A stretch of 64,000 nt of DNA from positions 1 to 64,000 of the IMG/VR virus record IMGVR_UViG_3300036771_000090; one strand, given 5' to 3'. The notes under the pieces are model-generated. The model did no database searches and was not told the origin of the DNA. It saw nothing but the letters and a program-made list of their open reading frames with translations. Of the stretch, positions 1-64,000 are shown piece by piece. The first letter of the stretch is position 1. Each line of letters begins with the position of its first letter. This DNA is from a virus. Made by a program: the position numbers and the translations under genes.

Positions 1-1547
1 TCCTTCGCACCGGCGGCCATCTTGGCGTCTTCCACCACGCCGTTCAGGAAGTCGCGCCGGGTCTTGGCCAGCTCGAAGGGCGCCAGCCCCTCCTGGGCTC
101 CTTCTTCCAGCACGGTGCGGACCTTGCGGCCCAGCTCCGGTTTGTGCACCAGGCCCAGGATGGCCATCCGCTGCTGCCAGCCGTTCAGGTTGTACTCATC
201 CGACGCCAGCTTGACGAAGGTGGTGACCCGGCTCCAGGTCGTCTTCTTGCCGGTGGAGGGGTTCGGCCCGTGGTAGCGGCCGTTCTTCACCGGGAGCTTG
301 GGCCGGAGCATCAACAGGGGGTCGTACTCGGTCTCCGGCACGTCTCCGGCGGACTCGGCATCCTCCTGTTCGTCCTCATGGCCGCAGCACTCCCGGCCGC
401 GCCAGCCGCCTTCCCCGTCGGCCCGGATTTCGTCGCCTTCGGTGAAGCGCTCATAGCAGTTCGAGCACGTTCCGTCGTACCGGGATTCGAAGTACGGGGG
501 CAGCGCGTCTTCGGGCTCCTCCTGCTCCCCGCGCAGGAACGCGTCCGCTTCGTCCGCACCGGCCACGCCACCGGAACCCAGGAAGGCGTTCGCCTCTTCG
601 TCGGCCACCGCCTTGCGCAGCGCGGCGGCTTCCCGCGGACCCGCGACGGACGCCGGGGGCTCGATGCCGGACGCCTTCTCCCACTCCGCCTCCGCGGCTT
701 CACCGGCCTTGACCGGGGGCGCCGGGACGTGGTGCGGCGCCGGACGGGCGGGACCGCTGACGGGTTCACCCGGGCCCATGGCGCCGGGGCCGCCGGTGGG
801 GATCGGCTTGCGGTTGGGGTTGGGACCGCCGTGCGTGGTCACCAGGCGGGGGACGTACCGCGGGCACGCCGCGTTGTGCACGTCTCCGGCACCCTTCTTC
901 TTCCCCGGGCAGGTGCAATCCCCGTCGGGGTCGTCCGCCCGGACGCCGTGCGACACGGCCCGGTCCAGGATGTCCTGGGCAGCCGCCTCCACGTCGTACG
1001 GGATGTCACCGGTGGCGCGCATCACGGTGGCCGCCTCCCGGTATTCGGTGGCGGTGGGCCGCAGCTCCTCCGCGCCGCCCGGTGCGGTGGGCTCCTCCGG
1101 CGCGGCGGGGAATCCGCCGGCCATCGTGTCCGGCTCCCCTGCGGACCGGTCCCAAGCGTCCGCCGCGTCACCGGTGGCCGGCCGGCGGCCGGGCTCCTCC
1201 GCGTCCCAGGCGTCCGCCGGGGCCGGGCGGTCCCATTCGTCACCGGCTGGCACGCCCGGTCCGGAGGCGTCGCTTTCCCCCAGGTCCGCGTCCGCCATGG
1301 GGTTGCCGCCGGCGGCAACCTCCTCCGGGGGGTCCCAGTGCGCCATGGTCTCCCGCGCGTCCGGGTCCCCGGCCAGCGCCTGGGTGCGGACGGTCTCCTT
1401 GGGGAAGTCGCTCCCGCCACCGCACGCCGGGTTGTCCGCGGAGGCGCGCTTGCCGTTGGCCGCGTGACTGCGCACACGGCCGTTGGCGGTCAGGGACAGG
1501 TCGTTGCGGGGGCACATCTGGCAGGAGTACCGCTTCGGTTCGGTCAT
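1..1547 (-). CDS. Large zinc-ribbon-containing phage protein, 3' end beyond window
   Basis: An open frame of 515 codons reads leftward from ATG at 1547 and runs off the window at position 1 without a stop, so the C-terminus is missing. A purine-rich ribosome site (GGAAGAAGGAAG) precedes the ATG. The N-terminus has a Cys pair (CQMC) followed by a histidine and a later cysteine. The middle (about residues 50-330) is acidic, Pro/Ala-rich and probably disordered. A second Cys cluster (CSNCYERF, then CC) lies near residue 390. The last visible part contains WSRVTTF and NGWQQRM, which I associate with large actinophage proteins encoded near recombination genes, but I cannot name a function. It is downstream of the helicase operon. 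Confidence 0.7.
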   Translation of the reverse strand, partial: MTEPKRYSCQMCPRNDLSLTANGRVRSHAANGKRASADNPACGGGSDFPKETVRTQALAGDPDARETMAHWDPPEEVAAGGNPMADADLGESDASGPGVPAGDEWDRPAPADAWDAEEPGRRPATGDAADAWDRSAGEPDTMAGGFPAAPEEPTAPGGAEELRPTATEYREAATVMRATGDIPYDVEAAAQDILDRAVSHGVRADDPDGDCTCPGKKKGAGDVHNAACPRYVPRLVTTHGGPNPNRKPIPTGGPGAMGPGEPVSGPARPAPHHVPAPPVKAGEAAEAEWEKASGIEPPASVAGPREAAALRKAVADEEANAFLGSGGVAGADEADAFLRGEQEEPEDALPPYFESRYDGTCSNCYERFTEGDEIRADGEGGWRGRECCGHEDEQEDAESAGDVPETEYDPLLMLRPKLPVKNGRYHGPNPSTGKKTTWSRVTTFVKLASDEYNLNGWQQRMAILGLVHKPELGRKVRTVLEEGAQEGLAPFELAKTRRDFLNGVVEDAKMAAGAK

Positions 1548-1652
1548 CGCTTCCTTCTTCCTTCGCTCGGGCGCAAGCCCGGTACGGGGTCCAGCATCTC
1601 ATCTTTTATTCGATCGGTGGAACTAAATCGGATACCCGGAAGGGTCATCCTC

Positions 1653-2222
1653 TCAGGAGCCGCTGACATCCGGTTCCGCGAAGAACACCCAGACACCCGC
1701 TTCGTTCTGCCCTGCGATGTAGCCGCCGGCGGCCAGGACGGGCTGTCCAAGGGTGAGGTACTGGTGGAGGGAGCAGTCCTCCAGCGTGCCGGCCAGCCGG
1801 TCCATCAGCGGGTGGCGGATGGTGAAGGTCCGGTCCCCCTGGTGCCGGGACACGTGGATGGTGACGTGGTGCTCAGGCTGCGCATGGTCCAGCAGAAGCC
1901 GGCTGGCCGCGTCCGGCATGGGGCAGTCGGTCTTCGGGCAGGTGAGGTACCCGCCGGAGCCGACGAACAGCCGCCCGTGCCCGCACGCCGGGCACCTGCC
2001 CTGGATGCCGGGCCACGCGGTGACCGGGCCCGGGGACGTACGGGCTCCGTCCAGGACGGCCTGGACGACGTGTGCCGCGGCGGACGCGGCGGAGGCGGGG
2101 ACCGCTTCCGCGCGCACCTGCCCGGCGGTGGCGCTCATGGCGTCCAGCAGCCGGTCCAGCTCTGCGCGGACCGCCTTGCGGACCCGGGCCTCCATGATCT
2201 GGTCACGGGGTACGTCAACCAC
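1653..2222 (-). CDS. Zinc-ribbon protein resembling DUF6085
   Basis: This 189-residue protein starts at GTG 2222, which overlaps the helicase stop; AGGAG seven bases upstream supports that start over the inner ATG at 2195. An N-terminal helical stretch (to about residue 60) leads to a zinc ribbon (CPACGHG followed by CPKTDC near residues 85-105). The C-terminal half carries FTIRHPL and LEDCSLHQYL, which resemble the actinophage family DUF6085; this assignment is from memory of the family. Function is unknown. Translational coupling to the helicase suggests a role in the same DNA-metabolism operon. Confidence 0.75.
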   Translation of the reverse strand: MVDVPRDQIMEARVRKAVRAELDRLLDAMSATAGQVRAEAVPASAASAAAHVVQAVLDGARTSPGPVTAWPGIQGRCPACGHGRLFVGSGGYLTCPKTDCPMPDAASRLLLDHAQPEHHVTIHVSRHQGDRTFTIRHPLMDRLAGTLEDCSLHQYLTLGQPVLAAGGYIAGQNEAGVWVFFAEPDVSGS

Positions 2223-4023
2223 TGGCCTGCTCCTTCTTCTTCTGGCGTACAACGGTGTCGAACTGGCCGGTGGCCAGCTTCACGGCGATGGCGTCGTTCA
2301 CGTCGCCCTGGGTGGCCGGGATCTGGGGGCGGATGCCCATCGAGCGCGCCAGCGTCAGCATCCGCTTACTGGCCAGCTTCCGGCGCCATGACGCCTGCCG
2401 CTCGACTCCGAAGGAGGCGTACGACTCGGCTTCGGTTTCGGCCCAGGCGGTGGCCAGGCCCAGCGGAAGCTCCTTGTGGAGGACCACCCAGCGGTCCGTC
2501 CCCCGGCCGCGCTCCGGTGCTCCCCCGACGTTCCACGTCCCGTTCGGGCGCGGCCACAGGAAGATGAAGCCGCCCCCGACGTAGATGAACATCACCCCCA
2601 GCGGGGTGCGCTGCCAGACGTGGCTGGAAGCGGTGAACAGGTCCAGCTCCTTGTGGCGGAGCAGGAAGGCGGTGTTCCCGGTGTGGGACTCCACCCGGTC
2701 CGCTTCCTCCTCCTGGCGGACGTAGGCGTCCGCCAGGGACTCCCCGTCCCGGATGGGAGTGGTCAGGGAGTCGTCCAGGTCGATCAGTGTCGAGATCTTC
2801 CCGCCGGTCCCCGCCACGTCCAGGACCAGTGCGTCCTTCTTGCCCGGCCAGGGCCGCAGGACGCGGCCCACCATCTGGATGAACAGCGGTGCGGACTTGG
2901 TGGGCCGCGCGATCACCGCGCAGTCGGCCATCGGGAAGTCCGCCCCTTCGGTGAGCACCATGCAGTTCACCAGGACGTCGATCGCGCCGGTACGGAAGGA
3001 CTCATAGATCGAGAGCCTTCCGGGGACACGCTCCGCCCCGGTCCCGGTGTCCTCCCGCGGCGTGGCGCCGGAGACGTGGTGCGACCGGAAACCGGCCTCC
3101 CGCAGCGCCTCCACGGTCTGTTCCGCGGTGGCCACGGTCGGGGTGAAGATGATGGTCCGGCGGTCGGGAGCGTACTGCCGCACGATCCTGGCGATCAGCC
3201 TGGGTCCTTCGCAGTCCTCCAGCGCCTGGCCCAGGGACGCGGCGGAGTAGTCCCCGCCGGCGGTCTTCACCGCTCCCAGGTTCAGGTTGGCCAGCTCGAT
3301 CTCCTGGCCGTGGGGGTCCACCAGGTGGCCCTTGCTGATCATCCACAGCACCGACCGGCTGAAGACGACATCCTCCCAGACACGGCCCAGGCCGATCCCG
3401 TCCCCGCGCGCCAGGGTGGCGGTGAACCCCACACACCGGGTCACGTCCCCCCAGCCGTCGTCCTGCGGGGATGTCAGGTCCCGGCTGGCGAAGCAGTCCA
3501 GCGCGTCCAGAATGCGGTTGTAGCTCTCGGCTGCGGCATGGTGGCATTCGTCCACGATGACCAGGCCGACGCGCCCGTACCGCTCCTGGGCCGCCAGGAG
3601 CTTGTCCATCCGGGTCTTCCTGGCCAGGGTCTGCACGGAGCAGACCATGACGTCCGCGTGGACGTCGTTGTCCCCCGCCTTCACCTTGCCGATGACCAGG
3701 TCCGGCGCCATGGCGCGCAGCTTGGCCAGCGTCTGGTCCGCTAGTTCGTCGCGGTGGACCAGGATGACGACACGGTACGGCCGTCCCCAGGACGCGTTCG
3801 TGGACGGCTTCCAGCTCTCGATGAACTGCCGGGCCAGCCCGGAGAAGATCACGGTCTTCCCGGCGCCGGTGGGCAGCACGACGGCTGGCCGCTGCATGAC
3901 GGTCCAGGCCGACCACACCGCGGTGATGCACTCACTCTGGTAGTCCCGGAGACGGATCTGGGTCTGCGGCGCCCGGGTACCGCGCAGCGCTGCGGGCACC
4001 GGGGGGCTGAAGCTGTCGCTCAC
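2215..4023 (-). CDS. SF2 DEAD/DEAH-type DNA/RNA helicase
   Basis: A 602-residue superfamily 2 helicase, expected to unwind nucleic acid using ATP during phage replication or recombination. Motif I is PTGAGKT near residue 52, motif II is DECHHAA near residue 155, motif III is FTATLARGDG, and motif VI is QMVGRVLRPWPGK near residue 400, so both RecA-like lobes are present. The C-terminal 200 residues form an extra region ending in a basic segment rich in Lys and Arg. GTG 4023 was chosen because it overlaps the stop of the preceding gene (GTGA) and has GGAGG upstream; the longer in-frame extension has no such support. It is the central gene of the leftward operon. Confidence 0.92.
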   Translation of the reverse strand: MSDSFSPPVPAALRGTRAPQTQIRLRDYQSECITAVWSAWTVMQRPAVVLPTGAGKTVIFSGLARQFIESWKPSTNASWGRPYRVVILVHRDELADQTLAKLRAMAPDLVIGKVKAGDNDVHADVMVCSVQTLARKTRMDKLLAAQERYGRVGLVIVDECHHAAAESYNRILDALDCFASRDLTSPQDDGWGDVTRCVGFTATLARGDGIGLGRVWEDVVFSRSVLWMISKGHLVDPHGQEIELANLNLGAVKTAGGDYSAASLGQALEDCEGPRLIARIVRQYAPDRRTIIFTPTVATAEQTVEALREAGFRSHHVSGATPREDTGTGAERVPGRLSIYESFRTGAIDVLVNCMVLTEGADFPMADCAVIARPTKSAPLFIQMVGRVLRPWPGKKDALVLDVAGTGGKISTLIDLDDSLTTPIRDGESLADAYVRQEEEADRVESHTGNTAFLLRHKELDLFTASSHVWQRTPLGVMFIYVGGGFIFLWPRPNGTWNVGGAPERGRGTDRWVVLHKELPLGLATAWAETEAESYASFGVERQASWRRKLASKRMLTLARSMGIRPQIPATQGDVNDAIAVKLATGQFDTVVRQKKKEQASG

Positions 4024-4292
4024 GCCTCCTCCATTCCCGGGACGGCCGCCGGCACCGGGGCGGTGGCCGCCCGGCGCCAGGACGTCCAGTTCTTCAGGTA
4101 GACCAGGAAGTACGCGGTGGTCCCGGCCATGAAGCCGTACTGACCGGTCGTCACCGCGTAGGCGCCCCAGAGCGTTTGCGTCCCCATCCCCAGCAGCCAC
4201 CCCCAGGTCTTCTTCTGGCCGGTGACCCACATGCCCAGCAGTCCGAACGGCGCCAGGCCGTAACTGCCGTACTGGATCATCCATTCGCGCAT
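4020..4292 (-). CDS. Small membrane protein
   Basis: A 90-residue hydrophobic protein with two to three predicted membrane segments (GLAPFGLLGMWVTG, WGWLLGMGTQTLWGAYAV and a third near AYFLVYL) and a charged tail. ATG 4292 is preceded by AGGA at five bases; an ATG four codons upstream (4304) is possible but less well spaced. It is coupled to the helicase by a GTGA overlap. No family is recognised and the reason for pairing a membrane protein with the helicase is unknown. Confidence 0.75.
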   Translation of the reverse strand: MREWMIQYGSYGLAPFGLLGMWVTGQKKTWGWLLGMGTQTLWGAYAVTTGQYGFMAGTTAYFLVYLKNWTSWRRAATAPVPAAVPGMEEA

Positions 4293-4364
4293 CTTCTTCC
4301 TCATTCCTCACGCAACGGTACGGAGACGGCAGCGGACCGGACGCCGTGCCCGGTCCGCCACCGG

Positions 4365-4544
4365 TCACCTGGCCGGGACGATGCTGATCCTGGGCCAGAG
4401 CGTGGCCGGGTCCTGGGGGATGTCCGGGTGGGAGGCGCGGATGTGGCCCAGGATCTCCCCGAAGCAGGCGTCCGGGTCTTCTTCGCTGATCTCCTCCTGG
4501 TGGGAGCACTCCGGCGCCGGGCAGGCGAACGCTTCAGCGGCCAT
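4365..4544 (-). CDS. Small C2H2-like zinc-finger protein
   Basis: A 59-residue protein beginning at ATG 4544 with GGGGAG upstream. It contains CPAPECSH near the N-terminus and ends a helix with HIRASH, giving a Cys-x4-Cys ... His-x4-His pattern compatible with a C2H2 zinc finger. The gene overlaps the 3' end of the preceding gene by 11 bases. It probably binds nucleic acid or a protein partner; no specific function is recognised. Confidence 0.7.
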   Translation of the reverse strand: MAAEAFACPAPECSHQEEISEEDPDACFGEILGHIRASHPDIPQDPATLWPRISIVPAR

Positions 4545-5313
4545 CGGAATCCTGCTCCCCTTCCCGGACGTCCTGCTCCGCCAGCAGACGCGCGATGGCG
4601 CCGGGCGGAAGGACCACCAGTGCGCCGTTCTCATCATCCGCCGGGTACACCAGCTCCCGGGCGGCCCCGGCGGACAGGTAGCCCGCCAGCATGTGCTCCA
4701 TCACCTCCGCGAAGGTGGGTCCGGCGGTGGCGTACGGCCCGGCGCCCGGTCCGCTGACCGCGAAGTCCGGCGGGTCCTGCTCCCAGACCAGGTTCACGGG
4801 CCCGTCCCCGCTGTCGTCCAGCGGAAGCCCGTTCTGGCCGCGCCGGACCGCCTCTCCCAGGGAGGCGATCCAGTCCGCTCCGGTCTGTGCGGCCAGCTCT
4901 TCGGTGCGCCGGGCCCGGTCCACGTGGTTCCGGGTCCGCTCCGGCATGGTCTCCGGCTGCTCCAGGGAGATGCGCTCCGCCAGCTCCAGCGCAGTGGCCG
5001 CCATGGAGACCAGCGCGGAGCGCTGCTGCGGCGCGGAGACGCTGCCGGCGGCCAGCGCGGCGTGGACGGCTTCGAGAAGCAGCGTCTCCGCGGTCGGGAC
5101 CAGCTCCCGGGCCTGGGGGCCGGTGGCTCCGGCCGCCGGGTGGTTGCGGCTGTGCAGCAGCCCCACCCAGGCGGAGAAGCGGCGTCCGGTGAGCGTCACT
5201 CCGTCCGTCGGCCGGAAGCCGATGACCTGGCTGCGGCATTCCAGCTCCCTGCCGCGCTGCGCGGTTTCGGTGAGCAGGCACATCCGCAGGGCCCGGCGTA
5301 CGGGGCCGGTCAC
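4534..5313 (-). CDS. Hypothetical protein, alpha-helical
   Basis: A 259-residue protein starting at GTG 5313, overlapping the stop of the MazG-like gene (GTGA). The central part is rich in Ala and Leu with long amphipathic helices. The C-terminal 60 residues contain FAEVMEHMLAGYL and end in an acidic tail. No catalytic motif or known family is recognised. Its position between the pyrophosphohydrolase and the zinc-finger gene places it in the same leftward operon. Confidence 0.72.
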   Translation of the reverse strand: MTGPVRRALRMCLLTETAQRGRELECRSQVIGFRPTDGVTLTGRRFSAWVGLLHSRNHPAAGATGPQARELVPTAETLLLEAVHAALAAGSVSAPQQRSALVSMAATALELAERISLEQPETMPERTRNHVDRARRTEELAAQTGADWIASLGEAVRRGQNGLPLDDSGDGPVNLVWEQDPPDFAVSGPGAGPYATAGPTFAEVMEHMLAGYLSAGAARELVYPADDENGALVVLPPGAIARLLAEQDVREGEQDSDGR

Positions 5314-5759
5314 GACCGTGCCGCCATCTCCGCCGCGGTCAGGTGGACCGTACTGTCCGGGCCCTGGCCGCACCGGCAGATACCGTGAAGGCGCCCGGCG
5401 CCGCCATAGGGGTGACGGGTCCCGTCCCCGGCGTCCAGCAGCGCGTCCAGCCGGCCGGACCGGCGCTCCACGTAGGCGCGGACCGCCTCCCGGGGGTCGT
5501 CGGTGAAGTCGTGGAGCGCCACCAGCGCGGTGACGGCCACGTCCAGCAGCTCACCGGCGACGTCTTCGCGGCTGTGGGTGACACCCTTGCGCGGGTTCTG
5601 GCCGGTCATGCCGATGTACGCCTGACCTACTTCCCCGACTTCCTCCACCAGCTTCAGCAGCCGCATGGACACTTCGTGCGGCTGTGTGCCGCGGGCCCCG
5701 CGGAGCCAGGCGGCCACCCGGGTCACATGCAGGAAAAACGCGTCTCCCATATTCCTCAC
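5310..5759 (-). CDS. MazG-like nucleotide pyrophosphohydrolase
   Basis: A 149-residue protein with the all-alpha NTP pyrophosphohydrolase signature: LKLVEEVGEVGQAY near residue 35 and DVAGELLDVAVTAL near residue 66 supply the acidic residues that bind magnesium. MazG-family enzymes hydrolyse (d)NTPs to monophosphates and pyrophosphate, and in phages may clean the nucleotide pool or lower alarmone levels; the substrate here is inferred only. The C-terminal 50 residues contain a His/Cys-rich segment (HGICRCGQG). The GTG at 5759 overlaps the upstream stop; ATG 5750 is an alternative start. Confidence 0.85.
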   Translation of the reverse strand: MRNMGDAFFLHVTRVAAWLRGARGTQPHEVSMRLLKLVEEVGEVGQAYIGMTGQNPRKGVTHSREDVAGELLDVAVTALVALHDFTDDPREAVRAYVERRSGRLDALLDAGDGTRHPYGGAGRLHGICRCGQGPDSTVHLTAAEMAARS

Positions 5760-6238
5760 ACCCTCTTCATCATCACGTTGTGGACGTACCAGCGATGGGA
5801 CCGGTGGCGCACGGGAGCGCGCTGTCCCTCACCGCGGCCACAGTTCTTGCAGGTCTGCTTGCAGTCCAGCCAGGCGTTCTCCCGGCGCTTCCAGCCGCAG
5901 TGCGCGCACTGCCAGGAGGAGCAGGTCTGGCACACGGGGCCGCTGCGGTGCGCGGGACGCGCCGCGGTGGGCAGGTGCGCCGGGCCCGACACCCCGCGGA
6001 ACCGGATGCGCAGCGCCTCCAGGGTGGTGGCGCACCGGTCGCACATCGGGTGGGTGTACGGCGTCTGGTCGGGGTCCATGGTCCAGGCGCGGCACCGGAT
6101 GCAGCGCGGACCGCGCGCCTGGACGGCCGCCAGCACCGCGGCGAAGGACACACCCCACAGGGCCGGGTCCGGAACAGCCGGCTCCGCAGTGGCCGTACGC
6201 TGTGCTCCACTGCTGCCGGCGGCATTCCTGATCTGCAT
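5756..6238 (-). CDS. Multi-zinc-ribbon protein
   Basis: A 160-residue basic protein with five Cys-x2/3-Cys knuckles: CIRC, CDRC, CQTC, CAHC and a compact CKQTCKNC, enough for two or more zinc ribbons. It starts at ATG 6238 with GAAGGAAG upstream. It is the first gene of the leftward operon, immediately behind the promoter at 6269-6297. It is probably nucleic-acid binding; first position in the operon would suit a regulator or replication accessory factor (inference). Confidence 0.78.
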   Translation of the reverse strand: MQIRNAAGSSGAQRTATAEPAVPDPALWGVSFAAVLAAVQARGPRCIRCRAWTMDPDQTPYTHPMCDRCATTLEALRIRFRGVSGPAHLPTAARPAHRSGPVCQTCSSWQCAHCGWKRRENAWLDCKQTCKNCGRGEGQRAPVRHRSHRWYVHNVMMKRV

Positions 6239-6268
6239 TGTTCCTCGCTTCCTTCTTCCTGGTACCCC

Positions 6269-6297
6269 AGACTATGGAAGGTGACAACAGGTGTCAA
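6269..6297 (-). promoter_or_regulatory. Leftward sigma70-type promoter
   Basis: On the minus strand there is TTGACA (6292-6297), exactly 17 bases, then TAGTCT (6269-6274), giving a near-consensus housekeeping promoter 30 bases ahead of the ATG at 6238. It should drive the 6238-to-1 operon. The -35 hexamer lies inside the second phased repeat, so a protein binding the repeats would be placed to control it. Confidence 0.7.
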
Positions 6298-6316
6298 CCG
6301 GTGACAGGAGGTGCTA
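6280..6316. repeat. Four 7-bp direct repeats phased at exactly 10 bp
   Basis: GGTGACA (6280), GGTGTCA (6290), GGTGACA (6300) and GGTGCTA (6310) recur every 10 bases, one helical turn, within the divergent intergenic region. They overlap the leftward -35 and the rightward -10. This is the layout of a cooperative operator or an iteron array. The HTH protein encoded at 6327 is the obvious candidate ligand. Confidence 0.7.
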
Positions 6317-6320
6317 CGAT
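6315..6320 (+). promoter_or_regulatory. Rightward -10 element for a probable leaderless transcript
   Basis: TACGAT ends six bases before the ATG at 6327, the spacing seen in actinobacterial leaderless mRNAs whose first base is the start codon. No good -35 and no well-spaced Shine-Dalgarno is present (AGGAGG at 6306 is 15 bases from the ATG). Confidence 0.45.
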
Positions 6321-6326
6321 CCAGGC

Positions 6327-6515
6327 ATGGAGAGAACCATGATCACCCGCCGGGCCGCCGCGGACCGGGCCAAGGTGTCGCTGCGCACCCTGGCCCGGCT
6401 GCTGGCCAACGGCACGCTGACCAAGCACAAAGACGCGCTGGGACGCGTCTGGGTGGACGAAGCGGAGGTGGACGCGCTTGCCACCCCGCAGCCGGTGGCG
6501 AAGAAGACGGCCTAG
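6327..6515 (+). CDS. Small helix-turn-helix (excisionase/MerR-like) DNA-binding protein
   Basis: A 62-residue basic protein. The segment from RRAAADRAKVSLRTLARLLAN to VWVDEAEVDAL matches the winged-helix layout of excisionase-type HTH domains: helix, turn, recognition helix, short wing, then a helix with acidic residues. It is the first rightward gene and sits next to the phased repeats, so autoregulation of both divergent promoters is plausible. No integrase is visible, so a role as an excisionase is not supported. The start is taken as ATG 6327 (leaderless); ATG 6339 is possible. Confidence 0.78.
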   Translation: MERTMITRRAAADRAKVSLRTLARLLANGTLTKHKDALGRVWVDEAEVDALATPQPVAKKTA

Positions 6516-6539
6516 CACGACAGGAAGAAGGAAGCGATC

Positions 6540-7031
6540 ATGGCTGAACAGCCGATCAAAGCGATCCAGACCCGGTATGCGGGGTGCCACTTCCGCAGCC
6601 GCCTGGAGGCGCGCTGGGCCGTGTTCTGGGACTCCCTGGACTGGCCCTGGGAGTACGAGCCGCAGGGGTTCGACCTGCCGCACGGACCCTACCTCCCGGA
6701 CTTCTCGGTGACCCCCTACCCGGAGCGGTCCCAGGGGCCGGTCTGGTTCGAAGTCAAGCCGCCCGGCGCGTCCGACGACATGCGCTGGCCGGAGCTGGCG
6801 GTGATGACCGGAATCATGATCATCACAGCGAAGGGGATGCACCGGCGCGGGGACAACTGCTCCGTGGAGCACACCGCGGAGGTCTTCACGCCCGAAGGCC
6901 ACCGGGCTGGCGTGGACCTGTGGGCGCACGTCGGGGGACAGCACTGGGACGCGGCCAGCTCCGCGCGGTTCGAGCACGGGGAGCGGCCGGCACAGCACCG
7001 CACGCGCCGCCGGGGCCGGGGGAAGCGGTGA
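6540..7031 (+). CDS. PD-(D/E)XK superfamily nuclease
   Basis: A 163-residue protein with a restriction-endonuclease-like core: FRSRLEARWAVFWD (first acidic residue), WEYEPQGF, then YLPDFSV and VWFEVKPP, providing the PD...ExK triad. Actinophages often encode such short nucleases beside replication genes, where they act as recombination or Holliday-junction-type nucleases; the exact substrate here is inferred. GGAAGAAGGAAG precedes the ATG at 6540. The C-terminus is very basic (RTRRRGRGKR), consistent with DNA binding. Its stop overlaps the region just ahead of the primase-polymerase. Confidence 0.85.
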   Translation: MAEQPIKAIQTRYAGCHFRSRLEARWAVFWDSLDWPWEYEPQGFDLPHGPYLPDFSVTPYPERSQGPVWFEVKPPGASDDMRWPELAVMTGIMIITAKGMHRRGDNCSVEHTAEVFTPEGHRAGVDLWAHVGGQHWDAASSARFEHGERPAQHRTRRRGRGKR

Positions 7032-7033
7032 CG

Positions 7034-10000
7034 ATGACCGGAGAGCAGACCGGCGCCGCTCCGATGGGGGCGGCGGACCTGTCCCAGGGGCACGCCGAAG
7101 AGCTGGAGTCGAGCTGCATCGACGCGGAGCACGTGGCCGCCCGCGGGTACCGGACACTGTTCGGCACCGACGCGGACCGGCTGGAGCTGAAGAACCTGCG
7201 CATCCCGCGCTTCATGTGGCGGGACGACAGCGCCTTTCCCGGGCTGCTGATCCCGGAGTACCGGGTCACCGGGGAGCTGATCGGCTACCAGTTCAAGCCC
7301 GCGGTGCCGCAACGGGGGTCGGACAAGAAGTTCGTGAAGTACGCCTCCCAGGCCGGCACCCCGAACCACCTGGACGTCCCGCCGCTGGTGGCGGACAAGG
7401 TCCGGGACCCGGACAGCCCGCTGTGGATCACCGAAGGGATCAAGAAGGCCGACTCCCTGGCGTCCCGGAGCCGCGCGGTGGTGACGCTGACCGGCGTCTT
7501 CAACTGGCGGAGCAAGCTGGGCACGCTGGGGGACTGGGAGGACATCCCGCTCCAGGGCCGCTCCGTGGTGATCTGCTTCGATGCGGACGCCCGGGAGAAG
7601 CGCACGGTCCTTCTGGCCATGCGCCGGCTGGGCACCTGGCTGGAGTCCAAGCGCGCCAGGGACATCCGGTACCTGATCGTCCCGTCAGAGGTGAACGGCA
7701 CGCCGGTCAAGGGCGTGGACGACTACTTCTGTGCCGGCGGCACGCTGGCGGACCTGCGGGACCACGCGCTCCGGGAGCTGCCGTCCGACGGGGCCCAGGA
7801 CGCGGCCTTCTCGGACGCGGTGCTGGCCGACACGGTGTGCAGTGAGGAGCTGGAGGGGCAGTTCAAATGGTCGGCCGGCATGGGCTGGATGACCTGGACG
7901 GGGAAATTCTGGCGCAAGGCGACGGACGCCACGGTGACCGAAGCCGTACGGCTGTGGGCCCTGACCCAGTTCGAACGGACCATCGACAAGCAGAAGGCCG
8001 ACCCGAACCGGGACATGCGCTCCCAGATGGAGGGGTGGCGGAGCGCGCTGTCCAAAGGGAAGCTGACCGCGCTGGTGACCCTGTCGCGCGGCATCCTGGA
8101 GTGCTCCCCGGACGATTTCGATTCGGACCCCGACCTGTTCAACTGCCCCAACGGCATCCTGGACCTGCGCACCGGCGTACTGGTGCCGCACGACCCGGAC
8201 CGCCTGATGACCCGGATAGCCGGCGTGGACTACATCAAGGGTGCGGAGCACCCCGACTGGTTCACGGCGCTCCAGGCGCTGCCGGAATCGGTCCGGGAGT
8301 GGTTTCAGCTCCGCATCGGCCAGGCCATCACCGGTCACCTGACCCCCGACGATCTGGCCGTCATCTGCCAGGGGGGCGGGGAGAACGGGAAGTCCACGGT
8401 CTTCAACGCGCTGATCACCGCGGCGGGCCGGTATCACATCATGGTGGCGGACCGGGCGATGCTCGGGAACGCCTCCGACAACCACCCCACGGAGATGATG
8501 GACTTCATGGGGGCCCGGTTCGCCATGCTGGAGGAGACCCCCGAATCCCGGCGCCTGGACACCAACCGGCTGAAGAAGCTGGTGGGCACCCGGGAGATCA
8601 CCGCACGCGGGATGCGCCAGGACGACGTCACGTTCGAGACGACCCACTCCCTGTTCGTCAACACCAATTTCCGCCCGACCGTGGATGAGACCGACCACGG
8701 GACCTGGCGCCGTCTGGCGCTGCTGAAGTTCCCGTACACGTACCGCAAGTCCCAGTCGCTGGTGAAGGGCCCCAACGACCGTCTGGGGGACCCTTCGCTC
8801 CGCCAGCGGGTGGAGACTCCGCCGGTGATGGAGGCGGCGCTGGCCTGGGCCGTGGAAGGCGCGCAGCGCTGGTACGGCATGGACCGGATCATGCCGGAGC
8901 TGCCGGAGCTGGTGGTGGCCGACACCCTGGAGTGGCGCAAGGAGTCGGACCCGATCCTCCGGTTCATTGACGACACGCTGGCCTTCGACCGGTCCAGCCA
9001 CATCCACACGGTGGACCTGATGGAGGTCTTCACCAAGTTCATGGACGACCGCAAGTCCCGGCAGTGGTCGGAGAAGACCTTCGGGAGCCGGTTCGGCGGT
9101 CACGATCTGTGTGCACAGAACGGCGTGGAGAAGAGGAAGATCAGGAAGACCGAAGGAAGATCAACACTACAGACCGGAGTCGTGGCGGGAGCCACGTACA
9201 ACGCCTGGATGGGGGTCAGATTTCAGGGTCCGGAGGACGGAAAAGTGTCCGATCCGGGTCCGGAAGACAATTCTGGACCGGAAGATCCTTTCGGAGAACC
9301 GCAGGTAAATGGGGGTGAGCAAGATCATGTTCCCGGTGTTCCCGGTACGGCGGTTAACGCTCAAATGCCCTACGCATGGGAGCTTAACCCGGGAACCGGG
9401 AACACCGGGAACAGACACGAACAGGTAACGAATGTGAAGGAGATGTGCGTGTCTGATATGCCCGAATCCGACCACGCTCCGCAGGTGACTTTCTTCGACC
9501 TGGAAGGCGCCAGCGCGGACGAATTGTTCACGTACGGTGACGGTTTCGTGAGGTTGCCCGGCATGGCCACCGGTGACGGGGACGTGCGCACCGGCGTGCC
9601 GGTCCGGGAGCTGGTCCGGGCCCTGGAGAACGGTCCGTCCGCCGGGCACAACATCATGGGCTTCGACGGCCTGGCCCTGGCCTTCCACCACGGGATGGAC
9701 TGGGAGAAGTTCTGCGAAGGCGCGCAGGACACGGAGATCAACGCCCGGCTGGCCGATCCCCCGCGCTCCAAGGAGTCCGGGCGGACGGAGGACCGGTACG
9801 ACCTGGACCACACCGCGGCGAAGCTGGGGGTGGCCGGGAAGACCGACTCCGCCAAGCGGCTGAAGGACAAGTACGGCGGCTACGACAAGATCCCGCTGGA
9901 CGACCCGGAGTACCACGCCTACCTGAAGGGCGACGTGGAGGCCACCCGCCAGGTGGCCGCGCTCCTGCCGACCACGGAGTACGGCAAGCGGGAGCACTAC

Positions 10001-11203
10001 CTGGCGTCGCTGGCCGGCCGGATGACCCTGAACGGCTTCCGGGTGGACGTCCCCCTGCTCCGCCGGCGCCTGGTGGAGGGACAGGCCAAAAAGCGCGCCG
10101 CCATGGAGGAACTGCGGGAGAGCACCGGGCTTCCGCTGGGCCGGGAGGTGATGCGGGGCCGCGGGAAGGCGAAGACGCCCGTCTTCGAGCCGTTCGACTC
10201 CCCGTTCAACACCACGGAGGGCAAGCAGTGGCTGGCGGACCTGTGGAGCCAGTACGGCGTGAAGCGGCCCCCCAGGACGGCCAAGGGAGCGCTGTCCACG
10301 GCCGCGGAGGCGCTGAAGGAGGTCTCCGGCCACCCGCGGTGCCCGGAGGAGCTGCGACGGACCCTGGACCTGATGGGGATCATCACCACCACCCGGACCG
10401 TCTACCAGACCGCTGCCACCTACCTCACCCCGGAGGGACGCGTCCACCCGTCGGTGTCCATGCGCCAGGCGTCCGGGCGGTGGTCGGTCACCAACCCCGG
10501 TCTGACCGTCTTCGGCAAGCGCGGCGGCCGGCACGTGGAGCGGGACATCTTCATCCCGGAGCCGGGCCACGTGGTCATCACGTGCGACCTGAGCCAGGTG
10601 GACATGCGCGCGGTGGCCGGGCACTGCCAGGACCAGGCGTACATGGCGCTGTTCGAGCCGGGCAAGGACGTCCACCAGGCGATTGCCGATCAACTGGGCA
10701 TCGCCCGGCAGGACGCGAAGCAGTTCGGCCACGGGTACAACTACGGCCTTCAGCTCAAAGGCGCCATCGAGCGCGGCATGGACCCGGACCTGGCCAAGAC
10801 GTTCTATGAGGGCATGGCCACCCAGTTCCCGGAGAAGAACGCCTGGACGGAGCGGGTACGGGCCGACGGCCGCCAGGGGCTGCTCCTGGACAACGGCTTC
10901 GGCCGGATGATGCGCTGCGACCCGGACCACGCCTTCACGGTCGCACCGGCCCTGATGGGCCAGGGAGGTGCCCGGGACATCACCTGTGAGGTGCTGATCC
11001 GCCTCATGGCCCGGCATCCTGAGTACCGGGCCTACCTGCGCGCCTACGTCCACGACGAATTCGTCTTCTCGGTCCCGGAGGACCAGGCGGAGGAGATCGG
11101 CGCGGAGATCACCGACGCGTTCACCTGGGAGTGGCGCGGGGTCCCGATCCTGTGCGACCTGGCCGGGCCCGCGGAGAGCTGGGGATCGGCGTCCGCGAAG
11201 TAG
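7034..11203 (+). CDS. Primase/SF3 helicase fused to family A DNA polymerase
   Basis: One uninterrupted frame encodes 1389 residues. Residues about 100-250 carry a DUF3854/Toprim-like fold (WITEGIKKADS, then CFDADA). Residues about 320-720 form a D5/P4-type helicase with Walker A GGGENGKST near 449, Walker B-like AMLEET and sensor FVNTNFRP. After a 100-residue acidic, Gly/Pro-rich linker comes a DnaQ-like exonuclease (FFDLEG near 820, HNIMGFD, YLKGDVEAT) and a family A polymerase with motif A CDLSQVDMR near 1184, motif B around FGHGYNYG and motif C VHDEF near 1338. It should prime, unwind and copy phage DNA. These activities are usually on separate proteins. Motif A has Asp where Glu is nearly universal. 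GTG 7028 is an alternative start. Confidence 0.92.
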   Translation: MTGEQTGAAPMGAADLSQGHAEELESSCIDAEHVAARGYRTLFGTDADRLELKNLRIPRFMWRDDSAFPGLLIPEYRVTGELIGYQFKPAVPQRGSDKKFVKYASQAGTPNHLDVPPLVADKVRDPDSPLWITEGIKKADSLASRSRAVVTLTGVFNWRSKLGTLGDWEDIPLQGRSVVICFDADAREKRTVLLAMRRLGTWLESKRARDIRYLIVPSEVNGTPVKGVDDYFCAGGTLADLRDHALRELPSDGAQDAAFSDAVLADTVCSEELEGQFKWSAGMGWMTWTGKFWRKATDATVTEAVRLWALTQFERTIDKQKADPNRDMRSQMEGWRSALSKGKLTALVTLSRGILECSPDDFDSDPDLFNCPNGILDLRTGVLVPHDPDRLMTRIAGVDYIKGAEHPDWFTALQALPESVREWFQLRIGQAITGHLTPDDLAVICQGGGENGKSTVFNALITAAGRYHIMVADRAMLGNASDNHPTEMMDFMGARFAMLEETPESRRLDTNRLKKLVGTREITARGMRQDDVTFETTHSLFVNTNFRPTVDETDHGTWRRLALLKFPYTYRKSQSLVKGPNDRLGDPSLRQRVETPPVMEAALAWAVEGAQRWYGMDRIMPELPELVVADTLEWRKESDPILRFIDDTLAFDRSSHIHTVDLMEVFTKFMDDRKSRQWSEKTFGSRFGGHDLCAQNGVEKRKIRKTEGRSTLQTGVVAGATYNAWMGVRFQGPEDGKVSDPGPEDNSGPEDPFGEPQVNGGEQDHVPGVPGTAVNAQMPYAWELNPGTGNTGNRHEQVTNVKEMCVSDMPESDHAPQVTFFDLEGASADELFTYGDGFVRLPGMATGDGDVRTGVPVRELVRALENGPSAGHNIMGFDGLALAFHHGMDWEKFCEGAQDTEINARLADPPRSKESGRTEDRYDLDHTAAKLGVAGKTDSAKRLKDKYGGYDKIPLDDPEYHAYLKGDVEATRQVAALLPTTEYGKREHYLASLAGRMTLNGFRVDVPLLRRRLVEGQAKKRAAMEELRESTGLPLGREVMRGRGKAKTPVFEPFDSPFNTTEGKQWLADLWSQYGVKRPPRTAKGALSTAAEALKEVSGHPRCPEELRRTLDLMGIITTTRTVYQTAATYLTPEGRVHPSVSMRQASGRWSVTNPGLTVFGKRGGRHVERDIFIPEPGHVVITCDLSQVDMRAVAGHCQDQAYMALFEPGKDVHQAIADQLGIARQDAKQFGHGYNYGLQLKGAIERGMDPDLAKTFYEGMATQFPEKNAWTERVRADGRQGLLLDNGFGRMMRCDPDHAFTVAPALMGQGGARDITCEVLIRLMARHPEYRAYLRAYVHDEFVFSVPEDQAEEIGAEITDAFTWEWRGVPILCDLAGPAESWGSASAK
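9328..9413. repeat. 19-bp perfect inverted repeat in the primase-polymerase linker
   Basis: TGTTCCCGGTGTTCCCGGT (9328-9346) and its exact complement (9395-9413) flank 48 bases. The flanked stretch itself holds a second, one-base-imperfect pair (GGTTAACGCTC at 9352 and GAGCTTAACC at 9380). Together they could form a long hairpin or cruciform, 24 bases before the internal ribosome site at 9437. Confidence 0.85.
9437..9451 (+). promoter_or_regulatory. Internal ribosome site and GTG start for a free polymerase
   Basis: AAGGAG (9437-9442) is followed after six bases by GTG (9449), in frame with the fusion at codon 806, just before the exonuclease domain. Initiation here would give a 584-residue polymerase ending at 11203, the normal size of a phage family A enzyme. 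The signal is as good as those of authentic starts in this window. Confidence 0.55.
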
Positions 11204-11230
11204 CGGGCACCGCCATGGAAGAAGGAAGAG

Positions 11231-11407
11231 ATGACGGAGCAGCCGTTCCAGTACCCGCCCGGTGTGGACCGGGACCAGTACGACCTACAGACCTACCTGG
11301 AAGCCGGTACGGAGGAGGCGATGGCCGCCGGCCGGCGTCTGGACGAACGCGCGGTGGCCGCCTTCCGGGCGCGCCAGGGGGAGCACGAACGCGGGGAACA
11401 GCCGTGA
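11231..11407 (+). CDS. Small acidic hypothetical protein
   Basis: A 58-residue ORF starting at ATG 11231 behind GGAAGAAGGAAGAG, 27 bases after the polymerase stop. It is rich in Glu, Arg and Ala (DLQTYLEAGTEEAMAAGRRL) and probably helical. Its stop overlaps the GTG of the PadR-like gene. No family is recognised; the strong ribosome site and tight coupling argue that it is translated. Confidence 0.6.
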   Translation: MTEQPFQYPPGVDRDQYDLQTYLEAGTEEAMAAGRRLDERAVAAFRARQGEHERGEQP

Positions 11408-11664
11408 GGAAGGTGTGGACCACACGCAAGACGCGCCGCGTCCTGGCCGTTCTGGCGGACCCGCGGACTTACGGGGAGCCGGTCAGCGCGGCCCGGCTGC
11501 ACTACCTGACCAGGTACCGTCCCGGGACGCTGTACCCGGTGCTGGACGAACTCCTGCGGTGCGGCTGGATCGAGCCGGCCAGCCAGTACCTGAAGGAGCC
11601 GGGTTACAGGATCACCGAATACGGGGTCCTGAAGGTCTACCACGCACTTCGGAGGCACGGATGA
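11404..11664 (+). CDS. PadR-like winged-helix regulator
   Basis: An 86-residue protein starting at GTG 11404 (GTGA overlap). The segment PVSAARLHYLTRYRPGTLYPVLDELLRCGWIEPAS followed by GYRITEYG, too long to be coincidence, matches the PadR/MarR winged helix: HTH, 'GTLYPVL' recognition helix, and the beta wing ending in Y-x-I/L-T. Such proteins usually repress transcription as dimers, but the C-terminal dimerisation helix of true PadR proteins is almost absent here. The target is unknown. Confidence 0.75.
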   Translation: MRKVWTTRKTRRVLAVLADPRTYGEPVSAARLHYLTRYRPGTLYPVLDELLRCGWIEPASQYLKEPGYRITEYGVLKVYHALRRHG

Positions 11665-12065
11665 AGATCACGGGTATGGCGCGCTTCGCGTCCGGAATCC
11701 TCCGCGCCGGCGGGGGTGACGACCGGGGAACCGGGTGGGAGACCTACCTGGAGCACGCGGCGGCCATGGGCTACTGCCAGGAGCTGGCCGAAGAGCTGGT
11801 CCGGGCGGGACTGAGCACGGAAGGCGCCCTGGGAGTGATGGCTTCGGGCGGTCTGCTGCCCGGCGCCGCCGGAGGCTGGCCCGGCCGGGACGCCGGTTTC
11901 AGTTTCGGGGACAGCACCCTGGCCCGGCGCGTTCTGCTGCCGCTCAACCCGGGGGACTCCATGGACACGCTGCTGGAACAGGTGGCGGCTGCGGCCCGGA
12001 CGGGCGGGTACTCGATGGCGGACGTCGCGTACGGACTGCGGAGGCTGGCCGATGACAGCCACTGA
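11661..12065 (+). CDS. Hypothetical protein
   Basis: A 134-residue protein whose ATG overlaps the PadR-like stop (ATGA). It is Ala/Gly-rich, with helices around residues 25-55 (YLEHAAAMGYCQELAEELV) and 110-130. No motif or family is recognised. It is part of a tightly packed rightward operon of small genes between the replication and packaging blocks. Confidence 0.65.
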   Translation: MKITGMARFASGILRAGGGDDRGTGWETYLEHAAAMGYCQELAEELVRAGLSTEGALGVMASGGLLPGAAGGWPGRDAGFSFGDSTLARRVLLPLNPGDSMDTLLEQVAAAARTGGYSMADVAYGLRRLADDSH

Positions 12066-12258
12066 ACTGGAGCAGCCGGCCGCCGTACGGACCGCCTGCC
12101 CGTGGTGCCGGAATCCGGACGTGCTGGTCTGGAACGGCGTGCTGTTCCCGCACGGCAGCACACGGGACGGCTGGTGCCCGGCGCGCGGTGAGACCCCGCG
12201 GTCCGCCGCGCGGATGGCAGCCCTGCATGAGGAGATCCGGCTGAAGGGACACCCGTGA
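12052..12258 (+). CDS. Small Cys-containing hypothetical protein
   Basis: A 68-residue protein with a CPWC knuckle near residue 16 and a later WCPARGE, giving three cysteines that could bind zinc. ATG 12052 overlaps the preceding gene by 14 bases, and its stop overlaps the next GTG. Short proteins of this kind (PHGSTRDGWCPARG) are common in actinophages; the function is unknown. Confidence 0.62.
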   Translation: MTATELEQPAAVRTACPWCRNPDVLVWNGVLFPHGSTRDGWCPARGETPRSAARMAALHEEIRLKGHP

Positions 12259-12497
12259 TCTTCTGCCGGAAGCGGTACGGACGCTGGTACTGGGTGTGCA
12301 CCCGGTGCCGTCCCTGGACGTCGGGGTCCGCCCGCGGTTTCGCGCGGCTGCTGGTGAGCCTGCGGCACCACGAACGGGTCCGGGGATGCCACCATCGGGT
12401 GATGGCGGAACGGACCAGGAAGACGGAAGAGGGATCATGGACGGACTACTGCGGCGCTGGAGCAGGCGGCGCCGGGCCGCACGCGGCCGGGGGCTGA
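12255..12497 (+). CDS. Small basic Cys-containing protein
   Basis: An 80-residue protein starting at GTG 12255 (GTGA overlap). The first 50 residues look conserved in character, with CRKRYGRWYWVCTRCRPW and a later Cys/His pair (GCHH), possibly a zinc site. The last 25 residues are low-complexity Gly/Ala and overlap the next gene by 61 bases, so the true extent is uncertain. Confidence 0.5.
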   Translation: MIFCRKRYGRWYWVCTRCRPWTSGSARGFARLLVSLRHHERVRGCHHRVMAERTRKTEEGSWTDYCGAGAGGAGPHAAGG

Positions 12498-12784
12498 AGC
12501 TGGCACTGCCGGACGGCCGCTGGGAGGCTGCGGGCCGCGCGCTGCGGGACGCCGGGCCGACCGCGGAGCAGTTCGCGGACCGGATGCGCGTCCTGGGGGC
12601 TCCTACGGCAGGGGACTTCGTGGAGCAGATGGAAGCGCTCCGGACGATGCCCGGTATCACCCGGCAGGAGGCGGACATCATTGCGGAAGACGTCCGGGAC
12701 ATTGCGGCCGGCCCGCAATACCGGGAGTGCGGCTGGCGCCTGGGACTGTGCAAGGGCTGTTCCCGGTGTGATCCGGATGCGTGA
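12437..12784 (+). CDS. Hypothetical protein
   Basis: A 115-residue protein starting at ATG 12437, where GGAAGAGGG supplies a ribosome site. The N-terminus is strongly basic (RRWSRRRRAARGRG). The middle is helical and the C-terminus ends in a Cys cluster (CGWRLGLCKGCSRC). It may be a small nucleic-acid-binding protein. It lies directly before the probable small terminase gene. Confidence 0.62.
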   Translation: MDGLLRRWSRRRRAARGRGLKLALPDGRWEAAGRALRDAGPTAEQFADRMRVLGAPTAGDFVEQMEALRTMPGITRQEADIIAEDVRDIAAGPQYRECGWRLGLCKGCSRCDPDA

Positions 12785-12808
12785 TCATAATCGCGGGAGG
12801 TGAAGATC

Positions 12809-13396
12809 ATGACTCTCGTGATCGTTCCGCGCTGCCCGCGCCGGAACCTGAACGGCCGGATGTGCGCGTACCCGGCCGGCGCCGGAACGCGGCACAGGGG
12901 CTGGGGTGTCTGCCGCTGGCACCGCGGCCAGTGGACATCGGTGGAGAAGACCTGGGAGGCAGCCATGGAGCTGGCCGAAGAGCTGGACATCAACCCCCTG
13001 GAAGCGCTGCTGCAACAGGTCCGCTCCGCCGGGGCGCACGCGGCATGGGCGGACACCCAGCTCCGGGAGGCGATCCGGCGCGCCGGGCAGGAGGGGACCG
13101 AACCGGGCGATGAACCGACGGCCGCGGTAGCGCGCTGGCTGATGGAGTCGCGCAAGGAGCGGGCCCTGTTCAGCAAGATCAGCAAGGCGGCCGTGGACGC
13201 CGGTGTGGCCACCGCGCTGCTGGCCCGGATCGACATGGAATCGACGGCCGTCGCGGAAGCGGTCATCGCGGGGGTGGACGCGCTGGACCTGCCCGGTGAC
13301 GCGCGCAACCGCGCGCTGGCCGCAGCCCACGAACGGCTCCTGGCCATCTCCGGTCCCGCACAGGACGAAATCCTCCAGATCCCCGAAGCCGGCTGA
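12809..13396 (+). CDS. terS: Probable terminase small subunit
   Basis: A 195-residue protein starting at ATG 12809 with a strong GGGAGG. The architecture matches actinophage small terminases: an N-terminal Cys/His segment (CRWHRGQW), the phrase INPLEALLQQVRSAG, a Trp-containing helix, then long helices with RKERALFSKISKAAVDAG and a C-terminal helix. Small terminases oligomerise, recognise the packaging site and load the large subunit. The unusual point is that the large terminase lies 3.8 kb downstream, with lysis-like and accessory genes between them. The assignment rests on pattern memory rather than a search. Confidence 0.55.
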   Translation: MTLVIVPRCPRRNLNGRMCAYPAGAGTRHRGWGVCRWHRGQWTSVEKTWEAAMELAEELDINPLEALLQQVRSAGAHAAWADTQLREAIRRAGQEGTEPGDEPTAAVARWLMESRKERALFSKISKAAVDAGVATALLARIDMESTAVAEAVIAGVDALDLPGDARNRALAAAHERLLAISGPAQDEILQIPEAG

Positions 13397-13478
13397 TCCT
13401 GTCAAGACCCCGCGGCCGTGAATCGGTGGCGGGATGACCTGCGGAAATAGCCGGACCGGTCAAACTAAATAGCCTTGA

Positions 13479-14147
<669 letters not shown>

Positions 14148-14190
14148 CCTGGACGGCGCGCCGGTCTACGTGGCAGCCGGTGAGAACGGC

Positions 14191-14225
14191 GAAGGGCCCC
14201 CGTCCACCGTGGACGGGGGCCCTTC
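14191..14225. terminator. 16-bp perfect GC hairpin, probable terminator
   Basis: GAAGGGCCCCCGTCCA and its complement flank only CCG. It lies 43 bases after the Rpf-like gene stop and has no T-run, as is usual in Streptomyces. It probably ends the early/replication transcript before the structural operon. Confidence 0.75.
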
Positions 14226-14259
14226 TGCGCTGTCGTACACCCGTGGAACACCCTACAGC

Positions 14260-14369
14260 GAAGCCCCCGGTGGCCAGACCAGGGGCTTCCCTACTGTGGA
14301 GCCAGCAGCAACCAGGAACCACCGTACAACAGCGCCCCCGCGGGCTGCCGGGTCTTCCGCGGAGGCGCT
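14260..14369. other. Two further hairpins in a 360-bp non-coding gap
   Basis: The gap from 14148 to 14508 has no credible gene. After the terminator it holds GAAGCCCC/GGGGCTTC (14260-14289) and a near-perfect 13-bp stem, AGCGCCCCCGCGG with CCGCGGAGGCGCT (14331-14369, 12 of 13 paired), then smaller inverted repeats up to about 14430. It could be a structured RNA leader or a packaging/cohesive-end region; neither is shown. Confidence 0.5.
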
Positions 14370-14508
14370 GCTTCCCGGGGTTGGACCGACCCCGGCGGCC
14401 GTGATCGACCGGGAAGCGAGGAACCCGGGACCATGCGGCCACCGACAGCGTAGCGCGGACAGGTCTCCGCAGTAGCCTTATCCCAGTCCACCGAAAGGAA
14501 GACCCCCA

Positions 14509-15393
14509 GTGCCGTACGAGACGTTCCACGAACACACCCACCGCTACACCCCGACGGACCCCCGGCTGGGCCGTCACGTCCGGCACGACAGCCGCAGCGA
14601 GCGGTACGCGGTCGGTGTGCTGCCCAAGCGCGCCGTGAAGAAGGTCCGCTGGACGCGCCGCATCCCGATCCTGAACCAGGGCAACCTGGGGAGCTGCACC
14701 TTCAACGCCTTCACCGGCCTCCGCGGTACCGACAACGCGGCCGGTCCGGGGGTCACCTCCATCACCGTCGCCCCGGCGGCTGCGGCCAAGAGCCAGGGCT
14801 TCTTCACCGCCGGGGACCACGTGCTGGATGAGGACTTCGCGGTGGCCGGCTACAGCCTGGAGACCCGGCTGGACAGCTACCCGGGCCAGTACCCGCCCAC
14901 CGACACCGGCAGTGACGCGCTGGGAGCCATGGCGGCCGGCCAGGCACTGGGCCTGGTGGGTGTCTACCAGCACGCGTTCAGCTACGCCGCGGCCGTCTCC
15001 GCGGTCCAGTCCGGCGGTCTGCTGTGGGGCACGCTCTGGCTCAACTCGATGTTCGACGTGGACAAGAAGGGATACATCAGCGTCATCACGTCGTCCGGGG
15101 AAGCCGGCGGACACGAACTGGTCCTGTCCGGCTACGACCCGGAGAACGACGAATGGACCATGGACAACTCCTGGGACTCCGACTGGGGGCAGGACGGCAG
15201 CGCCAAGATCAAGGGCGTCCAACTGACGTGGCTGCTCTCCCGGGACGGGGACATCACGCTGCCCACCTGGACGACGTCCGTCCCTCCGCAGCCGGTCCCC
15301 GATCCGCCCGTCCCGCCGGTCAGTCCCGCCGTCACGGACGACCAGCTCTGGTCCACCGTCCAGGCGTGGCACGACGGCAAGCAGGCGGCATGA
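14509..15393 (+). CDS. Papain-like (C1 family) cysteine peptidase
   Basis: A 294-residue protein with the C1 peptidase layout: IPILNQGNLGSCTFNAFTGL (oxyanion Gln and nucleophile Cys near residue 65), GGHELVLSGYD (catalytic His near 205) and MDNSWDSDWG (Asn near 220). There is no signal peptide, so it acts inside the cell or in the particle. The C-terminal 40 residues are a Pro-rich linker plus a short helical domain (DDQLWSTVQAWHDGK). Possible roles include virion protein processing or an attack on host proteins. The start is GTG 14509 with AAGGAAG upstream. Confidence 0.85.
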   Translation: MPYETFHEHTHRYTPTDPRLGRHVRHDSRSERYAVGVLPKRAVKKVRWTRRIPILNQGNLGSCTFNAFTGLRGTDNAAGPGVTSITVAPAAAAKSQGFFTAGDHVLDEDFAVAGYSLETRLDSYPGQYPPTDTGSDALGAMAAGQALGLVGVYQHAFSYAAAVSAVQSGGLLWGTLWLNSMFDVDKKGYISVITSSGEAGGHELVLSGYDPENDEWTMDNSWDSDWGQDGSAKIKGVQLTWLLSRDGDITLPTWTTSVPPQPVPDPPVPPVSPAVTDDQLWSTVQAWHDGKQAA

Positions 15394-15623
15394 TCAGGAA
15401 GAAGGGTGGTCTGCCGTTCCCCTTCTCGTTCCTGGTGGGCGGTGAGCCGGTGTCCGGCGGTCCCGTCCCGGACGCGCGCAGCGTCACCATCAGCGGGGAA
15501 GGGCTCCAGATCAGCGGATACGGCAAGGACGACGTCCTGGCGATCCTGGTCGTGCTGAAGGACCAGGCCGGCGACGCCTTCCACAGCGTTCCGGACGCGC
15601 CCCGGGAAGGCGGCTACGCGTGA
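15390..15623 (+). CDS. Hypothetical protein
   Basis: A 77-residue protein starting at ATG 15390, overlapping the protease stop (ATGA). It begins basic (IRKKGGLPFPF) and continues with a beta-rich segment (SVTISGEGLQISGYG) and a helix containing DDVLAILVVLKDQ. No family is recognised. Being coupled to the protease, it may be a partner or inhibitor, which is speculation. Confidence 0.6.
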   Translation: MIRKKGGLPFPFSFLVGGEPVSGGPVPDARSVTISGEGLQISGYGKDDVLAILVVLKDQAGDAFHSVPDAPREGGYA

Positions 15624-15925
15624 ACAGGCACCCGGTGGCCCTGAACGCCTCCGTCCACTACGTCAGCCACGGCACGCCGGTCCAGACCGACGGTAAGCAG
15701 GCGTTCGCATCGGTCTGCCGTGCCGCGGACGTGACGGAGTGCAGCCCGCACGACTGGTTCCGCGTCGGCCTGTGCGTGAAGAACCCCACCGGGTTCTTCT
15801 TCCACCCGCTGGCCGCCGGAGGATCGGCCCAGGCACCCCAGGACGATGCCACCGGAGGTCTGGCCGTTCTGGTCCCCGGAAGCTGGCACTGGCCCGACCA
15901 CTGCCCGAACCAGGAGGGGATGTGA
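15620..15925 (+). CDS. Hypothetical protein
   Basis: A 101-residue protein from GTG 15620 (GTGA overlap). It contains HYVSHGTP, two cysteines (CRAADVTEC), a DWFRVGLCV segment and a His/Trp-rich C-terminus (GSWHWPDHCPNQ). The pattern is common in actinophage genomes near structural operons, but the function is unknown. It is coupled to the epimerase gene that follows. Confidence 0.65.
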   Translation: MNRHPVALNASVHYVSHGTPVQTDGKQAFASVCRAADVTECSPHDWFRVGLCVKNPTGFFFHPLAAGGSAQAPQDDATGGLAVLVPGSWHWPDHCPNQEGM

Positions 15926-16965
15926 CCCGGGTACTGCTCACCGGTGCCGCCGGGTTCGTCGGCTCCCACCTGCTCCGCCATATCCTGGCCACCACGGACT
16001 GGGATGTGGTGGCCCCGCTGACCTTCCGGCACAAAGGACTTCCGCCCCGGGTCTGGGGATCGGTCAAAGGTCACGACCCGGAGCGCGTCAACGTGATGAT
16101 GCTGGACCTGACCGGCCCGGTGGACGCGGTGTCCCGGCGGCTGATGGGGGACGTGGACGTCGTCATGAACGTGGCCAGCCTGAGCCATGTGGACGACTCG
16201 ATCCGGCGGCCGGTGGCGTTCGTGGAGAACAACGTCAGCCTGATCCTGAACGCGCTGGAGCTGGCGCGTCACCTGCGGCCGAAGCTCTTCCTCCAGATGA
16301 GCACCGACGAAGTGTACGGAGCGGCCCCGGCCGGCCGGGACGCGGAGGAGTGGTCCGCCATCGAGCCGTCCAATCCGTACAGCGCCAGCAAGGCGGCCCA
16401 GGAAGCGATTGCGTACAGCTACTGGCGCACCTTCGGGGTTCCACTGGTGATCACCAACACCATGAACATCTTCGGGGAGATGCAGGGACCGGAGAAGTTC
16501 GTTCCCAAGATCATGAACAAGCTGCTGGCCGGGGAGTCGGTGCCTGTGCACGCGTCCCCCGACGGAGTACCCGGCAGCCGCTTCTACCTCCACGCGCGCA
16601 ACCTGGCCGACGCCTGGGTGTGGCTGGCGCGCCGGTACCTGGACGGCTGGCCGGCGTCGCGCCCGGCCGCCTACACCAGCGGGGACGTCCGGCCCGACCG
16701 CTTCAACATCGTCGGGGAGCTGGAGGTGGACAACGTCCGCATGGTCGGCGCGGTGGCGTCCGCCATCACGTCGTACAACGGCCGGCAGGTGAAGCCGGTC
16801 TGGCACCTGGAGGACTTCCACTCCAGCCGACCCGGCCATGATCTGCGGTACGCGCTGGACGGCAGCAAACTGGCCGCGGAGGGCTGGTCCGCGCCGCTCG
16901 ACTTCACCACGTCCCTGGAGCGGACCGTTCACTGGACGCTCGATCATCCGGAGTGGCTGGAGTGA
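15922..16965 (+). CDS. NAD-dependent sugar-nucleotide epimerase/dehydratase
   Basis: A 347-residue short-chain dehydrogenase of the extended type. The Rossmann glycine motif is TGAAGFVGSH near residue 7. STDEVYG near 130 and YSASKAA near 155 supply the Thr/Asp-Glu and Tyr-Lys catalytic residues seen in dTDP-glucose 4,6-dehydratases and UDP-sugar epimerases. The C-terminal part has the substrate-binding elements (GSRFYLHARNLADAW). It should convert a nucleotide-activated sugar in the cytoplasm. It sits just before the terminase; the methyltransferase at 20514 and glycosyltransferase at 47449 could complete a sugar-modification route (inference). Confidence 0.88.
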   Translation: MTRVLLTGAAGFVGSHLLRHILATTDWDVVAPLTFRHKGLPPRVWGSVKGHDPERVNVMMLDLTGPVDAVSRRLMGDVDVVMNVASLSHVDDSIRRPVAFVENNVSLILNALELARHLRPKLFLQMSTDEVYGAAPAGRDAEEWSAIEPSNPYSASKAAQEAIAYSYWRTFGVPLVITNTMNIFGEMQGPEKFVPKIMNKLLAGESVPVHASPDGVPGSRFYLHARNLADAWVWLARRYLDGWPASRPAAYTSGDVRPDRFNIVGELEVDNVRMVGAVASAITSYNGRQVKPVWHLEDFHSSRPGHDLRYALDGSKLAAEGWSAPLDFTTSLERTVHWTLDHPEWLE

Positions 16966-17177
16966 GCAGCAACCCGAACAGCGTGTTCGCCCGGCCGGAC
17001 GTCCAGGTGGCCGTGATGTCCGGCCGGGCGCTGATGGACGCCCTGGACGTGGTGAACTACCTGGAATCGCTGGCCGTCATCCTGGACCGGGACAGCCACG
17101 CGCTGGCCGCGGAAGTGGTCCGCCAGGACGCGGCCACGCTGAAGGAACGGATGGCCGGGGACTTCCGGCTCCAGTGA
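16962..17177 (+). CDS. Hypothetical protein
   Basis: A 71-residue protein starting at GTG 16962, overlapping the epimerase stop. It is mostly helical (LMDALDVVNYLESLAVILDR ... LAAEVVRQDAATLKERM). No motif is recognised. It sits 13 bases before the large terminase, but is too short and lacks an HTH to be convincing as a small terminase. Confidence 0.65.
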   Translation: MSSNPNSVFARPDVQVAVMSGRALMDALDVVNYLESLAVILDRDSHALAAEVVRQDAATLKERMAGDFRLQ

Positions 17178-17190
17178 GCAGGGGGCACGG

Positions 17191-18606
17191 ATGACGACGG
17201 ACGCACAGCGCGTGGCCGCCGGAGCGGCGCGGCACCTGGCGCGCGGCATGGCCTCCACGCGCTGGCGTCCACTCCCCCACCAGATTCCGCCGGCGGAGCG
17301 GTTCTACGGCTGGTTGATACTGGCCGGACGCGGCGCCGGCAAGACGGACGCGTGCGCGGAGTACATGGTCCAGCACGTCAAGGGACCGCCGTGTCTGCCC
17401 GGTCCCACTCCGCACTGGATGGCGATCATCGCCCCGACGCTGGGTGACGCGGCCACGTCCTGCTACTCCGGTCCGTCGGGGATACGCGCGCACGACCCTT
17501 CCGCGCAGATGGTCACCGTCAAGGGGGGCACCATCGTGCGCTGGCCCAACGGGTCGGAGGCGAAACTGTTCGGCGCGCACACGGAGGAGGAGACGGACCG
17601 GCTCCGCTCCGGCGGCAACCGGTGCCTGGCCTGGCTGGAGGAGCTGGCCGCCTGGCGTTACCTGGATGACGCCTGGGCACAGATGCGCTTCGGTCTGCGC
17701 GTCGGGCCGCATCCGCACTGGATCGGCTCCACCACTCCGAAGACCCGGCCGCTGATCAAGCGCTTCCACGCCGGGCAGGTGCCGAACGTCGTGGTCACGC
17801 GGGGCTCGATGTACGACAACCCCCACCTGGCCCAGGAAGTCCGCGACGCGCTGGAGGAGGAGTACGCCGGCACCCCGATGGGCCGCCAGGAACTGCTGGG
17901 TCTGCTGATCGAAGAGGATGAGAACGCGCTGTGGACCCATGCCGCCATCAACGCGACCCGGGTCCGGCCGTCGGATCTTCCCGACCTGGGCCGCATCTCG
18001 GTGGGGGTGGACCCGTCCGGCGGCGCCGGGGAGCAGGGCATCATCGTGGCCGGCAAGTCGAAGCTGGCGCTTCCTCCGGTGCGGATGCCGGACCTCCCGG
18101 AACTGGCCGATGCGCCGGCCCAGGTGATGACGCCGCGCCACCGCGGCTTCGTGCTCGATGACCGTACCGTCCACCTGAAGCCGGAAGGCTGGGGGCAGCG
18201 CGCGGTACAGGCGGCCATCGACTGGGAAGCGGATGAGATCTTCGTGGAGGTGAACTACGGCGGGGACATGTGCGTGTCCACGATCGCCTCCGCCATGGAG
18301 GCGGCCGGCGTGGCGATCCCCATCCGCAAGGTGCGCGCCACACGTGGCAAGGCGATCCGCGCGCAGCCGGTCAGCGCACTGAACTACCAGGGTGCGTGGA
18401 GCCATGCCGGGACCTTCGAAGCGCTGGAGGACCAGATGACGACCTGGTACCCGGAGCTGGACTGGTCCCCCGACCGTCTGGACGGCTCCGTGTGGAACGC
18501 GCACGGGCTGAAACTGGTCCGTGCGCAGGTCAGGGGCAAGGGCTCTTTTGGTGGTTCAATGGGACAAAAGCAAATGCCGATGCCAGGAAGATCCCACCTG
18601 CCATGA
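17191..18606 (+). CDS. terL: Terminase large subunit
   Basis: A 471-residue packaging motor. The ATPase has Walker A LAGRGAGKTDAC near residue 47, Walker B CLAWLEELAAW near 148, and a coupling motif GSTTPKT. The RNase H-like nuclease domain carries VGVDPSGG near 275 and FVEVNYGGD near 350, supplying metal-binding acids. It translocates DNA into proheads through the portal and cuts it. It starts at ATG 17191 behind GGGGGCACGG. The length is typical. The last 20 residues (GSFGGSMGQKQMPMPG) are unusually flexible, and their DNA contains a weak CTTTTG/CAAAAG hairpin similar to the one at 18786. Confidence 0.95.
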   Translation: MTTDAQRVAAGAARHLARGMASTRWRPLPHQIPPAERFYGWLILAGRGAGKTDACAEYMVQHVKGPPCLPGPTPHWMAIIAPTLGDAATSCYSGPSGIRAHDPSAQMVTVKGGTIVRWPNGSEAKLFGAHTEEETDRLRSGGNRCLAWLEELAAWRYLDDAWAQMRFGLRVGPHPHWIGSTTPKTRPLIKRFHAGQVPNVVVTRGSMYDNPHLAQEVRDALEEEYAGTPMGRQELLGLLIEEDENALWTHAAINATRVRPSDLPDLGRISVGVDPSGGAGEQGIIVAGKSKLALPPVRMPDLPELADAPAQVMTPRHRGFVLDDRTVHLKPEGWGQRAVQAAIDWEADEIFVEVNYGGDMCVSTIASAMEAAGVAIPIRKVRATRGKAIRAQPVSALNYQGAWSHAGTFEALEDQMTTWYPELDWSPDRLDGSVWNAHGLKLVRAQVRGKGSFGGSMGQKQMPMPGRSHLP

Positions 18607-18776
18607 TCGCTATCCCCGTAACCGTCCTGTTAGCCCTGGTCCTGGCCGCGCTGGTCTTCGAGCGTGGCCGCTTCACGGTGATCATTGCCGTACTGTCCGT
18701 CGTCATCGGCCTTCTGCTGGCCCAGACCGCCGTTGGCCGCTTCATGTCCGACGTGCTCCACACCTTCGGGCTCTGA
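18603..18776 (+). CDS. Small membrane protein
   Basis: A 57-residue protein overlapping the terminase stop (ATGA). Two hydrophobic segments (IPVTVLLALVLAALVF and VIIAVLSVVIGLLLAQTAV) are separated by a short charged turn (ERGRFT), a two-helix hairpin topology. It could be a holin or antiholin partner of the next gene, but size and topology alone do not prove it. Confidence 0.68.
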   Translation: MIAIPVTVLLALVLAALVFERGRFTVIIAVLSVVIGLLLAQTAVGRFMSDVLHTFGL

Positions 18777-18785
18777 CGCGCGGTA

Positions 18786-18821
18786 TCTTCCTTTTGTGGG
18801 ACCAGTCGAACAAAAGGAAGA
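18786..18821 (+). promoter_or_regulatory. 12-bp perfect hairpin hiding the ribosome site of the next gene
   Basis: TCTTCCTTTTGT (18786-18797) and ACAAAAGGAAGA (18810-18821) are exact complements around a 12-base loop. The right arm contains the Shine-Dalgarno AAGGAAGAGG for the ATG at 18828, so folding would block ribosome entry. Its T-rich left arm is striking in this GC-rich genome. Confidence 0.7.
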
Positions 18822-18827
18822 GGCGTC

Positions 18828-19247
18828 ATGACCACACCCAGAAGGGTGACTGCCGATCCGGCGGCCACCGCCAGCGCAGTCCTGATCTTCGGCCGGGAGC
18901 CGGCGCTGTTCTTCGCCGTGCTCAGCTCCGTACTCGGGACCGTGGTGGCCACCGGAGCCACCGGGCTCACCACCGACCAGGCCGGCACCATCACCGCGGC
19001 AGCATCCGCCGTGTTCGCCGCGATCACCGCGCTGTTCACCCGGCCGGTGGCGCCGGCCGCGTTCACCGGCGCCTTCGCGGCCGTCGTCACCGTACTGGCC
19101 GCGTTCCACTTCAACCTCTCCCCGGAGCTGGTCGGAGCGGGCAACGGATTCATCACGGCGGTACTGCTGTTCGCCACCCGCGGGCACGTCTCCCCGACCA
19201 CCGTCCGGGGCGAAGTCGTCCGCCCGAAGGCACTGCACGGAGCCTGA
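18828..19247 (+). CDS. Membrane protein, candidate holin
   Basis: A 139-residue protein with three to four hydrophobic segments: LFFAVLSSVLGTVVATGA, ITAAASAVFAAITALF, FTGAFAAVVTVLAAF and FITAVLLFAT, with a charged C-terminus. The phrase LTTDQAGTITAAASAV recalls small membrane proteins annotated as holins in actinophages. Its own ribosome site is in a hairpin, so expression may be delayed, as expected for a lysis-timing gene (inference). It could also be an unrelated membrane protein. Confidence 0.6.
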   Translation: MTTPRRVTADPAATASAVLIFGREPALFFAVLSSVLGTVVATGATGLTTDQAGTITAAASAVFAAITALFTRPVAPAAFTGAFAAVVTVLAAFHFNLSPELVGAGNGFITAVLLFATRGHVSPTTVRGEVVRPKALHGA

Positions 19248-19373
19248 GTGCTCCGGCGTCTGCTGAGCTGGCTGGGTGTCCGGCGGCACCCGGCCAGCGT
19301 CCCGGAGGACATCCGCCGCACTCCCGGTCCTGAACGGCAGGACTGGTACAGCCGGGGATGGCGGATCAGGTGA
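19248..19373 (+). CDS. Very small basic protein
   Basis: A 41-residue ORF from GTG 19248, starting directly after the membrane-protein stop. It is strongly basic at the start (LRRLLSWLGVRRHP) and ends WYSRGWRIR. Its stop overlaps the next GTG. Evidence is limited to the tight gene packing, since no homology is recognisable. Confidence 0.4.
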   Translation: MLRRLLSWLGVRRHPASVPEDIRRTPGPERQDWYSRGWRIR

Positions 19374-19450
19374 TCATTCGCTGGTACCGGAGATGGGCCC
19401 GGCGCCGTGCTGCGCGCCGGGTCCGCGATCTGAAGAGGAACTGGACATGA
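19370..19450 (+). CDS. Very small Arg-rich protein
   Basis: A 26-residue ORF from GTG 19370 (GTGA overlap), ending in an ATGA overlap with the next gene. It has about ten Arg residues (RWYRRWARRRAARRVRDL). It may be a real micro-protein or only a coupling ORF that keeps ribosomes moving to the next gene. Confidence 0.35.
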   Translation: MIIRWYRRWARRRAARRVRDLKRNWT

Positions 19451-19893
19451 TGCCGCTCTGGCTGGCGTACCTGCTCTGTGTTGCCGCGGTCTACCGGCTG
19501 ACCCGGCTGGCCGTCAAAGACGACTTCCCGCCCGTGCTGTGGCTGCGCGATCGGCTGGCCGGCGGCTGGCGGCCACTCACCGCGGCGGAGCGCGCGCAGC
19601 TCTCCGCCGATCCGCTCCGCTCCGCGGTGTCCTGGGCCGGGGACGTACAGGACATCGACCACCAGGACGGCAACGGGAAGACCGCCAGCCGGTACGCACG
19701 CCGGATGGCCTGGGTGCCGGAGTGGCTGGCCGACCTGGTGAGCTGTCCGTGGTGCGCGTCGGGCTGGATCGCACTGGCCGTCACGGCGTACGCCTGGGCC
19801 GCGCTGGACTGGTTCGGCTGGACCCTGGCGCTGCTGTGGTGGATGGCGGTCTGGGCCGGCGCATCCCTGATCGCGTCGAAAAGGTGGGCCTGA
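19447..19893 (+). CDS. DUF1360-like membrane protein
   Basis: A 148-residue protein with an N-terminal hydrophobic segment (LWLAYLLCVAAVYRL), a soluble middle with a 35-residue insertion, the motif SCPWCASGWIALAV near residue 100, and a C-terminal pair of hydrophobic segments (WALDWFGW-like and LALLWWMAVWAGASLI). CxxC followed by GxW and a membrane span is typical of the DUF1360 family, found in phages and spore-forming bacteria. Function is unknown. GAGGAA lies just upstream of the double ATG. Confidence 0.72.
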   Translation: MMPLWLAYLLCVAAVYRLTRLAVKDDFPPVLWLRDRLAGGWRPLTAAERAQLSADPLRSAVSWAGDVQDIDHQDGNGKTASRYARRMAWVPEWLADLVSCPWCASGWIALAVTAYAWAALDWFGWTLALLWWMAVWAGASLIASKRWA

Positions 19894-20261
19894 TGACGTC
19901 GTACTGGATCTTCCTGGGCATGGTCGCGGGTTCGTCCCTTACCCACCTGAGCTACCGCATGTGGGCCCGCGGCGCGGACGTCTTCCGCTTCCGGACGCTG
20001 CTCCACGCCACCCGGGCACTGCCCGGAGGAACGGTGCTGTCCATCGGATACCCGTCCGGCGCCCGGGAGGTATTCGTCAAGCCGGGTGGCCAGGACCACA
20101 TCAGGCCGGCGGACGCCGGTCTGGGTACGGCGATGGGAACGGTGGCCGGTGAGCTGGTCAACGCGGCCAACCGAGTCACCGAACTGTACGCGCAGCACGA
20201 AGGCCGGGACGTCCCGGCCGCGGACGTGATGAAAGCCCTGAGAGGAAGCGAGGAAGCATGA
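19893..20261 (+). CDS. Membrane-anchored hypothetical protein
   Basis: A 122-residue protein starting at ATG 19893 (TGATG overlap). One N-terminal hydrophobic segment (WIFLGMVAGSSLTHLSY) is followed by a soluble domain with beta-strand character (GTVLSIGYPSGAREVFV) and a C-terminal helix. The topology suggests a single-pass membrane anchor. No family is recognised. Confidence 0.65.
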   Translation: MTSYWIFLGMVAGSSLTHLSYRMWARGADVFRFRTLLHATRALPGGTVLSIGYPSGAREVFVKPGGQDHIRPADAGLGTAMGTVAGELVNAANRVTELYAQHEGRDVPAADVMKALRGSEEA

Positions 20262-20521
20262 GCACACCCCAGCAGCCGATCCCCTACGACCCCGGCAACG
20301 CTCTTCTGGGACCGCAGCCGGCGGAGATGACGCTGTCTCTGGTGAACACTCCGGCCGGCCAGCAGATGGCCATGACGATCCGGACGTCCACCACTACGCT
20401 GACGGTCTTCCTGGCGAAGGACTCCGGGGAGCAGTGGCGGGACCAGCTATCCGCCATGCTGGCCCAGATGAACGGCCTGATCCTTCCGCCGTCCGCTGTG
20501 AACGGAGCACACCGTGGCTGA
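20258..20521 (+). CDS. Hypothetical protein
   Basis: An 87-residue protein (ATGA overlap at 20258). It shows a beta-hairpin-like middle (EMTLSLVNTPAGQQMAMTIR, TTTLTVFLAKD) then a helix (WRDQLSAMLAQMNGL). It overlaps the methyltransferase start by eight bases. No known family; short proteins of this shape occur near head genes in actinophages. Confidence 0.62.
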   Translation: MSTPQQPIPYDPGNALLGPQPAEMTLSLVNTPAGQQMAMTIRTSTTTLTVFLAKDSGEQWRDQLSAMLAQMNGLILPPSAVNGAHRG

Positions 20522-21131
20522 ATGGCGGCTGACCGAAGAGCTGGTTCCGTACGTCTCCACCGCGGAGTTCCACCAGGACCGGGAGCGCGCTCCGCACCTG
20601 GAACAGGAGTGGCACCGGCCCCGGCTGGAGACGGCCGCTTCCTTCGTCCGGGAGATCGCGGCGAAGTGGCCGCGGGATGAGCGGATGCCGACGGTCTCCG
20701 ACCTGGGATGCGGAGACGGGGGTCTGCTGTCGCTGCTGAAGGACTGCCCCGACATCATCGCGGCCTGGGGGTACGACTTCTCCCCCGCCAACGCGGCTGG
20801 CTGGACGGAGCGCGGCGTCAACGCCCGTGCGCTGGACGTCTTCAGAGCCGACTGGCACCGGGTGCACCCGGGTTCCATCGTCGTCATGACCGAAGTCCTG
20901 GAGCACATCGCGGAACCGCACAGCGTGCTGACCCGGCTGTCCATGAACAGGCTGACCCGCTACCTGGTGTGCTCCAGCCCGCGCAACGAACGTCCCGGCA
21001 ACCACAGCCCGGAGCACGCCTGGGCCTGGGACATGGACGGGTACGCGGACATGATCAGGGGAGCGGGCTGGAGGATCGAGCGCCACCAGGGCGTCGGCCT
21101 GTTCCAGGTCGTGATGGCCAGTTCTGTCTGA
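20514..21131 (+). CDS. SAM-dependent class I methyltransferase
   Basis: A 205-residue protein with a Rossmann methyltransferase fold: motif I VSDLGCGDGGLLSLL near residue 60, an acidic motif II-like strand (AAWGYDFSPANAAGW), and motif IV-like IVVMTEVLEHI near 125, followed by CSSPRNE and HAWAWD. The VLEHI element and overall length resemble small-molecule or sugar O/N-methyltransferases, rather than DNA methyltransferases, which would show a DPPY or PC motif. The substrate is unknown. With the epimerase and glycosyltransferase it may modify a sugar (inference). Confidence 0.82.
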   Translation: MAEWRLTEELVPYVSTAEFHQDRERAPHLEQEWHRPRLETAASFVREIAAKWPRDERMPTVSDLGCGDGGLLSLLKDCPDIIAAWGYDFSPANAAGWTERGVNARALDVFRADWHRVHPGSIVVMTEVLEHIAEPHSVLTRLSMNRLTRYLVCSSPRNERPGNHSPEHAWAWDMDGYADMIRGAGWRIERHQGVGLFQVVMASSV

Positions 21132-21149
21132 TCATCGTTCATGATGATC
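21130..21149 (+). promoter_or_regulatory. Hairpin adjoining a start codon
   Basis: GATCATC (21130-21136) and GATGATC (21143-21149) pair around six bases, two bases before GTG 21152. No Shine-Dalgarno is visible, so the hairpin may be a weak terminator after the methyltransferase or a translational control element. Confidence 0.4.
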
Positions 21150-21151
21150 CG

Positions 21152-21460
21152 GTGAACAGACTGTTGTTGATCGTTAAAGCTGCTGCACCCGCGGCCGATC
21201 CGGTCACGAACACACTGATCCAGTACGGCGCCATCGGGGTCATCGCCACGATGGCGCTTGCTGCTGTCCGGGTACTTTTCGGCCGGATGGCTGCCGCGCT
21301 GGACCGGGAGACAGCACGTGCGGACCGGCTGGAAGAAGAACTGCGGCGGCTGAACGAGACGATCCGCACGGAGTACACCGCTACGATTGCCCGGACCACA
21401 CAGGCTGTAGCAGACGCGAATCGAGCGGTAGCCGACATGGCCGCGCGCCGCAGGAGTTGA
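21152..21460 (+). CDS. Membrane protein with coiled coil
   Basis: A 102-residue protein: a hydrophobic segment (YGAIGVIATMALAAVRVLF, residues about 25-43) followed by a long charged helix with heptad-like spacing (ALDRETARADRLEEELRRLNE). This is the layout of small phage membrane proteins encoded with lysis or head genes, including some spanin- or holin-like proteins, but no specific assignment is safe. The start at GTG 21152 lacks a clear ribosome site. Confidence 0.65.
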   Translation: MNRLLLIVKAAAPAADPVTNTLIQYGAIGVIATMALAAVRVLFGRMAAALDRETARADRLEEELRRLNETIRTEYTATIARTTQAVADANRAVADMAARRRS

Positions 21461-21466
21461 TCCCCG

Positions 21467-21640
21467 ATGGCGAATAGTCCGACGGACCGCCTGGTGGCGG
21501 AATCCGAACGGCTGCGCGAATGGCTGTCGAACATGGCCGGGGAACTTCGGACCTTTGCTGACGAACTAGACCATGAAGTACGTGAGCTGCGGGAGGGAGA
21601 GCACCGTGACGACCCCGGAGAACGACGAACGGCTGAATGA
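21467..21640 (+). CDS. Small coiled-coil protein
   Basis: A 57-residue highly charged protein from ATG 21467 (DRLVAESERLREWLSNMAGE, then DELDHEVRELREGEHR). It is predicted to be almost entirely helical. Its 3' end overlaps the next gene by 35 bases in another frame. It may assemble with the neighbouring coiled-coil membrane proteins. Confidence 0.55.
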   Translation: MANSPTDRLVAESERLREWLSNMAGELRTFADELDHEVRELREGEHRDDPGERRTAE

Positions 21641-22049
21641 GCTGATCGACATCGGCGCCCGGCTGCTGGGGGAGATCGAGTCCTTCACCCAGGAAGGCGG
21701 CCGGCAGTTCGTCTCCCTGGCCCAGCGTGCGCGGACCAACCGGCGCATGATCACGGTAATCGGTGTCTCCCTCCTCCTGGACGTCGTTCTGACCGTTGCG
21801 ACGGTCTTCGGCTGGGTCGCGGTGTCCCGGAACGAACACCGGATCACCACGCTGACGGAGCGCCTGGACATCGCGCAGACCGTCCAGCGCCAGAAGGCAC
21901 TCTGTCCGCTGTACCAGCTCCTCCTGGACTCGAAGTCCGCGGCCGGGCGCGCCGCTGCTCCCGATCCGGCCGCCTACGATCACGCCTTCAAGGTCATCAG
22001 CGACGGGTACGGCGTGCTGGAGTGCAGCGCCTTCATCAGCGGCCAGTAA
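21606..22049 (+). CDS. Single-pass membrane protein
   Basis: A 147-residue protein from GTG 21606 behind GGGAGGGAG. A helical N-terminal 55 residues precedes one membrane span (MITVIGVSLLLDVVLTVATVFGWVAV). An external-type domain follows with two cysteines (LCPLYQLLLDSK and LECSAF) that could form a disulfide. No family is recognised. It is the last gene before the portal. Confidence 0.68.
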   Translation: MTTPENDERLNELIDIGARLLGEIESFTQEGGRQFVSLAQRARTNRRMITVIGVSLLLDVVLTVATVFGWVAVSRNEHRITTLTERLDIAQTVQRQKALCPLYQLLLDSKSAAGRAAAPDPAAYDHAFKVISDGYGVLECSAFISGQ

Positions 22050-22116
22050 CCGGCCATCCAGTTCTCCGGCTTCCGGCCGCTATCATCAGCCGCAGGTGAC
22101 AGCGGGAGGCGCGCGC

Positions 22117-23913
22117 ATGGGATGGAACCCTTTCGGCCGGGCCCGGCCTCCGGCTGATCCTCCGCGGGAGCCGGAGGCGCTGACCGCAGCGGCCCAGGTG
22201 GTCAGGAAGCCGGAGTCCCAGTACCTCCAGTACACCCAGAACTGGCAGAACGAAGCCTGGGACTTCTACGATTCGTGCGGCGAAGCCAACTACGGGATCA
22301 CCTGGCTGGCCAACATGCTGAGCCAGGTCCGCCTCCGTGCCGCCCGGATGGCCCCGGGTCTGGACGAACCGGAGATCCTGTCCACCGGCATCCCGGCGGA
22401 GATCATCGGCGCACTGGCCGGCGGTGTGGGCGGACAGTCCCAGATCATGCGCTCCCTGGCCACCCAGCTCTCCGTCCCCGGGGACAGCTACCTGGTGGGT
22501 GAACAGGCCGGAGTGGCGGAGAACTGGACCGTGCGCAGCGTGGACGAAGTCCGCGTCCAGAACCGCAAGTACCAGGTGGTGGCCGACCGAACTCCGACGA
22601 TTGAGTGGCGCGACCTTCCGCCGGATTCGGTGCCGGTGCGGATCTGGCGTCCGCACATGCGCTGGAACTCCGTCGCGGATTCCCCGATGCGCTCCGCGCT
22701 GCCGATCCTGCGAGAGCTGGAACTGGTCAACCGGCACATCACCGCGCAGTACCTGAGCCGGCTGGCTTCGGCCGGCCTGCTTATCCTCCCGGACGAAGTG
22801 GACTTCCCTGTCCGGGAGGAATTCGCGGAGGCGGAAGACCCCTTCGTGGCGGAGTGGATCGAGATCGGCGCACAGGCCATCGCCAACCCGGGTACGGCGT
22901 CCGCGGTGATCCCGATTCCGATCCGCGTTCCCGGTGAGTACGTGGACAAGATCAAGTTTCTGGACTTCACCCTGAAGATCGATGAAAAGATCATCGAAAA
23001 GCGGGACAGCGCGATCAACCGCCTGGCCACCAAGCTGGACATCCCGACCGAAGTCCTGACCGGCATGGGCAAGGTCAACCACTGGACGGCCTGGCAGCTC
23101 GATGAAGGCAGCCTGAAAACCCACATCGCTCCCCTGGTGGAGACCATCTGCTACTCCCTGACCACGGGGTACTACCAGCCGCGCCTGAAGGCCAGCGGCG
23201 TGGAGGATGCAGAGCGGTACGTGGTCTGGTACGACATGTCCGAACTGGCGCTCCGCCCGGACAACTCCACGAACGCGATGGCCGCGTACGACCGGTTCGA
23301 GATCAGCGGGGAGGCGCTGCGGCGGGAGACCGGCTTCGGGGAGGACGACAAGCCGTCGGACGAAGAGCTGCGCGTCATGGCGCTGAAATCGATCATCCGG
23401 GAAGCTCCGGCGTCCGCCAACGCCCCGGAGGCGGTGGACGCGCTGGTGGGTCAGGACGTCCTGTCCACAGCCACCGCGGAGACCGGCTCCCCGGCGTCCA
23501 CCGGGACCGGCGGGGGTACTTCTCCGGGCGACCAGAGCACCGCTGGTCCGGGCGGAGCGGCAGACCCCGGCACACCGGGGACGAAGGACGCGCCGGCCGA
23601 TACCCCGCCGGTGCGCGCCGGTGCGTACTCCCTGGTCCAGATGAAGGCGCTGCACGCTGTCCGCTTCAGCGTGACGCGACCGGCCCAGCTCTACCATCCG
23701 CCGCTGTGCGCGACGCACGCGTACTCCTGCCCGTTCACCCATGCCGCGCTGGGCCGGAGACTGCCCAACCTCTCCAGCGGGACGTACGAATGCCGTCTGG
23801 ACCTGTTCGGGCAGTTGATCGTCGGGCGCCCGGCGCCAGAGATCGACACGTCCGACTGGATTCCGACCATGGGGACACCTGTGGCCCGGCCGAAGGAGCG
23901 CATCCGTGCCTGA
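22117..23913 (+). CDS. Portal protein
   Basis: A 598-residue portal, the dodecameric ring at the capsid vertex through which DNA passes and to which terminase and connectors bind. Typical elements are WDFYDSCGEANYGITWLANMLSQ, VPVRIWRPHMRW, SPMRSALPILRELE (clip/stem region) and the long helix after IIEKRDSAINRLATKLDIPTEVLTGMG. The C-terminal 130 residues are a Gly/Thr/Pro-rich linker and a small Cys/His domain (HPPLCATHAYSCPFTH). ATG 22117 with GGGAGG is preferred over GTG 22096. Confidence 0.92.
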   Translation: MGWNPFGRARPPADPPREPEALTAAAQVVRKPESQYLQYTQNWQNEAWDFYDSCGEANYGITWLANMLSQVRLRAARMAPGLDEPEILSTGIPAEIIGALAGGVGGQSQIMRSLATQLSVPGDSYLVGEQAGVAENWTVRSVDEVRVQNRKYQVVADRTPTIEWRDLPPDSVPVRIWRPHMRWNSVADSPMRSALPILRELELVNRHITAQYLSRLASAGLLILPDEVDFPVREEFAEAEDPFVAEWIEIGAQAIANPGTASAVIPIPIRVPGEYVDKIKFLDFTLKIDEKIIEKRDSAINRLATKLDIPTEVLTGMGKVNHWTAWQLDEGSLKTHIAPLVETICYSLTTGYYQPRLKASGVEDAERYVVWYDMSELALRPDNSTNAMAAYDRFEISGEALRRETGFGEDDKPSDEELRVMALKSIIREAPASANAPEAVDALVGQDVLSTATAETGSPASTGTGGGTSPGDQSTAGPGGAADPGTPGTKDAPADTPPVRAGAYSLVQMKALHAVRFSVTRPAQLYHPPLCATHAYSCPFTHAALGRRLPNLSSGTYECRLDLFGQLIVGRPAPEIDTSDWIPTMGTPVARPKERIRA

Positions 23914-26900
23914 CCACCGGCACTTCGTCCCGGCCGCGGTGACCGCGGACGCCGGCGGGGACCACCTGTCCGGCTGCATGATCGCGCTCATGCCCACGGA
24001 GGACGACGCGCAGCGCCTGGCCGTCGAAGGCGGGGAAGCGGCTGCCGATCTCCACTGCACCCTGTTCTACGTCGGGCCCGACGCTTCGCAGTGGGACGAC
24101 CACCAGCGCGCGGAGCTGGTGGACATCCTGCGCAGCATGGTCCAGGAGTCCCCGTTCGGCAGCGCCAACGTACTGACCGCGAACATCTTCGGCGCCGCGC
24201 ACTGGAACGCGGGCAGCGACGCTCCTTCCTGGGTGTGGAACGTCGGGGACCTGCCCGGTGACGATCCGGTGGACGATGACGGGGACGGCCTGGACGACTT
24301 CCACCGGATGGCGGTCGAAGCGCTGGAGTCGGGACATGAACACCCTGATCCGCCTGTCCAGCACACTCCGTGGGTAGCCCATATCTGTGCCCAGTACACC
24401 GATGATCCCGCGCTCCTGGAGACCATGGAGCAGCGCCTGGGCCCGGTCACCTTCGACCGGCTCCGGATCAGCTTCGGTGACCAGGACACCGACATCCCGC
24501 TGAATGTGGACCAGGTGCTCACCGCGGCCGGGCCGCTCCGGCGCAAGCCGAAGGAGTTCGAGCAGACCGCCACGGTGGACTTCGCGCTCATGGACGCCTC
24601 CTGGAAGGCGGCCGTGGACAAGGTGTACGTGGCATGGATGGCCGTGCTCAGTGCCCAGCGCGCGGAGCTGTACCGCCAGATCCAGTCCGCTGTGGACGCC
24701 GGGCGCCTGGGGGATCTGGCCACCATGGACGTGAGCACGGAGCAGGCGGTGACCGTGCTCTCCAGCCACATGGCCGCTTTCGCCAGGACGTGCGGGCTCC
24801 AGCAGCAGCACGAAGCCGACCGCCAGGGCGTACACGTCGAATCGTGGTCCCTGTCCGGTGACGCGGTGACCGCCTCCGCCGTAGGCGACTGGATCAGCCG
24901 GATCGGTTCCTTCGCCCGGGTCACCGCCGGAGCACTGGCGTCCCGGCTGGTGTCCGCGGCGTCCCGGCGCTCCGTCGTGCTGGGCCAGACCGACGAACGC
25001 GGCAGCGAAGTGGCGCGCCAGGTGGATACCGACCTGTCCGACCATCCCCAGAGCTACGTCCGGCAGGAGCTGGCCGCAGCCATGACCGCGGCCCAGAATT
25101 ACGGCCGTCTCGCCGTGCTCACCGCGGCGCCGCCCGGCCGCTACTACGCGTCGGAGATGCTGGACAAGCAGACGTGCAAGCCGTGCCGGGAGATCGACGG
25201 AACCCAGTTCACCGGCCTGGACGCCGCGGATGCCGCCTACCCGGCCGGCGGCTATGTCGAATGCGCAGGGGGATCATCTTGCCGTGGCACCCTGGTCACG
25301 GTCTGGGACGAAGGAGAGGTGGCTTCCGCCGCTCCGGAGGGAGGTGCCGCCGTGGCGGCAACCGAAGAACTGGGTGGCAAGCCCACCAAGGGGACGAAGA
25401 AGGACAAGCGGCTGAAGGAGAACGACACCGCGGCCGTGGACGCGGAGCACTTCGGCCCGGTCAGCGGGCCCGTTTCGGACAAGCCCTGGGACGGAGCGGC
25501 GTCCCGCTTCACGGATGAGCAGTACCAGCGCGCCGCAGCGGCGTGCGATTCCGGGGACAGCACGGTCAAGGAGCGGTGCTTCCTTCCGCACCACGAACCG
25601 GACGGCACCGTCAGCAAGGCCGGCGTCCACGCGGCGGCCCAGCGCGTCAGCTCCCTGTCCGGCCACGATCCCGCGGCCGTGGCGAAGGCGAAGGCGCACC
25701 TGCGCTCCCACTACAGCCAGCTTGGTGAAGACGTCCCGGACTCCCTGAAGGCCACCCTGGGGGACGCGGTGGAGCTGGCCATGGCGCCGGTGGAGTCGGT
25801 GGAGAACTTCGACGTGCCCGCGGAAGGCGCCACCGGGACGACCAGCCCGTGGCGCGGACCGCTGGCGGTGGAGAGCAAGGTCACCGGAGACGGCCGGGAG
25901 TTCGCGGCCGGGTCGCTGACCTGGCGGGACCTGCCGCTCCCGCTGCGCTGGAACAAGGAGGACAGCCACGGCGGGGAGCCGCGCACCGTGGCCGTCAACG
26001 TCGGCCGGATCGACAACATCTGGCGTGAGGGTGACCTGATCATGGGGGAAGGGGTGCTGGACCTGAGCACCCCCGACGGCCAGACCGTCTTCAACAAGAT
26101 CAGCGGCCAGTTCCTCCGCGGCGTGTCGGTGGATGCCGATTCCATCAAGGACTCCGACGTCGAAGTCATCATGCCGGAGGGGACCGGGGACGACGCGGAC
26201 GAAGACCCGCTGATGGCCCTGTTCGCCATGCCGGAGAAGGTGATCTACCACGCCGGCCGGATCTCCGCGGCCACCCTGTGCGACATCCCCGCGTTCGCGG
26301 AAGCGTACATCGCGCTCCTGGACCAGGACGGAGCCGTCACCGCCGGCGGCATCCCGGCCGGTGTGAGCGGCCATGTCCTGATCCGCGGTGTCCCCCGCCG
26401 CACCATCGACGGCCTGGTGGCCGCCGGTCCGCTGGCCACCGACGGCTGGACACCCCCGGCGGAGTGGTTCTCCAACCCGCGCCTGTCCCTGCCCACCGGC
26501 ATCACCGTCACCGACGACGGCCGGGTGTACGGCCACGCGGCCACCTGGGGGAGCTGTCACATCGGGCAGGCGGACGTCTGTGTCCAGCCGCCCCGGGAGG
26601 AGAACCACCCGTACTACATGACCGGAGAGGTGAAGACCCGGGAAGGCGGCCGGGTCTCCGTCGGCCAGATCACCGTGGGGACCGGCCACGCGCCGCTCAA
26701 CGCCGGGGCGGTCCCCGCGACCGAGCACTACGACCACACTGGCCACGCGGTGGCGGACGTCGCGGTGGGCAACGACGATCACGGGATCTGGGTGGCCGGC
26801 GCGATCCGGCCCGGTGCGGACCCGGAGCTGGTCCACGCGCTCCGCGCCGCCGGCCAGGTCTCCGGGGACTGGCGCCGGATCGGCAGCCAGCTCCGGCTGG

Positions 26901-27118
26901 TCGGCCTCCTGGCCGTCAACGTCCCCGGCTTCCCGGTGCCGAAGATGGCCACCCGGATCACCGCCTCCGGCGCGGAAGGCGCCAACGTCCAGATGGCTCT
27001 GGTGGCCGCCGGCCGGCCGGCCTTCGCCCACGGTCTCAGCGACGAAGAGACCACCCAGGCAGCGTTCCGTATCGTCATGGACGCGCTGTTCCACCGCGTG
27101 CACAGGGGAGGTGAATGA
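23906..27118 (+). CDS. Fused 2H phosphoesterase-MuF-capsid maturation protease
   Basis: A 1070-residue multidomain protein overlapping the portal end. Residues about 20-210 look like a 2H phosphoesterase (LHCTLFYVG gives the first HxT; WVAHICAQYT has Cys where the second Ser/Thr is expected). Residues about 220-480 form a MuF-type minor head region ending in DKQTCKPCREIDGTQF. A DUF6582-like segment (RFTDEQYQRAAAACDSG ... RCFLPHHEPDGTVS) spans about 530-610. Residues about 630-800 resemble a prohead protease (LPLPLRWNKEDSHGG, QFLRGVSVDAD). A further 270-residue domain follows. MuF-protease fusions are known in actinophages; the 2H addition is less usual. Confidence 0.85.
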   Translation: MPDHRHFVPAAVTADAGGDHLSGCMIALMPTEDDAQRLAVEGGEAAADLHCTLFYVGPDASQWDDHQRAELVDILRSMVQESPFGSANVLTANIFGAAHWNAGSDAPSWVWNVGDLPGDDPVDDDGDGLDDFHRMAVEALESGHEHPDPPVQHTPWVAHICAQYTDDPALLETMEQRLGPVTFDRLRISFGDQDTDIPLNVDQVLTAAGPLRRKPKEFEQTATVDFALMDASWKAAVDKVYVAWMAVLSAQRAELYRQIQSAVDAGRLGDLATMDVSTEQAVTVLSSHMAAFARTCGLQQQHEADRQGVHVESWSLSGDAVTASAVGDWISRIGSFARVTAGALASRLVSAASRRSVVLGQTDERGSEVARQVDTDLSDHPQSYVRQELAAAMTAAQNYGRLAVLTAAPPGRYYASEMLDKQTCKPCREIDGTQFTGLDAADAAYPAGGYVECAGGSSCRGTLVTVWDEGEVASAAPEGGAAVAATEELGGKPTKGTKKDKRLKENDTAAVDAEHFGPVSGPVSDKPWDGAASRFTDEQYQRAAAACDSGDSTVKERCFLPHHEPDGTVSKAGVHAAAQRVSSLSGHDPAAVAKAKAHLRSHYSQLGEDVPDSLKATLGDAVELAMAPVESVENFDVPAEGATGTTSPWRGPLAVESKVTGDGREFAAGSLTWRDLPLPLRWNKEDSHGGEPRTVAVNVGRIDNIWREGDLIMGEGVLDLSTPDGQTVFNKISGQFLRGVSVDADSIKDSDVEVIMPEGTGDDADEDPLMALFAMPEKVIYHAGRISAATLCDIPAFAEAYIALLDQDGAVTAGGIPAGVSGHVLIRGVPRRTIDGLVAAGPLATDGWTPPAEWFSNPRLSLPTGITVTDDGRVYGHAATWGSCHIGQADVCVQPPREENHPYYMTGEVKTREGGRVSVGQITVGTGHAPLNAGAVPATEHYDHTGHAVADVAVGNDDHGIWVAGAIRPGADPELVHALRAAGQVSGDWRRIGSQLRLVGLLAVNVPGFPVPKMATRITASGAEGANVQMALVAAGRPAFAHGLSDEETTQAAFRIVMDALFHRVHRGGE

Positions 27119-27225
27119 CCGTGTTCCACCGGTCGCGGTATTCTCAGAACGGTGTCCCGTTCCGCTGTTCCTGGTGGCAGATCGGGGACCGCATCTTCCG
27201 GTACCGGGAACTCCCTGGGAGGTGA
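27115..27225 (+). CDS. Very small Arg-rich protein
   Basis: A 36-residue ORF starting ATGA over the protease-fusion stop (VFHRSRYSQNGVPFRCSWW, then RIFRYRELPGR). It is basic and aromatic with one cysteine. Support is limited to the overlapping start and the GGGGAGG just before it. Confidence 0.4.
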   Translation: MTVFHRSRYSQNGVPFRCSWWQIGDRIFRYRELPGR

Positions 27226-27232
27226 ACCCCTG

Positions 27233-27286
27233 ATGTGCGGATGCAACCAGCCCGCTCCCCCGCCCCCGCCGGCCCCCGGCCAGTGA
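27233..27286 (+). CDS. Micro-protein with Cys pair and poly-proline
   Basis: A 17-residue ORF (CGCNQ then a Pro/Ala run) behind GGGAGGTG at eight bases, an excellent ribosome site. It ends six bases before a strong terminator. Tiny Cys-containing ORFs after the MuF/protease gene occur in other actinophages; a role is unknown. Confidence 0.4.
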   Translation: MCGCNQPAPPPPPAPGQ

Positions 27287-27291
27287 GACCC

Positions 27292-27322
27292 GGAACCCCC
27301 GCCCCCGCCCGGCGGGGGTTCC
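27292..27322. terminator. 12-bp perfect hairpin between convergent genes
   Basis: GGAACCCCCGCC and its exact complement surround seven bases. It sits between the rightward head genes and the leftward lipoprotein gene and could terminate both transcripts. Confidence 0.8.
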
Positions 27323-27327
27323 GCCGT

Positions 27328-27768
27328 TCACGGGGTCCGGTTCAGCAGCTCCTTCAGGTCGTCCATGTCGTTGCTGGCCTTCAGGGAGTCGGTCAGGAAA
27401 CGGTCCGAACCGGAGTCGATGTCCCCGGCCACGGTCAGCGCGTCCGTCATCACCCGGTCGTACCCCGTGTCGATGTCCGGGTGGCCGGCCGGCGCCGGGA
27501 CCAGCAAGCCGGCTTTCGCGGCGCTGCGCAGCTCCGCTACCTCCGGCCGGCCGTGCAGTACCGCTCCCGACGCGGATGCGTCACCCAGCGATGTGTACGC
27601 GGCGGACAGTGCGTCCACCGGGATGAAGGCTTCGGTGTACCAGCTCTCCAGGGACTGCATGGAGGCGGACGGAGCTGCGGACCGGTCCGGAGTGCTGCCG
27701 GAAGATCCCCCGCATCCGGCCAGTACGGCGGCCAGCAGAGGAACGGCCAGGAATTGCATGGATCGCAT
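27328..27768 (-). CDS. Lipoprotein encoded antisense within the head operon
   Basis: A 146-residue protein with a lipoprotein signal peptide: basic RSMQ, hydrophobic FLAVPLLAAVLAG and a lipobox LAGC, with a Gly/Ser spacer after the cysteine. The mature domain is helical and acidic (DALTVAGDIDSGSDRF) with no recognised family. AAAGGAAAGGA precedes ATG 27768. It is the only leftward gene between 6.3 and 48.4 kb and sits behind its own terminator, the hallmark of a moron. Phage lipoproteins can block superinfection from the outer membrane leaflet or wall space; that role here is inference. Confidence 0.82.
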   Translation of the reverse strand: MRSMQFLAVPLLAAVLAGCGGSSGSTPDRSAAPSASMQSLESWYTEAFIPVDALSAAYTSLGDASASGAVLHGRPEVAELRSAAKAGLLVPAPAGHPDIDTGYDRVMTDALTVAGDIDSGSDRFLTDSLKASNDMDDLKELLNRTP

Positions 27769-27812
27769 GGACTAATCCTTTCCTTTTACCGGTCCACAAT
27801 AGTCTCTGACCT

Positions 27813-27842
27813 TTGGAAATGCGGTTATCCGGCTGCTACCTT
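27813..27842 (+). promoter_or_regulatory. Possible promoter for the capsid gene
   Basis: TTGGAA, 18 bases and TACCTT lie 48 bases ahead of the capsid GTG, after the terminator and the antisense gene. Capsid transcription needs a new promoter if the 27292 hairpin terminates, which is the main support. Confidence 0.35.
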
Positions 27843-27889
27843 GACGGCAAACATCATCCCGCCTTCGCCTCTCAGCCGGAGGAACTGCC

Positions 27890-29683
27890 GTGCCCGAACA
27901 GCTCGAAACCCACACTCTCTACCCCGCCCCGGCTGATCTGACCACGATCCCCGACGCGGAACTGTCCGAAATGGAGACCGTGTTCACCGCGGAGTTCGAC
28001 CGCGTGTACGGCCTCCAGGACTACACCGAAGACCATGTTCAGTACGGCCTGGGACTCCGGGAGAACCTGGACCGGGTCAAGTCGGAGCTGGCCGCGCGTG
28101 ACGTCCGCGCCAAGAGTGCGGCGGCTGCGGCCAAGCTGAAGGCGGACCGCCAGATGGCGGAGCTGAAGGGCGCGATCCACGGACCGGCCGAAGGAACCCC
28201 GGAGGCTGCTCAGGTAGCCGTCGTGGACCAGGAGAAGGCCAACGCCCGGCTGGCCGAAGTCGTGGCCGCCGCGGTGACCGAAGGCTTCGTGGGACTGCTC
28301 GGTGGCGAAGCCGGCAAGGAGATCGTGAAGGGCGCGCGTGGCGGGGCCGTCGTGGCGTCGCTCGGTGCCACCGCCCGGCTGGCCCCGAAGCCGCCGGCCG
28401 GCGTCCAGCAGCGGCTGGCCATCACCGCGTCCGGTTCCGGCCAGGAGCTGCCGAACCTGGCGGCGCTGGCCGCGGAGTTCACCCGGATGGCCAACGGCAT
28501 CCCGATCTCCCGGAGCGGCAAGAACGCCCCCCAGCACCCCGTGGCCCGTATCCGGAACGAGTTCGCGCACACCGTGGACGACCGGATGCGCCCGGCGGAG
28601 ATCGAAGAGATCTGGCGGGAGATGGTCAACCGCGACAGCTCCGACGCGCTGGTGGCCGGCGGTGGCTGGTGCGCCCCGTCAGAGATCATGTACAACTTCT
28701 TCAACATCGCGGACATGGACGGAGCGGTGGACCTGCCGACCGTCGGTGTCACCCGTGGTGGCATCCGGTACCCGGTCTCCCCCGCCATCGGGGACGTGTT
28801 CTTCCAGAACGCGGGCAGCAACCCGGCGTCCGGCTTCGGCTCCTTCGCCTTCCCGTTCAGCAACGCCTCCGACCCGTGGCTGTGGACGGAGACGGACGAC
28901 ATCTCCACCGTCACCGGCTCCGTGAACAAGCCGACCCTGCGCGTTCCCTGTGCCAGCTTCGGGGAGCAGCGGCTGGAGGCGTACGGCCTCACGGTCACCG
29001 CGGGCAACCTGACCGACAGCGCCTGGCCCGAAGCCACCCAGAACTTCATCCGGCTCCTGCGGATGGCCTACGCGCACGCGATCAACGCCCGGCTGCTGTC
29101 CCTCATGGACACCGCCTCCGGCGGCGCGACGACCATCGGCGCCATCACCACCGACCCCGCCGCACCGCGCATCATGAACGCGGTGGAGCTGGCGGCCGTG
29201 GACTACCGGGCGAAGTACGCCATGAACACGGACGCGGTGCTGGAAGTCGTCCTGCCGTACTGGGTCAAGAGCGTCATCCGTTCCGACCTGGCGTACAAGA
29301 CGGGCATCGACTCCACGGAGCTGCTGGCCGTCATCGACAGCCAGATCAATGCGTTCTTCACCGCGCGCAAGGTCCGCGTCCAGTGGGTCAACGACTACCA
29401 GGTGCGCGGAGCCAACCAGCCCGGCTCCAGCTCCAACCTGACCACCTGGCCGACCACCGTCAACTTCATGGTGTACGCGGCCGGCACCTTCCTCCACGGC
29501 ACCGGGCTCCAGCTCGACCTGGGAGTGGTCCGGGACTCCGTGCTCAACGCGGAGAACGACTTCACCGCGGCATGGGCCGAAGAGGCGCACCTGATCGCCA
29601 TGGTGGGCCACGCCAGCCGGAAGTACACCGTGGCCTTCCAGGTCAACGGCGCCAGCGGTGGCGGCACCACGGCACGCGTCTGA
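27890..29683 (+). CDS. Major capsid protein (HK97 fold) with N-terminal scaffold-like region
   Basis: A 597-residue protein. The first 200 residues are helical and charged (VKSELAARDVRAKSAAAAAK, EKANARLAEVVAAAV), as in HK97-type delta/scaffold regions that are removed by the protease. The remaining 400 residues carry the capsid: GGGWCAPSEIMYNFFNIADMD, then PTVGVTRGGIRYPVSP, AYAHAINARLLSLMDTAS, VLEVVLPYWVKSVIRSDLAYKTG and a C-terminal beta region. Placement after the protease fusion agrees. GTG 27890 is behind CGGAGGAA. It would be the most abundant virion protein. Confidence 0.9.
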   Translation: MPEQLETHTLYPAPADLTTIPDAELSEMETVFTAEFDRVYGLQDYTEDHVQYGLGLRENLDRVKSELAARDVRAKSAAAAAKLKADRQMAELKGAIHGPAEGTPEAAQVAVVDQEKANARLAEVVAAAVTEGFVGLLGGEAGKEIVKGARGGAVVASLGATARLAPKPPAGVQQRLAITASGSGQELPNLAALAAEFTRMANGIPISRSGKNAPQHPVARIRNEFAHTVDDRMRPAEIEEIWREMVNRDSSDALVAGGGWCAPSEIMYNFFNIADMDGAVDLPTVGVTRGGIRYPVSPAIGDVFFQNAGSNPASGFGSFAFPFSNASDPWLWTETDDISTVTGSVNKPTLRVPCASFGEQRLEAYGLTVTAGNLTDSAWPEATQNFIRLLRMAYAHAINARLLSLMDTASGGATTIGAITTDPAAPRIMNAVELAAVDYRAKYAMNTDAVLEVVLPYWVKSVIRSDLAYKTGIDSTELLAVIDSQINAFFTARKVRVQWVNDYQVRGANQPGSSSNLTTWPTTVNFMVYAAGTFLHGTGLQLDLGVVRDSVLNAENDFTAAWAEEAHLIAMVGHASRKYTVAFQVNGASGGGTTARV

Positions 29684-29721
29684 TCCCGTCCGTTCCAGCT
29701 CACACAGAGAGGCGGTGAACG

Positions 29722-30654
29722 ATGCCCGGTATGCGTCAGATCGTTGACGGTCCCGGCTTCACGCCGCTCCCGTACGGGCTCTGGGACGCGATCCAGCACC
29801 CCACTCCGACCGATTCGCACTGGCAGAACGGTGTGACCTGGTCGGAGTGGTGCGGTGGCGGTGGCACCGTCTATGACGAATGCATCGCGGTCACCGGTAC
29901 CGGGGGCGCTCCGACAGCCCAGGGCTCCATGTCCGGGAACATCACCCAGAACAACCGCGGCGCCACCGCTTTCACGGTGTACGCGGAGTTCGACTGCTCC
30001 GCTATCGGCAGCGTCGGAGACGCCATGAAGGTGGCCACCGACGCACTGGACCGGGTGGCGCCCTGGCAGGTGGAGACGGCCTTCTGGACGGGCAAGGCCG
30101 GCGCCACCACCAACGGGACGGCCCAGACCACGGTTTTCCCCCACCTGGCCGCGAACACCCAGTACACCGAACCGGGCACTCCCGGAACCACGATCGTGAT
30201 GCAGCCGGCCGCCTCCGTCGTGGCCACCGGCACCGGCGACGACGCGGCCGTCACCATGGGCCAGCTTGAAGGCGCCCTGGCCGACTGCTACCACGGCCAG
30301 GGGCTCATCCACGTGGCCTTCGAAGCCCTGGCCACCCTGAAGGCGTTCAAGCTGGTCCGTCACGATCCGGACGACCCGGCCGCGCTCTACAGCCCGGCCG
30401 GCCATCAGATCGTGGTCGGCTCCGGCTACCCCGGCACCGGCCCCGACGGAGCAGGCGCCCCGGCCGGGACGTCCTGGATCTACGGCACCGGCGCCATGTT
30501 CGGGTACAAGGGGCCCGTCCAGACGCCGCGCCAGCTCTATCAGTCCTTCGACCGTGCGGAGAACACCGTACGGATGATCTCCCAGCAGACCTATCTTCTC
30601 GGCTGGGACTGCTGCCTGTTCGCTGCCCGGCTCAATCTCGGCGTAGCCCAGTGA
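29722..30654 (+). CDS. Conserved head/structural protein
   Basis: A 310-residue protein directly after the capsid, behind GAGAGGCGGTG. It has an aromatic N-terminus (PLPYGLWDAIQHPTP, WQNGVTWSEWCGGGG), beta-rich middle and a final domain (QLYQSFDRAENTVRMISQQ, LGWDCCLFAARL). The arrangement suggests a virion protein made in quantity, perhaps a second head shell or minor capsid component. I do not recognise a defined family. Confidence 0.7.
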   Translation: MPGMRQIVDGPGFTPLPYGLWDAIQHPTPTDSHWQNGVTWSEWCGGGGTVYDECIAVTGTGGAPTAQGSMSGNITQNNRGATAFTVYAEFDCSAIGSVGDAMKVATDALDRVAPWQVETAFWTGKAGATTNGTAQTTVFPHLAANTQYTEPGTPGTTIVMQPAASVVATGTGDDAAVTMGQLEGALADCYHGQGLIHVAFEALATLKAFKLVRHDPDDPAALYSPAGHQIVVGSGYPGTGPDGAGAPAGTSWIYGTGAMFGYKGPVQTPRQLYQSFDRAENTVRMISQQTYLLGWDCCLFAARLNLGVAQ

Positions 30655-30668
30655 GGAGTTGAGAATCC

Positions 30669-31373
30669 ATGGCCACCACATCGAACTGTTTCACTCCGAT
30701 CAAGGGCACCACGTACCGCATGGTCAAGCTGGACGCGTGCGGGAACCCCGTGACCGGAACCGGGTCCGTCCAGGTCATCAGCAAGGGGTTCGTCCAGGTC
30801 CAGCAGGAGCCCCAGTACGAAGACGGCACGGAGTTCTTCGAGCGCACCGCGGACGGATCGGTCTGTGTCAACCAGAAGGACGATCCGGTCCTGAAGCGGA
30901 TGCAGCTCACGATCGACTTCTGCGAGATCAACGTGACCGGCGCCTCCTGGATGATGAGCGCCCGGGAGCTGGTCGTCACGAACACCGGCTACGGCTTCGC
31001 GGTGGCGGAAGGCGTTCCGTCCAACCGCTTCAGCCTGGAGGTGTGGCAGCAAGTGGCCGGCTCCGGCGCGTGCGACCCGACGGGGGCCCAGCGGTACATC
31101 TACCACGCGTGGCCGAACTGCGGTGCCGCCAAGATCGGAAACTACACCGTGGAGAACGCGAAGGGCACGCTCCAGATCATGTGCGAGACGCGCGCCGGAT
31201 CGAGCACTCCCACGATCGGCTGGAACGACGGCCCGGGATCGGGTACGTCCTGGCTGCCCACCGGCGCCGCGAACGCGGTCGGAGGCGGCACCGGAGCGCT
31301 GGACCACTGGATGCTGGCGCTCACCACCACCGTTCCGCCCACCGCGGCCTGTTCTCCGGTCTCTCTGACGTGA
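30669..31373 (+). CDS. Structural protein, candidate major tail or decoration protein
   Basis: A 234-residue protein with seven or more cysteines and beta-rich sequence. SVQVISKGFVQVQQEPQYEDGTEFFERTADGSVCV and DFCEINVTGASWMMS are read in the translation, here described by their ends only. The 'EDGTEF ... N' pattern, then a Gly/Thr-rich tail, resembles actinophage major tail subunits, but its location before the connectors would be unusual for one. It may instead be a head decoration protein. Confidence 0.6.
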   Translation: MATTSNCFTPIKGTTYRMVKLDACGNPVTGTGSVQVISKGFVQVQQEPQYEDGTEFFERTADGSVCVNQKDDPVLKRMQLTIDFCEINVTGASWMMSARELVVTNTGYGFAVAEGVPSNRFSLEVWQQVAGSGACDPTGAQRYIYHAWPNCGAAKIGNYTVENAKGTLQIMCETRAGSSTPTIGWNDGPGSGTSWLPTGAANAVGGGTGALDHWMLALTTTVPPTAACSPVSLT

Positions 31374-31678
31374 TCCCCCTCCTGGCCCAGCCGGAGCAGC
31401 GGTGGAGCTGTCCGAACTGCCCCGTGACCGCGGTCACCCGGGGCGAACCGAACCGCTTCCACCGCTGCTCCGGGCTGGCCGGGCTCCTGGTCCAGATGGT
31501 CCCGGCTGGCGTGAAAGCCAAGATCGAAGCGGTGGAACGGGAAGACTGGATCGGCACCGAAGATGTCCAGTACGACGGCAACGGACGGCCGGTCATGGCC
31601 ACCGTCACCACCCGGGACGACGGCAACGACGTCACCGTCTACGCACCGACAGCGCACGTAAGGGGGCTCCTCCAGTGA
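31370..31678 (+). CDS. Small zinc-ribbon structural-region protein
   Basis: A 102-residue protein starting GTG 31370 (GTGA overlap). CPNCPVT near residue 14 and FHRCSGL near 31 supply Cys and His for a small zinc-binding site, a form repeated in many actinophage proteins that follow tail or capsid subunits. The C-terminal half is beta-rich (DVQYDGNGRPVMATVTTR). Function is unknown. Confidence 0.68.
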   Translation: MIPLLAQPEQRWSCPNCPVTAVTRGEPNRFHRCSGLAGLLVQMVPAGVKAKIEAVEREDWIGTEDVQYDGNGRPVMATVTTRDDGNDVTVYAPTAHVRGLLQ

Positions 31679-32154
31679 CGTGGAGCGGCAGCGGCATCTT
31701 CAGGGAGTGGCCCAGCCAGGTCTTCCAGGTCTCCGGCACGTCGTACACCGGCCTGGACAGCGACACGGTGAAAGCCGCGCTCTTCAACAACACCGGCACG
31801 CCGGACAAGGACGCCGCGGTGGCGTCCACCGGCTACAACACCGGCCAGTGGGTCACGGCCAACGAAGTCACCGGCGCGTCGGAGTGGGTGGCCGCCGGCC
31901 GGGCGCTGGCGTCCAAGACGTTCACTACCCCCAGCTCCGGCGTCTTCATGTTCGACGCCGCGGACCTCACCGGGTCCGCGTCGGTGACCATGTCCGGCAT
32001 CCAGGGCTGCCTGGTCTATGACGACACGATCAGCGGCGGCACCGTGGCCAAGCAGGGTGTGAGCTTCAACTACTTCGGTGGTGCCCAGTCGGTCACGTCC
32101 GGCACGTTCTCCGTGGCCTGGAACGCCAACGGGGTTCTGCGCTTCACGGTCTGA
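31675..32154 (+). CDS. Beta-rich structural protein
   Basis: A 159-residue protein from GTG 31675 with AAGGGGG upstream. It is rich in Ser, Thr, Gly and Val (VKAALFNNTGTPD, ASVTMSGIQGCLVYDDTIS), typical of fibre, decoration or tail-tip proteins. It is transcribed in the block between capsid and connector genes. No specific family is recognised. Confidence 0.65.
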   Translation: MTWSGSGIFREWPSQVFQVSGTSYTGLDSDTVKAALFNNTGTPDKDAAVASTGYNTGQWVTANEVTGASEWVAAGRALASKTFTTPSSGVFMFDAADLTGSASVTMSGIQGCLVYDDTISGGTVAKQGVSFNYFGGAQSVTSGTFSVAWNANGVLRFTV

Positions 32155-32163
32155 GTCCCGGCC

Positions 32164-32883
32164 GTGGCCATCACGGAGGACACCACCAACCAGCCCGTAC
32201 CCGTTCACGCCACCGGGCTCACCGCCACCACAGCATCCTTCACCCCTGCTAACGCAACGTTGCTGGTGGCACTGGTCTCCGTGGACGGGGGAGCCACCGC
32301 CACATCCACCGTTCTCACGGATTCGGTGGCCGGAACCTGGACACTGCTGAAACGGCAGAACGCGGTCGGTGGCGGGGTCGGCGGCGCGGCGGAGATCTGG
32401 TGCCGCTACCTGGTGACCTCCCCGGGCGCGATGACCGTCACCGATGTCTGGACAGCCAACGGGCAGAACAGCGGGAATCTCACCGTGCGCTGTCTCCTTG
32501 GCGCCAGCTCCACCCAGACCGGTGCGACAGCCGGTACCGGCGCCGGCACGATCGCACCGACCGTGGCCATCACCCCCACCGTGCTCAACTCCTGGGTGTA
32601 CGGCGCGATCCTGGACTACCAGTCCGCCGCGTCCCTGACTCCCAACGCCATCACGACCCGGATTGACCAGTTCCAGGACGCTGTCAACGGAGACACCTGG
32701 GCCAACTGGAAGGCCACAGCCGCCACCACTTCGCTGTCGTCCACCACCTACGGTTTCACCAACGCCAACAGCGCTTTCAACACGGCCGCCGCGGAGATCC
32801 TGCCGCTGGCCGGTGGGGGCGCTGTGGTCCAGCCACCGCCCGTCATCGTCGGCCAGGCCATCGGCCGGGCCTCCACCTGGTGA
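32164..32883 (+). CDS. Beta-rich structural protein
   Basis: A 239-residue Thr/Ala/Gly-rich protein from GTG 32164. Its layout (AITEDTTNQPVPVH, TLLVALVSVDGG, WCRYLVTSPGAMTVTDVW) matches the N-terminal 220 residues of the tail-tip protein at 41211, suggesting the same beta-sandwich domain in two virion proteins. It probably forms surface appendages. It ends in a Pro/Val tail. Confidence 0.65.
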   Translation: MAITEDTTNQPVPVHATGLTATTASFTPANATLLVALVSVDGGATATSTVLTDSVAGTWTLLKRQNAVGGGVGGAAEIWCRYLVTSPGAMTVTDVWTANGQNSGNLTVRCLLGASSTQTGATAGTGAGTIAPTVAITPTVLNSWVYGAILDYQSAASLTPNAITTRIDQFQDAVNGDTWANWKATAATTSLSSTTYGFTNANSAFNTAAAEILPLAGGGAVVQPPPVIVGQAIGRASTW

Positions 32884-32893
32884 GGTACACCCC

Positions 32894-33157
32894 ATGGCAG
32901 ATCTTCCGCAGAACCAGTTCCCCATGAAGTGGATGGACGGACAGAGTGACCGGGTCGCCGTCTTCGCGCTGCTGAAGGTCAACGCCGGAGACACCGTGGA
33001 CCTGGCCCAGTTCTTCTCCAACGTCCGCCGGGCCACACTCCTGGGTGTCACCGTGGCCGCCGCGGTGGCCGCCACGGTCAGCGGGACCGTGGTCACCGTT
33101 CCGGCCGGCGCGACCAACGATGCCGCGATCCTCACCGTCTACGGTGTGGCGGTGTGA
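32894..33157 (+). CDS. Small structural-region protein
   Basis: An 87-residue protein from ATG 32894. It contains MKWMDGQSDRVAVFALLKV and a Val/Ala/Thr-rich C-terminus that reads as beta strands (VAAAVAATVSGTVVTVPAG). It could be a small decoration or fibre-associated protein. No family is recognised. Confidence 0.6.
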   Translation: MADLPQNQFPMKWMDGQSDRVAVFALLKVNAGDTVDLAQFFSNVRRATLLGVTVAAAVAATVSGTVVTVPAGATNDAAILTVYGVAV

Positions 33158-33158
33158 G

Positions 33159-33662
33159 GTGAGCACCCAGTTCACCGCCTTCAACTGCGCGATCGACGCC
33201 ACCACCGGCGTGATGGCCGGGACGTCGTACGCGGCCGGCGCCAAGGTAGCCATCCAACTGGCTCCCGCTTCCGGCAGTTACCTCCGGCTGGTGGAGTGGG
33301 GGGTCAGCTTCAACGGCACCGCGGCCGGCGCCCCGTCGGTATGCACCCTGGCCCAGGCCAGTGCGGCATCCACCATGGGCACCGCGCACAGCACGTCCAC
33401 GATCCTGCCGACGGGGGACCTGGCCAAGACGTCCACGCTCCAGATGGGCACGTCCCTGAGCGGATACGGAGCAGCCACCATCACCACCAACACCACCCAG
33501 CGCCAGTTTGCCGGCGCGCAGGTCGGGCCGATGACCCAGTATGAGAAACAGTTCCCTCTCGGCAGGGATTTCGTGGTTCTCAGCGGTTCCTTCCTCCAGC
33601 TCCGGATCAACACGGCGGCCACGCTCACCGCCATTGCGTACGTCGTCTACGAAGAGAACTGA
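33159..33662 (+). CDS. Beta-rich structural protein
   Basis: A 167-residue protein starting at GTG 33159 behind GTGAGG. It contains YLRLVEWGVSFNGTAAG, a Thr-rich middle and a final FVVLSGSFLQLRINTAATLTA strand region. The sequence character is that of trimeric fibre or decoration proteins. It lies directly before the repeat protein. Confidence 0.62.
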   Translation: MSTQFTAFNCAIDATTGVMAGTSYAAGAKVAIQLAPASGSYLRLVEWGVSFNGTAAGAPSVCTLAQASAASTMGTAHSTSTILPTGDLAKTSTLQMGTSLSGYGAATITTNTTQRQFAGAQVGPMTQYEKQFPLGRDFVVLSGSFLQLRINTAATLTAIAYVVYEEN

Positions 33663-33685
33663 TTCCCGGGAAGCGGTGAGACCGG

Positions 33686-35056
33686 ATGGCGCTGCTGGGA
33701 CGGAGCCAGCCCGCACAGGCGTACATCCACGTCCAGGCTCCGCCCCCGGCCGCCCCCGCGGTCACCGCGACGGCCGGAGAACCGGAAGCCGTGGGAACAG
33801 CCTTCGATGCCGTCGTCTCCACCGCGGTCACCGCGACGGCCGGAGAACCGGAAGCCGCTGGTACCGCGTACAGCGTGTCCGCCGGGCTGACCGGATTCTC
33901 CGGTGCCCCGGAAGCTGCTGGAGCAGCCCAGGACGCGCTCTCCGGTGTCCAGCCCGGCGCCGGAGAGCCGGAAGCCGTTGGTACCGCCTACGACGCTGCG
34001 GTGAGCACCAGCGGAACAGCGGTGGCCGGCGCCCCGGAAGCCGCTGGAGCAGCCCAGGACGCGGTCACCGGGCTGGCAGTGACGGCCGGCGCCCCGGAAG
34101 CCGCTGGTATCGCCTACGACGCTGCGGTGAGCGCCAGCGGCACAGCGGTGGCCGGCGCCCCGGAAGCCGCTGGTATCGCCTACGACGCTGCGGTGAGCGC
34201 CAGCGGCACAGCGGTGGCCGGCGCCCCGGAAGCTGCTGGAGCAGCCCAGGACGCCATGGCTGCCGGTGCCGGTACGTCCATCGCGGAACAGTCCGGCGCG
34301 GCCGGTACTGCCTACGACGCTGCGGTGAGCGCCAGCGGCACAGCGGCGGCCGGCGCCCCGGAAGCTGCGGGCACCGCGCTGGACGCGCTCTCCAGTACGG
34401 CAGTCACCGCCGGAGAACCGGAAGCCGCCGGCACTGCTCTGGACGCCGTTGTGGCTGCCGGAGGAACAGGTTCTGCTGGCGCCCCGGAAGCCGCTGGTAT
34501 CGCCTACGACGCTGCGGTGAGCGCCAGCGGCACAGCGGCGGCCGGTGCCCCGGAAGCCGCTGGTACCGCGCTGGATGCTGCCGTGTCGTTTTCCGGCACG
34601 GCTGCCGCGGAGAGCCCCACAGCGGACGGAGCTGCCTACGGAGCGGCGGCCGGGAGCACGGTCCAGGCAGACGCCGGGAGCCCCGCAGCGAACGGTACAG
34701 CGGCTCCGGCGGACATCTCGATCACGGTTGCCGCACAGCAGCCGGGCGCCGCCGGGACCGCGCTGGACGCTGCTGTCCTGACAGCTCTTGTGGTGACAGC
34801 GGAAAGTCCCGCAGCCGCCGGGACCGCATACGGTGTCTTCCAGGGCGCCGCACCCACCGACCTGCGCGAGTGCGTCAGCGGTCAGGAGCCCGGCGTCTTC
34901 TTCTACGGCAGAGAGCCGGCTTACACCCTGTCCGGCACCGCGGCGGCCGGGACGATCTCCGGACGGGAGCCGGTATCGTTCGGAGCAGGCACGGAGCCGA
35001 TCAACAGGGTGTCCGGTGAGGAGGCGGGGTCCGAATGCCGGATGACGGAGAACTGA
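33686..35056 (+). CDS. Tandem-repeat (GAPEAAGTAYDA) structural protein
   Basis: A 456-residue protein made largely of about 18-19 units of roughly 20 residues with consensus AGAPEAAGTAYDAAVSASGT. The repeats run from about residue 25 to 390 and are followed by a non-repeat C-terminal 65 residues containing SGQEPGVFFYGREPAY. Some neighbouring repeats are identical at DNA level, showing recent duplication. There is no signal peptide. Similar short 'EA-GTA' repeats occur in actinophage tail or fibre proteins; an elongated fibre or neck structure is likely. A single related unit is found in the tail-tip protein near 41930. Confidence 0.8.
   Translation: MALLGRSQPAQAYIHVQAPPPAAPAVTATAGEPEAVGTAFDAVVSTAVTATAGEPEAAGTAYSVSAGLTGFSGAPEAAGAAQDALSGVQPGAGEPEAVGTAYDAAVSTSGTAVAGAPEAAGAAQDAVTGLAVTAGAPEAAGIAYDAAVSASGTAVAGAPEAAGIAYDAAVSASGTAVAGAPEAAGAAQDAMAAGAGTSIAEQSGAAGTAYDAAVSASGTAAAGAPEAAGTALDALSSTAVTAGEPEAAGTALDAVVAAGGTGSAGAPEAAGIAYDAAVSASGTAAAGAPEAAGTALDAAVSFSGTAAAESPTADGAAYGAAAGSTVQADAGSPAANGTAAPADISITVAAQQPGAAGTALDAAVLTALVVTAESPAAAGTAYGVFQGAAPTDLRECVSGQEPGVFFYGREPAYTLSGTAAAGTISGREPVSFGAGTEPINRVSGEEAGSECRMTEN
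33755..34830 (+). repeat. Coding tandem repeat array, about 60-bp units
   Basis: Units of about 57-66 bases such as GCCTACGACGCTGCGGTGAG followed by CGCCAGCGGCACAGCGG recur, several times identically (for example around 34110, 34180, 34310 and 34505). The identity suggests copy-number change by slippage or recombination. Confidence 0.8.
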
Positions 35057-35376
35057 CGATCGGCCCGTACGTGACCGGAGAGAAGCCGGCGCCGCTCCAG
35101 TACCAGTTCCTGGACTCCAGCGGTGTCCCGATGGATCTCACCGGGTACACCGCGAAGCTGTCCGTACAGGAACGCTTCGGCTCCCCGACGGAGTACAGCG
35201 CGGTCATGGCCGTAGCGGCGTCCGGTGTCGTCTCCTACGCCTGGACCGGGACGGAATGGCCGACACCGGGCCGGTACGCCATCCAGTTCTGGGTGGGCAA
35301 CGGAACCAACCGGTACGCCTCCGTCCGGATGGCCTTCGCTGTCGCCTCCTCCGTCGGCCCCGTCCCGAGTATCTGA
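35035..35376 (+). CDS. BppU-like beta-sandwich protein
   Basis: A 113-residue protein, ATG 35035, overlapping the repeat protein by 22 bases. The pattern YQFLDSSGVPMDLTGYTAKLSVQER followed by a late strand (GRYAIQFWVGNG) is read in the translation and matches the N-terminal domain of phage baseplate upper proteins (BppU), an immunoglobulin-like fold. It would anchor a fibre to the particle. Its position before the connectors, not after the tape measure, is unusual. Confidence 0.6.
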   Translation: MPDDGELTIGPYVTGEKPAPLQYQFLDSSGVPMDLTGYTAKLSVQERFGSPTEYSAVMAVAASGVVSYAWTGTEWPTPGRYAIQFWVGNGTNRYASVRMAFAVASSVGPVPSI

Positions 35377-35385
35377 GAGGCAGCC

Positions 35386-36192
35386 ATGTCCGCGGACTTC
35401 GGACCCTGCTCCCCCTGGGAGCCCATCTGGATCTGCGACGTCTCCACGCGCTCCCCGGCGGCCACCGGGTACGCCGCTGAAGCGGCCACCGAAATGCTCT
35501 GGGCCCTGTCCGGACGCCGGTACGGGACATGCACCACGACACTCCGCCCGTGCCGCCGGAACTGTTACGACACCGCCTGGTGGGGAATGTACGGCGCCGG
35601 CTGGGCCAACACCTACACGTCCCCCGGGTACGCCTACTCCGTGGGCCGCTTCGGAACCTGGTTCGATCTGGGGTGCGGCTCCTGCGGCGGGGAGTGCTCC
35701 TGCTCCGTGGTCTCCGAAGCCATCCTGCCCTTCCCGGTGAGCACGGTCATCCGGGTCACGATGGACGGAACCCCGATGGCCACCGGTGCCTACCGGGTGG
35801 ATGACAACCGCCGGCTGGTACGGACCGATGGGGGACATTGGCCCCGCTGCAACGACCTGTCGAAGAACGACGACCAGCCCGGCACCTGGTCCGTCACCGC
35901 GTCATACGGCGAAGACGTCCCCGTCTCCGGCCGGATGGCCGTCGGAGAGCTGGCGTGCGAGATCCTGAAGGCCATGGACGGGGAGGACTGCCGGCTCCCG
36001 GCCGGGCTGATCTCCCTGGCCCGACAGGGGGTCACCATCTCGCTTCCCCAGCCCGGGGACCTGTGGAAAGACGGCAAGACGGGCCTGTTCCTGTGTGACG
36101 CCTTCATCAGCACGGTGAACCCCGGCAACCTGACCCGGCGCGCCCGGGTGTTCAGCGTGGACCACCGGCCGCCGCGAAGGGCGGGGACATGA
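35386..36192 (+). CDS. Head-to-tail connector / adaptor
   Basis: A 268-residue protein from ATG 35386 with GAGAGGCAGCC upstream. The N-terminal helix (AATGYAAEAATEMLWALSGRRYG) is that of phage head-tail adaptors (HK97 gp6/SPP1 gp15-like), but a Cys-rich insertion (CTTTLRPCRRNC, CGSCGGECSC) follows. The second half is beta-rich. It should bind the portal ring and close the capsid. Coupled to the next gene by ATGA. Confidence 0.72.
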   Translation: MSADFGPCSPWEPIWICDVSTRSPAATGYAAEAATEMLWALSGRRYGTCTTTLRPCRRNCYDTAWWGMYGAGWANTYTSPGYAYSVGRFGTWFDLGCGSCGGECSCSVVSEAILPFPVSTVIRVTMDGTPMATGAYRVDDNRRLVRTDGGHWPRCNDLSKNDDQPGTWSVTASYGEDVPVSGRMAVGELACEILKAMDGEDCRLPAGLISLARQGVTISLPQPGDLWKDGKTGLFLCDAFISTVNPGNLTRRARVFSVDHRPPRRAGT

Positions 36193-36707
36193 TCGTCACC
36201 GAAGACCGCTGGTTTCAGGTGGCCAGCCGGATCAACGCGGCGGTGTACGCGGCGCTGGACCCGAAGCCCTGCCGCTCCGGTGTGGTGCCCGGTTCGATCG
36301 CCTGGGACGACTGCAACTGTGGGCTGCTGGCCACGACGGTAGGCACGTCCTATCCCAGCGACGAATTCCCGACCGAACAGGTAGGGATCACAGGCAACTG
36401 CGAAGCCGCCTGGGAGGTGGTGGAGATCATTGTCCAGATCGTCCGCTGTGCGCCGGGCCCGACCGGAGCCACCGCTACGCCTCCCACGGTGAAGGCGCTG
36501 TCCAGTTCCGCGTCCCAGGTGGACAAGGACGGGAACCAGATGACCGCGGCCGTGGGCTTGGTCCTGTGCCAGATGAAGGACGCGTTCGACATCTCCGACT
36601 TCCTGGTGACCCGGCGCATCCCCCAGGGCCCCCAGGGTGGTTGCGTAGGATCGGAACAGCACATGCTGATTGCTCTCCCCAGGACGTGGCCATGGCTGAA
36701 TTCCTGA
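36189..36707 (+). CDS. Head-tail connector / tail completion protein
   Basis: A 172-residue protein (ATGA overlap). It begins with a helix (RINAAVYAALDPKPC), has three Cys in CNCGLL and GNCEAAWE, then WEVVEIIVQIVRCAPGP, which fits the tail-terminator type fold. The C-terminal helix includes QMKDAFDISDFLVTRR. Gene order between adaptor and chaperones supports this role. The C-terminus overlaps the next gene by 16 bases. Confidence 0.68.
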   Translation: MIVTEDRWFQVASRINAAVYAALDPKPCRSGVVPGSIAWDDCNCGLLATTVGTSYPSDEFPTEQVGITGNCEAAWEVVEIIVQIVRCAPGPTGATATPPTVKALSSSASQVDKDGNQMTAAVGLVLCQMKDAFDISDFLVTRRIPQGPQGGCVGSEQHMLIALPRTWPWLNS

Positions 36708-37060
36708 CCATCAACGCGACGGCCGCGCAGCGGCTGGCCAACCGGTCTTCAGGTCCCCAGGTGGCCCGGAAGACCGCACTGGTTGCCCAGCACGCGCGCA
36801 TCCTGGCGCCCGGTTCGATGAAGAACACGATCCGCTCGATCGGCGGGACCGGGCCGGCTCCGATCGGCATCGTGGTCTGCGACCACCCGGCGGCGCTGTT
36901 CGTGCTGAAGGGGACCAACGCGCACGACATCCGCCCCAAGACGAAGGCGGCGCTGGCCTTCATCCCGCGCGGCGGGAAGAACAAGGTCTTCGCCAAGCTG
37001 GTCCACCACCCGGGCACCAAGGAGAACAACTTCCTGATGAAGGCGCTGCGCTCGATCTGA
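36692..37060 (+). CDS. HK97 gp10-like neck/tail completion protein
   Basis: A 122-residue protein starting at ATG 36692 (AGGAC upstream). Helical N-terminus, then ARILAPGSMKNTIRSIGG, a beta strand IGIVVCDHPAALFVLKGT and a basic C-terminus with VHHPGTKENNFLMKAL, the H-P-G-T-K motif typical of HK97 gp10-like proteins. It probably completes the connection between neck and tail. Confidence 0.75.
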   Translation: MAEFLTINATAAQRLANRSSGPQVARKTALVAQHARILAPGSMKNTIRSIGGTGPAPIGIVVCDHPAALFVLKGTNAHDIRPKTKAALAFIPRGGKNKVFAKLVHHPGTKENNFLMKALRSI

Positions 37061-37106
37061 CCGGCTCCGGAAAGATCATGGTTTTCCAGCGGCTAGCGTG
37101 ATGGCC

Positions 37107-37532
37107 ATGCCCACCAAAGACTTCTCCAAGAAGCGCGAACCGATCAGCTTCACGATCGACTCCGACCGTTTCATCTGTGTCACTGCCATCCCCGGGGACA
37201 CGCTGGTCACCCTCCTGGCGAAGCTCCAGGGCGCGGACGACGACGACATGGAGCAGGTGGCCAACGGTCTGAAGCAGATCCTGGCGGAGCTGCTGGTGGA
37301 CTCCTCTTACGCTCGGTTCGCGGAGCGCTTCGCCAGCAAGGACGACCCGATCGATTTCGTCCAGATGAACGAAATCGTGGAGTGGCTGATGGAGGCGTTC
37401 GGGATGCGCCCTACGAAGCCATCTTCCGACTCACCCATTGGGCTACCTCCCCAGGAGTCTGGCATGAGCTTGACGGGGACTACGCCCGACGTGGTATCGA
37501 TCCCCTCGAACTCCCAGCAGACCGCTTCCTGA
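37107..37532 (+). CDS. Tail assembly chaperone, short form
   Basis: A 141-residue protein (ATG 37107; ATG 37101 and GTG 37098 are other possible starts). It has a beta N-terminus (REPISFTIDSDRFICV) and helical middle ending EIVEWLMEAFGMRPTKPSSDS, the usual form of the gpG-type chaperone that binds the tape measure. TAGCGT ends seven bases before ATG 37107 and no Shine-Dalgarno is obvious, so leaderless initiation is possible. A second form arises by frameshift. Confidence 0.8.
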   Translation: MPTKDFSKKREPISFTIDSDRFICVTAIPGDTLVTLLAKLQGADDDDMEQVANGLKQILAELLVDSSYARFAERFASKDDPIDFVQMNEIVEWLMEAFGMRPTKPSSDSPIGLPPQESGMSLTGTTPDVVSIPSNSQQTAS

Positions 37533-37795
37533 ACCTGATCTATTACGAAATGCTTCAGCGCCTGGACGTCGGGGAGAGCGAAAACCCTGAAGACGTGCGC
37601 CGGGCATTCGACAACGAAATGGGTGTGACCGGCTGGGCCACGCCCGGCCGTACGAAGGTCTTCGAGCGGACCCCCGAAGACGAAGGCGCACCGCTGTGGT
37701 GGCACGGCGCGGAGGAGGCGTCCCAGAGCTTCCTGGCGTCGTTCGGCATCGTCCTCCAGGACGAAGCACCGGTGGAGGGGAGTCCAGGTGGCTGA
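37107..37795 (+). CDS. Tail assembly chaperone, -1 frameshift fusion (gpGT-like)
   Basis: The frame one base back is open from 37322 or earlier to 37795 and encodes AIFRLTHWATSPGVWHELDG, a typical gpT segment, with no start of its own. A -1 shift joins the two. The shift probably happens near 37406-37415, where the zero-frame Pro codon CCT can re-pair as CCC (GCGCCCTA). That gives ...GMRP joined to YEAIFRL. The exact slip site is not proven and is not a classic heptamer. The fusion's end overlaps the tape measure start. Confidence 0.75.
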
Positions 37796-40700
37796 CGAAG
37801 TCATCGGGCGCGGGCTGATCGAGATCCTTCCCGACTTCAAGAAGTTCGGGAAGGAGCTGGCCAGCTCCATGCGGACGGCCCGGTCCCAGCTCGATGGGTC
37901 CGCGGCCGGCCTCCGTGCATCCGCTGGAACGATCTTCACGTCCATGTCGAAGGTCGGCAAGGGCGTGTCCGTCGTGGGCATCGGGGTGGCTGCCGCGTCG
38001 GTGAAGATGGCCGGCAACTTCCAGGCGGAAACCGCCGTACTCCAGACCGCAGCCGGGGAGACTGCGGCCAATCTGGGCAAGGTGCGCGCCGGCATCCTGA
38101 ACATCAGCAAGGGCACCGGGACCGGCCTCCAGAACCTCACCGACGGCATGTACACCGTGGAGAAGGCCGGGTACCGCGGGGCCCAGGGTCTCCAGGTGCT
38201 GAAGGCCGCTGCCCAGGGCGCCAAGGAGGAGAACGCCAAGCTCTCCGACGTCACCAACGCCATGACGTCCGTGATGGCCAGCTACCACCTGAAGGCCACC
38301 GACAGCACACGTGTCATGAACGCGTTGAAGACCGCTGCCGGTGAAGGCAAGATCACCATGGAGGAGTTCTCCGGCGCGCTGTCCACCGTGCTGCCGATCG
38401 CCTCCGCCAACAAGATCAGTTTTGACCAGGTGGCCGGCGCCGTGGCGACGCTGACCCAGCACGGGACGTCGGCCCGGGAGGCGACGCACGAACTGTCCGC
38501 CACCATCCGCCAGCTTGCCGCCCCGAACAACGTCGCGGTGAAGGAGATGGCCCGGTTCGGGCTCACCGCGCAGGACGTCTCCCTGAATCTGGGGAAGAAG
38601 GGTCTGACCGGCACCATTGATGAACTGGTCCAGGTCGTCCTGGCCAAGATGGGGCCCAGCGGGAAGGTGCTGCTGTCGTCCTTCAACACGACCAAGCAGG
38701 CCGGCGACGCGCTGAACGCCATGCTCCAGAAGATGCCGAAGTCCCTCCAGGATCTGGCGAAGCAATACCAGTCCGGGAAGATCGCCTCCGACGACTGGAA
38801 AATGGCGATCAAGGGTCTTCCGGTAGACCAGAAGAACCTGATCAACCAGTACGTGACCCTGACCAACAAGAACAAGGGCTTCTCCGACGAACTCCGCAAG
38901 GGCGGCCCGGCCACCAAGACATTCACCGAAGCAATTAAGAAAATGTCCGGTGGCGCCATCGGCCTGAACACCGTGCTCCAGCTCTCCGGGGAGAGCCAGG
39001 CCGGATTCAACGAACGCGTGAAGAAGGTCGGGGAGTCCTACAACAACGCGTCGAAGGACGTCGAAGGGTGGAAGACCACCCAGGGACTGCTGAACACCCA
39101 GATTGCCCGGATGAAGCAGACCGTCCAGGTTCTCATGATCCAACTGGGCACCAAGCTGATTCCCATCCTGTCCGCCACGATCACCTGGCTGTCGAAGAAC
39201 CGGGATGTGGTCTACGTCCTGGCCGGCGCCATTGCCGGTGTGCTCACCCTGGCAGTGGTCTCCTTCGCGGCCACCACCGTGATCTCTGTGGCCAAGATGA
39301 CAGCATCCTTTGCCAAGCTGGGTGCCTCCGGAGCCATGCTGGGGGTGAACCTGGTCCGCGGCTTTGCCAGTGCGTCCGCTGCCGCGTCCAGCTCCACCGG
39401 TCTGGCCGGCTCCCTGGGGGGCTCGATCCGGAAGGCGCTCTCCCCGTCCACGTACGCCTCCGCCTTCTCCACGCTGCGGCTACGCGGGATGTACGCCGTA
39501 GATGGCCTGAAGAGCGGGTTCCGCTCCGTCGGAACGGCTGCTGCCAGCATGGCCACCACGGTCAAGGGTGCGGCGGTCTCCGCCGGGACGTCGGCCTGGA
39601 GCGGGATCACCTCCGGGGTGAGCGCGGTCGGGACCGCCATGAAGACGTCCGCCATCGCCACCCGGGACTTCGCAAAAGCCCAGTACGAATCCATCGTGGC
39701 CAACACGAAGGCGGCCGTGGCCTGGACGATCAGCAAGGCGAAGACGCTTGCCCAGGCCACCGCAACCGCTGTCGCCACCGCAGCGCAATGGCTCTGGAAC
39801 GTGGCCATGGACGCCAACCCGATCGCGTTGATCATCATTGGTATCACGGCGCTGATCGGCGTGATTATCCTGATCGCCACGAAGACGACATGGTTCCAGA
39901 CGATTTGGAAGTACACCTGGGGAGCCATAACCACCGCATTCAGTGCAACGGTGAATTTCATAAAGGACCACTGGAAACTCATCATTGCAATCATTCTCGG
40001 TCCGATCGCGCTTATCACGCTTTATGTGATAGACCACTGGAAGCAGATTTCCAGCGGATTCGCGGCGATCATCTCCTATATCCGGAACCACTGGGTCCTG
40101 ATCGTCTCGATCATCACCGGGCCGATCGGCACGGTGACCCTGTATGTGATCAGGCACTGGAACCAGATCATCGACGGGGCGAAGTCGATGATCAGTTCCC
40201 TGGCCGCCTGGTTCCGGGGGCTGCCGAACCGGGTCTCCGGCGCGGTCGGGAAGCTGTCGCGCACGCTCTACAACGCCGGCTCCGATCTGGTGGGCGGGCT
40301 GCTCAGCGGTGCCCGAAGCAAACTGAGCGCCCTGGGGAGCTGGGCCAAGGGAGTCAAGGACTCCGTGGTCGGAGCCATCAAGCACGTGTTCGGGATCAAG
40401 TCCCCGTCCACCGTGATGATGGGGCTTGGCGGTCACATGATGACCGGTCTGCTGAAGGGTCTGCTCCGCGGTAAGGGCGTGCTCAACTCCGTGGTGAAGG
40501 GCATATTCCATGGTCCGCTCGATGCCGCTAAGGCACTGGTCAAGAACGGCATCGGAGTGGCCGGCTTCCTGGGGAAGAACGCTGCGAAGCTGACGTCCCA
40601 GCTCTTCGGGGACATCGGCAGTACGCTCTTCGACTCCGGCAGCGGGAACGGGGTCGGTGGCTCCAACCAGACCCTGGGCAAGAAGATCATGCTGGCGATG

Positions 40701-41207
40701 GGCTTCCAGGCACGGGAGTGGAACGCGCTGAACCGGCTGTGGATCGGGGAGTCCGGCTGGCGCACCAACGCGCTCAACGCCAGCTCCGGTGCCTACGGCA
40801 TCCCCCAGGCGCTCCCCGCTTCCAAGATGGGCAGCGCCGGATCGGACTGGCGGACCAACCCCGCGACCCAGATCGAATGGGGTCTGAACTACATCCGGTC
40901 GCGGTACGGGACCCCCTCCTTCGCCCTGTCCGCGTGGCTGGACCGGTCCCCGCACTGGTACGACAACGGCGGGATGCTCCCGAAGGGCCTGTCCCTGGTC
41001 ATGAACGGGACCGGAGCGCCGGAGCGCATCCGCAACGCCCGGCAGGAGGCGGCGCTACAACGCGGCGGTTCCGGGGTCGTGATCAACCTGACCGTGGTGA
41101 ACAAGGGGGTCATAGGCAGCAAACAGGACGCGCTGAACTTCCTGGTGGAGGCGCTGGACACCCTGGGCCGCCAGAACCGTATCCCGCGCAGTGTGACGGG
41201 AGGCTGA
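37788..41207 (+). CDS. Tape measure protein with lysozyme-like C-terminal domain
   Basis: A 1139-residue protein from GTG 37788. The N-terminal 400 residues are helical with a TP901-like core (FQAETAVLQTAAGETAANLG, TSVMASYHLKAT). Hydrophobic segments at about 465-515 and 680-790 include three tandem copies of an 'HW-LI-II-GPI-TLYVI' unit around 39950-40170. The C-terminus has a lysozyme/transglycosylase-like domain (LWIGESGWRTNALN, GAYGIPQALP, WGLNYIRSRYGTP). It sets tail length (about 0.15 nm per residue gives roughly 170 nm) and may cut peptidoglycan during entry. Confidence 0.93.
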   Translation: MADEVIGRGLIEILPDFKKFGKELASSMRTARSQLDGSAAGLRASAGTIFTSMSKVGKGVSVVGIGVAAASVKMAGNFQAETAVLQTAAGETAANLGKVRAGILNISKGTGTGLQNLTDGMYTVEKAGYRGAQGLQVLKAAAQGAKEENAKLSDVTNAMTSVMASYHLKATDSTRVMNALKTAAGEGKITMEEFSGALSTVLPIASANKISFDQVAGAVATLTQHGTSAREATHELSATIRQLAAPNNVAVKEMARFGLTAQDVSLNLGKKGLTGTIDELVQVVLAKMGPSGKVLLSSFNTTKQAGDALNAMLQKMPKSLQDLAKQYQSGKIASDDWKMAIKGLPVDQKNLINQYVTLTNKNKGFSDELRKGGPATKTFTEAIKKMSGGAIGLNTVLQLSGESQAGFNERVKKVGESYNNASKDVEGWKTTQGLLNTQIARMKQTVQVLMIQLGTKLIPILSATITWLSKNRDVVYVLAGAIAGVLTLAVVSFAATTVISVAKMTASFAKLGASGAMLGVNLVRGFASASAAASSSTGLAGSLGGSIRKALSPSTYASAFSTLRLRGMYAVDGLKSGFRSVGTAAASMATTVKGAAVSAGTSAWSGITSGVSAVGTAMKTSAIATRDFAKAQYESIVANTKAAVAWTISKAKTLAQATATAVATAAQWLWNVAMDANPIALIIIGITALIGVIILIATKTTWFQTIWKYTWGAITTAFSATVNFIKDHWKLIIAIILGPIALITLYVIDHWKQISSGFAAIISYIRNHWVLIVSIITGPIGTVTLYVIRHWNQIIDGAKSMISSLAAWFRGLPNRVSGAVGKLSRTLYNAGSDLVGGLLSGARSKLSALGSWAKGVKDSVVGAIKHVFGIKSPSTVMMGLGGHMMTGLLKGLLRGKGVLNSVVKGIFHGPLDAAKALVKNGIGVAGFLGKNAAKLTSQLFGDIGSTLFDSGSGNGVGGSNQTLGKKIMLAMGFQAREWNALNRLWIGESGWRTNALNASSGAYGIPQALPASKMGSAGSDWRTNPATQIEWGLNYIRSRYGTPSFALSAWLDRSPHWYDNGGMLPKGLSLVMNGTGAPERIRNARQEAALQRGGSGVVINLTVVNKGVIGSKQDALNFLVEALDTLGRQNRIPRSVTGG

Positions 41208-41210
41208 CCC

Positions 41211-44084
41211 ATGGCCATTGCCTTCGTGGCCGCCGGCACGCCGGTAGGGGTGGACACAGGAGCCTCCGGAACGACGGTCGCCGTACCGACCCCGGCCGGC
41301 CTGGCGGCCAACCAGCTCCTGATCCTGGCGATCGGGACAGACGACAAGATCGGGCCGGCGTCGCTCCCCGCCGGCTGGCGCAAGCTCACCAGCGCCGGCG
41401 CGGGGACCCCGACAAGCAGCCCGTACTACGCCCCGCCGCGCGGTTCCGTGTACTGGAAGATCGCCACCGGCAGTGAAGGCGCATCGGTCAACGTCCTATT
41501 CGCGGGCACCGCCTGGCCGCTGGGCTCTCCGTTCGTGGTGGCCGCCATGCTGGCGTACAGCGGCACCGACCTGAGCAACCCGGTGGAGACCTTCAGCACG
41601 GCCGTCACGGCGCTCACGACACCCGCTCTGGCCCATCCCGTGGTCACAACCGCGGTGGCGAACGACTGGCTCCTGACCTTCCGGTGGGGCTCCTCCAACT
41701 TCGATCCCATCTCCTACACCGTGACCGGCGGCACCAACGCGGAGCGGATCGACACCACCGACAACCAGCCCGAACTGTCGATGGCACTGTACGACTCCAA
41801 CGGCGCCCTGGCGACAGGTGCCCAGACTCAGCGCACGACCACCGCCAGCATCCCCTTGGATTACGGCTCTGTCGGCCTGTCCATCGCCATCCGCCCCCCG
41901 ACCACCAACATGACCACCGTCACCCCGTCCGAAGCGAACGCGATCGGTACGGCCTTCAACGCGGTGGCCACGGGGAAGAACGGCCCCTGGGACACGTGCG
42001 CCACGATGCCGGGGTACTCCTTCTCCATCGACTGGAACGGGGACGGCAGCCTCACCACACCGGGCGCCGTGCTGGACCCCAACCCCTACATGCGGACCGA
42101 CATCTCCGGCTGGACATCGGGGTCGGCTGTGATCTCCTGGTCCACAGACCTGGTCGTGAACGACCAGGGGATGCCGGTGATGAAGATCGTGCCGGACGGG
42201 GTCAGCGTCTCCGGCGGCGCCGGCCAGAGCCCCCGCACACCGGTGGACTCGATCGTCCCCGGGAACACCTACGTCTGTGACGCCTGGGTGTACTCCCCCG
42301 GCGGCTGGGCCGATCTGCGGAGCTGCATCGACTGGTACGACAACACCAACAGCTTCCTGTCCACCGGCCTGGGCTCCGCCACCGTGGTCTCCGCGGGAGT
42401 GTGGACACACCTGGTCCAGACCCTGGTGGCACCGGACACAGCCTCCCGGGCGGCCGTGCGTGTCCGGCACGGCGGGACGCCTCCCTCCAGCGCGCTGTAC
42501 TACGCCTGGGGAATTCTCCTGATCGATCCGTCCGTACCGGGGAACTTCGTCGCACCGGGCCCGAACGAAGACGTCACCGCAGACGTGCTCAGCGGAGGAG
42601 TTACGGTCTCCTACGGGCGGGACCAGTTCCGCCAGCTCTCCCCTGCCAAGAACGGCACGGCCGGCTTCTCCCTGAACAACGTGAACCGTACCTACAGCCC
42701 GGAGAACACCACGTCTCCGCTGTACGGAGACCTGGACCCCGCGCGGAGTATGCGGGGACAGGTGACCTTCATCGGGAAGACCTACTCCCTGGGCTCGATG
42801 CGGATCGATGACTACAACGTCCACGCGGACATCGACAACCGGACTGTGGACTTCACCTTCCAGGACGGGATGAAGTCGCTGGACGGGCCCAACCTCTCCA
42901 CTCCCGTGCTGTCCTCCCGGCGCACCGGGGACCTGGTCAACTACATCCTGGACCAGGTGGGGTGGACAGCCGGACGCGCGATCGACCCGGGCGCCACGGT
43001 CGTCCCCTGGTGGTGGGTCGAAGGCACGAACGCGCTGTCCGCCATCCAGGATCTGGTGAAGAGCGAAGGGCCGCCGGCCATCGCGTACGTGGCGCTGGAC
43101 GGGACCTTCGTCTTCCGGGACCGGCACCACCGGATTCTGAACGAAGCCTCCCTGGTCTCCCAGGCGAACTTCTCGCAGAACGAGATCGATCCCTGCGAAT
43201 CCCCCGCGGTCACCGGCCTGTCCTTCACCGCACCGTTCGAGTACGCACACGGCTGGCGGGACATCGTCAACAGTGTCCAGTTCACCAGCTCCACCCGGCA
43301 GCCCGCTTCGGAGATCTCCCAGGTGTGGCAGTACGGGACGTCGTTCTCCCTGTCCATCGGCCAGTCCATCACCCTGGCCGCTTCGGGTTCCGATCCCTTC
43401 GTCAACGCCGTCACGCCGGTACAGGGGACGGACTTCACCACGGCCGGGATCGGGACCGTCCAGGTGACCCTGTCGCGGGACAACGGCCAGGCGGTGAACA
43501 TCACCTTCCTGGCCATCGGTGGCTCCGTCACCGTGAACGATCTCCAACTACGGGCCCGGCCCATCCCCGTCGTGGGTACCCAGAACGTCTCCCGTACGGA
43601 TACGACGTCCATCGCCAGCCACGGGGAGCAGACGTACCCCGACACGGCGCCCTGGGCCTCTTCCGGGGACGCTTACGCCATTGCCGGAACCATCCTGCTC
43701 TACTACGCCAAGAGGCGCCCTACGGTGCAGCTCCGCATCGTGGCCCGGGACCCGGAACACCTGCGGCAGATCCTGGAGCGGCGGATCTCCGACCGTATCC
43801 ACATCGTTTACGGTGAAATGCGGATAGATGATGACTTCTTCATTGAATCTGTGACACATCAGATAGACCGGATGAACAAGGTCAACCAGCCGCCCGTCCA
43901 CTCCGTGGTGTACGGCTGTGAGATGGGCCTGGGGGACGTCAACGCCAACCCCTTCCGCTTCGACGTCCGCGGTTCCGGATTCGATCAGGGGGTTTTCGAT
44001 CCGCTGGTGGGAGACAATCCGGCCAGCGTCTTCGTGTTCGATGACGTGCGGGGGTCCTTCGACGTCGGGGTGTTCGGAACGTGA
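41211..44084 (+). CDS. Minor tail / tail-tip protein
   Basis: A 957-residue protein just after the tape measure. Residues 1-225 form a beta-sandwich domain like that in the protein at 32164. A single PSEANAIGTAFNAV unit near 240 matches the repeat protein. Residues about 280-450 resemble a carbohydrate-binding module (WTSGSAVISWSTD, VYSPGGWADLRSC). The rest (GGVTVSYGRDQFRQLSPAKNG, DYNVHADIDNRTVDFTFQDG, by parts) is a hub-like tail-tip region. It probably binds the host surface. Confidence 0.85.
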   Translation: MAIAFVAAGTPVGVDTGASGTTVAVPTPAGLAANQLLILAIGTDDKIGPASLPAGWRKLTSAGAGTPTSSPYYAPPRGSVYWKIATGSEGASVNVLFAGTAWPLGSPFVVAAMLAYSGTDLSNPVETFSTAVTALTTPALAHPVVTTAVANDWLLTFRWGSSNFDPISYTVTGGTNAERIDTTDNQPELSMALYDSNGALATGAQTQRTTTASIPLDYGSVGLSIAIRPPTTNMTTVTPSEANAIGTAFNAVATGKNGPWDTCATMPGYSFSIDWNGDGSLTTPGAVLDPNPYMRTDISGWTSGSAVISWSTDLVVNDQGMPVMKIVPDGVSVSGGAGQSPRTPVDSIVPGNTYVCDAWVYSPGGWADLRSCIDWYDNTNSFLSTGLGSATVVSAGVWTHLVQTLVAPDTASRAAVRVRHGGTPPSSALYYAWGILLIDPSVPGNFVAPGPNEDVTADVLSGGVTVSYGRDQFRQLSPAKNGTAGFSLNNVNRTYSPENTTSPLYGDLDPARSMRGQVTFIGKTYSLGSMRIDDYNVHADIDNRTVDFTFQDGMKSLDGPNLSTPVLSSRRTGDLVNYILDQVGWTAGRAIDPGATVVPWWWVEGTNALSAIQDLVKSEGPPAIAYVALDGTFVFRDRHHRILNEASLVSQANFSQNEIDPCESPAVTGLSFTAPFEYAHGWRDIVNSVQFTSSTRQPASEISQVWQYGTSFSLSIGQSITLAASGSDPFVNAVTPVQGTDFTTAGIGTVQVTLSRDNGQAVNITFLAIGGSVTVNDLQLRARPIPVVGTQNVSRTDTTSIASHGEQTYPDTAPWASSGDAYAIAGTILLYYAKRRPTVQLRIVARDPEHLRQILERRISDRIHIVYGEMRIDDDFFIESVTHQIDRMNKVNQPPVHSVVYGCEMGLGDVNANPFRFDVRGSGFDQGVFDPLVGDNPASVFVFDDVRGSFDVGVFGT

Positions 44085-44091
44085 GGAAGCC

Positions 44092-44451
44092 ATGGAACTG
44101 ATGACCGAGAAGGCGCGCGCCTACGTCTACGGCGGGGACTGGGTGTCCGACTGCCCGCGGCCGGGGTGCAGCAACGTGGAACACCTGATGGAGCCTGTCG
44201 TCCCCCACGGACCCCGGACCCGTCCGAAGAGCTTGTTCATCTGTTCGTACTGCGGCCAGCAGTCGGTCATCGAGTGGCCGTCCCAGGACTTCATGTACGG
44301 AGCGCTGGAGATCCTGATGAAGCGGCCGGTGCCCGGGAACCGGAACTGGTACCCGGCCGGCCACACCAGCGCGGTGCGCTTCGGCATCGAGCACGGGCAG
44401 AGCCTGGACGACCTGCGGCAGGAGAACGAAGCGCACGGGGTGACGCCGTGA
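44092..44451 (+). CDS. Small zinc-ribbon tail-region protein
   Basis: A 119-residue protein from ATG 44092 with GAGGAAG upstream. CPRPGCSN near residue 22 and CSYCGQQ near 52 form a zinc ribbon. The C-terminus contains GNRNWYPAGHTSAVRFG, a phrase I associate with conserved actinophage proteins in the tail region. Role unknown. Confidence 0.68.
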   Translation: MELMTEKARAYVYGGDWVSDCPRPGCSNVEHLMEPVVPHGPRTRPKSLFICSYCGQQSVIEWPSQDFMYGALEILMKRPVPGNRNWYPAGHTSAVRFGIEHGQSLDDLRQENEAHGVTP

Positions 44452-44987
44452 CCTGGTCCGCACCCATGACCGCGGTCAGCGGGAACGTCTTCGCAGCCGC
44501 GGAGTTCAACCAGTACGTACGGGACAACCTGAACGAAACCGCGGTGGCGAAGGCCACCACGGCAGGTCAGTATTTCGTGGCCGTCGGCGCCAACTCCCTT
44601 GCCGCCCGGGTCATCGGCGGCAACTCCGTCCAGACCACCCAGACCACCACGTCCACGTCGTACACCGACCTGGCCACCCCGGGGCCGGCGCTCACCCTGA
44701 CCACCGGCACGCTGGCGATCGTCTTCGTCTCTGCGAAGATCACCAACAACACCAGCAACGCCACCAGTTTCATGTCCTACCAGGTGAGCGGTGCCACCAC
44801 TGTGGCGGTCACCACGACCCGGGCCCTGGTGAGCGACGGCATGAACGCCAACAGCAATTTCCGTGCTTCAGCGGCCAGTACCGTGCCGCTCAACGCCGGC
44901 GTGAACACCTTCACCACCAAGTACGCGGTCGGAGGCGGCACCACCGGCAGCTACGGGGACCGCACGATCATCGTCATCCCCTTCTGA
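44448..44987 (+). CDS. Minor tail protein (paralogue A)
   Basis: A 179-residue protein from GTG 44448. The N-terminus TWSAPMTAVSGNVFAAAEFN and YVRDNLNET is nearly shared with the protein at 45307 and is a frequent opening of actinophage tail appendage proteins. The C-terminal 120 residues are a Thr/Ser-rich beta domain with a final RTIIVIPF. Probably a trimeric tail-tip appendage. Confidence 0.72.
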   Translation: MTWSAPMTAVSGNVFAAAEFNQYVRDNLNETAVAKATTAGQYFVAVGANSLAARVIGGNSVQTTQTTTSTSYTDLATPGPALTLTTGTLAIVFVSAKITNNTSNATSFMSYQVSGATTVAVTTTRALVSDGMNANSNFRASAASTVPLNAGVNTFTTKYAVGGGTTGSYGDRTIIVIPF

Positions 44988-44999
44988 GAGGAGGAATCC

Positions 45000-45302
45000 G
45001 TGGCCACCCTGAAGACGTACGGACGCACGCTCTGGGACCTTCAGCAGACCGTGGGGAACCGGATCGGCTTCGACCTGCGCACGGCACCCCTGGAGTTCCG
45101 GGCGCTGATCATCATGGTGGACGCCTCCCTGGCGCTGCTGATCAAGGCGCTGGTGGACAAGGGCGTGTTCAACGACCTGGAGCTGAACGCGGCCGTCCAG
45201 GGGGTCCGGAACACGACCTTCGCCCGGATGGGTCCGCCCCCGCTAGTGGACACCATGGCCACGGACCAGGTGCTCCCCGTACCCGAACCCCTCCAGGACT
45301 GA
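45000..45302 (+). CDS. Tail-region hypothetical protein
   Basis: A 100-residue protein starting at GTG 45000 with GAGGAGGAA upstream, between the two tail paralogues. It is helical (LWDLQQTVGNRIGFDL, LIIMVDASLALLIKALVDKG) and may be an assembly partner for the neighbouring appendages. No family is recognised. Confidence 0.65.
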   Translation: MATLKTYGRTLWDLQQTVGNRIGFDLRTAPLEFRALIIMVDASLALLIKALVDKGVFNDLELNAAVQGVRNTTFARMGPPPLVDTMATDQVLPVPEPLQD

Positions 45303-45306
45303 AGCC

Positions 45307-45849
45307 ATGACGTGGACAGCCCCCATGACCGCAGTCAGCGGATCGGTCTTCACCGCGGCCCAGTTCAACCAGTTCGTGCGGGACAACCTCCTGGAATGCC
45401 CGGCGTCCAACGCCACCACGCCGGGCTCCTTCTTCGTCACCGACGGAACCAACCACGTCGTGGAGCGCATCCCGGCCGTGTCCCGGGTGGATGTCCAGGA
45501 GGTGATCACCGCCACGTCCTTCGCCGATGCCCCGACCCTTGGGCCGTCGGTCACCGTGACGACCGGGACACACGCGTACATCTTCATCGCTGCGGAGATC
45601 GGAAACACCACCGCGTCCAGCGCCGGCTGTCTGGTCGGAACGCTGATCTCCGGCGCCACGTCGGAGTCCCCGACACCCCAGTACGCACTCCGGCAGGAGA
45701 GCGCGGCGCAAAGCGAATTCCAGCGCGCGACATATGCCCGGCTCCACACCGGCCTCACTCCGGGCAGCAACAGCTTCCGGTTGCAGTACCAGACCACCGC
45801 CGGCTCCATGAACATCAACTACCGGGAGATCTCTGTTCTCCCGATGTGA
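45307..45849 (+). CDS. Minor tail protein (paralogue B)
   Basis: A 180-residue protein from ATG 45307. It shares TAPMTAVSGSVFTAAQFNQF and VRDNLLE with the protein at 44448, and the same strand pattern afterwards ending INYREISVLPM. The two genes are 0.86 kb apart and probably arose by duplication. A tail-tip or fibre component is likely. Confidence 0.72.
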   Translation: MTWTAPMTAVSGSVFTAAQFNQFVRDNLLECPASNATTPGSFFVTDGTNHVVERIPAVSRVDVQEVITATSFADAPTLGPSVTVTTGTHAYIFIAAEIGNTTASSAGCLVGTLISGATSESPTPQYALRQESAAQSEFQRATYARLHTGLTPGSNSFRLQYQTTAGSMNINYREISVLPM

Positions 45850-45859
45850 GGGGAAATCC

Positions 45860-46135
45860 GTGCCCAGCTATGAAGACGCACTCCAGTCCGCGTACACCGA
45901 CGGGTCCCAGTTGCAGTTCGAACCGGTCGGAGTCTTCCAGGACGCCCCCTGGTACCTCACCGCCACCCCCGGCGGGAACATCGCCTTCCACAGTCTGACG
46001 GCATCCGATACCGCGTCGGCCATCGCGGAGGCGGAAACCTACCTGGGTGGCCTGAACATGGTCAAAGCAGCCGAATGGAAGAAGAACCTGGACGGAACCG
46101 TGATCACGTCCGTCTGGTTCTCCCTCCCCTCGTAA
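45860..46135 (+). CDS. Tail-region hypothetical protein
   Basis: A 91-residue protein from GTG 45860 with GAGGGGAAA upstream. It has a short helix, strands (LQFEPVGVFQDAPWYLTATP) and a helix with ASAIAEAETYLGGL, and ends VWFSLPS. No family is recognised. It lies just before the lysin, so a role in lysis or tail is possible. Confidence 0.6.
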   Translation: MPSYEDALQSAYTDGSQLQFEPVGVFQDAPWYLTATPGGNIAFHSLTASDTASAIAEAETYLGGLNMVKAAEWKKNLDGTVITSVWFSLPS

Positions 46136-46145
46136 GGAGCGCAGC

Positions 46146-47120
46146 ATGACGGTCAGTATCCCGGGCGTGGACTATGCCTGGTCACATCCCGGCGGAGCAT
46201 CGCTCCAGGCGGCCGGGAAGAAGTTCGTCTGCCGGTACCTGGGCCAGGACGACACGAAGATCCTGAAGCGCGCGGAAGCCGACGACCTGGCCGCGCACGG
46301 GATCTGGTCGGTGGTGGTCTACGAAGATGCCGCGGACCGGGCACTGGGAGGCAGGGCCGTAGGGATCGGGGACGCGCAGCGCGGCCTTGCCCAGGCGCGT
46401 GCGGCCGGGATGCCGGAAGACCGGCCGATCTTCTTCGCGGTGGACTTCAACGCCACCGAAGCCCAGCAGACCGCGATCAACGCCTACCTGGACGGGGCCG
46501 CCTCCGTCATCGGGAAACAGTGGACCGGCATATACGGCGGATACTGGCCGGTGAAGCGCGCGCTCGATGGCGGACACGCCACCTGGGCCTGGCAGACCGT
46601 GGGCTGGTCCGGTTCCAACCGGGACAGCCGGATGGTCATCCTCCAGCCGGCCACCACCGTGAAAATCAACGGTGTGACCTGCGACAACGACACAGCACTG
46701 TCCGACGACTTCGGCCAGTGGAAGCCCGGCATCCTCCCGGAGGCAGCAATGGCAGCAGTAGACCTCACCCCCGCTTCGGTGAACGCGGTGGCCGCCGCGG
46801 TGACGAAGAACCTCCTGGCGTCGCTCCACGACGACCCGACCACCGCGGACAACTCCACCAAGTCGCTCGGCGCGATCTGGTGGGACGACGGCAAGAACTC
46901 GTTCCAGGCCAACACCGCCATCACCAAGGTGGCCGTATCGGTGGCCGCGCTCCAGACCGCGGTCAGCAAGCTGGGAACCGGCGTGCCGGCGGACTTCGTC
47001 ACGTCCGTTCTGGCCAAGCTCGATGCGCTCCAGGCGGCCGTCACCGATCCGTCGGGACTGCTGGACCAGATCCGCACGGAGCTGGAGTCCTACCAGATCA
47101 CCATCACGAAGGAGAGCTGA
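46146..47120 (+). CDS. Endolysin-like DUF1906 glycoside hydrolase
   Basis: A 324-residue protein. Residues 1-200 match the Rv2525c-like glycoside-hydrolase-like family DUF1906: PGVDYAWSHPGG, FVCRYLGQDDTK, GIWSVVVYEDAADRAL, RPIFFAVDFNATEAQQ, GIYGGYWPVKRAL and WAWQTVGWSG, with the VDFNAT acidic residue likely catalytic. The C-terminal 110 residues are helical (VNAVAAAVTKNLLASL, VAVSVAALQTAVSKLG) and may be a coiled-coil or tail-binding part. No signal peptide. It probably degrades cell-wall polymer as an endolysin or virion hydrolase. Confidence 0.85.
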   Translation: MTVSIPGVDYAWSHPGGASLQAAGKKFVCRYLGQDDTKILKRAEADDLAAHGIWSVVVYEDAADRALGGRAVGIGDAQRGLAQARAAGMPEDRPIFFAVDFNATEAQQTAINAYLDGAASVIGKQWTGIYGGYWPVKRALDGGHATWAWQTVGWSGSNRDSRMVILQPATTVKINGVTCDNDTALSDDFGQWKPGILPEAAMAAVDLTPASVNAVAAAVTKNLLASLHDDPTTADNSTKSLGAIWWDDGKNSFQANTAITKVAVSVAALQTAVSKLGTGVPADFVTSVLAKLDALQAAVTDPSGLLDQIRTELESYQITITKES

Positions 47121-47122
47121 CC

Positions 47123-47410
47123 GTGTCGCTGGCCGCGCAGGTACAGGGCTGGGTGGAAGAGGCGCTGGAGGACTTCCGCGCCGCGATCAGGAAGACCGTG
47201 GAGAGGCTGACCGGGCTGGACGAACGGATCACCAAGCTGGAGGAGTACGTCCAGGCCATCGAGCAGAGCGACGGCATCCCCGCGGACCCCAGGCCGCGTG
47301 CGGTCAGCGCTCCGGCACGCGGTAGCGCGGCGCGCAAGACGACCGCCACCGCGAAGTCCACGACGGCCCAGGCGGGAACCGCGGAAGCCCGGGGGCAGGC
47401 CAGCCCGTAA
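47123..47410 (+). CDS. Small coiled-coil protein with Lys/Ala-rich tail
   Basis: A 95-residue protein from GTG 47123 with AAGGAGAG upstream. The N-terminal 50 residues are one amphipathic helix (VEEALEDFRAAIRKTVERL, DERITKLEEYVQAIEQ), followed by a flexible Ala/Thr/Lys-rich tail. It follows the lysin directly and could be a lysis-associated or oligomerisation factor. No membrane segment. Confidence 0.62.
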   Translation: MSLAAQVQGWVEEALEDFRAAIRKTVERLTGLDERITKLEEYVQAIEQSDGIPADPRPRAVSAPARGSAARKTTATAKSTTAQAGTAEARGQASP

Positions 47411-47448
47411 GATCCCCCGGAAGACAGGAACGGCAGGAAGAAGGAAAA

Positions 47449-48531
47449 GTGCGAGTTACGGTCTTTCCCGCTGATGTGTACGGGTGTGGGTATTTCCGCC
47501 TGATCTGGGCTACGGGACTGCTGAAGGAGGCAGGCCACGACATCCGGATGTACCGCCCCCAGGACCGGCGGCTGGAAGTCCACGTGGACTCCGACGGGGA
47601 GACGGTACGGGACGTCAGCCTGGACACCGATGTGGTGGTCCTCCAGCGGATCACCCACAGCTTCATGGCCCAGGCCATCCCGATCCTCCGTGCGAAGGGG
47701 GTTGCGGTGGTGATGGACGTGGACGACGACCTGTCGTCCATCCATCCCGCGAACCCCTCGTACGCCGCGATGCACCCCCGCAACGAACGGCGTGTCGATC
47801 CCGGCGCCGTCCAGCCCCGGCGGCACTCCTGGCGGCACCTGAACGCGGCGTGCCGGGACTCCACGCTGGTGACCGTCTCCACACCGGGACTGCTGGACGT
47901 CTACGCCCGGCACGGCCGCGGACGGGTGATCTACAACCACTTGCCGGAACCGTACTTCACCACGGAGCACACCGATTCCGACGTCATCGGCTGGCCGGCT
48001 GCACTGGTCTCCCACCCGGACGACCCGTCAGCCGTAGGAGGCGCTGTGGCGCGCCTGGTGACCGACGGAGCGGCCTTCCAGGTGATGGGGGACCCCACCG
48101 GCTGCGGGACGGCCTTCGGGCTCTCTGCCGACCCTCCAGGGGCCCGGAACATCACAACCCACCAGTGGCCGTCGAAGGTGGCGGAACTGGGAATCGGGAT
48201 CGCCCCGCTGGCGGACACCCGGTTCAACGCGTGCAAGTCGTGGCTGAAGCCGCTGGAAATGTCGGCCCTGGGTGTCCCCTGGGTGGCGTCCCCGCGGCCG
48301 GAGTACGTCCGGCTGCACACACGGGGAGCGGGCATCCTGGCGGACACTCCGCGGCGCTGGTACCGCGATCTGGACCGGCTGCGGCGCTCCCCGCAGATGC
48401 GCGCGGAACTGGCCGGGCGCGGCCGGGAAGTGGCGGAGACCCTACGGCTGCGCGACAACGCCTGGCGCTGGATGGAGTGCTGGGAGGAGGCGTACCGCAT
48501 CCAGCGCGCCGGCTCCGGGGTGGCCGCGTAG
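47449..48531 (+). CDS. GT4-like glycosyltransferase
   Basis: A 360-residue protein from GTG 47449 with GGAAGAAGGAAAA upstream. The first half has the GT-B N-terminal lobe: VFPADVYGCGYFRLIWATGL, VVVLQRITHSFMAQAIPIL, VAVVMDVDDDLSSIHPANP and LVTVSTPGLLDVYARHG. The second half has FNACKSWLKPLEMSALGVPW, a donor-binding loop with the E-A-type Glu in KPLEMSALG. It should transfer a sugar from an activated donor. Possible targets are virion proteins, phage DNA or host surface. It is the last rightward gene. Confidence 0.85.
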   Translation: MRVTVFPADVYGCGYFRLIWATGLLKEAGHDIRMYRPQDRRLEVHVDSDGETVRDVSLDTDVVVLQRITHSFMAQAIPILRAKGVAVVMDVDDDLSSIHPANPSYAAMHPRNERRVDPGAVQPRRHSWRHLNAACRDSTLVTVSTPGLLDVYARHGRGRVIYNHLPEPYFTTEHTDSDVIGWPAALVSHPDDPSAVGGAVARLVTDGAAFQVMGDPTGCGTAFGLSADPPGARNITTHQWPSKVAELGIGIAPLADTRFNACKSWLKPLEMSALGVPWVASPRPEYVRLHTRGAGILADTPRRWYRDLDRLRRSPQMRAELAGRGREVAETLRLRDNAWRWMECWEEAYRIQRAGSGVAA

Positions 48532-48708
48532 GTCCGCCACCTGGCCCCTGAGTTCAGCAACGCGGCCCTGGAGTGCAGTGATCTGCATGTCCAGGGCCGC
48601 TTTGGTCTCCAGTCGCAGGGAGGCGTCCCCGGAGACCTGGTGTCTTTTCGCTTCGAGCAGCGCGGCCAGGTTCTCCGCGTGGTCGTCCAGCTTTTCCGGG
48701 GTCATCAT
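48442..48708 (-). CDS. Small coiled-coil protein
   Basis: An 88-residue protein read leftward from ATG 48708 (ATGA overlap with the WhiB-like stop). Helical heptads (LDDHAENLAALLEAKRHQV, DMQITALQGRVAELRGQVAD) cover the first 60 residues. The last 28 residues are Pro/Ala-rich and overlap the glycosyltransferase 3' end by 90 bases in the opposite strand, so this tail may be fortuitous. Confidence 0.55.
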   Translation of the reverse strand: MMTPEKLDDHAENLAALLEAKRHQVSGDASLRLETKAALDMQITALQGRVAELRGQVADLRGHPGAGALDAVRLLPALHPAPGVVAQP

Positions 48709-49085
48709 GACGCCACCGCTTCTTCCCTGCCCGAAGGCCGTTCGTCCGCGGCCCATGATGCTCCGCAGAACAGACAGATCTCGCTCCGGTCCACCGCGCG
48801 CACGCTGCGGCCCAGGCACAGCGGGCACTTGGCCCGGCTCCGGTTCTTGCTCAGGGCCCGGCGCTCCGCGGTACTGGTGCCGCCCCAGTAGCCGGACTCC
48901 CCGACGGCCATCGCGGTGTCCAGGCATTCCTGGCGGACCGGGCACGTGTTGCAGTAGGCACGCCGCACGAAGTCCAGGGAGCGGCTGTCCTCCGTCAGCG
49001 GGAAGAACCGGTCATCGTTGAGCCCCCGGCACGCCGCGTCCCGGTACCAGTCCTGCGGAGTCCCGCCGTAGAAGACTCTGGTCAT
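48705..49085 (-). CDS. WhiB-family regulator fused to a C-terminal zinc ribbon
   Basis: A 126-residue protein from ATG 49085 behind GAGGAAAG. The WhiB core has ACRGLN, FFP, YCNTCPVRQECLDTAM and GYWGGTS, giving the four cysteines for an iron-sulfur cluster and the G-Y-W-G-G turn. The last 40 residues add CPLCLG and ICLFCG, a separate zinc ribbon. WhiB proteins bind the primary sigma factor and alter transcription; phage copies have been linked to host gene control and superinfection resistance. The zinc-ribbon extension is unusual. Confidence 0.9.
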   Translation of the reverse strand: MTRVFYGGTPQDWYRDAACRGLNDDRFFPLTEDSRSLDFVRRAYCNTCPVRQECLDTAMAVGESGYWGGTSTAERRALSKNRSRAKCPLCLGRSVRAVDRSEICLFCGASWAADERPSGREEAVAS

Positions 49086-49143
49086 GTGGCTTTCCTCGCT
49101 CCGTCTTAACCCAAACTGTGCGCTTCCGTACGAAGAACGCAAA

Positions 49144-49175
49144 GGGCCCGTGCCGGAGGACTTCCGGCCGGGCCC
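49144..49175 (-). terminator. GC-rich hairpin terminator
   Basis: GGGCCCG and CGGGCCC form the outer stem, and CCGGA/TCCGG an inner one. On the minus strand it is followed by CTTTGCGTT. It lies 26 bases after the stop of the Toprim gene and before the WhiB-like gene. Confidence 0.7.
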
Positions 49176-49200
49176 GTGCGCGGGGTTCCGCTCCTGCCCG

Positions 49201-50106
49201 CTAGCCGCGGAAGCCCAGGTACCGGGAGACCTCCGGCCACCGGGTAGCCACGGCTTCGAGCTGGCGCTGTTCGTCCTCCATCCGGCTGGTGGACTCCATC
49301 CACCGGTCCAGGTCCCGGATCTCCCCCAGATGGTCGTCCACCAGGTCCCGCAGGACGGTCGGGTTCAGTGCGTCCAGCTCCCAGGAGCTGGGCCCGTACC
49401 GCTCGATGTAGGCGCGCGCCCGGCCGTCGGAGAGCTTGGCCGGGTTCGGGGGCGGGTTGTACTGGCTGACCTGGTCCATGGTCAGCGCGATCCGGCGGAC
49501 GTCGGTCTCCGCCCCGAACAGCGCCAGCCGGTCCGCGATGTCCCGGCTCATGTCCACGCCGGAGGGGTCGTGGTCCCCCAGGTGGAGGATCACCGTGTTC
49601 TGGCCGTTCTCCTCATAGCGCTTCAGCCGCTCCGCGGCGCGCCACATCTCCGACTGGCTGGTGTAGCCCCGGCAGGAGAAGTAATCGACGTCGTACGTAC
49701 GGGCCGGGGTGCCGATGACCCCGACCAGCGCGTCCTTCTCGATCCAGACTTCCACGCGGGTGTCCTGGTCGGCCCACCGGTCGGTCCGGTAGCTCCAGCG
49801 GGTGGAGTTGATGATGGACTGGGGGTTGGTCCAGTGGGACAGGCCCATCAGGTTCCGGGTCCGGTCGATCAGGTGGTTCCAGTCGATCAGGCCGGCCAGC
49901 CGCGCGTCATTGACGATCGATCCCAGCCGGTCGTACTCCGTGTCCTTGTTGGGGATCAGGTTCCGGGAGACGAACTGGTAATAGAGCTGGCGCAAGGTCA
50001 GATCCATCCCCTGGTCCGCGTACTCCCGGCAGATCTGCTCCGCCTGCTCGATCACCTCCAGGCTGGAGCCCCGGAACTTCTTCGGCACGTAAACGATCTT
50101 CGGCAT
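49201..50106 (-). CDS. Toprim-domain protein related to topoisomerase VI A/Spo11
   Basis: A 301-residue protein from ATG 50106 with GGAAGAGGTG upstream. The first 100 residues form a winged-helix-like part (LRQLYYQFVSRNLIPNKD). The Toprim fold shows VEVWIEKDALVGVI near residue 120 (metal-binding Glu) and VILHLGDHDPSGVDMSRD near 180 (the D-x-D pair). Such proteins, common in actinophages, resemble the A subunit of topoisomerase VI. The usual catalytic Tyr position is not certain here. DNA nicking or repair is the likely role. Confidence 0.8.
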   Translation of the reverse strand: MPKIVYVPKKFRGSSLEVIEQAEQICREYADQGMDLTLRQLYYQFVSRNLIPNKDTEYDRLGSIVNDARLAGLIDWNHLIDRTRNLMGLSHWTNPQSIINSTRWSYRTDRWADQDTRVEVWIEKDALVGVIGTPARTYDVDYFSCRGYTSQSEMWRAAERLKRYEENGQNTVILHLGDHDPSGVDMSRDIADRLALFGAETDVRRIALTMDQVSQYNPPPNPAKLSDGRARAYIERYGPSSWELDALNPTVLRDLVDDHLGEIRDLDRWMESTSRMEDEQRQLEAVATRWPEVSRYLGFRG

Positions 50107-50136
50107 GTCTTCACCTCTTCCTGGTTCCTGTGGTGC

Positions 50137-50265
50137 TCAGGGATTCAGCGGCTTGCCGCACGTGGAGCAGTACGAAGATCCGGACGTGTTCGAAGCCCCG
50201 CAGGAGGAGCAGTACACCGGGCCCGGCGTGGACATCAGCCGGACCAGCACGGCGATCAGCTTCAC
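50137..50265 (-). CDS. 42-residue zinc-ribbon protein
   Basis: A short protein from GTG 50265, behind GAGAGGG. The N-terminal 16 residues are hydrophobic (KLIAVLVRLMSTPGPV), then a classic zinc ribbon, CSSCGASN then CSTCGKPL, ends the protein. The pattern is that of 'zinc-ribbon with membrane-facing helix' mini-proteins. Too short for most gene finders, but the double CxxCG is unlikely by chance. Confidence 0.65.
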   Translation of the reverse strand: MKLIAVLVRLMSTPGPVYCSSCGASNTSGSSYCSTCGKPLNP

Positions 50266-50311
50266 GGCCCATCCCTCTCTTCCTGGTTCCTGGTGGTACG
50301 ACTTCCGCCGG

Positions 50312-50659
50312 TCAGTTGCCCGTCGGGGACGGGGTGACCGGAACCGGGACCGCCTTCGTCCCGGTGCACATCCCGGCCGGCGCGCTGAAGACCTTCACGT
50401 CCGCGGCCACTCCGTCATGGGTGGTGGAGGTGAAGGCCATGCCGGGGAAGCCGTACAGGCACTTCGCGCAGACGTTGGAAAATTCGTCCGGCATGTTGGT
50501 GCAGAAGGCCGGGCTGTCGTCCCCGGACCGGGCGGCCACCGGCGCGTCTCCCTTGCCGCGCTTGTCGTTGCGGCTGTCGCACGCGGCGCCGGTGACGACC
50601 AGGGACACCACCAGGGCAACGGCGGCCAGTACACGCCGGACGCGCTTGCTGATCTTCAC
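50312..50659 (-). CDS. Secreted or lipid-anchored Cys-rich protein
   Basis: A 115-residue protein from GTG 50659, with GAGGAAT upstream. A signal peptide (ISKRVRRVLAAVALVVSLVVTG) ends AAC, so it may be a lipoprotein although Gly at the -3 position is unusual. The mature part has four more cysteines (FCTNM, VCAKCLYG, GMCTG), suggesting disulfides outside the cell. No known family. It is a candidate superinfection-exclusion factor (inference). Confidence 0.72.
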   Translation of the reverse strand: MKISKRVRRVLAAVALVVSLVVTGAACDSRNDKRGKGDAPVAARSGDDSPAFCTNMPDEFSNVCAKCLYGFPGMAFTSTTHDGVAADVKVFSAPAGMCTGTKAVPVPVTPSPTGN

Positions 50660-50694
50660 GGATTCCTCGCTTCCAGTGCCGGGACTTCCGGCGG

Positions 50695-50768
50695 TGCGCC
50701 CGGCAGGACTCGAACCTGCGGCCCCCATATCCGTAGTACGGTGCTCTGTCCACCTGAGCTACGGGCGC
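50695..50768 (-). tRNA. tRNA-Arg (ACG)
   Basis: A full cloverleaf of 74 bases: acceptor GCGCCCG/CGGGCGC, D-arm GCTC/GAGC, anticodon stem CCGTA/TATGG with loop CTACGGA (anticodon ACG), T-arm GCAGG TTCGAGT CCTGC. The 3' CCA is not encoded. It follows the gene at 50807 and a conserved hairpin leader. Confidence 0.92.
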
Positions 50769-50774
50769 TTGCGC

Positions 50775-50799
50775 GGGATTTACGGCTCCCGGCGGCCGT
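50775..50799 (-). other. Conserved hairpin leader before a tRNA, copy 1
   Basis: On the + strand it reads GGGATTTACGGC, CTCCCGGC-type loop, GCCGT. The same 25-base element (GGGAT-n-ACGGC ... GCCGT) is found at 52390-52414 and 55400-55424, each time between a gene's stop and a tRNA or tRNA-like sequence. Confidence 0.7.
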
Positions 50800-50806
50800 G
50801 GAGCGG

Positions 50807-51082
50807 TCAGTCCGCGGCGGGGGTGTTGCGCAGCTCCTCCAGGTCCGGGGCGGCCGGGCCGTCCCCGTAGGTGAAGTACGTGCCGATGACCTTCAGCTTC
50901 CGTTCGGTGGTGGTCAGGTTGCCGTCACCGCTGACGGAGGTGACGCTGACCGTCCCGTCTTCCAGGTCCCCCAGGTGGGCCGCCAGCCCGGCCGCGATGT
51001 CCGCCCGGCTGGGGAGCGCGACCCGGGCGCCGGCCTCCACGTCCACCGTGATGTTCAGCCGTGCGATCTTCCGTTTTGCCAT
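50807..51082 (-). CDS. Small hypothetical protein
   Basis: A 91-residue protein from ATG 51082, behind GAGGAAT. It begins basic (AKRKIARLNITVDVEAG) and continues with DIAAGLAAHLGDLEDGTVSV and a beta segment ending in VIGTYFTYG. Such sequences, often called 'DNA-binding-like' in actinophages, are not assigned. It lies between the two tRNA genes. Confidence 0.65.
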   Translation of the reverse strand: MAKRKIARLNITVDVEAGARVALPSRADIAAGLAAHLGDLEDGTVSVTSVSGDGNLTTTERKLKVIGTYFTYGDGPAAPDLEELRNTPAAD

Positions 51083-51174
51083 GATTCCTCACTTCGTGGG
51101 TTCCGGCCCGGCCAGTGACCCCCGCGTGGCCGGGGTGGTTCTCCGCGCGCTCACCGTGCACGGTGTGGGGGTCG

Positions 51175-51250
51175 TGGTGCGCCCGACAGGATTCGAACCT
51201 GTGACCTGCTGGGTTTCACTCAGCCGCTCTTCCAACTGGGCTACGGGCGC
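51175..51250 (-). tRNA. tRNA-Phe (GAA)
   Basis: A 73-base cloverleaf plus an encoded CCA. Acceptor GCGCCCG/CGGGCGC, D-arm GCCC/GAGC, anticodon stem GCTGA/CCAGC (one A-C mismatch next to the loop), loop GTGAAAC with anticodon GAA, T-arm ACAGG TTCGAAT CCTGT. Confidence 0.9.
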
Positions 51251-51328
51251 CCTATTCAGTTTTGTCCGATCGGCCTAAGTAAATCAGCCTCCGGTTCTGC
51301 CCGGAAGCAGGGGTACGTCACGGAACGG

Positions 51329-51649
51329 TCACGCCTGGCGGGTGATGGCCCAGCGGCTGTGATCGAGCGCGACCATCCGTACCTCCCGGCCGGTGACGAC
51401 ATCCTGGCAGGTGAGGTTCCAGACGTCGTACGGCTTTCCGTCGCGGATCGCGGTCCCGGCGGTACGGTCCTGGACGGACAGGCGCCGCTTGCACTCCACG
51501 TCCTTCTGGCCAGCGCGGCGCGTCTCCATGTAGACCTGGACGAAGACGTCCCCGGCGCGGAGCTGGCGCGTGTAGACCACCATCAGCACTTCCGGCGCGG
51601 TCTCCCCGGTCTCCACGGCAGCCTCTCCGATCGTGGCGGTGTCGGTCAT
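51329..51649 (-). CDS. Hypothetical protein
   Basis: A 106-residue protein starting at ATG 51649, overlapping the stop of the LuxR-type gene. Its middle is a beta-rich domain (VLMVVYTRQLRAGDVFVQVY, ECKRRLSVQDR, DVWNLTCQDVVTGREVRMV). No family is recognised. It is the last gene of the short regulator operon before the tRNA-Phe. Confidence 0.65.
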   Translation of the reverse strand: MTDTATIGEAAVETGETAPEVLMVVYTRQLRAGDVFVQVYMETRRAGQKDVECKRRLSVQDRTAGTAIRDGKPYDVWNLTCQDVVTGREVRMVALDHSRWAITRQA

Positions 51650-52002
51650 GGTCCCTCTTCCTTGTTCCTGTCAGAACGGCGCTGCTCCAGGCGGCGCGCG
51701 TTGTGTGCCTTCAGGCACTTGGGGTCGGTCTGCTCCAGGCGGCGCCGGTGGCGCTGGTACGCCCGGTCGGTACCGCAGTCCGGGTACCGGCCCAGGATGC
51801 CGTCCAGGATGGCGATCCGCACGGCATCCGTCATATTCCGGGCACCCAGTTTGCGGATGACGCTGGCGCCCTGGTTCTTCACGGTCTGGACGTGGACCCC
51901 GCGCCGGGTGGCAACGGAGCCGTACGTCAGACCGTTGGCCAGGAGGAACAGAACCTGGGTCTCAGCGGCCGTGAGCAGGACTCCGGTCCTGGGGCGCCCC
52001 AT
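51646..52002 (-). CDS. LuxR/GerE-type HTH protein, member 1
   Basis: A 118-residue protein. TAAETQVLFLLANGLTYG, SVATRRGVHVQTVKNQ and VIRKLGARNMTDAVRIAI read together as a GerE HTH, but with no receiver domain. The tail has PDCGTDRAYQRH and a basic end. It starts at ATG 52002, one base into the stop of the next paralogue (TGATG). The two are a tandem duplication. Probably a DNA-binding regulator. Confidence 0.8.
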   Translation of the reverse strand: MGRPRTGVLLTAAETQVLFLLANGLTYGSVATRRGVHVQTVKNQGASVIRKLGARNMTDAVRIAILDGILGRYPDCGTDRAYQRHRRRLEQTDPKCLKAHNARRLEQRRSDRNKEEGP

Positions 52003-52319
52003 CAGAGCCGGAAGCGGCTACAGCGGGCGCACAGCGGCTCCCGGCGGCTGATGTGCCGCAGCCGTGCTTCGTCTGTGCCGCAGTCCCGGTACTGGCCGAT
52101 GATCCCGCGCGACATGGCCACGTGGACGGCCTGGGCCATGTTGTGGACCTCCAGCCGGGCCCGGATGCGGCGGCCCGACTGCTCCGCCGCGTTCCGGGTG
52201 ATCCCGGCGCCGTGCGCCACGGCCGGCCAGACCTTCCCCTGGGAGATGAGCCAGAGACAGATCCATTCCTGCCGGGTCAGCGGCGTGCCGGGCTTGGTCG
52301 GCCAGTGCCTGGTGGGCAT
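52002..52319 (-). CDS. LuxR/GerE-type HTH protein, member 2
   Basis: A 105-residue paralogue of the downstream gene: LTRQEWICLWLISQGKVW, GITRNAAEQSGRRIRARLEV and MAQAVHVAMSRGIIGQYRDCGTDEARLRH repeat its pattern (read in parts), including the shared CGTD-x-A-x-x-RH segment. The recognition helix differs strongly (ITRNAAEQ against VHVQTVKN), so the two should prefer different DNA sites. The C-terminus has an extra CARC pair. AAGGAGGAAG precedes the ATG. Confidence 0.78.
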   Translation of the reverse strand: MPTRHWPTKPGTPLTRQEWICLWLISQGKVWPAVAHGAGITRNAAEQSGRRIRARLEVHNMAQAVHVAMSRGIIGQYRDCGTDEARLRHISRREPLCARCSRFRL

Positions 52320-52342
52320 GGCTTCCTCCTTCCTGTTCCAGC

Positions 52343-52386
52343 ACCCCCGGCAGGATTCGAACCTGCGGTGTCCGCCGTACGGGGGT
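52343..52386 (-). other. tRNA remnant: acceptor stem and T-arm only
   Basis: Forty-four bases fold as ACCCCCG ... CGGGGGT (perfect 7-bp acceptor), TA at the usual positions 8-9, eleven bases, then a canonical T-arm GCAGG TTCGAAT CCTGC. The D-arm and anticodon arm are missing. The conserved leader hairpin seen before other tRNAs is four bases upstream. Confidence 0.75.
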
Positions 52387-52389
52387 CCC

Positions 52390-52414
52390 CGGGATCACGG
52401 CTCCCGGCTGCCGT
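52390..52414 (-). other. Conserved hairpin leader, copy 2 (before the tRNA remnant)
   Basis: The + strand has GGGATCACGGC, an 8-base loop and GCCGT, matching the elements at 50775 and 55400. It lies seven bases after the stop at 52421. Confidence 0.7.
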
Positions 52415-52420
52415 CGTGCG

Positions 52421-52867
52421 TCAGTCCTCCACGACCACCGGAAGCGGGGCCGGCCTGTCGTCGCTCTTGCGGTACCAGGCCAGACCCCCGTCTTCCGGCC
52501 GCTTCTCGAAGGGGTCCATGTCGTCCGCGATGACCAGGGCGTTCCGGTGGACACCGGGCATCCGGGAGAGGAGATACCGCACCCGCAGTGCCTCCGCCTG
52601 GGCATGGACGATCAGGTCCGGGGCCCACTCGATGAACCGGGCCAGGATCTCCAGCTCCGATTCGTCCCCGTCCCAGGCGGCCGAATCATGCTGCTCCCCG
52701 ACCGTGTCGGCCAGAAGGTCGTTGACCTTGTCGGCCAGCTCCCGGTACGCGGCGTCGTCGCTGGCGGCCAGGATCTCTCCGGCGACGTCCGCCATGATCC
52801 GTTCGGCCTCCGCCTTGCTGCGGCGGGTGTTGGTGATCAGGGCCGTGACCAGTCCGCGCTGGGTCAT
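52421..52867 (-). CDS. Hypothetical helical protein
   Basis: A 148-residue protein from ATG 52867. The N-terminal half is a helical bundle (KAEAERIMADVAGEILA, YRELADKVNDLLADTVG) and the later part contains LIVHAQAEALRVRYLLSRM. No known family. Its start overlaps the end of an 11-codon ORF (ATGA), which has the better ribosome site, so translation may be coupled. Confidence 0.68.
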   Translation of the reverse strand: MTQRGLVTALITNTRRSKAEAERIMADVAGEILAASDDAAYRELADKVNDLLADTVGEQHDSAAWDGDESELEILARFIEWAPDLIVHAQAEALRVRYLLSRMPGVHRNALVIADDMDPFEKRPEDGGLAWYRKSDDRPAPLPVVVED

Positions 52868-52899
52868 CGCGTCACCGCCAGACCGGTAATGAAGATCAT
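52864..52899 (-). CDS. 11-codon upstream coupling ORF
   Basis: ATG 52899 preceded by GAGAGGAACC opens a frame of 11 codons (IFITGLAVTR after the Met) and stops as ATGA over the next gene start. The larger gene has only a weak ribosome site of its own. This fits a leader peptide that couples translation. Confidence 0.35.
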   Translation of the reverse strand: MIFITGLAVTR

Positions 52900-52982
52900 C
52901 ACTGGTTCCTCTCTTCCCTGGTTCGGAGCTGGGTGCCTGACAGGGGGTCACGTACGGGACGCGCCCCCGACCGGCGGACAGT

Positions 52983-53153
52983 TCACGATGCAGTCGGTCC
53001 CCGGAACCTGCGGGTGGACACCGTCCGGGCGGTACCCGGCGGACGGCGGTCGGGCCCGGGAAGGTTGTCCCCGGGACGCTTGGAGTACGGGCCTTCGTTG
53101 CCCACCGGGACCTCATGTCCCCGGGCGGTGGGCCGCTGCCACCAGCGCGACAT
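52983..53153 (-). CDS. Small basic protein
   Basis: A 56-residue ORF starting at ATG 53153 in a TGATG overlap with the previous stop. It is rich in Arg, Pro and Thr (SRWWQRPTARGHE, RTVSTRRFRG). No family is recognised; coupling is the only support, so it may not be functional. Confidence 0.4.
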   Translation of the reverse strand: MSRWWQRPTARGHEVPVGNEGPYSKRPGDNLPGPDRRPPGTARTVSTRRFRGPTAS

Positions 53154-53359
53154 CAGTTCAGCCGGGCCATGACGCGCTGGTCCTCCAGGGACCAGTTGGA
53201 CAGGGTGGCCAGCGGTTCTCCCAGGGAGCACAGGTCTTCGATCTCCTGGGTGCCGCCGCTGGCCGCGTCCATCACGGTGAAGCACTGGCCGCACTCCGTC
53301 ATGTGGCCGGCCCAGTTCCGGTACGCCTCCGCGTACGGCAGGGTGGGCACCAGGTTCAT
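53153..53359 (-). CDS. Small zinc-ribbon protein, start disrupted
   Basis: A 68-residue protein read from ATG 53359, with YRNWAGHMTECGQCFTVMD and a late Leu/Glu-rich tail. There is no ribosome site at that ATG. The same frame extends upstream through CPVCTSPP, which would pair with CGQC as a zinc ribbon, but has no start codon before its stop. A good GGAAGAAGG-ATG (53384) lies in a different frame, separated by a run of seven C. A frameshift or a sequence error there would restore a full protein. Confidence 0.55.
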   Translation of the reverse strand: MNLVPTLPYAEAYRNWAGHMTECGQCFTVMDAASGGTQEIEDLCSLGEPLATLSNWSLEDQRVMARLN

Positions 53360-53413
53360 CGGGGGGGATGTGCAGACCGGACATAGGGTTCCTTCTTCCT
53401 GGTGGTGCGGGGA

Positions 53414-53806
53414 TCAGAGCAGGTTCCCCCACTTGTCGGTCGGGGGCACCATCACCGGAACCTGGCGCGGACCGTCCGCCAGGAAGCCGCACTGCGCGTC
53501 GGCGGTCACTTCCGCCAGGAACTCCGCCACCCGGGCAACCGGGATCTTGCTGGACGACGGAGCCACCCAGGGCGCGTTCTGCCGTTCGGCCCAGTACACC
53601 GGGCGCTCCGTGGCCGCGATGTTCAGGAACCGGTACCGCGGATACACCTTGCCCGGCCACCAGTCGGACGGGGTGTTCTCCGGGGTGAGAGCTATCAGGG
53701 TGAACGGCGGGCGGAACCGGCCGCGTCCCGTCTGGCTCCAGCCGGCATCCTTCAGCGCACGGACGACGTCCTGGAGCTTCTCCCGCGGTGTCTGCCTGGG
53801 TGCCAT
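53414..53806 (-). CDS. Hypothetical protein
   Basis: A 130-residue protein from ATG 53806, behind CAGGAAGAGGAA, the first gene under the promoter at 53846. It has a helix (REKLQDVVRALKDAGW), a Trp/Tyr-rich middle (SDWWPGKVYPRYRFLN) and ends DKWGNLL. No family is recognised. Confidence 0.66.
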   Translation of the reverse strand: MAPRQTPREKLQDVVRALKDAGWSQTGRGRFRPPFTLIALTPENTPSDWWPGKVYPRYRFLNIAATERPVYWAERQNAPWVAPSSSKIPVARVAEFLAEVTADAQCGFLADGPRQVPVMVPPTDKWGNLL

Positions 53807-53845
53807 CGGTTCCTCTTCCTGGATTCCTGTTCTGCTGCTGGTTCT

Positions 53846-53874
53846 ATCCTCTCGCAGGTCAGGATGTATGTCAA
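53846..53874 (-). promoter_or_regulatory. Repeated right-arm promoter, copy 1
   Basis: TTGACA (53869-53874), 17 bases, GAGGAT (53846-53851), 40 bases before ATG 53806. One of seven copies with identical spacing. The downstream leader (AACCAGCAGCAG...AGGAA) is also shared. Confidence 0.75.
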
Positions 53875-53918
53875 GTTATGTCCAACGCTTTGACCTGCGA
53901 GAATGAAGATTCTTTACG

Positions 53919-54644
53919 CTACTTCTCCCCGCGGAGGTTCCGGCGGATCTCCGCCTGGCGTTCGTCGGATACCGATCCGGTGACCCCGCCCGGCGTCATG
54001 CCCAGCCCGGTACCGGTGGCCATGAAGCTGCCGGAGCTGGAGTACCCGCGGGGGTCTCCTCCGTTCCGTACGCGCTCCTGGTGCTCCGCCCGGCACTGCT
54101 CCACCCAGGCTGCCTCCTCCACGCGGACATGGCCGCCGGACCCCAGCGCGTCCAGGAGGATGCGGGAGGCGATACGGAACAGCCGGCCGCGCGGACCCCC
54201 GTCCGCACTGCCGCTGGAAGCGGCGTACATCCGCTCCCGGCACAGGGAGCAGTGACAGCCGTCGGTCTGCTCCGCGTACGGCGCGAAGTCCTCCCGGCCG
54301 GGCGCCGGGGAGTCCCAGATCAGGTACCGGATGTCGCGCCGGACCATGACGTGGTGGCCGTCCCAGACGCGCATGGCCTCCGGTGTGCCCAGGTACCGGA
54401 TCTGCCCGAAACTGGACAGCGTCCGGTCTTCGAAGCGCACCGCCCGGGACACCTGGCGGCGCGTCACCGGAGCGGCGAACCCCTCCGTCTCCCGGACGCT
54501 GCCGGACATGGCCACGAACCAGCCGGCCCCGTGGTTCGGCTCCATGAAGATCGAACCGATCTCCAGATCGGGGAACAGCGTCATGTTCCACTGGTCCCGG
54601 GCGAAGCCTTCCACCGGGACCAGGATGTGGTCCGGGGTCGTCAT
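53919..54644 (-). CDS. Hypothetical protein
   Basis: A 241-residue protein from ATG 54644 (ATGA over the WYL gene stop). Its first 115 residues look like a beta-rich domain (HILVPVEGFARDQWNM, IGSIFMEPNHGAGWFVAM, HHVMVRRDIRYLIWDSP). A Cys/His patch (GCHCSLCRERM) follows near residue 132. A Gly/Ser-rich C-terminus includes GTGLGMTPGGVTGS. No known family. Confidence 0.68.
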   Translation of the reverse strand: MTTPDHILVPVEGFARDQWNMTLFPDLEIGSIFMEPNHGAGWFVAMSGSVRETEGFAAPVTRRQVSRAVRFEDRTLSSFGQIRYLGTPEAMRVWDGHHVMVRRDIRYLIWDSPAPGREDFAPYAEQTDGCHCSLCRERMYAASSGSADGGPRGRLFRIASRILLDALGSGGHVRVEEAAWVEQCRAEHQERVRNGGDPRGYSSSGSFMATGTGLGMTPGGVTGSVSDERQAEIRRNLRGEK

Positions 54645-55099
54645 CGCGCACCGGCCCACAGGGGCGCCTGGTGCAGCGGGCGGACAGCGGCCACGCGGAC
54701 CGGACGCGGCCAGGAGCCGTGCGCCACGGTGAGCGGGGTCGGGCGGTCCGCCTTCGCCAGCTCCGCGGCACGCCGGGTCTCCGCCGCGGTGGGGACGTTG
54801 GAACGGGGCTTCGACGCCGGCACCGGGTAGCGGTGACGGGACTTGCTGCCGTGCACGGTGTAGGACACGATCCGGTCCAGCCGGAAGGTACGCGGCTCCG
54901 CGGTCGGGCGGTCGGCCGTCGGCCGGTCCATCGCACGGAAGTAACGGTCCCCGTCCTGGTTCTTCGTGATCATCCAGGGCTCCACCACCCGGCGCGTCAC
55001 GGACCCGTTGGCACGGGTGTAGATGATGGTCACGGGGCGCCGGAGCTTCATGGCCCGGACGATGTTCCGGAAGAGCTTGTCCTGGTCGGTGGCCTGCAT
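54641..55099 (-). CDS. Standalone WYL-like domain protein
   Basis: A 152-residue protein from ATG 55099 with GGAAAGAAGGACCC upstream. The beta-barrel pattern of WYL domains is seen: LRRPVTIIYTRANGSVTRRVVEPWMITKNQDGDRYFRAMDR in parts, then EPRTFRLDRIVSYTV. The usual N-terminal HTH is absent; a basic C-terminus may bind nucleic acid. WYL domains sense ligands or single-stranded nucleic acid and regulate defence and repair genes. First gene of a two-gene operon. Confidence 0.78.
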   Translation of the reverse strand: MQATDQDKLFRNIVRAMKLRRPVTIIYTRANGSVTRRVVEPWMITKNQDGDRYFRAMDRPTADRPTAEPRTFRLDRIVSYTVHGSKSRHRYPVPASKPRSNVPTAAETRRAAELAKADRPTPLTVAHGSWPRPVRVAAVRPLHQAPLWAGAR

Positions 55100-55138
55100 C
55101 GGGTCCTTCTTTCCTGGTTCCTGTGCTGCTGTGGTTCC

Positions 55139-55167
55139 ATCATCCCGCGTGTACTGATCTATGTCAA
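55139..55167 (-). promoter_or_regulatory. Repeated right-arm promoter, copy 2
   Basis: TTGACA (55162-55167), 17 bases, GATGAT (55139-55144), 40 bases before ATG 55099 of the WYL gene. Confidence 0.78.
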
Positions 55168-55190
55168 GTGATGACACAGATCGAATGAGA

Positions 55191-55272
55191 CAGGGCGACA
55201 GGAATCGAACCTGACACCGGCTCCCACTCCTCCCCGCAGGGAGAAGGCTGGTCACCCTCCCACGATGCCCTG
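55191..55272 (-). tRNA. Degenerate tRNA-like sequence (possible Gln-CTG)
   Basis: Eighty-two bases fit a cloverleaf with a long variable arm: acceptor CAGGGC/GCCCTG, T-arm CAGG TTCGATT CCTG, and an anticodon-like stem CTTCT/GGGAG with loop CCCTGCG. Mismatches at 7-66, 10-25 and 49-65, C at position 33 and an alternative 8-bp hairpin argue that it is decayed or mis-assigned. Confidence 0.4.
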
Positions 55273-55319
55273 ACCCAGGATGCCTCCCGGGCTTCCAGCT
55301 CCAGCGCGTCCGCCGTGCG

Positions 55320-55390
55320 TACTCCCGACCGGTCATGATCCGGTACCTCCAGCTTGAGAGGCTGGTGGGCATCCTTTACCCCACGGGAGC
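55320..55390 (-). tRNA. tRNA-Glu (CTC), unusual T-loop
   Basis: A 71-base cloverleaf: acceptor GCTCCCG/CGGGAGT, D-arm GGGT AAAGGAT GCCC, anticodon stem CCAGC/GCTGG with loop CTCTCAA (anticodon CTC), 4-base variable loop, T-stem ACCGG/CCGGT with loop ATCATGA. The T-loop departs from the usual TTC-x-A, so function is uncertain. No CCA is encoded. Confidence 0.72.
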
Positions 55391-55399
55391 GGGTTGGAC

Positions 55400-55424
55400 G
55401 GGATTACGGCTCCCGCCGGGCCGT
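55400..55424 (-). other. Conserved hairpin leader, copy 3 (before tRNA-Glu)
   Basis: The + strand has GGGATTACGGC, a short loop and GCCGT, matching the two other copies. It lies six bases after the stop at 55430 and ten bases ahead of the tRNA-Glu. Confidence 0.7.
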
Positions 55425-55429
55425 CGTAC

Positions 55430-55636
55430 TCAGACGCTCTTCGTGGACGCGCGGCGCTCCGCGGTCTCCGCGATCTGCCGGGCCAGCGGACTGCCGGAGA
55501 CGATCCCCACCAGGCCGGTGAACATCCCGGTGCCGGGGTCCGTGGTGACCTGGAGACCGGCGCCGGAGGCGAAGGTCCGTGCGGCGAAGGCCGCGTACTG
55601 GTCCAGCGTGCTCTCCTGGTACGGGAATACCGCCAT
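55430..55636 (-). CDS. Small hypothetical protein
   Basis: A 68-residue protein from ATG 55636 behind AGGAAGAGGA. It contains STLDQYAAFAARTFASGAG and a hydrophobic LARQIAETAERR helix; 'FASGAGLQVTTDPGTGMFTG' reads as a beta hairpin. It has its own promoter (55676). No family. Confidence 0.62.
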   Translation of the reverse strand: MAVFPYQESTLDQYAAFAARTFASGAGLQVTTDPGTGMFTGLVGIVSGSPLARQIAETAERRASTKSV

Positions 55637-55675
55637 GCTGTCCTCTTCCTGGGTTCCTGTGCTGCTGTGGGTTCT

Positions 55676-55704
55676 ATCGTCCCGCATCCAGTCGTCTATG
55701 TCAA
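55676..55704 (-). promoter_or_regulatory. Repeated right-arm promoter, copy 3
   Basis: TTGACA (55699-55704), 17 bases, GACGAT (55676-55681), 40 bases before ATG 55636. This transcript should also run through the tRNA-Glu and the tRNA-like sequence. Confidence 0.78.
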
Positions 55705-55743
55705 ACTATGTTCATCGCTCTGACCTGCGGTGGAGAAACCCGT

Positions 55744-55959
55744 TCATGATTCTTTGGCGAAATGGACTTCCACCGGGCGCGCGTCGTTGAGCGCGGTGGC
55801 GATGGCCTGGGCCACGGAGATGTCCGTGTACCGGGCCACGATGTCCTCCACGGTGCGCGCCGGAACACCCGGCCGGCGGATGACGGACCTGCGGACCACC
55901 ACAGCGTCCTTCAGACGCTGGCGCGTCTCGTACTTCACGGTCATCTTGTGTGCGGGCAT
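55744..55959 (-). CDS. Small basic hypothetical protein
   Basis: A 71-residue protein from ATG 55959 with GGAAGGG upstream. Basic N-terminus (AHKMTVKYETRQRLKDA), then VEDIVARYTDISVAQAIATAL, helical. It lies after the terminator at 56002, with no promoter of the repeated type in front of it, so its transcription is unclear. Confidence 0.6.
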   Translation of the reverse strand: MPAHKMTVKYETRQRLKDAVVVRRSVIRRPGVPARTVEDIVARYTDISVAQAIATALNDARPVEVHFAKES

Positions 55960-56001
55960 GTGGGGGCTGCCCTTCCCTTCCTGGATTCCTGGTACAGACG
56001 T

Positions 56002-56038
56002 CAGCCCCCGGCGGCCGGGAGACGGCCGCCGGGGGCTG
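56002..56038 (-). terminator. 15-bp perfect hairpin terminator
   Basis: CAGCCCCCGGCGGCC and its exact complement around seven bases, 12 bases after the stop at 56050. It ends the five-gene methyltransferase operon. Confidence 0.82.
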
Positions 56039-56049
56039 CTGGGCTGCTC

Positions 56050-56214
56050 TCAGCCCTGTTGTCCGGTGCTGATGTACTCCGCCGCGATGGACAGGTTCTC
56101 CTCCACGAAGCGCGTGTGCTGCTCCGGACGGCATTCGGTCCGGTCGCATTCAATCGCCTCACGGATCACTTCCGCAACGAACTTGCCCGTGTCGGCCACG
56201 GTGGTCCTGATCAC
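56050..56214 (-). CDS. Small hypothetical protein
   Basis: A 54-residue protein from GTG 56214 (GTGA overlap, GGAGGA upstream). Helical and acidic: TGKFVAEVIREAIECDR, RFVEENLSIAAEYIS. One or two cysteines near ECDRTEC. No family is recognised. Last gene of the methyltransferase operon. Confidence 0.55.
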   Translation of the reverse strand: MIRTTVADTGKFVAEVIREAIECDRTECRPEQHTRFVEENLSIAAEYISTGQQG

Positions 56215-56411
56215 ATCGTCCTCCTGTCCGGCAGACTGCTCACGAAGGCGGCTTTCGTCCGCCACGCGGCCCCGCACTGTGTGCAGCGGACCAGGGAGTA
56301 CGGGGACCAGGTCCGCCGGTTTCCGCTGAAGGCGCTGTAATGCGCGTTCCTGATCACGACCACCCAGAAGTCCCGGTGGCCGCGGTCCCGGCACGCCAGT
56401 CCGTCGCTCAC
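56211..56411 (-). CDS. Small Cys-containing protein
   Basis: A 66-residue protein from GTG 56411 (GTGA overlap). It contains an aromatic patch (DFWVVVIRNAHYSAFS), CTQCGAAW and one earlier Cys (LACRDRG), possibly a half zinc ribbon. The function is unknown. Confidence 0.55.
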   Translation of the reverse strand: MSDGLACRDRGHRDFWVVVIRNAHYSAFSGNRRTWSPYSLVRCTQCGAAWRTKAAFVSSLPDRRTM

Positions 56412-56767
56412 CGCCGGGCCGTCCGTTCCGTCCGGCAGCCGCACCCGGTCTGGGAGCAGGTGTCCATCTCTTCGGTGTCGGGCCCGTGATCCGGGTGGCC
56501 GCAGAACCGGCAGGTCTCCAGCCGGTCGTACACCCGGTCAGCCATGATCATGTCCAGCACGGCTTTCCAGGCGTCCGCCTCCTTCTGCCACTGCCGGGTC
56601 AGCCGGCCCAGCGCGGCAGCGCGGGCTTCGGTGGGAACCGCGGCGCTCCACCGGAACCGGTACGCCTCCGTCTTCCTGACCGCCTCCGCGTAGGAGAACC
56701 GGATCTGGGCCTCCACGTTCGCGGTGACCCGGGGGCCGGCGGCCGGACGGCTGTGCGGGGTGGTCAT
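56408..56767 (-). CDS. Zinc-ribbon helical protein
   Basis: A 119-residue protein from ATG 56767 (ATGA over the methyltransferase stop). A long helical region (AEAVRKTEAYRFRWSA, RLTRQWQKEADAWKAVLDM) precedes CRFCGHPDHG and a terminal cluster CSQTGCGC. Coupling to the methyltransferase suggests shared expression but no direct functional link is known. Confidence 0.68.
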   Translation of the reverse strand: MTTPHSRPAAGPRVTANVEAQIRFSYAEAVRKTEAYRFRWSAAVPTEARAAALGRLTRQWQKEADAWKAVLDMIMADRVYDRLETCRFCGHPDHGPDTEEMDTCSQTGCGCRTERTARR

Positions 56768-57732
56768 GAGACAGCCTCCAGGCCGCAGGAACCAGCAGTG
56801 ATCCCGGTAGCTGCGGTGATGAGCGACCGGGCGAACAGGGGGGGTACGACATTGCCGGCAAGGGTGTACCGCTGTCCCGCGTTGCCATGGATGACCAGAT
56901 CCCGCCTGAGTCCGTTAAGAGCGGCGGCTTCGGCGACGGTAGGGCGCAAGTGCGGGAGACTGCGCTCTTTCCACCGGTCGGTTCCCATCGCTTTGCGCAT
57001 GGCCTGGCGGGACCCGTTGCCGAATGGCTCCGCGCCGCCGGTACTTGTTCCGCCGCTGGTAACGGTGGGTGCGGGGCGCTGGGTGTAGCCCCAGCCGATG
57101 ATGTCGGCCATGGCGACCAGCGGGGGCTGGCCGGTCCCGCCGTGGGTGGGTTCGGGCAGGATGACCCCGTGCATCCGGGATGCCAGGAGAACGGCGCGGG
57201 GCCGGTGCGATCCGAGTCCGAACCGGGCCGCGTCAAGAACTCCGGTGGTCACGGAGTAACCGTGGTTCCGGAGGATGCCGGCGTAGTGCTCCCACACGGA
57301 AAGCACGCTGGGCACCTGTTCCATGGCGATCCACTCGGGTTCGAGATCATGTATCCACCGCATGGGTTCAGCGGTGAGAATGCTCCGGGAGTCAAGGCAC
57401 CGGGCCCCGTGCTGTGCACGGGTGTCGTGGCCGCTGGCCAGGTCGTCAATCGCTGAGCAGATGTGCGGAAGGTCGTGGCGGCCTTTCCCGCTGCCCATCC
57501 TGGAGAACGGGGGGCACGGCGGGGACCAGATACCGCCCCAGGTACGGCCACGGAACGGCGCGGTGGGGTACTGGCTCACGTCACAGCGGATGGTCGGATG
57601 CCCGGCGCCGGCCCGGGTGCGGCAAGCGCTCTCACTGAGTTCCAGCCCGGTATCAGACAGGCCAAGCCCGCGGAGGGCTTCGGACCAGCCGATGCCCGCG
57701 AAGCCGTGGACGATACGGCCGGCGGCCGTCAC
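56764..57732 (-). CDS. Cytosine-C5 DNA methyltransferase (orphan)
   Basis: A 322-residue protein from GTG 57732 (GTGA overlap). Motif I HGFAGIGWSEALRG near residue 10, motif IV SPPCPPFSRMG with catalytic Cys near 71, motif VI-like MEQVPSVLS (Glu-Gln-Val in place of Glu-Asn-Val), motif VIII SHRPRAVLLA and motif X AGNVVPP near 290. It methylates cytosine in a specific DNA sequence. No restriction enzyme is adjacent, so it most likely protects phage DNA from host restriction. Confidence 0.9.
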   Translation of the reverse strand: MTAAGRIVHGFAGIGWSEALRGLGLSDTGLELSESACRTRAGAGHPTIRCDVSQYPTAPFRGRTWGGIWSPPCPPFSRMGSGKGRHDLPHICSAIDDLASGHDTRAQHGARCLDSRSILTAEPMRWIHDLEPEWIAMEQVPSVLSVWEHYAGILRNHGYSVTTGVLDAARFGLGSHRPRAVLLASRMHGVILPEPTHGGTGQPPLVAMADIIGWGYTQRPAPTVTSGGTSTGGAEPFGNGSRQAMRKAMGTDRWKERSLPHLRPTVAEAAALNGLRRDLVIHGNAGQRYTLAGNVVPPLFARSLITAATGITAGSCGLEAVS

Positions 57733-58889
57733 CGGCCCGGCTCCGCCCACTGGGCACCGATACCGGCCAGCCAGGCGGTGACCAGCTCCTCCGCCATCCG
57801 CTGCGCGGTCAGTGCGTCGTTGTGGCCTCTCAGGTGTTCCGGGACGTAGACCGGGAGAACAGTGCTCACCACGTAGTTCGGATCGGTCCGCCGGGACTTC
57901 CAGCTCAGGGAGACCAGTTCGACACCGTTGGAGCGGCCCCGGTACCCGGACCCTTCGGTCCTCCTCCAGACGATCGGGGTCCCCGGGTACGCCTCCTCCA
58001 GCGCGTCGGCCAGGAACTGGCGGCGCCCCAGACGCTGCTCCTCCACGGTCCGGATCACGCGGATCTTCACCGCGTCGCGGTACACGGCGGAGTACGACGT
58101 TCCGGGCCGCCCGTCGCCCGGAAGCCGGTAGCTGACCGAGTCGTCCGTGATCTGCTCGATCCAGCCGGTGGCCTTCGAGCCGGACAGTTTCCAGGACAGC
58201 TCCACTTCGTCCCCCTCCTGGACAGCCTGGGCCGCCCGGGGCGCCGGGTTGCTCTCGCTGCACCGGGTGTGGCCCAGGTCGTAGCAGTCGTGGAAGGGGA
58301 GCCGGTCCGCGTCCGTCTTGAAGTCCGCGATGAAGGCCGTACCGTCCGCCAGCGTTCCGGCCAGGTCGGGCTGGTACTCCGTCAGCGGGTACGTCCAGGA
58401 GGCGCTGAAGACGTCTCCGCAGATCTTCACCACGTCGTCCCCGGTCTTCCAGGCGTGACCGGGCTGGACCTTCCAGACCTCCGGGGCACCGTTCACCTGG
58501 ACGGTGATCTTGTTGGCTCCCCGGACACCGGTGACGCTGCCGCGCGGAGTGGACGGGGTGGTCCCGAAGAAGTGCTGCGACAACAGATACGCCTCCGCCG
58601 TGGCGGAGATCTCTTCGTGGCTGGCCGCCAGGCGCTCCACTTCCTCCAGCGCCTCCGCCGGGGTCAGCCGGCCAACGGCGTCCGCCGGACGCTCGGTGCC
58701 GGCCGCAGCCCAGCCGGCCGCGGTGAGGTAGTGGCCCATCTCGCCGTCGTGCCGGCCGTACTCCACCAGCCCGCGGTCCATCAGCGCCACCCTGGTTCCG
58801 GTCCTTCCGGAGTTCAGGTACTGCCATCCGCGGTTCCGCGCGAACGCGTCCAGCATGTTCATCATCACGGGGGAGAGCTTCCTGGCCAT
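57729..58889 (-). CDS. RPAD-family accessory protein, member 1
   Basis: A 386-residue protein from ATG 58889 with GGAAGAAGGA upstream. Residues 1-65 look like a winged helix (MMNMLDAFARNRGWQYL, TGTRVALMDRGLVEYG, HYLTAAGWAAAG). The linker motif ERPADAVGRLTPAEALEE is shared with the three genes to the right. The unique C-terminal 290 residues include beta-rich segments (EVWKVQPGHAWKTGDD, TAFIADFKTDADRLPFHD). First gene of the methyltransferase operon, behind its own promoter. Confidence 0.72.
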   Translation of the reverse strand: MARKLSPVMMNMLDAFARNRGWQYLNSGRTGTRVALMDRGLVEYGRHDGEMGHYLTAAGWAAAGTERPADAVGRLTPAEALEEVERLAASHEEISATAEAYLLSQHFFGTTPSTPRGSVTGVRGANKITVQVNGAPEVWKVQPGHAWKTGDDVVKICGDVFSASWTYPLTEYQPDLAGTLADGTAFIADFKTDADRLPFHDCYDLGHTRCSESNPAPRAAQAVQEGDEVELSWKLSGSKATGWIEQITDDSVSYRLPGDGRPGTSYSAVYRDAVKIRVIRTVEEQRLGRRQFLADALEEAYPGTPIVWRRTEGSGYRGRSNGVELVSLSWKSRRTDPNYVVSTVLPVYVPEHLRGHNDALTAQRMAEELVTAWLAGIGAQWAEPGR

Positions 58890-59021
58890 CAGTTCCTTCT
58901 TCCTGTTCCGCCGGTGGTGGGGACCGGCCGCCGTGCGACCCCGGTACGTGGTGTCCCCGGTCGATGCTCCCGGCATCTCGTTGGCGTCCGGTCCCCGTCC
59001 CGGTCTCCCGGGCACAGCTCT

Positions 59022-59050
59022 ATCTTCCCGTACTCCAGTGTCTATGTCAA
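59022..59050 (-). promoter_or_regulatory. Repeated right-arm promoter, copy 4
   Basis: TTGACA (59045-59050), 17 bases, GAAGAT (59022-59027). It should drive the 58889-to-56050 operon; the leader is longer than in other copies (132 bases). Confidence 0.75.
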
Positions 59051-59109
59051 ATGATGTCCAACGCTGTGAGCTGCGACAATGAAACCAGTTCATGATTCTT
59101 TGACACAGG

Positions 59110-59139
59110 GAAGCCCCCGGACGGCTGTCCGGGGGCTTC
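59110..59139 (-). terminator. 13-bp perfect hairpin terminator
   Basis: GAAGCCCCCGGAC and its complement with a four-base loop, 19 bases after the stop at 59158. Confidence 0.82.
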
Positions 59140-59157
59140 AGGGGCGGTACGGCTGGG

Positions 59158-60279
59158 CTACTCCTCCAGCGCGTCGTCCAGTACGCGCCGCAGCGCGCGC
59201 AGGTCGTCCAGCGTCAGCCCCGGGCAGCCGGGCGTCCGGCCGATGATGATCCGGCTGCCGCTTTCCTGGTCCAGGCTCTCCAGCACGGCGTGGAAGTTGT
59301 CCACGACGTCCGGGACGTGCTCCGGGACGGTCTCCGGGACGGTCTCCTTCTCCTCCACCGGCAGCGCGGTTCCGGACAGGTCGGTCTTCACCGCTCCGGC
59401 GTACGTCCGGTACCCCTGGCTCTTCAGGTGGTCGAAGTGCTCCTGATGACCGGCGCACAGGAGCGACACCTTCCCGTCGGACCACACCACCCGGACCACC
59501 GCCGGGGCTCCGCAGCCGGTCCCGTTGCCGCTGGTGGTCTCCGGCACCTGGCCGGCCGTGCAGCGGGGGTTCTCCTTCACGCACACCATGTCCCCGTGGC
59601 CGGCCTGGAGCATGGCGTCCCGGGTGGCCCAGGCCGTCCCGCACTCGCACTCCACGGATTCGTCCGCCTGCTCCGGCTCCAGGTCGTCCACGAACTGCCG
59701 CGTGTCACTGCTCCAGGGGATGGTGTCGGTCGGGTCCATGTGGACCGTGACGTACGTGCGTCCGTGGTTCGGGTGACCCGGATTGTCCACCACGCCACGG
59801 TTCTCCTGCCGCACCGTTCCCGTCCGGCCGCGGTAGCCGGTGTTCGCGTCCAGACGGATCTGGACCCGGGTCCCCATCGGCCACGATTCGTCCAGGGCCG
59901 GGACGTCCATCACCGTGACGCGCGCCTTCGGGTCCCAGTGCATACCATCCCCGGGGCGGATTCCCCGGCAGCCGGGGAATCCCCAGCCGTTCAGCCGCTC
60001 CGCGTACTCCAGCGCTTCGGCCGGCGTCATCCTGCCGTCGTCCGCCGGACGCCCGGTCCCGGACAGCTCCTGGACCAGGGTCCAGCCGGCGGGGGTGAGG
60101 ACCGGGAACAGCCAGGCGTCCCCGTCCTTGTCGGTCACGTTGTGCTGGTAGGTGATCAGACCCCGGTTGATCAACGCGTCTTCCGTGCGGTTGTTGCAGT
60201 AGGCCACGGTCCCCTGGTACCCGTTCTCCGCGGCGTGCCGGAGTTCTGCTTCCATCTTCGGGGAGATGCGAACGGCCAT
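59158..60279 (-). CDS. RPAD-family accessory protein, member 2
   Basis: A 373-residue protein from ATG 60279. N-terminal winged-helix-like part (ELRHAAENGYQGTVAYC, TEDALINRGLITYQ, FPVLTPAGWTLVQEL), then GTGRPADDGRMTPAEALEYA, the family linker. The C-terminal 270 residues are unique, with a KOW/SH3-like strand (GTRVQIRLDANTGYRGRTG), a Cys/His-rich zinc site (CECGTAW, CVKENPRC, CGAP, CAGHQEH) and a helical end. One gene per transcript. Function unknown. Confidence 0.7.
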   Translation of the reverse strand: MAVRISPKMEAELRHAAENGYQGTVAYCNNRTEDALINRGLITYQHNVTDKDGDAWLFPVLTPAGWTLVQELSGTGRPADDGRMTPAEALEYAERLNGWGFPGCRGIRPGDGMHWDPKARVTVMDVPALDESWPMGTRVQIRLDANTGYRGRTGTVRQENRGVVDNPGHPNHGRTYVTVHMDPTDTIPWSSDTRQFVDDLEPEQADESVECECGTAWATRDAMLQAGHGDMVCVKENPRCTAGQVPETTSGNGTGCGAPAVVRVVWSDGKVSLLCAGHQEHFDHLKSQGYRTYAGAVKTDLSGTALPVEEKETVPETVPEHVPDVVDNFHAVLESLDQESGSRIIIGRTPGCPGLTLDDLRALRRVLDDALEE

Positions 60280-60320
60280 CGGGTCCTTCTTTCCTGGGTT
60301 CCTGTCGTGCTGTTGGTTCC

Positions 60321-60349
60321 ATCTTCCCGCACCTGCTTGTCTATGTCAA
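60321..60349 (-). promoter_or_regulatory. Repeated right-arm promoter, copy 5
   Basis: TTGACA (60344-60349), 17 bases, GAAGAT (60321-60326), 42 bases before ATG 60279. A small palindrome TTGCA-CAGGA-TGCAA lies 18 bases farther upstream (60367-60381). Confidence 0.8.
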
Positions 60350-60382
60350 GTCATGTCATAGACCATTTGCACAGGATGCAAA

Positions 60383-60415
60383 CGGCCCCCGGGAGGGTTG
60401 TCCTCCCGGGGGCCG
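60383..60415 (-). terminator. 14-bp perfect hairpin terminator
   Basis: CGGCCCCCGGGAGG and its complement with a five-base loop, 17 bases after the stop at 60432. Confidence 0.82.
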
Positions 60416-60431
60416 CCGTGCTCCGGCCGGG

Positions 60432-61319
60432 TCAGCTCTTCCAGGGGCCCATGACGGCCACCATCTCCCCCTTCTCCAGGGTCCGGACGTTCCCGTCCGC
60501 GCGGGTGATGACCACCAGCTCCGGCGTGACCTCCCTGCCGTCGCGCCAGACGCTGTACTCCGCGGTCTTCAGCTCCACGGATGCGATCGTCCAGGCGGCT
60601 TCGAATCCGGGGCGGACGGCCCAGTACCGGTACCCGGGCTTGAAGTCCTCCGCGGCCAGCTCCGTGATCGCGGGCTTCTCCGCGGCCGGCTCCATGTCCT
60701 CCAGCCGGACGTACACGATGGTCTGGTGGTCGTCTTCCCGGACCGCGTGCAGACCGTTGCGCCAGTAGGACACGTACCGGGCGGTGAAGGCCGGCTGGGG
60801 AACCCAGGTCCGGTTCCAGGTGTCGAAGTGCGACTGCCGGACGATGACCTGGTCGTCCCTGGTGTAGGTGCGCTCTCCCGCTGCCGGGTACGCCTCCGCC
60901 AGCGCCTCCTCCACGGTCAGCCGGTCAGCGTCTTCCGCAGCACCCGGGTACAGGGTGCGAGCGTCCAGGATCGCGTCAAGTTCGGAGTAGCTGTACCCCG
61001 TCATGCCGTCCCGCCAGGCCGCGTCCGCCAGCGCCTCCTCCACGGTCAGCCGGCCGGTGTCCGCCGGACGGTCCACGCCGTGCTCTGCCAGCCACGACCA
61101 GCCCGCCATGGTGATGACCAGGATGTGGCTGGCACCGTACGTCGGCTTCGGGTGGTCGGTCAGCTCCAGCAGACCACGGGAGACCAGCGCCTTCGCGGTG
61201 GTGTTCCGGCCGTTGAAGACGACCCGGTCACTGCCGTACTTCGCCTGGGTGGCGGCCACGTTGGTCAGGTACTGCCCCATGGTCTGGCTGAGCTTCGGGG
61301 ACTTGGCGGTGACGATCAT
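60432..61319 (-). CDS. RPAD-family accessory protein, member 3
   Basis: A 295-residue protein from ATG 61319. N-terminus (KLSQTMGQYLTNVAATQ, TTAKALVSRGLLEL, LVITMAGWSWLAEHG) is the winged-helix-like part, followed by GVDRPADTGRLTVEEALADA and a second DRLTVEEALAEAYPA, an internal duplication of the motif. The C-terminal 170 residues contain KOW-like strands and a tail (TRADGNVRTLEKGEMVAVM). An in-frame ATG 14 codons upstream overlaps the -10 box and is not a likely start. Confidence 0.7.
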   Translation of the reverse strand: MIVTAKSPKLSQTMGQYLTNVAATQAKYGSDRVVFNGRNTTAKALVSRGLLELTDHPKPTYGASHILVITMAGWSWLAEHGVDRPADTGRLTVEEALADAAWRDGMTGYSYSELDAILDARTLYPGAAEDADRLTVEEALAEAYPAAGERTYTRDDQVIVRQSHFDTWNRTWVPQPAFTARYVSYWRNGLHAVREDDHQTIVYVRLEDMEPAAEKPAITELAAEDFKPGYRYWAVRPGFEAAWTIASVELKTAEYSVWRDGREVTPELVVITRADGNVRTLEKGEMVAVMGPWKS

Positions 61320-61359
61320 CGGGTCCTTCTTTCCTGGGTTCCTGTGCTGCTGTGACTCC

Positions 61360-61388
61360 ATAGTTCCGCGAATCCTGGTCTATGTCAA
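61360..61388 (-). promoter_or_regulatory. Repeated right-arm promoter, copy 6
   Basis: TTGACA (61383-61388), 17 bases, AACTAT (61360-61365), 41 bases before ATG 61319. It differs from copies 1-5 in the -10 hexamer and is almost identical to copy 7. Confidence 0.82.
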
Positions 61389-61415
61389 GTCATGTCATAG
61401 ATTATTTCCCAGGAC

Positions 61416-61457
61416 ACAGGCCGGCCCGGGAGGACAGTTCCTCCCGGGCCGGCCTGT
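61416..61457 (-). terminator. 17-bp perfect hairpin terminator
   Basis: ACAGGCCGGCCCGGGAG and its complement around eight bases, six bases after the stop at 61463. Confidence 0.82.
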
Positions 61458-61462
61458 GCTGG

Positions 61463-62137
61463 TCAGACCGCTTCCACCGATATGGTCTCCAGCTCCGGGA
61501 TAGATCCCAGTTCGGGACGCACCGCAAGCAGCTTCCGCGCGATGCGGCGGACCGCGGGGAAGGACGGGACGGGCGGGTTTGCGTGCAGACCGGACAGCGT
61601 GCTGAACACGTAGGTGTACGCCTCATAGTCATCCTGGGTGACGCGTCCGGTGTGGTACTGGTCCTCCAGACTGCCCAGCGTCAGCCTGCTCATACGCAGG
61701 ACATCGCAGTCTTCGCAGCGCAATTCAAGGTGCCGGTTGCCGCTTCCGGTGTAAGCGATGTCGCACATGATCCGGTCTGACGCGTTGTGCATACGACAGT
61801 CCGTCACGGTACGGGCGGTCCGGTCTTCCACGCTGTCCAGCGCCTCTTCCACGGTCAGCCGACCGGCGTCCGCCGGGCGGTCCATGCCGTATGCGGCCTT
61901 CAGGAAGGCCCAGCCGTCCAGCGTGACGGTCCAGAGCAGCGTGGTGTCGTGGACCCGGTACTCACCCAACGCACCCAGTTCCGCGTTCGTGGACCAGCGG
62001 ATCATCCCGCGGCGCTCCAGCGCCAGGAGCGTCCGCTTCTCCGGCTCCAGGTGCGCCCGGTAGGCTCCGCGGCCCAGGTAGACCAGCGCCTCCTCCATGG
62101 TCTGGCTGAGCTTCAGGGACTTGGCGGTGGCGGTCAT
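61463..62137 (-). CDS. RPAD-family accessory protein, member 4
   Basis: A 224-residue protein from ATG 62137. The N-terminus (KSLKLSQTMEEALVYLG, LLALERRGMIRWS, WTVTLDGWAFLKAAYG) closely resembles member 3, as does GMDRPADAGRLTVEEALDSV. The C-terminal 110 residues are different, with a Cys cluster (DCRMHN, MCDIAY, LRCEDCDVL) and helices. Promoter, leader and ATG context are nearly identical to member 3, so the pair arose by a recent cassette duplication. Confidence 0.72.
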   Translation of the reverse strand: MTATAKSLKLSQTMEEALVYLGRGAYRAHLEPEKRTLLALERRGMIRWSTNAELGALGEYRVHDTTLLWTVTLDGWAFLKAAYGMDRPADAGRLTVEEALDSVEDRTARTVTDCRMHNASDRIMCDIAYTGSGNRHLELRCEDCDVLRMSRLTLGSLEDQYHTGRVTQDDYEAYTYVFSTLSGLHANPPVPSFPAVRRIARKLLAVRPELGSIPELETISVEAV

Positions 62138-62177
62138 CGGGTCCTTCTTTCCTGGGTTCCTGTGCTGCTGTGACTCC

Positions 62178-62206
62178 ATAGTCCCGTGAATCCTGGTCTA
62201 CGTCAA
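62178..62206 (-). promoter_or_regulatory. Repeated right-arm promoter, copy 7
   Basis: TTGACG (62201-62206), 17 bases, GACTAT (62178-62183), 41 bases before ATG 62137. Confidence 0.8.
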
Positions 62207-62239
62207 GTCATGTCATAGATTCTTTCCGGGACACGGCGA

Positions 62240-62267
62240 AGCCCCGGGGGACCGGGCCCCCGGGGCT
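62240..62267 (-). terminator. 11-bp perfect hairpin terminator
   Basis: AGCCCCGGGGG and its complement around six bases, 15 bases after the stop at 62282. It ends the membrane-protein operon. Confidence 0.8.
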
Positions 62268-62281
62268 GCCTGTACCACGTC

Positions 62282-62695
62282 TCACCTGCGGCGCTTCCCC
62301 TTGCCCTTCGGCTCCTCCAGGGTCTCCCGGAGTGACTTGATCGCGGCAGCGCTTCCGATCATCAGCACGGCCACCGCTCCGACGGCCGCAGCCGCCGCGA
62401 TGACCAGCGCCACCACGGAACCCAGGACAGCGATCAGGACCGGCGCCAGGATGACCGCGATCACGGCCAGACCGCCGGTGATGACCAGTCCGCCGAGAAG
62501 GACGAAGAAGTACGGGACGTACCGGTCCAGGACGTTCTGACCGGGATTCTGGTTCACCGGCGCCGTGTCGATCACCGGCGCCGCGTAGTGGTGGTGGATG
62601 TGGATGACCTGGTCTCCTCCGGGGATCTGGCCCGTCTCCCCTGCCGAAGGCAGGTAGGTGGTCCGGTGGACCACCGCCTTGCGCTGCTCTTCCAT
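62282..62695 (-). CDS. Membrane protein, possibly Spd-like
   Basis: A 137-residue protein from ATG 62695 with GAGGAAGC upstream. A soluble N-terminal 55 residues includes VIHIHHHYAAPVID, then two to three hydrophobic segments (YFFVLLGGLVITGGLAVIAVILAPVLIAVLGSVVALVIAA in parts) and a basic Lys/Arg tail. Size, topology and place next to the putative translocase recall the small hydrophobic Spd proteins of Streptomyces conjugative plasmids, but sequence identity was not checked. Confidence 0.72.
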   Translation of the reverse strand: MEEQRKAVVHRTTYLPSAGETGQIPGGDQVIHIHHHYAAPVIDTAPVNQNPGQNVLDRYVPYFFVLLGGLVITGGLAVIAVILAPVLIAVLGSVVALVIAAAAAVGAVAVLMIGSAAAIKSLRETLEEPKGKGKRRR

Positions 62696-62701
62696 GCTTC
62701 C

Positions 62702-62803
62702 TCACATCCAGTGCGACACGGCCCAGACCGCTGCCAGGAACAGCAGAACGATCACGGCCAGGGTGCGGTTGGCACGCCACCGGGCCGACCGCCTGTGACT
62801 CAC
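62702..62803 (-). CDS. 33-residue single-span membrane protein
   Basis: A short ORF from GTG 62803 (GTGA overlap with the upstream stop). A basic N-terminus (SHRRSARWRANR) is followed by one span (TLAVIVLLFLAAVWAVS). Its stop lies seven bases before the next ATG. The 'basic then hydrophobic' layout in a tight operon supports translation. Confidence 0.6.
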   Translation of the reverse strand: MSHRRSARWRANRTLAVIVLLFLAAVWAVSHWM

Positions 62804-63003
62804 GGGCGGGCCCGGCGCCGGACCACGGCGTACAGCGGCGCGGTGATGATGGCGTCCGCCACGACGATGAACACGATGGCCAGGAAGGTGGCCGCCACCG
62901 GACTGTTGACCTTGTCGCCCGGCAGCAGCGAAGCCACCATGGCGATCAGCAGCAGCACGGCCGCCGCGTGGACGAAGTAGATTATTTCCTTGATCGCTCG
63001 CAT
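62800..63003 (-). CDS. Two-span membrane protein
   Basis: A 67-residue protein from ATG 63003 with GAAGGAAG upstream. Two hydrophobic segments (IYFVHAAAVLLLIAMVASLL and ATFLAIVFIVVADAIITAPL) flank a short loop, with a basic tail RRRARP. First gene after the repeat array at 63077-63173. A membrane partner of the translocase is plausible. Confidence 0.68.
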   Translation of the reverse strand: MRAIKEIIYFVHAAAVLLLIAMVASLLPGDKVNSPVAATFLAIVFIVVADAIITAPLYAVVRRRARP

Positions 63004-63076
63004 GATCGTTTTCTTCCTTCTCGGGTGTCTGACGCGGGTTGTGACGGATCGGGAGAGTGTCTTAGGTCGGAGCCGG

Positions 63077-63173
63077 TGTCAGCGGTCTGACAGGCGTTTC
63101 TGACAGCCTTCTGACAAGGGCTGACACCGGCTCTGACATGCGGTTCTGACAGGTACTGACACCGGCTCTGACA
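63077..63173. repeat. Array of eight TCTGACAG-like repeats
   Basis: CTGACA occurs at 63087, 63100, 63111, 63121, 63133, 63146, 63156 and 63168 on the + strand, spaced 10-13 bases, mostly inside the 8-base word TCTGACAG, with one inverted copy at 63077. CTGACACCGGCTCTGACA occurs twice. The array fills the gap between the translocase stop and the membrane-protein operon. It has the form of an iteron or of a clt/TRS locus. Confidence 0.85.
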
Positions 63174-63179
63174 GGGTCT

Positions 63180-64000
63180 TCAGTTGGCCCGGTGGCCGTT
63201 TCTGATACGGGGGCGGACGACGTACGGGGGCTTGCCGTTGCTGGTCTCCAGGCGGCCGGCTTCGGTGAGGCGCTTCAGCTCCGCGTACACCCACTGCCGG
63301 GTCCGGCCGGTGATGCCCGGAAGCTCCGACAGTGCTTCGAAGGTGATTTCCGCGGCGCCGCCTGCCTCCAGTTCATCGATCTTGGCTTCCAGGGCCGCGC
63401 GTGCGTCCGCGGTGGACATCCGGCCGCCCGCGGGCTCCGGACGGAGGCTGAAGGACCCGGCAAATCCGGGGTCCGGGATGGGTTCGGTCACGTCGATCAG
63501 GGCTCCGTCTTCGTCGGGGACCGCGGTCAGGTCCAGCGCCTGCTCCCGGTCGTTGTCGGTTTCGCCGTACCAGTTCACCGGGTCTTCGTCCGGTGCCGGG
63601 ACGTCCAGGGGGACCGGGGGCAGACCGGCGGTCAGCTTCGAGTCCGGCACCTGGATGCCGGCCCCCAGGCACATGGCCGTTCCGGGGTCCAGAACGGCCC
63701 AGAAGGGCCGGCTGGCGTCCAGTTCGGCACGCTTCTGGGTCCTGGTCAGCCGCAGTGCACGGCCTTCCACCGCCCACAGCGTCCGGTCGGTCCCGATCGA
63801 CTCCGCGTAGTGCTTGCCGGGGAAGTCGGCACCCCACTTGGTGGGGTCTGCTCCGGCTTCCCGGGTGGTCGCGGACAGGGTGAACTTGGCGTCGTAGTCC
63901 TCCCGGCAGCCGAAGGCGAGTGCGTTGGCGAACAGACCGCGGGTCCGGCGGTCGATGTTCTGGTTGTGGGCGGTCTGCATGGACGCGAAGATGGCGAAGC
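63180..64000 (-). CDS. Putative FtsK/TraB-like DNA translocase, C-terminal part
   Basis: The frame is open through the right edge; 272 C-terminal residues are visible and the N-terminus is outside the window. FAIFASMQTAHNQNIDRRTR and GLFANALAFGC, then KHYAESIGTDRTLWAVEGRALRL in parts, resemble the end of the RecA-like motor of FtsK/SpoIIIE/Tra proteins, where motor residues contact rings of neighbours. After an acidic Pro-rich linker, the last 75 residues form a winged helix (ALSELPGITGRTRQWVYAEL, TEAGRLETSNG), as in the DNA-reading domain of FtsK gamma or TraB. The Walker motifs are not visible, so the assignment is tentative. Confidence 0.55.
   Translation of the reverse strand, partial: FAIFASMQTAHNQNIDRRTRGLFANALAFGCREDYDAKFTLSATTREAGADPTKWGADFPGKHYAESIGTDRTLWAVEGRALRLTRTQKRAELDASRPFWAVLDPGTAMCLGAGIQVPDSKLTAGLPPVPLDVPAPDEDPVNWYGETDNDREQALDLTAVPDEDGALIDVTEPIPDPGFAGSFSLRPEPAGGRMSTADARAALEAKIDELEAGGAAEITFEALSELPGITGRTRQWVYAELKRLTEAGRLETSNGKPPYVVRPRIRNGHRAN

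Follow-up and report, generated by a model that had tools for sequence, protein, structure and literature searches.

We find that a lineage of tailed phages probably carries a resident module for transfer of double-stranded DNA, of the Streptomyces TraB type, that acts on the phage genome itself; binding and transfer are inferred. With a TraB-type gene set, plasmids of Streptomyces move entire double-stranded DNA molecules between cells. For the phage, the observations are homology, a motor fold, a winged-helix prediction, a repeat array and its position, the gene order, and the same words in conjugative plasmids. A preliminary description of this DNA had suggested that a phage might carry an analog of the plasmid TraB, clt, and Spd components. 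This suggestion is now supported by a full-length match to plasmid TraB, a TraA-like gene, and the array.

The window analyzed (64,000 nt) is part of a virus record of 77,804 bases. An exact direct repeat of 127 bp links the two ends of the record (window 1-127 and genome 77678-77804), and an exonuclease gene spans the end-to-end junction. Because of these two features, we consider the genome to be complete, circular or permuted, and ∼77.7 kb in length. It encodes a terminase, portal, major capsid protein, tape measure, and endolysin, which identify a tailed phage, and a single 1539-aa frame at window positions 6584-11203 fuses a D5-type primase/helicase to a family A DNA polymerase. The phage structural genes and the tra module therefore share one replicon in this complete genome. 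Neither a tyrosine or serine integrase nor a match to ParA or ParB was detected in it. The host, which is not known directly, is very probably a Streptomyces-like filamentous soil bacterium, and within the plasmid collection, it is a Streptomyces plasmid that has the nearest capsid (55.5% identity).

TraB-like gene set and repeat array

The frame that stops at 63180 had been described as the end of an FtsK/Tra-like motor with a winged helix at its C terminus. This prediction was borne out: the frame extends past the window, with its ATG at 65228 and a length of 682 aa, and its terminal part is modeled as a winged helix. The NCBIfam model NF041214 (plasmid_TraB) matches residues 26-673 with E=4.7e-117, and the alignment extends to the C terminus of plasmid_TraB. 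The score of 392 bits does not reach the 800-bit equivalog cut-off. Judged by these sequence comparisons, the phage protein is a divergent homolog of plasmid_TraB and not an equivalog. A tblastn search with the phage protein matches 50 plasmid records.

Both Walker motifs expected upstream are present, as GVPNSGKTEG (Walker A) and GIPFVMIDIEE (Walker B-like). The anticipated RecA-like core was also recovered. When the AlphaFold model of TraB was compared by Foldseek, the best PDB matches were to the motor domains of FtsK (E=1.8e-12) and to TcpA, a coupling protein of conjugation. At the sequence level, the Pfam FtsK_SpoIIIE match is weak (E=0.0026), and a phmmer search of TraB against PDB sequences gave no match. 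The N-terminal part of the model has four long helices at residues 20-133, where transmembrane segments are found in most relatives. With a strict hydropathy cut-off, no transmembrane segment is called in the present TraB, nor in some plasmid TraBs.

Directly upstream of traB (genome 65242-65664) is a TraA-like gene that matches NF041213 with E=4.2e-10. Its score of 39.9 bits does not reach the cut-off of 80. This gene is present in 22 of 28 TraB records versus none of 14 control genomes. Further upstream, at 65822-66883, is a membrane protein whose relative in contig L014 is a DUF2637 protein, a family that Streptomyces plasmids carry as well. A glycosyltransferase-like gene also lies upstream of the module (L006:7909-8574, genome 67909-68574), and its homologs are found near traB in most relatives. 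No GntR-type tra regulator was seen beside the module.

On the other side of the array are the three small membrane-protein genes that had been noted originally (Table 1), of which the 33-aa frame rests on sequence alone. At 10 other phage loci, a homolog of the 67-aa protein follows the array, and the 137-aa protein has homologs at 24 other loci. No Pfam family matched the downstream small membrane proteins. As for the single terminator assigned to these genes, a strong hairpin exists at about 62235-62270; it has no T-run and was not flagged by the terminator scan.

Table 1. Features of the tra module (window numbering unless stated otherwise)
Feature	Position	Strand	Basis or remark
TraB-like gene, C-terminal part in window	63180..64000; full gene genome 63180-65228 (L006:3180-5228)	-	NCBIfam, Foldseek, tblastn
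Predicted winged-helix domain, ~TraB residues 605-675	63180..63400	-	AlphaFold2 model; putative recognition helix GRTRQWVYAELKRL
clt/TRS-like array, 8 direct + 1 inverted TGTCA(G) words	63077..63173	.	Spacing 10-13 bp; directly behind traB
Conserved box CGACCTAAG	63061..63069	-	Fixed 12 bp from start of last array word in several relatives
67-aa small membrane protein, PGDxVN family, 2 predicted TM	62800..63003	-	Spd-like by size and place
33-aa ORF, one TM	62702..62803	-	GTG start overlaps previous stop; sequence only, no independent support
137-aa membrane protein, IHIHHHYAAPV motif, 3 predicted TM	62282..62695	-	Spd-like by place
Stand-alone TraB winged-helix copy	L007:21044-21493 and equivalents in L022-L028		Behind array

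The preliminary description counted eight words in the array. Eight direct TGTCA words are indeed found on the traB coding strand (63173, 63161, 63151, 63138, 63126, 63116, 63105, and 63092) with the spacing given there, but a ninth, inverted word at 63077-63081 brings the total to nine. The 125 bp of the array hold nine of the 18 TGTCAG words and six of the seven TGTCAGA words of the 77.8-kb genome. As for copies elsewhere, a search suggested at the outset, no second such array exists in the complete genome, and CTGACA words lie behind traB on several plasmids. In 400 dinucleotide shuffles of the 230 bp, the copies of a 6-mer averaged 2.4 and never rose to nine. Among random same-size segments of the locus, 1.6% reach that number. 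This control, in which other loci fare worse than 1.6%, gives a less clear-cut test than the shuffles, since hexamers recur of their own accord in coding DNA of 68% GC.

The distance from the conserved box to the array is 12 bp in this phage and in L010, L013, L016, L020, L021, and L029. It is 13 bp in L012 and 11 bp in plasmid pCQ4. The box is possibly a -10 or other regulatory element of the downstream operon. An Rfam search over 60-64 kb gave no match.

The AlphaFold2 model of the last 75 TraB residues has a helix-helix-helix-wing arrangement with pLDDT values of 82-88 across its core. Its best fold matches are winged-helix regulators (E about 0.01), and on this basis we assign a winged helix to the C terminus with moderate confidence. 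FtsK gamma, with which a comparison had been proposed, was not obtained as a specific match in the fold search. In the subclade of plasmid pS1D4-14.2, a separate gene just 3' of the array encodes the TraB winged helix alone, and it matches plasmid_TraB positions 554-631 with E=1.7e-11. A stand-alone winged helix adjoining the array would be expected if this fold reads the array. This protein is possibly a competitor or an autoregulator.

If the winged helix does read the array, variants of the two might be linked. Within one subclade, the putative recognition helix of all four loci with GATCA or CGTGAC words begins with TP rather than xR, whereas their sister L020 has KR and TGTCA words. This pattern is suggestive of recognition-helix residues that track the array words. 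A Mantel comparison of winged-helix and array similarity over all 37 elements gave a partial r of 0.20 (P=0.0045). The P value is 0.047 for phages only; the signal is weak, and it disappears upon thinning (P=0.19).

Related phages and plasmids

An alignment-based scan identified 27 more contigs in IMG/VR that carry such a TraB, in full or in part. Of the 28 TraB records (the present one included), 20 encode the same major capsid family (19 of the 27 others), and 23 encode a terminase. Contigs without a capsid match include several short ones and also the 88-kb L014. A tblastn search of TraB against 50,697 phage records gave no match at E<=1e-3; at this sensitivity, no phage in the collection has this TraB. 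No match to the last 8 kb of sequence was found at the DNA level in the same records, and a peptide-pattern scan of genome contigs with the TraB C terminus yielded no relative.

In a tree of 39 TraB proteins, 25 phage and 14 plasmid proteins are split by one fully supported branch (100/100). The phage proteins were picked by similarity to the query, and this sampling favors such a split. Phage TraBs diverge down to about 37-40% identity, and gene order around traB is kept across the lineage. Enrichment of a 6-mer behind traB reaches a shuffle P<0.05 in 18 of 27 phage loci, with nine missing this threshold, and in all six plasmid loci tested. Eight phage loci, some of them near-duplicates, are at zero of 400 shuffles. 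A simple array of this kind is absent behind traB in L003, L011, L014, and L015; in L011, an HNH-type gene apparently takes its place (by eye).

The words themselves vary. They are TGTCAG in this phage, L010, L013, and L016; TGTCACGG in L012; GATCA-centered in L029, L031, and L032; and TGTCGG/CGTCA in the pS1D4-14.2 group. Arrays of CTGACA or TGACACC lie directly behind traB in an S. canus plasmid, pRL1, pCQ4, an Amycolatopsis plasmid, and pWTY27.

Among the 27 relatives is pS1D4-14.2 (NZ_CP041606, Streptomyces sp. S1D4-14), a plasmid record of 98.8 kb with the same capsid family (55.5% identity) and a TraB that is 41.7% identical. It also has a TraA-like gene, membrane proteins, and an array behind traB. 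It carries portal, capsid, and tape measure genes together with ParA, a ParB-annotated gene, and a tyrosine integrase; by gene content, it is a phage-plasmid. Unlike the present phage, it has ParA, the ParB-annotated gene, the integrase, and the stand-alone winged-helix gene after an array with different words.

The phage module resembles those of the TraB/clt plasmids pWTY27, pSN22, pJV1, pSVH1, and pIJ101 in having an FtsK-like motor, a TraA-like upstream neighbor, short repeats directly 3' of traB, and small membrane proteins behind them. The clt repeats of pWTY27 are TGACACC, whereas the phage words read TCTGACA. In contrast to these plasmids, the module sits on a tailed phage that has a full set of structural genes, its TraB falls below the NCBI equivalog cut-offs, and no GntR-type tra regulator adjoins it. 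With most plasmid TraBs, the phage TraB shares only 25-30% identity, and it belongs to a separate, well-supported clade. It shares the RecA-like motor fold with FtsK/SpoIIIE and with TcpA of pCW3. However, FtsK works on chromosomes at the division septum, unlike the role that we propose for the phage protein.

Streptomyces plasmid-phages that conjugate are already known. According to a secondary account that cites Chen et al. 2012, pFP4 conjugates as an episome and forms particles (PMC4170104), and the transfer genes of pZL12 are cited second-hand in PMC3583192; pZL12, too, is reported to conjugate and to form particles. The view in the preliminary description that such a combination has no known function in phages was therefore too strong. 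Like pZL12, pFP4, and pCQ4, the present phage has phage and tra genes on one replicon. The TraBs of pFP4 and pCQ4 group among plasmid TraBs, whereas the present lineage has its own clade. Moreover, a search of the plasmid records for this capsid matched neither plasmid; pZL12 was outside the comparison. Within the literature searched, a lineage of phages that has a TraB clade of its own and diversified arrays is new, as is a complete genome of this kind without detectable integrase or partition genes.

A query with the pCQ4 terminase matches 38 Streptomyces plasmid records, mostly of 85-95 kb (NZ_CP109240, NZ_CP108852, NZ_CP012383, and others). They make up a large plasmid-phage family, of which the TraB matches listed include only pCQ4 and the W9 plasmid.

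Function of the module

In pWTY27, clt is a cis-acting transfer locus behind the tra gene, where the Tra protein footprints four TGACACC repeats, and the clt-containing region is required for transfer (PMC3583192). We favor a transfer module because of the full-length plasmid_TraB match, the FtsK/TcpA fold, the TraA-like neighbor, and the array. Also counted in its favor are the arrays behind traB on plasmids with the footprinted clt in the same place, the 27 related viral contigs, and the plasmid relative with the same capsid. Counted against it are the missed NCBIfam cut-offs for TraB (392 of 800) and TraA (40 of 80), the weak Mantel result, the nine of 27 loci below the test threshold, the lack of an FtsK gamma match, and the conserved box.

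If this explanation is true, then TraB would be a membrane-anchored, FtsK-like hexamer whose C-terminal winged helix reads the TGTCAG array, the equivalent of clt/TRS, and thereby brings the motor to the phage's own DNA. The motor would pump the circular double-stranded phage genome over a cell boundary, either to a mating partner or through septa within the mycelium. The TraA-like partner and the small Spd-like membrane proteins may assist this pumping. Binding of TraB to the array, movement of DNA between cells, and the timing in the phage cycle are all inferred. Among the three roles offered in the preliminary description, cell-to-cell spread fits best; partition is disfavored, with no ParA or ParB detected.

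The main rival explanation is that the array is an operator, at which a repressor controls the promoter of the small membrane-protein operon while the TraB motor is a separate matter. The repressor could be TraB's own winged helix, the stand-alone winged-helix protein, or an unrelated regulator. In several phages, the box (CCTAAG/CCTAGG) keeps a constant distance of 12 bp from the last word, which is inverted, as in an operator-promoter unit, and the pS1D4-14.2 subclade has its stand-alone winged helix adjoining the array. However, no sigma-70 promoter was found by the promoter scan at the array and box. The genome has a single array rather than a dispersed operator set, a different repeated palindrome precedes about seven other genes of the phage, and the place and words match the proven pWTY27 transfer locus (PMC3583192). 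We therefore consider an operator unlikely as the whole explanation, and operator and transfer roles could coexist. We judge it to be less likely still that TraB serves only the lytic cycle, by moving or clearing DNA at septa or by handling concatemers, without transfer to another cell. The absence of detectable ParA and of either integrase type from the complete genome is compatible with this role, and the FtsK-like protein of Streptomyces phage Geonosis is said to act perhaps in replication (PMC11536984). No TraB-sized gene was found in the annotated right half of the Geonosis record. A terminase is already present for packaging, however, and the whole tra neighborhood (TraA-like gene, array, and Spd-like genes) is plasmid-like, not the motor alone.

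Short direct-repeat arrays can be centromeres, and the FtsK-like protein could then help to segregate an episomal prophage. Some relatives have ParA, and a link between spd genes and the stability of plasmids has been reported (PMC4170104). Yet the complete genome keeps its array without a ParA or ParB match, and the ParA of pS1D4-14.2 sits elsewhere in its record. A partition function is thus very improbable, and we reject it for lack of detectable ParA/ParB in the complete genome. The words are also spaced at about one helical turn, as iterons of a replication origin might be, and pWTY27 has iterons of 7-8 bp elsewhere (PMC3583192). The array nonetheless follows traB in the relatives that have an array, and the primase/polymerase gene is far off, at 6.6-11.2 kb. 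This position leaves almost no room for an origin, which we also reject.

Returning to the transfer module, a more speculative hypothesis, which we hold to be possible but doubtful, is that members of the lineage send naked genomes across septa as well as into neighboring hyphae by using TraB and diversified tags. The phages would thus spread without particles, lysis, or receptors, and divergence of the tags would restrict each pump to the genome of its own phage. Some members may be virulent, as neither an integrase nor ParA or ParB was detected in the complete genome. The spread of phages inside filamentous, multicellular bacteria is poorly understood. Retention of a double-stranded DNA conjugation pump through deep divergence, with diversified tags, suggests that cell-to-cell movement may be a normal part of the life of these phages. 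It would also make the boundary between viruses and conjugative plasmids even less sharp than the few known plasmid-phages of Streptomyces do. The system offers a motor, an address tag, and natural variants of both, and is directly testable.

Other repeated sequences in the window

About seven copies of a leader with a palindrome-like core, which reads TCTATGACATGACTTGACATAGA on the minus strand, occur at window positions 53843, 55116, 55673, 59019, 60298, 61337, and 62155. These leaders contain TTGACA, precede several small genes, some of which are paralogous, and look like a repeated promoter/operator cassette. At window positions 6280-6312, the three words GGTGACAACA, GGTGTCAACC, and GGTGACAGGA are spaced exactly 10 bp apart within a divergent intergenic region that precedes a small HTH-like gene.
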